Positions 1 through 21,848 of a DNA stretch of 21,848 nucleotides are shown piece by piece; within the stretch, counting starts at the first letter, position 1; each line of letters opens with the position of its first letter. The stretch is from a virus: IMG/VR virus record IMGVR_UViG_3300009496_000095, positions 1-21,848 of that record. One strand, 5' to 3'. The notes beneath the pieces were generated by a model. It was not told the origin of the DNA. It made no database searches and saw nothing but the letters and a program-made list of their open reading frames with translations. The translations under genes were made by a program, and so were the position numbers.

Positions 1-960
1 ACCAGTAGCACCTTTAGCACCTTGAGGACTTGAACCTTGAGCACCTTGGTCACCTTTAGTACCAGTAGCACCTTTAGCACCTTGAGGACTTGAACCTTGA
101 GCACCTTGGTCACCTTTAGTACCTGTTGAACCTTGAGCACCTTGAGGACTTGAACCTTGAGCACCTTGGTCACCTTTAGCACCTGTAGCACCTTTTGAAC
201 CTTGAGGACTTGAACCTTGAGCACCTTGGTCACCTTTTGTTCCTGTAGCACCTTTAGCACCTTGAGGACTTGCCCCTTGAGCACCTGTTGAACCTTGAGC
301 ACCTGTATCACCTTTAGCACCTTGAGGACTTGCCCCTTGTGCTCCTTGGTCACCTTTAGCTCCAGCAGCTCCAGTAGCTCCTTGAGGACTTGAACCTTGA
401 GCACCTTGAGGACCTGTTGCCCCAGTAGCTCCCTTAGCACCTTGAGGTGAAGAACCTTGAGCACCTTGAGGACCTGTTGCCCCAGTAGCTCCCTTAGCAC
501 CTTGAGGTGAAGAACCTTGAGCACCTTGTGGGCCTGTAGCCCCAGTAGCACCTTTAGGGCCGGTTGGACTTGCCCCTTGTGCACCTTGTGGGCCTGTAGC
601 CCCAGTAGCACCTTTAGGGCCGGTTGGACTTGCCCCTTGAGCACCTTGTGGGCCTGTAGCCCCAGTAGCACCTTTAGGGCCGGTTGGACTTGCCCCTTGA
701 GCACCTTGGTCACCTTTAGCACCTGTAGCACCTTTAGGGCCGGTTGGACTTGCACCTTGAGCACCTTGGTCACCTTTAGCACCTGTAGCACCTTTAGGGC
801 CGGTTGGACTTGCTCCTTGAGCACCTTGGTCACCTTTAGCACCTGTAGCACCTTTAGCACCTTGAGGACTTGCCCCTTGAGCACCTTGGTCACCTTTAGC
901 ACCTGTAGCACCTTTTGAACCTTGAGGTGAAGAACCTTGAGCACCTTGTGGGCCTTGAGC
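1..960. repeat. 60-bp tandem repeat array coding collagen-like 20-residue units
   Basis: Sixteen consecutive 60-bp units run in perfect register from 1 to 960 and continue off the left edge. A degenerate, partly shifted unit follows to about 1020. Read on the minus strand, each unit gives five Gly-X-Y triplets plus one five-residue step G-(A/S)-S-P-(Q/T), 20 residues in all. Units at 1-60 and 61-120 are identical; others differ mainly in the G-D-Q/G-P-Q and A-K/P-K variants. Copy number is expected to vary by slippage or recombination. Confidence 0.95.
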
Positions 961-1605
961 TCCAGTAGCACCTTGAGCACCTGTTGGACTTGAACCAGCT
1001 GAACCTTGAGCACCTTGTGGGCCTTGATTACTTGCTCCTTGAGCACCTGTTGAACCAGCACCACCGCCTGCTCCTTGAGCACCTTGTGGGCCTGCTCCAC
1101 CTTGTTGACCTGTCGGCCCTTGAGAGCCTAATTGGCCTTTTTGACCTTTTTGACCTTTAGCACCTTGTGGGCCTGTGTTATGTACTAATAAATTTCCTAC
1201 GAAATAATTGTGGTCTGGTTCTACTGTAATACTTACAACTTCAATGTCTTCTTCTACTAACTCTATTGATGTTATAGATAAATCATTGTAAAATAGGTTA
1301 TTACCACATTTACAATCAGAACATCCACATGATTCGTTATTAATTGGTGAAACCCATTCACCATTTTTGTATATTTTTATATCAACGGAAGTTTTTAAGG
1401 TACTTCCATCTGATAATTTAAATTTGAGATATTGGTGTAACGTACCAGTAGCTATTTGGGTAACTCTGTTATCTCTATTAACACCATTAGCTAAGTCACG
1501 ACCTTGTACTAAGTCTCCAATTTGGATAGTTTCTAACTTTACGGAACTTCCATTGATATTAACTAAGGTATCTTTATGTAAACTGTGTATTAAATTGTAA
1601 TTCAT
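1..1605 (-). CDS. Hint (intein-like) domain fused to collagen-like fibre protein, C-terminus off the left edge
   Basis: The reading frame is open from ATG at 1605 (GAGGT five bases upstream) to the window edge, 535 codons without a stop. Residues 8-143 look like a Hint/intein domain: a block A-like start S-L-H-K-D-T-L-V at 8-15 with I-G-D at 29-31, and an end reading [14 protein letters not shown], with the penultimate His142, terminal Asn143 and then Thr144. The usual Cys1 is Ser8, and the usual block B T-x-x-H reads T-S-V-D at 72-75. No homing endonuclease fits; a Cys cluster (93, 95, 98, 100) sits where one would be. From 145 on the protein is Gly-X-Y collagen-like with regular G-(A/S)-S-P-(Q/T) interruptions. 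Known for the family: Asn cyclisation cleaves or splices the chain. Inferred: a trimeric tail fibre or capsid fibre freed by self-cleavage at Asn143/Thr144. It is last in the fibre block, 12 bases after the preceding gene. Confidence 0.85.
1177..1584 (-). other. Hint/mini-intein domain within the collagen-like gene
   Basis: This span codes for residues 8-143 of the protein starting at 1605. Signatures seen: an N-terminal D-T-L-V strand, a C-terminal H-N-Y-F-V strand, and the terminal H-N pair followed by Thr. The length of about 136 residues fits an endonuclease-free mini-intein or a bacterial intein-like domain. Only seven residues precede it, so splicing would join a heptapeptide to the collagen. 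C-terminal cleavage alone seems at least as likely, given Ser for Cys1 and Asp for the block B His. I recognised this by eye only. Confidence 0.75.
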
Positions 1606-1617
1606 GTTTTACCTCAA

Positions 1618-2175
1618 TTATGTTGTTATCATATAAGTAATTGTTAGACCAAAACCTCTTGACCTAAGAGCGGCTTCTCTATCTATAAAAATGTTTATGT
1701 AATCTCCAGCTGCAAAAGAATGATTCGTACCGAAGTTGAAATCTGTTACAGTTCCGGCAGTTGCACTTACTGTTGCAGATACGTCTGATGATAATTGTGA
1801 CCCATTTTTTCGTATTCCCAACGTAACTGACCCTGCAGTTGCTCCTTGGTGTGGATGTAAACGTATATCTTTTACATATCCAGCAAATGGTACTACAAAT
1901 CTCCAATAACCTGTGGTTACTTTCCTATCAATGATGTTAACATTAGAAAATGGAACAAATCCTTCTATTTCATCATTTTTTAGTACTTCAGCATTTGTAT
2001 TTTGAATAAATGGTACTTTTCCTCGAATTGTATTACTTCCAGCGGAAATACTACCCACATTCGAAAGATTGTTATCATCAAAGTCTACTCCACCAGTAAA
2101 CAATGCAGCAGACGCTGTAATTTGATTTAAACTAGCATTAGAGCCGCTAGTGACTATTTTTTTCCAATTTGGCAT
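1618..2175 (-). CDS. Short fibre-like structural protein
   Basis: This 185-aa protein starts M-P-N-W-K-K-I-V-T-S-G-S-x-A-S-L, nearly the same as the start of the 499-aa fibre ending at 2710 (M-A-T-W-K-K-V-I-V-S-G-S-x-A-S-L). I take this to be a common anchor for attachment to the virion. The rest is a beta-rich body without recognised catalytic motifs; the C-terminal part (F-A-A-G-D-Y-I-N-I-F-I-D) resembles the jelly-roll tip domains of phage fibres. It sits between two small unknown genes and the Hint-collagen gene, in the fibre block. Its leader of about 115 bases contains the ATACTTATA motif and a possible hairpin. Start: ATG at 2175 after GGATTAAGGAT. The fibre role is inferred from composition, shared N-terminus and context. 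Confidence 0.75.
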   Translation of the reverse strand: MPNWKKIVTSGSNASLNQITASAALFTGGVDFDDNNLSNVGSISAGSNTIRGKVPFIQNTNAEVLKNDEIEGFVPFSNVNIIDRKVTTGYWRFVVPFAGYVKDIRLHPHQGATAGSVTLGIRKNGSQLSSDVSATVSATAGTVTDFNFGTNHSFAAGDYINIFIDREAALRSRGFGLTITYMITT

Positions 2176-2259
2176 ATCCTTAATCCTTTTTGCGGTTGGT
2201 AACTCTTCTTGAGCCCACTTCCCTTAACGGGCCAACAACCAGATTTAACTTTGTTTGTA

Positions 2260-2268
2260 TATAAGTAT
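2260..2268 (-). promoter_or_regulatory. ATACTTATA promoter-like motif upstream of the short fibre gene
   Basis: The coding strand reads ATACTTATA, about 85 bases upstream of the ATG at 2175. It is one of eight copies of ATAYTTATA, one per intergenic gap longer than about 40 bases. A role as promoter is inferred from this placement. Confidence 0.4.
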
Positions 2269-2291
2269 TGGAATAAATAAAGAAAATGTAA

Positions 2292-2480
2292 CTATTCTTT
2301 TAGAATTATATCACCTTTAGATGGTTTATCTTTTGGATTAAGTGCGAAATCCATTTCCATCTCTATCTTTTTTTGTAATTTTACCATTAATGGAGCCTCT
2401 TGTCCTGTAATTGGTAACTTTTGAAGTGCTATTTGGATTATTTTAAAATCTGCAGCAGTTAATCCTTCGTATTGTTCCAT
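2292..2480 (-). CDS. Small hypothetical protein (62 aa) in the fibre block
   Basis: Not recognised. It is an acidic, mostly helical protein (M-E-Q-Y-E-G-L-T-A-A-D-F at the start, K-L-Q-K-K-I-E-M-E-M-D in the middle, ending in K-D-K-P-S-K-G-D-I-I-L-K-E). It begins two bases after the stop of the upstream 69-aa gene, so the two are probably translationally coupled; no clear Shine-Dalgarno site is present. It has no signal peptide or membrane segment. The position between two fibre genes suggests a fibre-assembly accessory or chaperone, but only by context. It could equally be a gene of unrelated function. Confidence 0.7.
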   Translation of the reverse strand: MEQYEGLTAADFKIIQIALQKLPITGQEAPLMVKLQKKIEMEMDFALNPKDKPSKGDIILKE

Positions 2481-2482
2481 AA

Positions 2483-2692
2483 CTAATTACTTTTGTTTAA
2501 TTTATTATTATCTTCTTGTTGTTTTGATAATTGCGAATGTAACTTATGTGCTAATTTATACATTACTTCTAAATCTTTGCCTGAAAATGTTCCGTTTGAT
2601 ATTAAAAACAATAATACCTCAAGCTCTTGATTAGAGAACTTGAGGTTATTGCTACTATTGGGTTTAATTCCAGCTTTTTTATGTAAACTCAT
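2483..2692 (-). CDS. Small hypothetical protein (69 aa) in the fibre block
   Basis: Not recognised. The N-terminus is basic and Asn/Ser-rich. A helical central part follows (N-Q-E-L-E-V-L-L-F-L-I-S-N, then K-D-L-E-V-M-Y-K-L-A-H-K-L-H-S-Q-L) with a Lys/Asn-rich tail. The helical part could form a small helical bundle or coiled coil. It starts 17 bases after the 499-aa fibre gene and is followed after two bases by the 62-aa gene, so the three are likely co-transcribed. No strong ribosome binding site is visible. Its function is unknown; a fibre accessory role is a guess from position. Confidence 0.7.
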   Translation of the reverse strand: MSLHKKAGIKPNSSNNLKFSNQELEVLLFLISNGTFSGKDLEVMYKLAHKLHSQLSKQQEDNNKLNKSN

Positions 2693-2709
2693 AACTTTTT
2701 AATTAATTT

Positions 2710-4209
2710 TTAAACGTAAATATATATTTCGTTTGATTCTATTCTGATGTTACCAGGATGGTCAGCTAAAGCAGTTGCAGCGTTTGCAGCACTTCCTTCA
2801 AATACACCACTTAAGTAGTATCCACTTGTTCCAGCAGCGAAATCAGCAGTTGAATTAGCAGCTGTATCTGTTACTTTCACAGCAAGACGACCATCATTAC
2901 TATTATATGTGTTATCTAATATAAGAGCGTGACCTGCTTGAGCAGTTCCATTAGAACCACCAAAGATAATACCACTATCACCTGACGTTGAACCTGAATT
3001 CAATAAAATGAATGCATCTTCTACGTTTAAGTTAGCAGTTTGTACTTCAGTTTTTGTTCCTTGAACAGTTAAATCACCACTTAACACTAAACTAGCACCA
3101 TTAGCAACTCCAGTAAATGTAGGAGCAGTAAACATTGTTGCTTTACTCTCGTTTGTTACATTTCCTAAAGATACGTCTGAAGCAGCAAGTCCTAAGAATG
3201 TTTTAACATTAGCAGCTGAACCTGAGACAACATTAGCATCATCCATCACAGTAACTACTGCTGCGTCAGTATAACCAACTTTATTTGTGTTAGTAGTAAT
3301 TGCTGAAGCCTGCCCACCACTTATAGTTGTAGTATCACCCGCAAGTGCAGTAGTACTACTCGTACCTAATTGTAAAGTTGTTACTGAACCACCTAATGAG
3401 ATAGCTGAACCATCTATTGATATAGAAGAGTTTGCTAATTTTCCATTTGCAATTGAACCAGCCAACATACCATTTGTAATACCACTAGCTTTTACTTTTA
3501 ATTGACCAGAACCAGATATTTCAATAGATGAATCATCTACATTCGCGTCTAAGTTCTCACCATTTGCTACAATACCATTTCCAGCTACATCTGAAGCGTC
3601 AAAATCAAATGTTATTGTTGAATCACTTGCATTGTTCAATGTAAATGAACCACCAGTTTTTAAACCATCACCAGCAGCTAATGTTATTGTTGAATTTTCA
3701 ACACCAGCTAAAGAAGATACTTGAGCAGATGATGAAATGATACCAGCACCCAATGCAGCGATACCTGCGGCATCTGTTACATCAGCACTTGCTTCAATAT
3801 TATCTAATTTAGTTTTTAAAGTATTTGTAAAATTGTTTTGTGTTAAACCACCATCACCTACACCAATTTGTGCTGAAGATGAAATGATACCATTTAAGAT
3901 ATCTGCTGAACCATTGAATGCTACTCCACCAATTGTTCTTGAAGTTTCAAGTAGTGTTGCTGTTGCAGCATTACCACTTGTGTCTTGATTACCAGATGCA
4001 TTTACGCCTGGTAAATTGATAGCGGAACTACCATCAAATGATACTCCACCAATGTTTACTGCACTTGCCAAGGCTGTCGCTGTACTTGCATTACCAGTTA
4101 CATTACCAGTTACTCCACCAATTAAGTTTCCTTTAAAACCTACTGATGCTGATACTTCTGCTAAACTTGCTACCGACCCCGAGACAATGACTTTTTTCCA
4201 TGTTGCCAT
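2710..4209 (-). CDS. Tail fibre protein (499 aa)
   Basis: The protein is low-complexity, rich in Gly, Ser, Ala, Thr, Asn and Val, as expected for phage fibre shafts. Residues 1-20 carry the W-K-K-V-I-V-S-G-S anchor shared with the gene at 1618-2175. Repeated modules follow: G-N-V-T-G-N-A-S-T-A-T-A-L near 35-45, twice I-G-G-V-(S/A)-F-(D/N)-G-S (about 52 and 92), and G-D-G-G-L-T-Q-N-N-F-T with I-E-A-S-A-D-V-T-D. The last module recurs in the 1502-aa fibre. The C-terminal third has L-T-V-Q-G-T-K-T-E-V and N-V-E-D-A-F-I-L-L-N, typical of phage fibre regions before the tip. These modules are common in marine myophage fibres as I recall them. The ATG at 4209 has AGGGA eight bases upstream. Receptor binding is inferred. 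Confidence 0.85.
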   Translation of the reverse strand: MATWKKVIVSGSVASLAEVSASVGFKGNLIGGVTGNVTGNASTATALASAVNIGGVSFDGSSAINLPGVNASGNQDTSGNAATATLLETSRTIGGVAFNGSADILNGIISSSAQIGVGDGGLTQNNFTNTLKTKLDNIEASADVTDAAGIAALGAGIISSSAQVSSLAGVENSTITLAAGDGLKTGGSFTLNNASDSTITFDFDASDVAGNGIVANGENLDANVDDSSIEISGSGQLKVKASGITNGMLAGSIANGKLANSSISIDGSAISLGGSVTTLQLGTSSTTALAGDTTTISGGQASAITTNTNKVGYTDAAVVTVMDDANVVSGSAANVKTFLGLAASDVSLGNVTNESKATMFTAPTFTGVANGASLVLSGDLTVQGTKTEVQTANLNVEDAFILLNSGSTSGDSGIIFGGSNGTAQAGHALILDNTYNSNDGRLAVKVTDTAANSTADFAAGTSGYYLSGVFEGSAANAATALADHPGNIRIESNEIYIYV

Positions 4210-4255
4210 TTTGTTTTCCCTTTTTGTTTGTTATTTAAACGTTTACATTAAAAAT

Positions 4256-4281
4256 TGATACCAGAATCACTTTCCGTATCA
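4256..4281 (-). promoter_or_regulatory. Weak hairpin with T-run in the leader of the 499-aa fibre gene
   Basis: A six-base stem TGATAC/GTATCA with an imperfect inner stem is followed on the coding strand by ATTTTT (4250-4255). It lies between the promoter-like motif at 4307 and the ATG at 4209, so it could be a leader hairpin or attenuator rather than an operon-end terminator. Low confidence, as the stem is short. Confidence 0.25.
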
Positions 4282-4306
4282 GTTGTAACTACTTGTAATA
4301 TCTTTA

Positions 4307-4315
4307 TATAAGTAT
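4307..4315 (-). promoter_or_regulatory. ATACTTATA promoter-like motif upstream of the 499-aa fibre gene
   Basis: The coding strand reads ATACTTATA, about 98 bases upstream of the ATG at 4209, in the 127-base gap after the 219-aa gene. It belongs to the same eight-copy set; the promoter role is inferred. Confidence 0.4.
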
Positions 4316-4336
4316 GTATTTAATTTTAATTACCTA

Positions 4337-4996
4337 TTAATCTGTTCCTAAATAATAGCAAGATGCTGAATATATTATTCCACCTTCTATTGGAGTAGGT
4401 GTACTATCAAATTTCTTAATACTAAATACCCCATTTACGTTTAATGACCCAGTAATTTCTAAATTATTTGTTGTACTTTTTACCGACCCAGTTGTAGCGA
4501 ATATACCACTTCCACCACCACCACTTAGTGCTGATAAGTCTACTACGTTACCATTTGATAATGTTAGATTACTATTACCTGAATTGAATGATAAAGTTTG
4601 TAAGAAAGAAGCCGTTTGACTATTTGATATAGCAGACCCAGTAAATGTATTCAATGCAGTTAAGCTTGTTTGAGCTGAACCTGTAAATGTATTTAGAGGT
4701 GTGGCATTAAATGAACCACCACCACCACTAATACCTAAATTAGTTGTGTGAAATGATGAAGAGTCATCCGTACCATCATACCCTACCGTTTCGAAAGCAA
4801 CAAACTTGCGAGTTAAATAGAGTTGGTCTGAGTTTTCAACATATATGATTTGACCATCAATTAATCTTGAGTTATCAAGACTTGTCATGTTAGAAGAAGA
4901 GGCTACAGTAATCCACCCACCTTGTACATATTGTACGGATGTAAATGCCCCTGAAGTGCCACTTCTTACATAAATATCGCCTGCCGTAGTTGCCAT
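4337..4996 (-). CDS. Fibre-associated structural protein (219 aa)
   Basis: Residues 1-80 form a distinct head (G-D-I-Y-V-R-S-G-T-S-G-A-F near the start, then I-I-Y-V-E-N-S-D-Q-L-Y-L). The remainder is fibre-like, with two L-N-T-F-T-G-S-A modules, a G-G-G-G hinge, and a final G-S-L-N-V-N-G-V-F-S-I-K strand typical of phage fibre shafts. The module region shares about 90 bp of closely similar DNA with the 1502-aa fibre directly upstream (17-base gap), which suggests duplication or exchange. It is probably a short fibre or adaptor that assembles with the large fibre. ATG at 4996 has AGGGA upstream. I cannot assign it to a named family. Confidence 0.75.
   Translation of the reverse strand: MATTAGDIYVRSGTSGAFTSVQYVQGGWITVASSSNMTSLDNSRLIDGQIIYVENSDQLYLTRKFVAFETVGYDGTDDSSSFHTTNLGISGGGGSFNATPLNTFTGSAQTSLTALNTFTGSAISNSQTASFLQTLSFNSGNSNLTLSNGNVVDLSALSGGGGSGIFATTGSVKSTTNNLEITGSLNVNGVFSIKKFDSTPTPIEGGIIYSASCYYLGTD
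4611..4700. repeat. 90-bp repeat shared with the large fibre gene, copy 1
   Basis: This 90-bp stretch closely matches 8003-8092; the first 32 bases are identical and later differences are scattered. It codes for the doubled L-N-T-F-T-G-S-A module and its flank in two neighbouring fibre genes. Confidence 0.85.
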
Positions 4997-5013
4997 TTAT
5001 TTTTCCCTTTTGT

Positions 5014-8000
5014 TTATGGTGCCGATGCTGAATCAGGCATTATATAATATCTTGAATTATTTGTATTTTCACCCTCTGCAAATATCATACCCCATCTATT
5101 GTATCCTTGATGTGCGTTTTCTAAATCAAAGTAGTAAACACCAGTTCCAATTGTACCAGGTATTGATGCGTCTTTTGCATATACATAGTATTCTTTTGGA
5201 GTACCTGTTGAATCAGGTGGAACACCATCATACATACTTACAGGTTTACCAAGTTGATTAGACGCTGAAGCGAATAAAATTATTAATCTCTGAGACCCAC
5301 CACTTGAAAAATTAAAATGACCAAATGTTGATGTTCCGGTACCAGCTGAATCTGATAATGTGTTTAGTGACCCTGACTTATGTAATGTCATTGTACCACC
5401 AACATATGTTGGATTAAATGTTGTACCAAGTGAACCACTTTGTAAATGTGAAATCACAGAACCACTTGTTATACCAATACCGTCAGCTCCACTATCACCC
5501 ATAGCAGCGATTGCTGCAGCTTGACTAGCAGCAGAACCACCATTCCAACCATAACCATACACAAGTGCTTTTTGGTCAATAATAGTTATACTTTTATTAT
5601 AGCTTGTTGATTTACCAAAGTTATCATGTACTGATGCACTATAATTGTAAGTAACACCACTACTGATTATTCCTGTGTTTTGTAGTTGATATGATGATGA
5701 GTTTGCATTTTGTGGTACAAGTTTTAAATTACCTGCGTGTGTTCCACCTAATGAAGCCGAGAATGGTGTGTCCGATTCTGTATCTGTTATAGTAATTGTT
5801 GTAAGGTTTGTTGATGCCGCAACTGATGCGGTCATGTTTGCACCCACTTCACTAAATGTTGCAGTTGGTGCTTGGTTTGCGAATACATTAAGTGTTAAAG
5901 TACCTGTTCCAACATTATCATATTGGTCTCTGTATGTTATTGTTGATGTAATTACATCACCACTACCAGTAGATGAGCCATTAAGTGCTACACCCATAGT
6001 CAAATTACCACTATTGTCAATACTGACTGATGCGTTTGATGAAGTAAATGATTGAACAGCCGCTGAGTTATATGTTGGAGAATAACTAACCGTTACTTGT
6101 GAAGGGTTACCTGCACCAAATCCACTTGCATCTCTAATTGCTTCGTTATTTAATCCCGATTCAATTATGTATGACGTAGTGTCTCCACCTAATGTTCCGT
6201 TTCCGGCTTGAGCTATTGTATTTGTATGCTTACCTACCCCAGTACTAAAACCATGACTATCTTTTATAGATGCTGTATATTGGTAGGTTGATGCACTTAA
6301 GTTATTTATTGCTTGTACAAAATAAGTATTACCATCTTTAACAGTATTCAATTGACCACTTGGGTCTGTGAATACAAATGAAGGATGATTTAAATTATTA
6401 CTTTCAGCATCAGTAAATGATATTACACTAAGTGTACTACCAGACCTAGCACCATTTGTATTTAAGTTTTCAGATTGATTATTAAATGAAACAGATGGTG
6501 GGTTGTTTTTAACAACATTAATATCTACATCGATAAATTGTTTTGTTGTTTCAAACCCATGTTCTGATGCGGTTACAGCTACACTAATAGTACTACCACT
6601 TGCGTATGCAGAGCCACTTAAATTTCCTATTTGTAAAGTAGTACTTGAACCTGTAGCAGTTGATAATGAAACTAAATTACCAGTTACAGTACCTAATGAC
6701 CATCTTTGACTTACAGCAGATGTCCAAGTTGCAGTATTACCTGTTAGACCATCTGCGTTTACTTTAATATTGTCACCACTCGTAGCCGATTCTATAATAT
6801 ATAAGTTAGTCCAATTATCTGATACAGCACTTGTTGCATCTGCTGTAATTGGAATTGTGATTTCACCTGTATCTTCTGTTGTGTTAAAAGCATCTTTAAC
6901 AGTAACTTGATAAACGTATCTATCAGCTATATCAGAGTTTAAGTATATTCCATTTTTTCTTGTTACTACGCCAGCAGAACTACATTGGAATGGATTACTA
7001 TGTGGGTTGTATAATGATACACCACCTAAAGATGACGTGATATTTGTGTTAACACCATTTTTGAATGCTTTAAGTAATGTAAAGTTTGAAAATACAATCG
7101 TATCACCTTCAGAGTCATTAGCGGTAATTGTACCTAAAGATGCACCATCTGCTGAATTTTCATTAATTGAACTTAATGTTTGGTTGTTTACAGTTGGTAT
7201 TACATTATCAACTACGGACACTCTGAATGGTAGGTAAGCAACTCCTTCACTATCATCACCACTCACATGATGTTCATCACTAGCAGTTAATACGATTTCA
7301 TATTTAGGAGTTACTTCAAAATCCAATGAAGCCGTTGTTTGGTTTAATTGTACATATGTTCCGTATTTTGTAAATGTAAATCCATTCATGTTTACAGAAC
7401 CACTTTTAATTGTTATTTCATCACTCTCGTCATCAGTAAAATAAACTCTTACTTTATTATTTCCAGCAGTTGAGTTTTCATTTAGAGAATGAGTAAAGTT
7501 AGTGATAATACTTCCACCAACTGAGGTTTGTCTCCACTTAGGAGCTGTATTGGGTGTTACCCTAATGTATATTGTTTTAGAACCAACTCCACCAAATGTG
7601 TCTACTGCCTCAACTTGAATTGGATGAGACCCACTGCCTGGTGTAGAATCGGTATTCAATGATGCCGTTGATTTTGTATTTAAAGTAACTGCTCCTGCGG
7701 TTGATATTTTAAATTTGTCAGCTGAGTAAGAACTTGCAGTTCTAAATGTAAAAGATTGACCTTCAGCATCCGTTCCAGTAATAGTTCCTATTGTTGAACC
7801 ACTTACAACAAATTCACCAATTGTAAATCCATTAGTATTAATTGTAGGTACTGTATTAGGGAAAAACACTTTAGAGACAAAATCGGATAATGATGTTGTT
7901 GTTCCAAAGTTAGTATTATATATACCACTTGGTAAATCAGTATTCGATACAACTCGGTTACCATCAAATCCTATAAAGGAAGATGTAGCGACTGACATTG

Positions 8001-9522
8001 AAGCCGTTTGACTATTTGATATAGCAGACCCAGTGAATGTATTTAAAGCCGTTAAACTTGTTTGAGCTGACCCAGTAAATGTATTTAAAGGTACAATGTT
8101 AGTAGAACCACCACCAAACCCTAAAGCGGTTATTTGATTTGATGAGGATACGACACCTGATGGTAAATTAGCTTTTACATTAATAGCATCTGTAACATCA
8201 GCACTTGCTTCAATTAAATCTAATTTATTATGGTCTGCTGTTGTAAAATCATTAGTGGTTAATCCACCATCACCTACAACTGGTTTATTTGCAATATTGT
8301 TAAAGTTTACTTGAGCTGATGAACTAATTGTTCCACCAGGTAAAGTAGATGACCCAAATCCAGCTTGTGATATTGAACGTGATACTTCAGTATCAAAATC
8401 TGTTATACTCGAAGTTGTAATTGAACCTACTGATGTTAGGTATGAACTTGAAGCTGCATTTAGAGCATTTATACTTGTTTGAGCTGAACCTGTAAAGTTA
8501 TTTAAAGGTGTAGCGTTGAATGACCCACCACCACCAAAACCTAAAGCGGTTATTTGTGCTGATGAAGATACTGTACCACTTGGGACTGATGTTAGGTATG
8601 AACTTGAAGCTACGTTTAAGGCAGTTATACTTGTTTGAGCTGAACCTGTAAAAGTATTTAGTGCACTAATGTCCGTAGAACCACCACCTTGTCCAAATCC
8701 ACTACTTGCGGCTGATGCCGAAATGTATGAATCAGTTACTACTGATGTTATCTGAGATGAACCTGAAATCGTTCCACTTGGAACTGATGTTAGATATGAA
8801 CTTGAAGCTGCATTTAGAGCATTTATACTCGTTTGAGCTGAACCTGTAAAAGTATTTAGTGATGATATGTCTGTATGTGATGAACTTACAAGACCACTTG
8901 GTACATTATCTAAATTAGACCAATCAATTGACCCAGTAATTCCACCATTAACTTCAAAAGACCCAGTTACTTGTAAATCTGCACTTACTTTATAGTAACC
9001 AGACCCAGTCGTCCATATAGATGAACCACCGGCTCCACCACCACCACCTAATGATGATAAATCAACAACATTTCCTTCTGATATACTTAATTCTTTAGAT
9101 ACTTGGTTGAATGTAAGTGTCTGATTGTCACCACTAGCCTCTACTTGAGTTAAACGAGTGGATATTGAACCACTATCTGTTTCTAAAGAAGAAACTCTAG
9201 CTTTTATTGAACCACTTTCAGTATTTAATGCAACAATACTACTTGTTATAGCTTCTATACTATCTACTCTACTATCTAATATAGCTTTTTCACTTTCGAC
9301 TGTTGTAAGTCGAGTGGATACTGACGCAGATGTAGCTAAGTTTGTAACTTGTCTAAAGTTATTGTTAGCTACAATTGAATTTTTTTGAAATGCAGAAATA
9401 GTTACAGGTCTATTAGAAATAGAATTGTAATTAATCTGGTTTGATGACGACACAACTCCGTTAGAAGCCGTTATATCGCCATAAAATGACCCACTAAAGG
9501 AACCTGAATAGTCAAATGACAT
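5014..9522 (-). CDS. Large modular tail fibre protein (1502 aa) with cadherin/Ig-like domains
   Basis: Regions by rough residue number: 1-55 a Ser-rich anchor (Y-S-G-S-F-S-G-S-F-Y-G-D-I); 60-130 a heptad-like coiled coil with repeated S-x-x-T-R-L-T-x-V-E and R-V-S-S-L-E; 150-510 a shaft with repeated L-N-x-F-T-G-S-A-Q-T-S and A-S-S-S-Y-L-T-S-V modules, Gly-rich hinges and one G-D-G-G-L-T/I-E-A-S-A-D-V-T-D module; about 555-1290 tandem beta-sandwich domains of cadherin/Ig type, seen as I-N-E-N-S-x-D-G-A-S-L-G-T-I-T-A-N-D-S-E-G-D and G-T-I-T-G-T-D-A-E-G-Q; about 1300-1502 a C-terminal tip (Y-G-Y-G-W-N-G-G at its start). The likely role is an extended host-binding fibre whose Ig-like part binds surface sugars or proteins. 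ATG at 9522 has GGAG eight bases upstream. It heads the fibre block. It could instead be a proximal fibre or neck fibre. Confidence 0.88.
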   Translation of the reverse strand: MSFDYSGSFSGSFYGDITASNGVVSSSNQINYNSISNRPVTISAFQKNSIVANNNFRQVTNLATSASVSTRLTTVESEKAILDSRVDSIEAITSSIVALNTESGSIKARVSSLETDSGSISTRLTQVEASGDNQTLTFNQVSKELSISEGNVVDLSSLGGGGGAGGSSIWTTGSGYYKVSADLQVTGSFEVNGGITGSIDWSNLDNVPSGLVSSSHTDISSLNTFTGSAQTSINALNAASSSYLTSVPSGTISGSSQITSVVTDSYISASAASSGFGQGGGSTDISALNTFTGSAQTSITALNVASSSYLTSVPSGTVSSSAQITALGFGGGGSFNATPLNNFTGSAQTSINALNAASSSYLTSVGSITTSSITDFDTEVSRSISQAGFGSSTLPGGTISSSAQVNFNNIANKPVVGDGGLTTNDFTTADHNKLDLIEASADVTDAINVKANLPSGVVSSSNQITALGFGGGSTNIVPLNTFTGSAQTSLTALNTFTGSAISNSQTASMSVATSSFIGFDGNRVVSNTDLPSGIYNTNFGTTTSLSDFVSKVFFPNTVPTINTNGFTIGEFVVSGSTIGTITGTDAEGQSFTFRTASSYSADKFKISTAGAVTLNTKSTASLNTDSTPGSGSHPIQVEAVDTFGGVGSKTIYIRVTPNTAPKWRQTSVGGSIITNFTHSLNENSTAGNNKVRVYFTDDESDEITIKSGSVNMNGFTFTKYGTYVQLNQTTASLDFEVTPKYEIVLTASDEHHVSGDDSEGVAYLPFRVSVVDNVIPTVNNQTLSSINENSADGASLGTITANDSEGDTIVFSNFTLLKAFKNGVNTNITSSLGGVSLYNPHSNPFQCSSAGVVTRKNGIYLNSDIADRYVYQVTVKDAFNTTEDTGEITIPITADATSAVSDNWTNLYIIESATSGDNIKVNADGLTGNTATWTSAVSQRWSLGTVTGNLVSLSTATGSSTTLQIGNLSGSAYASGSTISVAVTASEHGFETTKQFIDVDINVVKNNPPSVSFNNQSENLNTNGARSGSTLSVISFTDAESNNLNHPSFVFTDPSGQLNTVKDGNTYFVQAINNLSASTYQYTASIKDSHGFSTGVGKHTNTIAQAGNGTLGGDTTSYIIESGLNNEAIRDASGFGAGNPSQVTVSYSPTYNSAAVQSFTSSNASVSIDNSGNLTMGVALNGSSTGSGDVITSTITYRDQYDNVGTGTLTLNVFANQAPTATFSEVGANMTASVAASTNLTTITITDTESDTPFSASLGGTHAGNLKLVPQNANSSSYQLQNTGIISSGVTYNYSASVHDNFGKSTSYNKSITIIDQKALVYGYGWNGGSAASQAAAIAAMGDSGADGIGITSGSVISHLQSGSLGTTFNPTYVGGTMTLHKSGSLNTLSDSAGTGTSTFGHFNFSSGGSQRLIILFASASNQLGKPVSMYDGVPPDSTGTPKEYYVYAKDASIPGTIGTGVYYFDLENAHQGYNRWGMIFAEGENTNNSRYYIMPDSASAP
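8003..8092. repeat. 90-bp repeat shared with the small fibre gene, copy 2
   Basis: Partner of 4611-4700. It lies in the shaft-coding part of the 1502-aa fibre gene and codes for the doubled L-N-T-F-T-G-S-A module. Confidence 0.85.
8430..8858. repeat. Three ~75-bp shaft repeats inside the large fibre gene
   Basis: Closely similar ~75-bp copies start near 8430, 8586 and 8784. Each codes for L-N-x-F-T-G-S-A-Q-T-S-(I)-x-A-L-N-x-A-S-S-S-Y-L-T-S-V. The spacing is irregular (about 156 and 198 bases), so this is dispersed internal duplication rather than a strict tandem array. Confidence 0.8.
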
Positions 9523-9555
9523 CTATAATCTCCAAATATTTAACACTTTTATACA

Positions 9556-9564
9556 TATAAATAT
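9556..9564 (-). promoter_or_regulatory. ATATTTATA promoter-like motif upstream of the large fibre gene
   Basis: The coding strand reads ATATTTATA, about 33 bases upstream of ATG 9522, in the 65-base gap after the PhoH gene. It is one of the eight-copy set; the promoter role is inferred. Confidence 0.45.
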
Positions 9565-9587
9565 GTTTCTTTTTTCCTAATAGTTAC

Positions 9588-10250
9588 TTATTCAAAAGAA
9601 AACAGCAATCGTAACACTTCGTCAAGGGATTCGTGTCTATGGTTATCCTTGAGGTTTATTGTATATACATATGTAGATTCTTTTAATTTATGTACTTCAT
9701 GTACAGCTGAATCATTTGCAAACTTTAGGTCAATTTGTTGCGGGTCTCCACACAACATCATTGTTGACCCCTTACCTAATCTTCCCAACACCATACTAAG
9801 TTGTTGTTTTGTTAAGTTTTGAAATTCGTCTACTATAACTATTGAATTATCAAAAGTTCTTCCTCTAAAATGTGATAAAGATACCAATTCAATATTTTCA
9901 TCCTTCTCCATCTTTTCCAATATAGCTGGTTTGTTGTAAACCTTTCTCATATTAGAGCGAATTGGAACTAGCCAAGGCTCCATCTTCTCATTAAGTGAGC
10001 CAGGAAGAAATCCATTGTCCTCATTTGAGATAGTTGGTCTCGTTATTACAATTTTATTTACATTCCGTTTAAAATAAGAATCTAATGCTACTTGAACTGC
10101 TAATAATGTTTTACCACTACCCGCCTTTCCTAAGATAAAATTAAATGGATGTTTTAAAACATTAGATTTTGCGACTTTTTGTTCGTCTGATAATGTTAGT
10201 GAAAACTTTATGGCTCCTTTAGGAACTCGCTTTGTTGTATTGTCTGGCAT
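9588..10250 (-). CDS. phoH: PhoH-like P-loop ATPase
   Basis: This 220-aa protein has the compact PhoH architecture: Walker A G-K-A-G-S-G-K-T at 41-48, a conserved I-V-I-T-R-P at 67-72, Walker B I-V-I-V-D-E-F-Q-N at 137-145, and a C-terminal G-D-P-Q-Q at 168-172 with R-x-x-x-H nearby. All are family hallmarks. PhoH-like proteins are ATPases widespread in marine phages; some relatives are linked to RNA metabolism or fused to nuclease domains, but the phage role is unsettled. No extra nuclease domain fits in this length. The gene lies alone between the capsid terminator (10310-10336) and the fibre block and has its own promoter-like motif. AGGA lies six bases before ATG 10250. Confidence 0.93.
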   Translation of the reverse strand: MPDNTTKRVPKGAIKFSLTLSDEQKVAKSNVLKHPFNFILGKAGSGKTLLAVQVALDSYFKRNVNKIVITRPTISNEDNGFLPGSLNEKMEPWLVPIRSNMRKVYNKPAILEKMEKDENIELVSLSHFRGRTFDNSIVIVDEFQNLTKQQLSMVLGRLGKGSTMMLCGDPQQIDLKFANDSAVHEVHKLKESTYVYTINLKDNHRHESLDEVLRLLFSFE

Positions 10251-10291
10251 ATACTATCCTATTTAGATGTTATTGTGTAACTTTACTTTAG

Positions 10292-10300
10292 TATAAATAT
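10292..10300 (-). promoter_or_regulatory. ATATTTATA promoter-like motif upstream of phoH
   Basis: The coding strand reads ATATTTATA, about 41 bases upstream of ATG 10250 and 9 bases after the end of the capsid-operon terminator. This terminator-then-motif order supports a transcription start here. Confidence 0.5.
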
Positions 10301-10309
10301 GTTGCGCAT

Positions 10310-10336
10310 AAAAAAAGGGTGACCGAAGTCACCCTT
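10310..10336 (-). terminator. Rho-independent terminator after the major capsid gene
   Basis: On the coding strand a perfect nine-base stem AAGGGTGAC closes on a TTCG tetraloop and is followed by a run of seven T. It lies 37 bases past the capsid stop codon, and it is the strongest terminator in the window. It should end the highly expressed scaffold-capsid unit. Confidence 0.92.
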
Positions 10337-10373
10337 AATTATTGATAATTAAATTTAATGTTTAATCAAATGA

Positions 10374-12008
10374 TTATGACATTATCTCTAATCCATGTAC
10401 AAGTACCTTACCGTAGAACTCACCTCTTACCATTTGTTTAGCGTAACGTGTCATTACACCTTTTCTTGGCGTGAAGTTTTTCGGGTCATACACAAGTGGA
10501 GTCATGATTAATGGAATGTACGGAGCGTAAACTGCACCAGTTTCCAAGAATTGAGAACCTTTGAATCCTAATAGGATTACATTTTCTTTCATGTATGGGT
10601 TTTTGTAAACTTGATATCTGTTAGCGAATGAACCTACTTGAGAAACTCCCATAGCAAATTGCATTTCGTTACCTGTACCACTAGCAGCAAATCCTGGAAT
10701 TGATTCTAAGATAGTTGCAACATCAGGAGAAACTACCATAAAGTTAGCTCCACCTCTCATAGTCTTAGAGTGAATCTGGTTAGAAACTCTCTGTAACTGA
10801 GTACCTAAAGTCTGGAACCATTGTTGTTGAGTATATCTTTCAACATTAGCGTTAAGACCTGAAGATGTGAAACCACTTCCGTTCCATGAATATCCGATTC
10901 TTGCAGACCAGTATCCAGTTGTTAAAGCATTTTCTAATAACATATCTAAGATTTCTAAATCAATCTCTTGAGAGATGTACTCAGATAACATAGAAGTTAA
11001 TTCTGCTTCAGCATCTACTGAATGGTAAGCATTTAAATCTTGTGCGAACTCAGGCGTCCATTGTGCTTTTAACTTTCTTGTCTTAGCAACGATTGGTACA
11101 CTTCTAAGTTCAACGTTTAATTCAGGAATTCCTAAATCTGTAGCGTCAGAATCTGTGTTCTCAAAATCACCTCTTGAAATATCAGTAGGTTGTTTTTGAT
11201 AGTTAACAACAACTTGGTCAAGTACAGTTGCAGCTGCAGAAGCTTTAACGATAAATTCAACATTGTTTCCAACTAATTTAGTGTATCTTGGGTAGCTATC
11301 AGCAATACCAGAACCTGAAATACTGAAAGCTCTTACACCTTCTAAATCAGGGTTAGTCATAGAACCTTTAGCAACAGTTACTTTTCTAAGTAAAGCAAAG
11401 TCACCAGCAGCAGCAGCTTCTAATGATGCAGAAAATTCTGAATCATAATCAACAGCAGCCAAATCAACTGAACCAGTTGCGATTTCTGTGTTAGATGCAG
11501 CAGCAGCGATTCCTAATGCAACAGTTGAAGCTTCATTGATTGAATAACCAAATCTACCTGCCCCATAAAGACCTTCACTAGCTTTAGCAGCAGTTTCAGT
11601 AATACCGAAAACTGAGTCAGTTTGTGAATCTTTTCCAGCACCAGTTTCAAAGTTTGGTTGTGCTGTTCCATACTTAAAGTCTAAATAAAATACTAGACCT
11701 GAAGGTAAGTTCATCGGTTGAACCGAAACGAATTCTTTAGCAGCGATTTCGCTGAAAATTCTTCTTACTAATGGTAATGCAACACCAGCCCACTCTTCAG
11801 AGTTTGCAGATGTTCCTGTTGAAGAAGCTTCTTTTACTAATTCTCTTGCTTGATTTTCAAGTAGAGTAGCAATAGCGCTTCTTTCGAAATCAGACTCGAT
11901 ACCTTCTAAAAGGCCAGTCTTGTTCCACTTAGATACAAGACCTTTTGACTCTTCAGACATTTTCTTGTTAAATCCAGCGGATTCTTTTAATAATGAATTT
12001 GTATCCAT
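10374..12008 (-). CDS. gp23: Major capsid protein, T4 gp23-like
   Basis: At 544 aa it is close to T4 gp23 (521 aa). The segment F-V-S-V-Q-P-M-N-L-P-S-G-L-V-F-Y (about 93-108) matches the gp23 signature around V-Q-P-M-N-x-P-x-G-x-V-F, and the C-terminal half has the gp23-like P-L-V-Y-D-P-K-N-F-T-P-R-K-G stretch. Gp23 forms the hexamers of the head shell. T4 gp23 is cut by the prohead protease after a Glu near residue 65; here L-V-K-E60/A61 fits that site, and a second possible site L-L-K-E9/S10 lies at the N-terminus. The gene follows the scaffold gene after 26 bases and precedes a strong terminator. GAGGA lies 11 bases before ATG 12008. Confidence 0.96.
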   Translation of the reverse strand: MDTNSLLKESAGFNKKMSEESKGLVSKWNKTGLLEGIESDFERSAIATLLENQARELVKEASSTGTSANSEEWAGVALPLVRRIFSEIAAKEFVSVQPMNLPSGLVFYLDFKYGTAQPNFETGAGKDSQTDSVFGITETAAKASEGLYGAGRFGYSINEASTVALGIAAAASNTEIATGSVDLAAVDYDSEFSASLEAAAAGDFALLRKVTVAKGSMTNPDLEGVRAFSISGSGIADSYPRYTKLVGNNVEFIVKASAAATVLDQVVVNYQKQPTDISRGDFENTDSDATDLGIPELNVELRSVPIVAKTRKLKAQWTPEFAQDLNAYHSVDAEAELTSMLSEYISQEIDLEILDMLLENALTTGYWSARIGYSWNGSGFTSSGLNANVERYTQQQWFQTLGTQLQRVSNQIHSKTMRGGANFMVVSPDVATILESIPGFAASGTGNEMQFAMGVSQVGSFANRYQVYKNPYMKENVILLGFKGSQFLETGAVYAPYIPLIMTPLVYDPKNFTPRKGVMTRYAKQMVRGEFYGKVLVHGLEIMS

Positions 12009-12034
12009 AATATTATTTTCCTCTATTTTTTAAA

Positions 12035-13123
12035 TTATTTTACTAATCCAGCCAATTTCTTAAATCGGTTGGCTACTTCGTTACCTTCTGAGATTATTGA
12101 TTTACTTGGAGCAGAAGATTTAGTTGGTTTAGAAGCCAAAGACTCTTTTACAATTGTCTTAGTTTTCTTAGCAACGTTTAAATTCTCACCTAGTGTAGAA
12201 AATACTAACTTAACTTCTCTTAAGTTTGCAGCTCTATCAAAGTTCTCGATAACTTTAATTTTTTGTGACTCGTTCAAATCAAAAGTTCTGAATAGTTTAT
12301 TAGTATAAAGTAGTTTAGCGTTTAATAAATTTACTTCGTTGATTGTACCTTGTAAAGACTTAATAGTCTCATAAGCTTCTTCCAACTCAGCTTCTTTGTT
12401 ATCTTCTTCTTCTTTTACTTCTTCTTCTTCGTTTTCTTTTAATTCTTCTTCGTCAGACTCTTCTTCTTCAGTCATTTCTTTTAAAGTAGCGATGATTTCG
12501 TCTAAGTTAAGCTCTTCGTCTTCTTCTTTTACTTCGTCTTCTTCTTCTTCTTTAAGTTCTTCAACTTCGTCTTCTTCGTCTTCTTCTTCGTTGATTGAAG
12601 CTTCAAGTTCAGCGATTACAGATTCTAAGTCAAGTTCATCTTCTTCTTCCATTTCATCTTCTTCAGATTCGTCTGCAGGTACAGCTTCAGCTTCTTCAGC
12701 TTCTTCTTCACCATGCATTTCATCTTCGTGAGATTCGATTTCATCAGATGCGATGTCTTTTACTTCTTCTTCTTCGTCAGACTCTAACTCTTCTTCAACT
12801 TCTTCTTCTTTTACTTCTTCTTCTTCAGATACTTCTTCACCTTCTTCAGATTCTTCTACTTCTTCTTCAGACTCTTCTACGTCTTCTGATTCGTAAGTTT
12901 CTTCAACTTCTTCTTCAGATTTCATATCAGACATCTCAGCAGAGATTTCTTCTTCTTCTTCAATTTCTTCATCGTCAAGCTCTTCAGCTATCTTATGAGA
13001 TAACATTGATTGAAGTTTAGGTGTAAAAGCTTCTTCAAGTGCCATTTTTGCGTTAGCTAGTGCAGTTTCTTTTACTGCTTTAGCATCGGCAATAGCTTCT
13101 TTTAATAAATCAGATTTAGCCAT
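12035..13123 (-). CDS. gp22: Prohead core scaffold protein, gp22-like, with a hyperacidic insert
   Basis: This 362-aa protein lies directly upstream of the capsid gene, the position of T4 gene 22. The N-terminus M-A-K-S-D-L-L-K-E-A is a short leader with a protease-type site after Glu9. About residues 50-245 are almost pure Glu with Asp, Ser and Val. The C-terminal 110 residues are helical, with L-N-E-S-Q-K-I-K-V-I and a final V-A-N-R-F-K-K-L-A-G, both comparable with gp22 (L-T-E-S-Q-K-E-K-V and a C-terminal V-A-S-R-F). Gp22 forms the core on which the shell assembles and is degraded by the protease. Here I-I-S-E/G near the C-terminus is another possible cut. AAGGAG lies seven bases before ATG 13123. 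The acidic insert is longer than I expect for gp22. Confidence 0.88.
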   Translation of the reverse strand: MAKSDLLKEAIADAKAVKETALANAKMALEEAFTPKLQSMLSHKIAEELDDEEIEEEEEISAEMSDMKSEEEVEETYESEDVEESEEEVEESEEGEEVSEEEEVKEEEVEEELESDEEEEVKDIASDEIESHEDEMHGEEEAEEAEAVPADESEEDEMEEEDELDLESVIAELEASINEEEDEEDEVEELKEEEEDEVKEEDEELNLDEIIATLKEMTEEEESDEEELKENEEEEVKEEEDNKEAELEEAYETIKSLQGTINEVNLLNAKLLYTNKLFRTFDLNESQKIKVIENFDRAANLREVKLVFSTLGENLNVAKKTKTIVKESLASKPTKSSAPSKSIISEGNEVANRFKKLAGLVK

Positions 13124-13154
13124 TACAGTTCTCCTTAATTAAATTTTGGATAAT

Positions 13155-13220
13155 AAGATTATTTGGAATCTTAATAGAATATTTCTATTGTTGTGTTGTG
13201 ACCACACATTGGGGAGTGGT
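13155..13220 (-). promoter_or_regulatory. Three small hairpins in the scaffold gene leader
   Basis: Between the promoter-like motif (13232) and ATG 13123 the leader can form three local stems: AAGATT/AATCTT at 13155-13172, a seven-base AATAGAA/TTCTATT at 13173-13189 with a three-base loop, and ACCAC/GTGGT at 13201-13220. None is followed by a T-run, so they are not terminators. A role in mRNA stability or translation control of scaffold and capsid is inference. Confidence 0.4.
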
Positions 13221-13231
13221 ATTCTTGAGGT

Positions 13232-13240
13232 AATAAATAT
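13232..13240 (-). promoter_or_regulatory. ATATTTATT promoter-like motif upstream of the scaffold-capsid unit
   Basis: The coding strand reads ATATTTATT, one base off the consensus ATAYTTATA, about 109 bases before ATG 13123 in the 152-base gap after the bS21 gene. The promoter role is inferred. Confidence 0.4.
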
Positions 13241-13275
13241 GGTAATAAACTTAAAAACGTTTAAGTGTTTACCAA

Positions 13276-13524
13276 TTATTGTTCTCTTTTGTTTCTTAGC
13301 CATTCTGCTCGAATAGCATCGTCCATCTTTTTTCGTTTTCTAGCTGATGGTTTGATAAACTCTTTTCGGTCTTTTAGCTCATCTAAGATTTCAGATTCCT
13401 TCATCTGTCTCTTAAAAAACTTTAATGCTGCTTCAATGTTTCCATTAACTACTTTAGCCGCTCTAAATCTACCTGGAATCATCATTTGTTCTTTTCGAAC
13501 TTTTCTATTATTGTTTCGTTGCAT
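13276..13524 (-). CDS. rpsU: Ribosomal protein bS21 homologue
   Basis: The 82-aa product has about 22 extra N-terminal residues, then a full bS21 core: K-V-V-N-G-N-I-E-A-A-L-K-F-F-K-R-Q aligned with the family's first helix, D-R-K-E-F-I-K-P-S at the turn, then A-R-K-R-K-K-M and a basic helix to the end. The F-I-K-P-S version, as I recall, is typical of Bacteroidota bS21 rather than the Y-E-K-P of proteobacteria. In the cell bS21 binds the 30S platform near the anti-Shine-Dalgarno end of 16S rRNA and affects initiation. Phage-encoded bS21 has been reported before in marine phages. The gene stands alone between a terminator and the scaffold unit, and unlike most neighbours shows no Shine-Dalgarno sequence before ATG 13524. 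Confidence 0.87.
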   Translation of the reverse strand: MQRNNNRKVRKEQMMIPGRFRAAKVVNGNIEAALKFFKRQMKESEILDELKDRKEFIKPSARKRKKMDDAIRAEWLRNKREQ

Positions 13525-13533
13525 ATATAAGGT

Positions 13534-13570
13534 ATAAAAAAATAAACACCTATCAGTTGTTGATAGGTGT
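13534..13570 (-). terminator. Rho-independent terminator after the head-assembly block
   Basis: A perfect ten-base stem ACACCTATCA/TGATAGGTGT with a five-base loop (13546-13570) is followed on the coding strand by TTATTTTTTTAT. It lies 37 bases past the stop of the Hc1-like gene and ends the portal-to-Hc1 block. It directly abuts the promoter-like motif at 13572, so the unit for bS21 probably starts within or just after it. Confidence 0.88.
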
Positions 13571-13571
13571 A

Positions 13572-13580
13572 TATAAATAT
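13572..13580 (-). promoter_or_regulatory. ATATTTATA promoter-like motif upstream of the bS21 gene
   Basis: The coding strand reads ATATTTATA, about 47 bases before ATG 13524 and one base from the terminator stem. A start about seven bases downstream would fall inside the stem, so the bS21 transcript would lack the full hairpin. Confidence 0.45.
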
Positions 13581-13606
13581 TAAAAATAAATTAGTAAATT
13601 TAATTA

Positions 13607-13777
13607 TTACTTACTTTCGTCTACTGAAGCTTTTCTGTAATCGGTTACCAACTTTTTTATCTCTCCAATAGCTTTTCTTGCTCTACTCTTAGATGCTTTA
13701 GTTGTTCCATTGTGTTCTGCTTCAAATGTTTCGTATAAATCTTTTATACTTTCAAAAATTTCTTGTGACTTTGCCAT
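13607..13777 (-). CDS. Small Hc1/histone H1-like basic protein (56 aa)
   Basis: This is a short gene I read directly from the gap after the 234-aa gene. The product starts M-A-K-S-Q-E-I-F-E-S-I-K-D-L-Y, has T-K-A-S-K-S-R-A-R-K-A-I-G-E-I-K-K-L at about 26-43, and ends in V-D-E-S-K. The pattern of an amphipathic helix, then a Lys/Ser/Arg turn, then R-K-x-x-x-E-(I/L)-K-x-L-x-x-x-(Y/I)-R resembles the small histone H1-like Hc1 proteins of Chlamydiae and Bacteroidota. A DNA-binding or nucleoid role is therefore plausible, perhaps in condensing packaged or host DNA. It is the last gene before the terminator at 13534, 28 bases after the upstream gene. The Shine-Dalgarno match is weak (AGAG). The family match is by eye. 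Confidence 0.72.
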   Translation of the reverse strand: MAKSQEIFESIKDLYETFEAEHNGTTKASKSRARKAIGEIKKLVTDYRKASVDESK

Positions 13778-13805
13778 AACGTTTCTCTTTTTAAATTATT
13801 ATTGT

Positions 13806-14510
13806 TTAACTTGCGAACTTCATTAGTTCTTTTACTTTCTTTTCCATAGCTGGTACTTTTAATCCATAGGTATTAGCCATTAAGGATTTCATATACCCAC
13901 TATTAAGAAAATTTTGTAATTCTTTTTTTGTAGCTACTGATGAGTTAAAATCATTTTTAGATATTTTATCTAATTCTTCAGCTGATACTTTACCCTTCAT
14001 GTAGGCGTTCATAGCATCTTGCTTGTAATTAAATTTAGCTTCTTCTAAATGTTTAATTGTGTCTTCTCTCATTGCTTTAGCTAAAGTTTTGATATGTTTC
14101 AATTCTTCTTTAGCACCTTTGAATTTAGCATATCTATCTAATCCCATAACACTCATAATACCTAATGATATGTGTAATCTAGCTTTAGCTGCTTTTGGAT
14201 ACTTTCTACCATAAGGAGATGAGTTAAACCAATCAATCATAGATTGTGCCATTTCTTTTGATAGTTTAATTCCTTCTACTCTATCAGTATTACCTTTTAC
14301 AACCTGCTTTAATCCACCGATTGCTGAGATTTCATTGATTGACTCAACTACATTTTCTGATAAGTCATCAACACCTTGCTTCATATCAACAAATAGTTTT
14401 GTAAATTCTTTTTGTTTTTTAGAATCTAATTTTTTGATATTCTTAAGGTGTTTTTTTATCATGAAAGATAAATCAACTGAGATGTCTTGTAGTATTGCTG
14501 TGTAATTCAT
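13806..14510 (-). CDS. Hypothetical head-module protein (234 aa)
   Basis: Not recognised. The protein is helical and Lys-rich throughout, with L-K-N-I-K-K-L-D-S-K-K-Q near 22-33, W-F-N-S-S-P-Y-G-R-K-Y-P-K-A-A-K-A-R near 98-115, and a basic C-terminus. I chose ATG 14510 (M-N-Y-T) because AGGAT lies eight bases upstream and this start falls just after the preceding gene's stop (14516-14518). An in-frame ATG at 14558 would overlap that gene by 43 bases and has no better site. No membrane segment is seen. It lies between the internal-protein candidate and the Hc1-like gene, so it may be a head or DNA-associated protein, but no function can be assigned. Confidence 0.78.
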   Translation of the reverse strand: MNYTAILQDISVDLSFMIKKHLKNIKKLDSKKQKEFTKLFVDMKQGVDDLSENVVESINEISAIGGLKQVVKGNTDRVEGIKLSKEMAQSMIDWFNSSPYGRKYPKAAKARLHISLGIMSVMGLDRYAKFKGAKEELKHIKTLAKAMREDTIKHLEEAKFNYKQDAMNAYMKGKVSAEELDKISKNDFNSSVATKKELQNFLNSGYMKSLMANTYGLKVPAMEKKVKELMKFAS

Positions 14511-14515
14511 TGTGG

Positions 14516-14851
14516 TTATCCTATTTTCTTTAAGGAGTGTGTTTGTGTAGCAATCCAATTTTTTCCAACACCAGCCATCTTAGCTGCTTTCTTAATAGCT
14601 TCAACTGTATTTCTTGCTTTTACTTTATACACATTCTTCTTAGATAGTTTAACACCACCAAGATTCATATCTGAAAATCTCATTTCCCAAGTTGCAAATC
14701 CAGCTTCGTTGATTTCTTCAGATTCATTTACTTTTTCATTCTTAACTGAATCCATCATTTCTTTAGCAGATACTTTCATAGTTTTTAATTTAGATGAAGG
14801 TAATTCGCCCAATCCAAAGGATTCATTAATTAGTTTTTTTAATTTAATCAT
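14516..14851 (-). CDS. Candidate packaged internal head protein (111 aa) with two protease-type sites
   Basis: The N-terminus M-I-K-L-K-K-L-I-N-E10/S11 has the form of a T4 capsid-targeting sequence (about ten residues ending in hydrophobic-x-Glu). A second site of the same form, E-I-N-E49/A50, lies mid-protein. The segment between the sites is acidic and Ser-rich; after it come about 62 basic residues with W-E-M-R-F, K-K-N-V-Y-K-V-K-A-R-N and a K-K-I-G end. In T4, internal proteins with such leaders are packed into the prohead and trimmed by gp21. I infer a mature basic peptide inside the head, possibly DNA-bound or injected. ATG 14851 overlaps the upstream stop by four bases, with AAGGA upstream. 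The family is unknown to me. Confidence 0.8.
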   Translation of the reverse strand: MIKLKKLINESFGLGELPSSKLKTMKVSAKEMMDSVKNEKVNESEEINEAGFATWEMRFSDMNLGGVKLSKKNVYKVKARNTVEAIKKAAKMAGVGKNWIATQTHSLKKIG

Positions 14852-15420
14852 TTTATTAAGTCCTTTAGTTTTATTGATACTGATTCGTTAGTAAATTCTT
14901 TTGCGTTTTCTTTATCGTCCTTGTCAACTGACTTTACAGGATATTTTTTACCATCTACTTCGAATTCATCTTCGTCATTAGCGATTGCTTTAGCTCTTTC
15001 AGCACCGAATTCATTTCCTTCTTTAATTTCATAATATTTCGAAAGTACTTCACCGATTTCATCATAAGTAGACTCCATTCTTTGTTGTAAGGTATGAACT
15101 TCTTTTATAGTATTAGTAAATACTTTAAATGATTCATTCATTGATTTCATATGTCTATTAACTGTAACTCTATCAAACCAATCACCTGTTTCTTCAAGTG
15201 TTACTTTGTTTGCATTTTCTACAATACCTTTTATTGAACCATAGGTTTCCATTAAGTCACCATTTCTGTAAATAGCTTCTCCAAACTTCTTATATGCAGA
15301 TACAGCCTCTAAGAATGCTCTTTTTTCTTCAGAAGTCATTTTAGTTTCTTTTTCTTCTTCACCAATGTTTAATCTTTTGTAAGACTTTGATGATTCGTTA
15401 AGTAAATCTTTTAATTTCAT
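14848..15420 (-). CDS. Candidate internal head or prohead-core protein (190 aa)
   Basis: The N-terminus M-K-L-K-D-L-L-N-E9/S10 again has the form of a capsid-targeting leader with a prohead-protease site, nearly the same as that of the next gene. The body is strongly helical and charged (E-E-E-K-E-T-K-M-T-S-E-E-K-R near 21-34, then coiled-coil-like stretches to about 140), then an acidic D-E-D-E-F-E-V-D patch and a C-terminal I-K-L-K-D-L-I-K echoing the leader. It lies 14 bases downstream of the protease gene and overlaps the next gene by four bases. I infer either a core component like T4 gp67/gp68 or an internal protein. AGGGAT precedes ATG 15420. No family name can be given. Confidence 0.78.
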   Translation of the reverse strand: MKLKDLLNESSKSYKRLNIGEEEKETKMTSEEKRAFLEAVSAYKKFGEAIYRNGDLMETYGSIKGIVENANKVTLEETGDWFDRVTVNRHMKSMNESFKVFTNTIKEVHTLQQRMESTYDEIGEVLSKYYEIKEGNEFGAERAKAIANDEDEFEVDGKKYPVKSVDKDDKENAKEFTNESVSIKLKDLIK

Positions 15421-15434
15421 AATATATCCCTAAT

Positions 15435-16067
15435 CTAAAAACATTCACAATAGCCACCAACTTCACAGATGATGTCTCTCATAATGTTTTGTGCTTTTTT
15501 ATATCTATAAGTATTATTTTTTTGTGAAACACCTTCTTTTAACATACTTTCATTTGTAGGTTTTAAAAAAGCGCCGTGAGTAGATGGGTTGGAAACAAAG
15601 TCCCAGCATATCAAATCAAAATCATTTTCCACAGCAACCGTTCCATCTTCTCTAATTTGTTTAACCGAACCCATCCCTCTTGAGGATATACCCACGGTAC
15701 AACCAGCTTTTATTATTTCTTGTAATATTTTACCTGAAGGTGTGTTTAGTATCTCTACTGAACCTACAACGTCATTTCCAGCCCACTCAACTTTTCTTAC
15801 GATGTGTGAGGTGTTCTTAAGTTCTACTACTGAAGATTCTGGATGGTCTAATTCACCATATGCTCGGTTTTCTTTGATTTCTCTACCGATATATTTAGTT
15901 ACTTCACGTTCAAGTATGTTTTTTGGATATACACGACCATTTTGGTTTTTGGCATCAGCTCGTTGTAAAACGCCACTAACCAAAAATCTACCATGTTCAG
16001 ATTTTGCTTCTGCTAACATAGTAGGTGTTACTTCAAATACCATTGTATCAATCAATAGTTGCTTCAT
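15435..16067 (-). CDS. gp21: Prohead core protease, T4 gp21-like
   Basis: In this 210-aa frame, L-V-S-G-V-L-Q-R-A-D-A-K-N-Q-N-G-R-V-Y-P-K (about 29-49), G-E-L-D-H-P (about 71-76, catalytic His75) and G-I-S-S-R-G-M-G-S (about 126-134, catalytic Ser) match T4 gp21, which has G-E-L-N-H-P and G-V-S-S-R-G-L-G-S. This serine protease sits in the prohead core and cuts scaffold, capsid and internal proteins at hydrophobic-x-Glu sites; it also cuts itself. Here M-L-K-E/G near the C-terminus and M-L-A-E/A near the N-terminus are possible self-sites. I chose ATG 16067 because GGGAG lies five to six bases before it. An in-frame ATG at 16079 lies inside the upstream 44-aa gene and lacks such a site. Confidence 0.92.
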   Translation of the reverse strand: MKQLLIDTMVFEVTPTMLAEAKSEHGRFLVSGVLQRADAKNQNGRVYPKNILEREVTKYIGREIKENRAYGELDHPESSVVELKNTSHIVRKVEWAGNDVVGSVEILNTPSGKILQEIIKAGCTVGISSRGMGSVKQIREDGTVAVENDFDLICWDFVSNPSTHGAFLKPTNESMLKEGVSQKNNTYRYKKAQNIMRDIICEVGGYCECF

Positions 16068-16069
16068 TG

Positions 16070-16204
16070 TTACTCCCATTGTTTTTTCTTACGGTATAAA
16101 TCAAAAAATACTCTAGCTAACTCATGACGAATTAACTTTCTGATTTGTTGGATATCCGAAATTTCCAATTCTTCGTTTATTTTATTTTTGTTACATCCAC
16201 ACAT
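16070..16204 (-). CDS. Small protein (44 aa) with N-terminal Cys-Gly-Cys
   Basis: This short gene sits in the gap between the 179-aa gene and the protease gene. It starts one base after the 179-aa stop (TAATATG arrangement) and ends two bases before the protease start, so all three are probably translationally coupled. The product starts M-C-G-C-N-K-N-K-I-N and continues as a charged amphipathic helix (I-Q-Q-I-R-K-L-I-R-H-E-L-A-R-V-F-F) to a basic K-K-K-Q-W-E end. Its place matches that of T4 genes 67/68, small prohead-core genes before gene 21, but I see no sequence match. The two Cys might bind metal. Without a Shine-Dalgarno site, start choice rests on the coupling. Confidence 0.68.
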   Translation of the reverse strand: MCGCNKNKINEELEISDIQQIRKLIRHELARVFFDLYRKKKQWE

Positions 16205-16205
16205 A

Positions 16206-16745
16206 TTATGCACTCAATTCTTTTAATTGACGAGCAACTTTTAACATTCTTTCAGAAATTTTTCCAAAACGTTTTTGTGTAGACTTCCAATACTGACCAG
16301 TGTGTACACCTGTTTCAGTTTTTAGTTTGGAATTTTGATTTACAATTTTAGTGATTTCCCACATCAATCTGTTAATTTCTTTTATAGATGTATTAACCTT
16401 TTGATGAGCTTTCATTGAATCATCGTTCTTGTATTCCTTATATGTAGCCTCTATAATACTTTCTAAATTAGACTCCATTCGTGTTATGGATTCGAAATTA
16501 GATTTAGATTTTTTACTTTTCTTATATCCTAATACTTCAATATTGTCAATATTTAAATCATCTTCATCAGTACTCTTTGCAAATGCATTTGGGGTTTTTA
16601 TTGGGCCTGCTCCCCCATCCATGTTACCAGTTACATTAGCTTCATCAGTAGTATCTTCATCTTCGTCTTGACCAAGTAATACATCTTTCTTTTCCTCTAA
16701 CTCAACAAATTTCTTATCAAGTTGTTCTAATAAAAATCTTGACAT
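16206..16745 (-). CDS. Hypothetical head-module protein (179 aa)
   Basis: Not recognised. The first 20 residues form a charged helix (M-S-R-F-L-L-E-Q-L-D-K-K-F), followed by an acidic, Gly-rich linker (D-E-D-E-D-T-T-D-E at about 27-35, then G-N-M-D-G-G-A-G-P). A mostly helical domain from about 80 to the end contains W-E-I-T-K-I-V-N and a basic stretch Y-W-K-S-T-Q-K-R-F-G-K. ATG 16745 shares one base with the upstream stop (TAATG), with AAGGAG eight bases before it, so expression is tightly coupled. The position between portal and protease, as in T4 genes 67/68, suggests a prohead-core part, by context only. Confidence 0.78.
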   Translation of the reverse strand: MSRFLLEQLDKKFVELEEKKDVLLGQDEDEDTTDEANVTGNMDGGAGPIKTPNAFAKSTDEDDLNIDNIEVLGYKKSKKSKSNFESITRMESNLESIIEATYKEYKNDDSMKAHQKVNTSIKEINRLMWEITKIVNQNSKLKTETGVHTGQYWKSTQKRFGKISERMLKVARQLKELSA

Positions 16746-17581
16746 TATTTTCTCCTTAGTTCTTGAAGTAATTGATGATACCTTAATAAAGCAAGTACTT
16801 GATTTTCATTAACTACTTTATTTTTAGTTAGCTCACTAATTAAGTTTATAGTTTCATTTAGTTTTATCTGAGTTACTTTGTCAGTAATTTTGAGTTTTTT
16901 CAACTCTCTTCTTAACTTAGCTACCTCAGCAACAACAAATTTTCTTAAATTACCTGAGTTATCTATGTTGTTAATATAAGACTTAAGGATTCCCTTTTGG
17001 TCTTCAGATAGATTTGAATATTTTGAATTAAAAGAATCAACTAAAAATTTGTAAGCCAATAATCTAATTTCTTTTGGTTCTTTGTTGTATTTTTCGTTTA
17101 CGCTGTCTTCTTTGATTACTACCTTGTTAGTAGTGATTGCCTCAAAGATAGTACTCTTACAATCTACATAGTCTTTTGGAGACTCAGACTCAGTACTTTC
17201 AAATAATTTGTAAGTAGATGCCATTTCTTTGTAATTGTTTACTCTATACTTAAAGAAGTCACCTATATCATATGATTCTTTAATAGATTTAATTACATTG
17301 TATTTTTGTCTTCTTAAAATACTCTCATTAAGTTTAGTTCTTTCTTTAAGAACTATGTTTAAAAACTCTTGCGCTTTATATTGAGAGTCAAAGTTTTCTT
17401 TAGTTAGTGCTTGATACAAAGCTAATTCTTTTGCTATCTCACTACCCTTTTTGAAATGCTTTTTAATAATCTCAGTTGCGTAGCATTTTTTATCCGACAG
17501 CGTATCGGATGCAATTTGTCTAACTAATAGTTCAAACAATATGCCTGTGTTTTTAAATTTGCTATGTTTCAATTTTGCCAT
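16745..17581 (-). CDS. Hypothetical protein after the portal gene (278 aa)
   Basis: Not recognised by family name. It is Lys-rich and nearly all helical: M-A-K-L-K-H-S-K-F-K-N-T-G-I-L-F-E-L-L-V-R-Q-I at the start, then long charged helices, ending L-L-R-Y-H-Q-L-L-Q-E-L-R-R-K. No membrane segment, signal peptide or catalytic motif is visible. It lies between the portal and the 179-aa gene in the head-assembly block and has its own promoter-like motif about 29 bases upstream, so the two or more genes from here may form a unit. A neck, head-core or DNA-associated role is possible. ATG 17581 follows AAGGTAGAG. Confidence 0.78.
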   Translation of the reverse strand: MAKLKHSKFKNTGILFELLVRQIASDTLSDKKCYATEIIKKHFKKGSEIAKELALYQALTKENFDSQYKAQEFLNIVLKERTKLNESILRRQKYNVIKSIKESYDIGDFFKYRVNNYKEMASTYKLFESTESESPKDYVDCKSTIFEAITTNKVVIKEDSVNEKYNKEPKEIRLLAYKFLVDSFNSKYSNLSEDQKGILKSYINNIDNSGNLRKFVVAEVAKLRRELKKLKITDKVTQIKLNETINLISELTKNKVVNENQVLALLRYHQLLQELRRK

Positions 17582-17609
17582 TTCTCTACCTTGTTATTAA
17601 CAACTACCA

Positions 17610-17618
17610 TATAAATAT
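17610..17618 (-). promoter_or_regulatory. ATATTTATA promoter-like motif upstream of the 278-aa gene
   Basis: The coding strand reads ATATTTATA, about 29 bases before ATG 17581, in the 48-base gap after the portal gene. One of the eight-copy set. Confidence 0.45.
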
Positions 17619-17629
17619 CTAAAAATAAA

Positions 17630-19507
17630 CTAAACCGTGTCATCTCTTAATTGAGATTCATCTAATAAACCACCTTTATCGGTGTTTTTAGTGTCTTCTT
17701 TCAAAGATTCAAGTATTACACTTCTTGATTTTCCTTTAACTTTCTTTAAAGATGTTGTTAAAGCTTCTTTTTGTTCATATGCCAGTGGTGAGTTCTTGTA
17801 CTTGTGATAAGTAGTAGCTCGTTTTCTATCTGTATCTTGACCAAGTGGGTCTCTACCAAATGGATTATCATCTGTTTTGTAGTTACCTGATTCTGGAGGT
17901 CTTCCAGCACCATCATGACCACCTTGAGGTGAACCACCCTCTTGTGCAGGTTGGTCACTATCATCACCACTTTGTTGAGATAATGATGCTAAATCATGTG
18001 CAGTACCAAATGATTCACCAGTTTTAACTGGGTCATTACCTTCATCTTCTATTTGACTATGTCTGAATCCTAATTTAATATCACTAATGACTTTTCCTTG
18101 TTCAAGCTTCCACTCGTCATCACTCATATTAAATATATTCTTATACATCCACTCTTGAGATAACATATTTAAGTCTTTCATATCTGAAACTAATGATACT
18201 TTTTCAGACCAAAGATTTGCTTTCTCTTGTTCGTATATGATAGATGGGTTAGTAAGTTCTAATTCAAAGTTTACTAAATCTGCGTTTTCATATCCTTGTG
18301 AATACAAGTGTACAACAGCTATTTTAGTTAATTCAGAAAGAACAATTTTTTGAATTCGTTCAACTGTTCTAGCGAAACGAATATCTTGTTGTGCAAGTGT
18401 AGCCTTACCTTCAACACCTTCTTCATACCCAATAAAAGCTTTCGGAACTTTCAGAGCAGCCATCATTCTATTTTTTAAATACTCAATATCATCAATACCA
18501 CCGAATTCCATTCCTTGTAATGAATCAATTTCAGTACCACTTTGACCACCTCTTACAGGTAGATAGTAATCTTCTAACATATTCATTAAGTTAAACTTTA
18601 GATTGTAATCGCCAGTATTTTGGTCTAAGTAAGGAACTTTTTTCATTTGGTCAATAATACTTCTCATGTGATTATCAACTTCACCAGGAGGAATATTACC
18701 AACATCAATTTTAAAGACTCTCTTTTCAGGCGCTCTCATAATTCTATGAATCATCATAGCATCTTCCATAAGAGTTAATTGCTTCCAAGTCTTTCTAGCA
18801 CCTTCTAATAGTGAACGACCATAAGGAAGGAAGTTTGTATCTGACATTAATCTAAAGTGTGCCATTTCATAAAACTCAAAGTACTCAGCATTTTTGTTTA
18901 CACTTGCACCATGTGCAGCCCCCATTGACCCCATTTTGAATCTTACTTCATATGGGTTCTCTGGATTAAAACCTTCTTCACGTTCTACTTCATATGCAGA
19001 CATTGGTGATGCGTTAACAATACCTACTTGTTCTTCTATATCAAGATGTAAGTAATAATCACCATACTTGTTCATACCCCTAATCCATGACCATAGATTA
19101 AACTCAATGTTTAGTACGTCATAGAATAAGTTATGTAATATCTTTTTAATATTCTCGTCATTTGACTTAATACGGATTACATCACCCATATCATTTTTTA
19201 GAGTAGTCTCGTCTGAATATATATCTAATACAGATGCGATGATAGAATCCTTATCCATCGCTTCGTAATCTGTATATAATTCTAATTTATTAGAATGATA
19301 GTTGAATTGATTGTTATAGGTTTCCCAATGTCTTCGAGTGGTATGTAGTCTACCAAATCTGTCGTAGTAAGATGAGCCTCTTAAGTTACCTTGAGACTGG
19401 AGTCGTTGCGTATCAATAGCTTGGGTATTACCCTTACCTACCCTACGAACTACCACTTGCGTGTTAAATAGTTTCTTTAACCTACCAAATAATGATTTAT
19501 CTGCCAT
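17630..19507 (-). CDS. gp20: Portal vertex protein, T4 gp20-like
   Basis: At 625 aa it is longer than T4 gp20 (524 aa). The gp20-like features are the segment M-D-K-D-S-I-I-A-S-V-L-D-I-Y-S-D-E near 83-99, W-I-R-G-M-N-K-Y-G-D-Y-Y-L near 141-153, and A-A-L-K-V-P-K-A-F-I-G-Y-E near the end of the core. The portal is a dodecameric ring at one head vertex, the nucleator of assembly and the DNA channel docked by the terminase. The extra ~100 C-terminal residues are Gly/Gln/Asp-rich and end L-L-D-E617/S618, a site the prohead protease could cut. The start ATG 19507 has no clear Shine-Dalgarno site. It follows the terminase after 73 bases; genes 18 and 19, which lie between in T4, are not here. Confidence 0.94.
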   Translation of the reverse strand: MADKSLFGRLKKLFNTQVVVRRVGKGNTQAIDTQRLQSQGNLRGSSYYDRFGRLHTTRRHWETYNNQFNYHSNKLELYTDYEAMDKDSIIASVLDIYSDETTLKNDMGDVIRIKSNDENIKKILHNLFYDVLNIEFNLWSWIRGMNKYGDYYLHLDIEEQVGIVNASPMSAYEVEREEGFNPENPYEVRFKMGSMGAAHGASVNKNAEYFEFYEMAHFRLMSDTNFLPYGRSLLEGARKTWKQLTLMEDAMMIHRIMRAPEKRVFKIDVGNIPPGEVDNHMRSIIDQMKKVPYLDQNTGDYNLKFNLMNMLEDYYLPVRGGQSGTEIDSLQGMEFGGIDDIEYLKNRMMAALKVPKAFIGYEEGVEGKATLAQQDIRFARTVERIQKIVLSELTKIAVVHLYSQGYENADLVNFELELTNPSIIYEQEKANLWSEKVSLVSDMKDLNMLSQEWMYKNIFNMSDDEWKLEQGKVISDIKLGFRHSQIEDEGNDPVKTGESFGTAHDLASLSQQSGDDSDQPAQEGGSPQGGHDGAGRPPESGNYKTDDNPFGRDPLGQDTDRKRATTYHKYKNSPLAYEQKEALTTSLKKVKGKSRSVILESLKEDTKNTDKGGLLDESQLRDDTV

Positions 19508-19545
19508 AATTTTATTTTCTAATAATGTGATATAACTCTACAATG

Positions 19546-19554
19546 TATAAATAT
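19546..19554 (-). promoter_or_regulatory. ATATTTATA promoter-like motif upstream of the portal gene
   Basis: The coding strand reads ATATTTATA, about 39 bases before ATG 19507, in the 73-base gap after the terminase gene. It is preceded by a run of eight T. One of the eight-copy set. Confidence 0.45.
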
Positions 19555-19580
19555 ACAAAAAAAATAGTTTATATCCAAAT

Positions 19581-21155
19581 TTATAGTAACCAAGTTAAAT
19601 CGTTATCGTTTCCACGTTGGTCTTTTTGTTTCCATGGGTCACTTCTAAGGTTATGAGACGCATAAGCACCAGGTGAGTTTTTTCTCATATGGGTTAATGT
19701 AGTTCTTGTTAAATCCATACCCTGTTGTCTTAATTTTAATGCCGTATCTCTTACCCAAAGTCCTGTTGAGAATGATATCACCAAATCATCATTGTAACCA
19801 CGTTGGGCTTCAGCTCTACTACCATTCCATATAAAAACAAAGAGTTCATCTATTAAACGTTTTGAACGTACAATAGGTGTTCTCTCTCTCATATAAGTAT
19901 CTAATTTTGAGATAACCAATGGTCGTGTTCTACTTGTCATTGAGAATCCAGGTACCATATCATCTTTACGTTTTAAATCAAATCCTTTTCGTAAATGAAT
20001 ATCTTCATCAATATAACCAATATCTCTATATGAATAATATAAGTTTTGATAGTTTCGGTCTATAACTTCTTGAATAACTGCCCAACCTATATTAGCGTTT
20101 TCTATAACTAATAAGGCGTTGTTCCATTCGGTAGCAACTGAAGTTAAGAATGCCCCATATTGTTTAGTTTCTATTTTACCTTTATATTCGGCAACTTGCT
20201 CAACAGTCTCTACATCAAATACATGAAATGCTGAGTAATCCGTAGAATCACCACGAGCAACATCAGCCACTACTACATAACTTTTTGAATAATTAGGGAA
20301 GTCCCATAACCAATAATTTCCATCAAATCCTCGTTTTTCAATTGGGTCTTTAACGTGTGTTTCTTCATACCATTGTAGAGTAGAACCCTCAACAACTGTA
20401 TAACCAGATGAAATGAAGTCACAATCACATTCTTGTGCTGCTCCCTTTTCTCCAAGAAGTTTAGTTTGTTCTTCTCTCCATTGTTGATTTCTATCAGGAT
20501 GTACTGACCAATGTAGTTCTATTGGATTCCATTGTTCACCAGCTTGTCCTTGTAACCATACTTTATGAAACCAATTACCAACACCATTAGGGGTAGATAG
20601 TACAATTGCACCACCACCAGTAGATAATGTAGATTGTGCTGATGTCCAAATTTCTTCTACATTGTCGATAAAGGCAGCCTCATCAATTACTAATAATGAT
20701 AATGCTTCAGAACGACCAGCATCACCTGCTGCTGATGTAGCTTTTATTTGAGACCCATTTTTAAGTCTAAGAGAAAGTTTATTATCTTCTTCAGTCTGGC
20801 CTTTTAGCCACGATGGTAGATTTTGATGCATAAACCTAACTTTGGTAACTAAGTTTTTAGCTACCTCTTGTTTGGTTGCAATTACCAATACGTTCTTGTC
20901 TTCGTGAAATAACATTAACCAGAGTGAATATCCGGCTGATAGTGTTGATATACCTAACTGTCGTGATTTAAGTATTACATTGAATCTTTTTTCAGATACA
21001 GCCCCCATTAAGTCTTCTTGGAAATCATAAAGATTAAAAAGAATCTTACCACGAGATGGGTGTTGTATATAACAATACTTTCTAAAAAAGTATACGGGGT
21101 CTTTAGCACATTTAACGTACTCTTCTCTTACTATTTCTTTAATAGACTTTGACAT
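19581..21155 (-). CDS. terL: Large terminase subunit, T4 gp17-like
   Basis: The 524-aa protein has both gp17 domains. ATPase: a Walker A variant S-R-Q-L-G-I-S-T at 64-71, Walker B L-L-V-I-D-E-A at 154-160, and coupling motif S-T-P-N-G at 187-191. Nuclease, RNase H fold: V-V-V-A-D-V-A-R-G-D with Asp298, V-I-E-N-A-N with Glu352, and N-D-D-L-V near Asp455/456, giving the acidic triad. The protein pumps DNA into the head through the portal and cuts the concatemer. It lacks the first ~80 residues typical of T4 gp17 (610 aa). ATG 21155 lies three bases after the upstream gene; no Shine-Dalgarno site is seen. The small subunit is not recognised in the window. Confidence 0.96.
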   Translation of the reverse strand: MSKSIKEIVREEYVKCAKDPVYFFRKYCYIQHPSRGKILFNLYDFQEDLMGAVSEKRFNVILKSRQLGISTLSAGYSLWLMLFHEDKNVLVIATKQEVAKNLVTKVRFMHQNLPSWLKGQTEEDNKLSLRLKNGSQIKATSAAGDAGRSEALSLLVIDEAAFIDNVEEIWTSAQSTLSTGGGAIVLSTPNGVGNWFHKVWLQGQAGEQWNPIELHWSVHPDRNQQWREEQTKLLGEKGAAQECDCDFISSGYTVVEGSTLQWYEETHVKDPIEKRGFDGNYWLWDFPNYSKSYVVVADVARGDSTDYSAFHVFDVETVEQVAEYKGKIETKQYGAFLTSVATEWNNALLVIENANIGWAVIQEVIDRNYQNLYYSYRDIGYIDEDIHLRKGFDLKRKDDMVPGFSMTSRTRPLVISKLDTYMRERTPIVRSKRLIDELFVFIWNGSRAEAQRGYNDDLVISFSTGLWVRDTALKLRQQGMDLTRTTLTHMRKNSPGAYASHNLRSDPWKQKDQRGNDNDLTWLL

Positions 21156-21158
21156 AGG

Positions 21159-21761
21159 TTATTTTTTACCGAATTGAAGTCGCCAATAAAGTCTACCTGT
21201 AATGATTGGTTCTAAATTCTGATTTACACCAATTCCTAACCCATATACATTATCTTTTTTAGACTTGTAAAGTAAGTCTCCAGATAAAAAGTTTATTTGT
21301 GATTTATTTCCACCTATACTAACACCACCAAAGAATTTACTTTGATTTAAATAAATATCATTGGTTATTGTAGTAGTTGGTATTAATATTTGACTATCAA
21401 ATCGTCTACTAAAGATTTTGTTCTGAGTAATTGTGTCCATAATAACAACATACCCTAAGCTATCTAGCTTAAGGGTATCTTGATAAACATACTTAGAATA
21501 ATAATCTTTTAGTATTGCTAAAGTATCTATTTTGTATTTTTTAAAAACAGTATCAGTAATAGTGTTCGTTCGAATAACAGTCTTAACCTTTGGTACAAAA
21601 ACCCGCTTTTCAACTTCTAAAGTATCGTATCTTACTTCTACTTTAGTTATTACTTTTTCAATTGGGTCAGATGAGCCAAGCCCACCACAGGTTTTTAATA
21701 AGACTAAAATTACTAAAACAAGGATTACTAATGTTTGTATATTGCCTACAAACTTTTTCAT
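21159..21761 (-). CDS. Membrane-anchored hypothetical protein (200 aa)
   Basis: The N-terminus is one hydrophobic helix (I-Q-T-L-V-I-L-V-L-V-I-L-V-L-L at 8-22) followed by K-T-C-G-G, so it is probably a single-pass membrane protein or a lipoprotein-like anchor. Residues 35-70 are beta/charged (V-R-Y-D-T-L-E-V-E-K-R-V). The C-terminal half is beta-rich, with alternating strands and Y-W-R-L-Q-F-G at the end, a pattern like an outer-membrane hairpin or barrel. It lies three bases before the terminase start. Phages often place lysis or spanin-like genes near such sites, but nothing here proves that. AAGGA six bases before ATG 21761 supports the start. Function unknown. Confidence 0.78.
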   Translation of the reverse strand: MKKFVGNIQTLVILVLVILVLLKTCGGLGSSDPIEKVITKVEVRYDTLEVEKRVFVPKVKTVIRTNTITDTVFKKYKIDTLAILKDYYSKYVYQDTLKLDSLGYVVIMDTITQNKIFSRRFDSQILIPTTTITNDIYLNQSKFFGGVSIGGNKSQINFLSGDLLYKSKKDNVYGLGIGVNQNLEPIITGRLYWRLQFGKK

Positions 21762-21773
21762 AGTAATTCCTTA

Positions 21774-21848
21774 TTAGTTTTTAGATTTACCGTTACCTCT
21801 ACCAGAACCTGATGATTTTCTTCCACGTCCTTTACCTGAACCTGATGA
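21774..21848 (-). CDS. C-terminal end of a basic Gly/Ser-rich protein, start off the right edge
   Basis: The frame is open from the right edge to TAA at 21774-21776, immediately followed by a second TAA. The visible 24 residues read S-S-G-S-G-K-G-R-G-R-K, then a near repeat S-S-G-S-G-R-G-N-G-K, then S-K-N. Such a tail is likely disordered and nucleic-acid or surface binding. The stop lies 12 bases before the next gene's start. Family cannot be told from 24 residues. Confidence 0.6.
   Translation of the reverse strand, partial: SSGSGKGRGRKSSGSGRGNGKSKN

What the first reader, a model, noticed from the sequence alone, without database searches (positions are those of the whole stretch)
1..1605. 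Intein-like Hint domain fused to the N-terminus of a collagen-like phage fibre
The reading frame shows D-T-L-V near its start and the C-terminal signature [11 protein letters not shown] then Thr, which are Hint/intein hallmarks, followed at once by a long Gly-X-Y collagen domain. Only seven residues precede the domain, so classic splicing would change little; cleavage at Asn143/Thr144 would release the collagen fibre with a new N-terminal Thr, or could attach it elsewhere. Ser at position 1 and Asp in place of the block B His suggest C-terminal cleavage without full splicing. A self-maturing collagen fibre on a T4-like phage is not something I know to be described.
Basis: partly seen in the sequence, partly recalled or inferred. 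Interest (0 to 1): 0.88.

Follow-up and report, generated by a model that had tools for sequence, protein, structure and literature searches.

The report
Self-cleaving intein-like head on phage collagen
A T4-like phage makes a long collagen-like protein whose first 143 residues fold like an intein that has kept only the parts needed to cut itself off; relatives carry a second collagen built the same way plus animal-type collagen-modifying enzymes, so this looks like a phage version of collagen maturation, though no cleavage has been measured.

Summary
Window 1-1605 (minus) encodes a Hint (intein-fold) domain, residues 8-143, running straight into collagen; the gene is cut by the contig end. 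Structure search puts it among inteins and BIL domains (best Z 18.4; residue 8 = intein position 1, Asn143 = last residue). The 19 distinct relatives aligned (15 clusters) are all N-terminal on phage collagens. In 19 of 19 the C-terminal cleavage set (F-block His, penultimate His, Asn, +1 Thr) is intact, while the N-terminal splicing set is degenerate: position 1 is Gly, Ser or Ala and block B lacks its His. Best reading: an N-terminal pro-domain that cuts itself off at Asn143/Thr144 and does not splice. Beyond the window, relatives show more. The next gene is a second collagen that also starts with a Hint domain, has almost nothing before it to splice, and keeps its final Asn in 14 of 14. Then come a 2OG-Fe(II) oxygenase, usually a glycosyltransferase, and a glycosyltransferase fused to a procollagen-lysyl-hydroxylase-like domain (12 of 14 records; the two misses are contigs cut inside collagen 1). 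This looks like a phage collagen-maturation cassette. Cleavage and hydroxylation are inferred, not shown.

The parts
1..1605 (-). Hint-collagen protein 1, truncated by the end of the contig (535 residues seen; complete relatives have about 942-1363)
   Evidence: complete relatives
1612..1615 (-). GAGG ribosome-binding-like sequence just upstream of the ATG
   Evidence: Read by eye; inference
1585..1605 (-). Short leader (residues 1-7, MNYNLIH); Ile-His at -2/-1 invariant in 19 of 19
1177..1584 (-). Hint (intein-fold) domain, residues 8-143
   Evidence: AlphaFold2 model pLDDT 82.8; Foldseek E 6.8e-10; Z 18.4 to BIL2, residue 8 aligned to intein residue 1
1561..1572 (-). Block A remnant D-T-L-V (residues 12-15); position 1 (residue 8) is Ser here, Gly or Ala in 15 of 19 aligned sequences
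1177..1233 (-). Blocks F and G, residues 125-143 ([19 protein letters not shown]): Ser at F:4, His132 at F:13, penultimate His142, Asn143
   Evidence: All four residues invariant in 19 of 19; F:4 placement from gp41-1 alignment
1174..1179 (-). Predicted cleavage site Asn143/Thr144; Thr-Gly-Pro follows in 19 of 19
   Evidence: cleavage inferred
1..1176 (-). Collagen-like Gly-X-Y region (392 residues seen, 108 triplets in perfect runs; Lys 25 times at Y and never at X)
   Evidence: Pfam Collagen E 7.4e-30
1618..2175 (-). Upstream neighbour, 185 aa, starts MPNWKK; a similar fibre-like gene lies in the same place in several relatives; no Pfam match

Best explanation
The first 143 residues form a Hint domain that acts as a self-removing N-terminal pro-domain of a phage collagen. 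Shown by sequence and model: the Hint fold, its place directly before the Gly-X-Y repeat, intact residues for asparagine cyclisation (His132, His142, Asn143), and loss of residues that start splicing (no conserved nucleophile at position 1, no block B His). Inferred: after folding, Asn143 cyclises to a succinimide and cuts the 143/144 bond, leaving a collagen chain that starts at Thr144. A further inference is that the domain first helps start or align the collagen chains, or keeps them soluble until modified, and is then shed, like an animal procollagen N-propeptide but with no outside protease. The same design on the next gene's collagen, and the hydroxylase-like and glycosyltransferase genes after it in relatives, place the domain in a collagen-maturation cassette. 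The mature chains are probably virion fibres (inferred from gene position between fibre-like genes and a head-tail adaptor).
For: Fold. Lopsided conservation: 16 of 24 columns in residues 125-148 are invariant against 12 of 124 before, with synonymous codon change at H142, N143, T144. Position 1 Gly 12, Ser 4, Ala 3; no His at the block B columns 75/76. A second, diverged Hint domain heads the next collagen in relatives (profile comparison E 2.5e-5; model pLDDT 86; Foldseek E 3.4e-7; Z up to 17.3). There intein residue 4 aligns with protein residue 5, so only Met (3 residues in 3 of 14 copies) precedes the domain and there is practically nothing to splice, yet Asn is kept in 14 of 14 and His-Asn in 13 of 14. 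Every complete copy seen starts with the Hint domain: 13 of 13 whole genes among 35 loci found by the collagen's C-terminal tip, though all 13 lie on contigs already found through the Hint domain. Published precedent: a Cys1Ala gp41-1 intein carrying a grafted class 3 motif gave mainly the C-cleaved product (PMC7664689, passages). In the Pho RadA intein, Asp at F:4 is proposed to hold Asn in check (PMC4031507, passages); here F:4 is Ser.
Against: No cleavage was measured. The near-identical phage's second Hint domain reads Arg-Asn, not His-Asn. The strict Thr at +1 and Ser at F:4 in Hint 1 are not needed for plain C-terminal cleavage and could mean more chemistry, or could reflect the collagen start and shared ancestry. 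Strong conservation of the C-terminal end could also be structural; I ran no control on other Hint families. The window itself has Ser at position 1, which could serve as a nucleophile. Some inteins couple C-cleavage to the N-terminal steps (PMC4031507), in which case an N-dead domain would cut slowly.
Confidence: 0.62

Rival explanations
1. No cleavage: the Hint domain has become a purely structural N-terminal cap or virion anchor that folds the collagen and stays on.
For: N-terminal chemistry is already degenerate; the second domain in the closest relative has lost its penultimate His; some inteins need the N-terminal steps for C-cleavage (PMC4031507).
Against: A cap would not obviously need F-block His, penultimate His, Asn and +1 Thr all invariant in 19 of 19, or Asn invariant in 14 of 14 in the diverged second domain.
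Confidence: 0.2
2. Full splicing by an unusual route: Ser at F:4 (or Ser1 where present) attacks the bond after His7, the 4-7 residue leader passes to Thr144, and Asn143 then cyclises, so the product starts with the leader joined to Thr144.
For: Leader Ile-His, F:4 Ser and +1 Thr are all invariant in 19 of 19. In the second domain, which has almost no leader, +1 varies and so does F:4 (read by eye).
Against: The class 3 set is missing: Ser not Cys at F:4; Ile, Phe or Val not Trp at B:12; Val, Ile, Met, Phe or Leu not Thr at G:5; no block B His. Splicing would change the product by only 4-7 residues.
Confidence: 0.1
3. Transfer: the domain hands a fragment to, or joins the collagen to, another protein, as the Tetrahymena BIL2 domain joins ubiquitin-like domains to lysines.
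For: BIL2 is the nearest solved structure and makes isopeptide bonds (PMC8616854, passages).
Against: BIL2's Cys1 and its block B His (H69), described there as key to the first step, have no counterpart in most of this family.
Confidence: 0.05
4. A former mini-intein left behind by insertion into the start of a collagen gene, now decaying without function.
For: The N-terminal half is degenerate.
Against: Present in 13 of 13 whole genes, conserved at protein level, and repeated on the second collagen.
Confidence: 0.03

Closest known systems
Bacterial intein-like (BIL) domains, type A, and the Tetrahymena BIL2 domain (PDB 6y75)
   Same: Hint fold, small size, no endonuclease, C-terminal His-Asn; nearest in fold (Z 18.4) and profile (E 2.6e-9)
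   Different: The type A mechanism starts with an N-terminal thioester, and BILs lack a +1 nucleophile (PMC4031507, passages); Hint 1 here is nearly the reverse. It sits at the extreme N-terminus of a phage collagen
Class 1 mini-inteins (gp41-1, Ssp DnaB)
   Same: Hint fold and blocks F and G
   Different: No nucleophile at position 1 in 15 of 19, no block B His, almost no N-extein; not inserted in a host enzyme
Class 3 inteins
   Same: No required nucleophile at position 1; candidate hydroxyl nucleophile at F:4
   Different: Whole Trp-Cys-Thr set and block B His absent
Engineered C-cleaving inteins with position 1 changed to Ala (recalled, e.g. purification tags)
   Same: N-dead, C-cleaving design
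   Different: Here natural, on a collagen
Animal procollagen N-propeptide
   Same: N-terminal domain removed to give mature collagen (PMC8968730, passages)
   Different: Animals use a separate protease; here predicted self-cleavage
Mimivirus L230 and human LH3/PLOD3 (lysyl hydroxylase plus glycosyltransferase)
   Same: The last cassette enzyme has a C-terminal domain matching LH3 (E 6e-29) and the mimivirus enzyme (6ax6, E 5.4e-22), fused to a glycosyltransferase
   Different: The glycosyltransferase half matches the group 1/family 4 type in Pfam, not the PLOD type; found in a phage
Erwinia Alexandravirus virion protein (phrog_38766)
   Same: Collagen-like phage protein with a Hint-like domain
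   Different: Hint at the C-terminus, with Cys at its start and a His in block B (read by eye)

Membership tests
Hint superfamily (fold) | Hint beta fold over the whole domain | tested here: met
   Z 18.4, rmsd 1.9 over 138 residues to 6y75
Class 1 intein | Cys or Ser at position 1 | tested here: not met
   As a family feature: Ser in 4 of 19 including the window, Gly or Ala in 15 of 19. The window itself has Ser
Class 1 intein | Block B His | tested here: not met
   No His at columns 75/76 in 19 of 19; one sequence (L043) has His at column 74
Class 1 intein | C-terminal Asn and +1 Cys, Ser or Thr | tested here: met
   Asn143 and Thr144 in 19 of 19
Class 2 intein | Ala1 with Cys+1 and Asp F:4 | tested here: not met
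   +1 is Thr and F:4 is Ser in 19 of 19
Class 3 intein | Trp B:12, Cys F:4, Thr G:5 | tested here: not met
   Ile/Phe/Val, Ser, and Val/Ile/Met/Phe/Leu in those columns; B:12 and F:4 placed
BIL type A | C-terminal His-Asn | tested here: met
   19 of 19 in Hint 1; 13 of 14 in Hint 2
BIL type A | N-terminal thioester-forming residue (Cys) | tested here: not met
   Position 1 Gly/Ser/Ala in Hint 1, no Cys in 19 of 19; Hint 2 starts at or next to its own Met
BIL | No nucleophile at +1 | tested here: not met
   Thr in 19 of 19 in Hint 1. In Hint 2 the feature is mostly met: one Ser of 14
Self-cleaving domain | Measured cleavage after Asn | not testable with these tools
   Needs protein chemistry
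Collagen | Gly-X-Y repeats | tested here: met
   Pfam Collagen E 7.4e-30
Procollagen lysyl hydroxylase (downstream enzyme in relatives) | Sequence match to the LH catalytic domain including the HxD...H iron site | tested here: met
   E 6e-29 to LH3; HHD and a distal His line up by eye, their iron role recalled. Activity not tested

The most novel reading that the evidence does not exclude
These phages run a whole collagen-maturation line of their own: two collagens each led by an intein-like pro-domain reduced to self-cleavage, with lysine hydroxylation and glycosylation of the chains by enzymes encoded next to them, giving modified collagen fibres on the virion.
Probability: 0.42. Interest if true: 0.9.

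Novelty: new variant of a known kind. Interest (0 to 1): 0.78.

Why it matters
It would be a natural case of an intein-fold domain that has shed splicing and kept only C-terminal cleavage, used as a removable pro-domain rather than a parasite. It would give phages a protease-free counterpart of procollagen processing, next to an animal-type lysyl hydroxylase and glycosyltransferases. The prediction is cheap to test in E. coli with one point mutant, and it could yield tagless self-cleaving fusions and modified recombinant collagen. The listings of my literature searches (open-licence PubMed Central papers only, several lists capped) showed no description of it.

Tried and rejected
Class 3 intein was considered because F:4 and +1 both carry hydroxyl residues, and rejected on three missing residues plus the missing block B His. 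A readthrough fusion with the upstream gene was rejected: two in-frame stops separate the genes, although they share a frame. A mobile intein inserted in a host protein was rejected: there is no room for an endonuclease, no N-extein domain, and no copy lacking the domain was found.

A search for relatives in bacterial and archaeal genomes gave 13 pattern matches, none confirmed. Isolated phages gave only the weak Erwinia match (E 0.2 with the window's domain; 0.005 with L019's) and none for the collagen tip. The second domain's profile matched no intein among the sequences of solved structures; its Hint identity rests on the profile comparison with Hint 1 and on the fold search. The window and L004 are 97% alike, and several A2 rows are close kin: 15 clusters at 90%. 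My first count of the oxygenase missed copies because of a too strict pattern and was redone: 32 of 32 loci where sequence continues past collagen 2; 3 of 35 end inside it. Many of these 35 loci are near-copies of each other, 5 of the 32 genes are cut by the contig end, and only four oxygenase genes were run through Pfam; the rest were recognised by eye. For one search I gave 14 records; both misses (G001, G010) are contigs that end inside collagen 1. L023 and L054, hits of the relative searches that are other proteins by eye, were left out of A2. Isolated phages gave 19 weaker matches to the lysyl hydroxylase domain. The Lys-at-Y bias fits a lysyl hydroxylase, but Lys prefers Y in collagens in general (recalled), and L075 collagen 2 is an exception (9 at X, 1 at Y). 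The viral fold library gave other Hint-like phage proteins, some named for fibronectin type III, not followed.

Full report
What is there. The window is a 21,848-base virus record, evidently a fragment. On the minus strand, 1-1605 encodes a protein that starts [15 protein letters not shown] and reaches ...[16 protein letters not shown] at residue 143, followed at once by [11 protein letters not shown] and a collagen repeat that runs off the contig. Pfam finds Collagen (E 7.4e-30) and, below its cut-offs, PT-HINT (0.0018) and Intein_splicing (0.052). In the aligned family Intein_splicing appears in 19 of 19 members and PT-HINT in 15 of 19 at E<=0.1. The phage is T4-like: major capsid protein Gp23 E 1.6e-78. 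Its nearest isolated relatives by that protein are Microcystis phage Mel-JY01 (58.9%) and Flavobacterium phages (53.9%).

Fold. AlphaFold2 with 14 family sequences gives pLDDT 82.8, weakest at residues 90-99 and after 145. The first 50 Foldseek matches in solved structures are inteins and BIL domains, best 6y75 (BIL2 of Tetrahymena, E 6.8e-10). VIA-align gives Z 18.4, rmsd 1.9 over 138 residues. In rows numbered from the intein start, model residue 8 aligns with intein residue 1 and residue 143 with the last intein residue.

Relatives. Two scans of viral contigs gave 22 and 31 loci, largely the same contigs. Leaving out L023 and L054 (other proteins, by eye), those read are N-terminal Hint domains on phage collagens. 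Nineteen rows were aligned, 15 clusters at 90% identity. Position 1 is Gly 12, Ser 4, Ala 3. The block B columns hold no His: column 75 Asp 16, Lys 3; column 76 Ile, Ser, Ala, Leu or Val; one sequence has His at column 74. Ser125, His132, His142, Asn143, Thr144, Gly145 and Pro146 are invariant, each with synonymous codon changes. Sixteen of 24 columns from residue 125 on are invariant, against 12 of 124 before. The leader is 5-7 residues by the ATG used (4 as aligned in L046, whose ATG lies one residue later), always ending Ile-His. Bacterial and archaeal genomes gave no confirmed relative; isolated phages only a weak one.

Mechanism. The N-terminal steps of splicing use a nucleophile at position 1 helped by block B Thr and His; C-terminal cleavage uses Asn, helped in many inteins by the F-block and penultimate His (PMC4031507, passages). 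Here the first set is degenerate and the second complete. The simplest reading is uncoupled C-terminal cleavage after Asn143. F:4 is Ser instead of the usual Asp; in one intein that Asp is proposed to restrain Asn. A class 3 route through F:4 Ser was tested against the class 3 motif and block B His (PMC7664689, passages) and is not supported, but the invariance of Ser125, Thr144 and the Ile-His leader keeps unusual splicing alive at about 0.1.

The second collagen. The collagen's C-terminal tip, used as a separate query, brought 35 loci. Thirteen hold the whole gene and all 13 start with the Hint domain; these 13 are contigs already known from the Hint searches. The same loci show the next gene: another collagen, 1,078-2,184 residues where complete, with an N-terminal domain whose last Asn is at residue 155-209. 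Fourteen distinct copies were aligned. The profile matches Hint 1 (hhalign E 2.5e-5, probability 75%). Its own model (pLDDT 86) matches Hint structures (Foldseek E 3.4e-7; Z 17.3 to the hedgehog domain and 15.9 to BIL2). Sequence search of solved structures with that profile found no intein. Protein residue 5 aligns with intein residue 4 (residues 1-4 are modelled poorly), so one residue, or three in 3 of 14 copies, comes before the domain and there is practically nothing to splice. Yet Asn is kept in 14 of 14 and the penultimate His in 13 of 14. The residue after Asn varies: A, V, N, S, V, P, P, P, A, A, F, R, F, D. The copy in the window's closest relative (L078) is the one with Arg instead of His.

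The cassette. After collagen 2 the next gene is a 2OG-Fe(II) oxygenase, 199-201 residues where complete (Pfam E 3.8e-12 for the L078 copy; nearest solved relatives PKHD-type hydroxylases), in 32 of 32 loci where sequence continues; 3 of 35 loci end inside collagen 2. Four of these genes were run through Pfam. In the records read further there follow a family-2 glycosyltransferase (Pfam on the L078 copy; not in L066) and a protein of 558-576 residues with a glycosyltransferase half and a C-terminal domain matching procollagen lysyl hydroxylase LH3 (E 6e-29) and the mimivirus enzyme (E 5.4e-22). I read its place directly in four records (L066, L118, L119, L120). The domain itself is in 12 of 14 records searched; both misses are contigs ending inside collagen 1. 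Next comes a head-tail adaptor (phrog_211, E 1.4e-13 for the L118 copy). For the window's phage this is read from L078 and L118 (record G011), from the same metagenome as L003, whose Hint-collagen stretch matches the window's at 1604 of 1605 bases. L078 shares collagen repeat units with L003 (252 of 1770 30-mers, longest exact match 59 bases), but no single contig spans the join.

Substrate fit. In perfect Gly-X-Y runs of the window collagen, Lys is at Y 25 times and at X never, Pro at X 14 times and at Y never. The same holds in 12 further collagen 1 chains (no Lys at X, Pro at Y 0-3) and nearly so in 16 collagen 2 chains (Lys at X 0-3, Pro at Y 0-5), with L075 the exception. Animal lysyl hydroxylases act on X-Lys-Gly (recalled). 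The bias is compatible with lysine hydroxylation and leaves little substrate for prolyl-4-hydroxylation, but it is not proof.

Verdict. The Hint fold and the gene order are solid; cleavage and modification are predictions. I call it a new variant of a known kind: an intein-like domain without intact N-terminal chemistry, fixed as the N-terminal pro-domain of phage collagens. The listings of my literature searches showed no paper describing it. They cover open-licence PubMed Central papers only; some searches listed only the top part of what they found, and the 15 papers listed held none of the specific term. Of the papers I opened I read passages only.

Noticed in passing
window 1303-1329 (minus), residues 93-101: Cys-rich loop CGCSDCKCG in the low-confidence loop between blocks B and F. 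Nine of 19 aligned sequences have 3-4 Cys, the other ten 0-1. It could bind metal and control the domain; zinc changes the active site in BIL2 (PMC8616854, passages).
   Followed up: partly
L055:4813-6255 (Erwinia phage pEa_SNUABM_2): A collagen-like virion protein with a Hint-like domain at its C-terminus, with Cys at its start, His in block B and VHN followed by Thr and a short tail (by eye); a separate Hint-collagen pairing in cultured phages.
   Followed up: partly
L121:1-7483 (Synechococcus phage S-CAM9): A fibre with a 59-triplet collagen stretch is followed by two genes annotated 2OG-Fe(II) oxygenase and a 614-residue 'hypothetical protein' that matches glycosyltransferase family 25 and the PLOD glycosyltransferase domain, with a C-terminus weakly like the lysyl hydroxylase domain.
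   Followed up: partly
L059 from 7648 and the other second collagens: Between the second Hint domain and the collagen lies a Cys-bearing stretch of 22-104 residues with 1-10 Cys (14 copies).
   Followed up: partly
window 1 and many relatives: Many contigs, including the window, end inside the collagen repeat, so assemblies hide the cassette that follows.
   Followed up: yes
window 5014-9522 (minus): A 1502-residue protein with a cadherin-like match below Pfam's cut-off (E 1.7e-5) in the fibre region.
   Followed up: no
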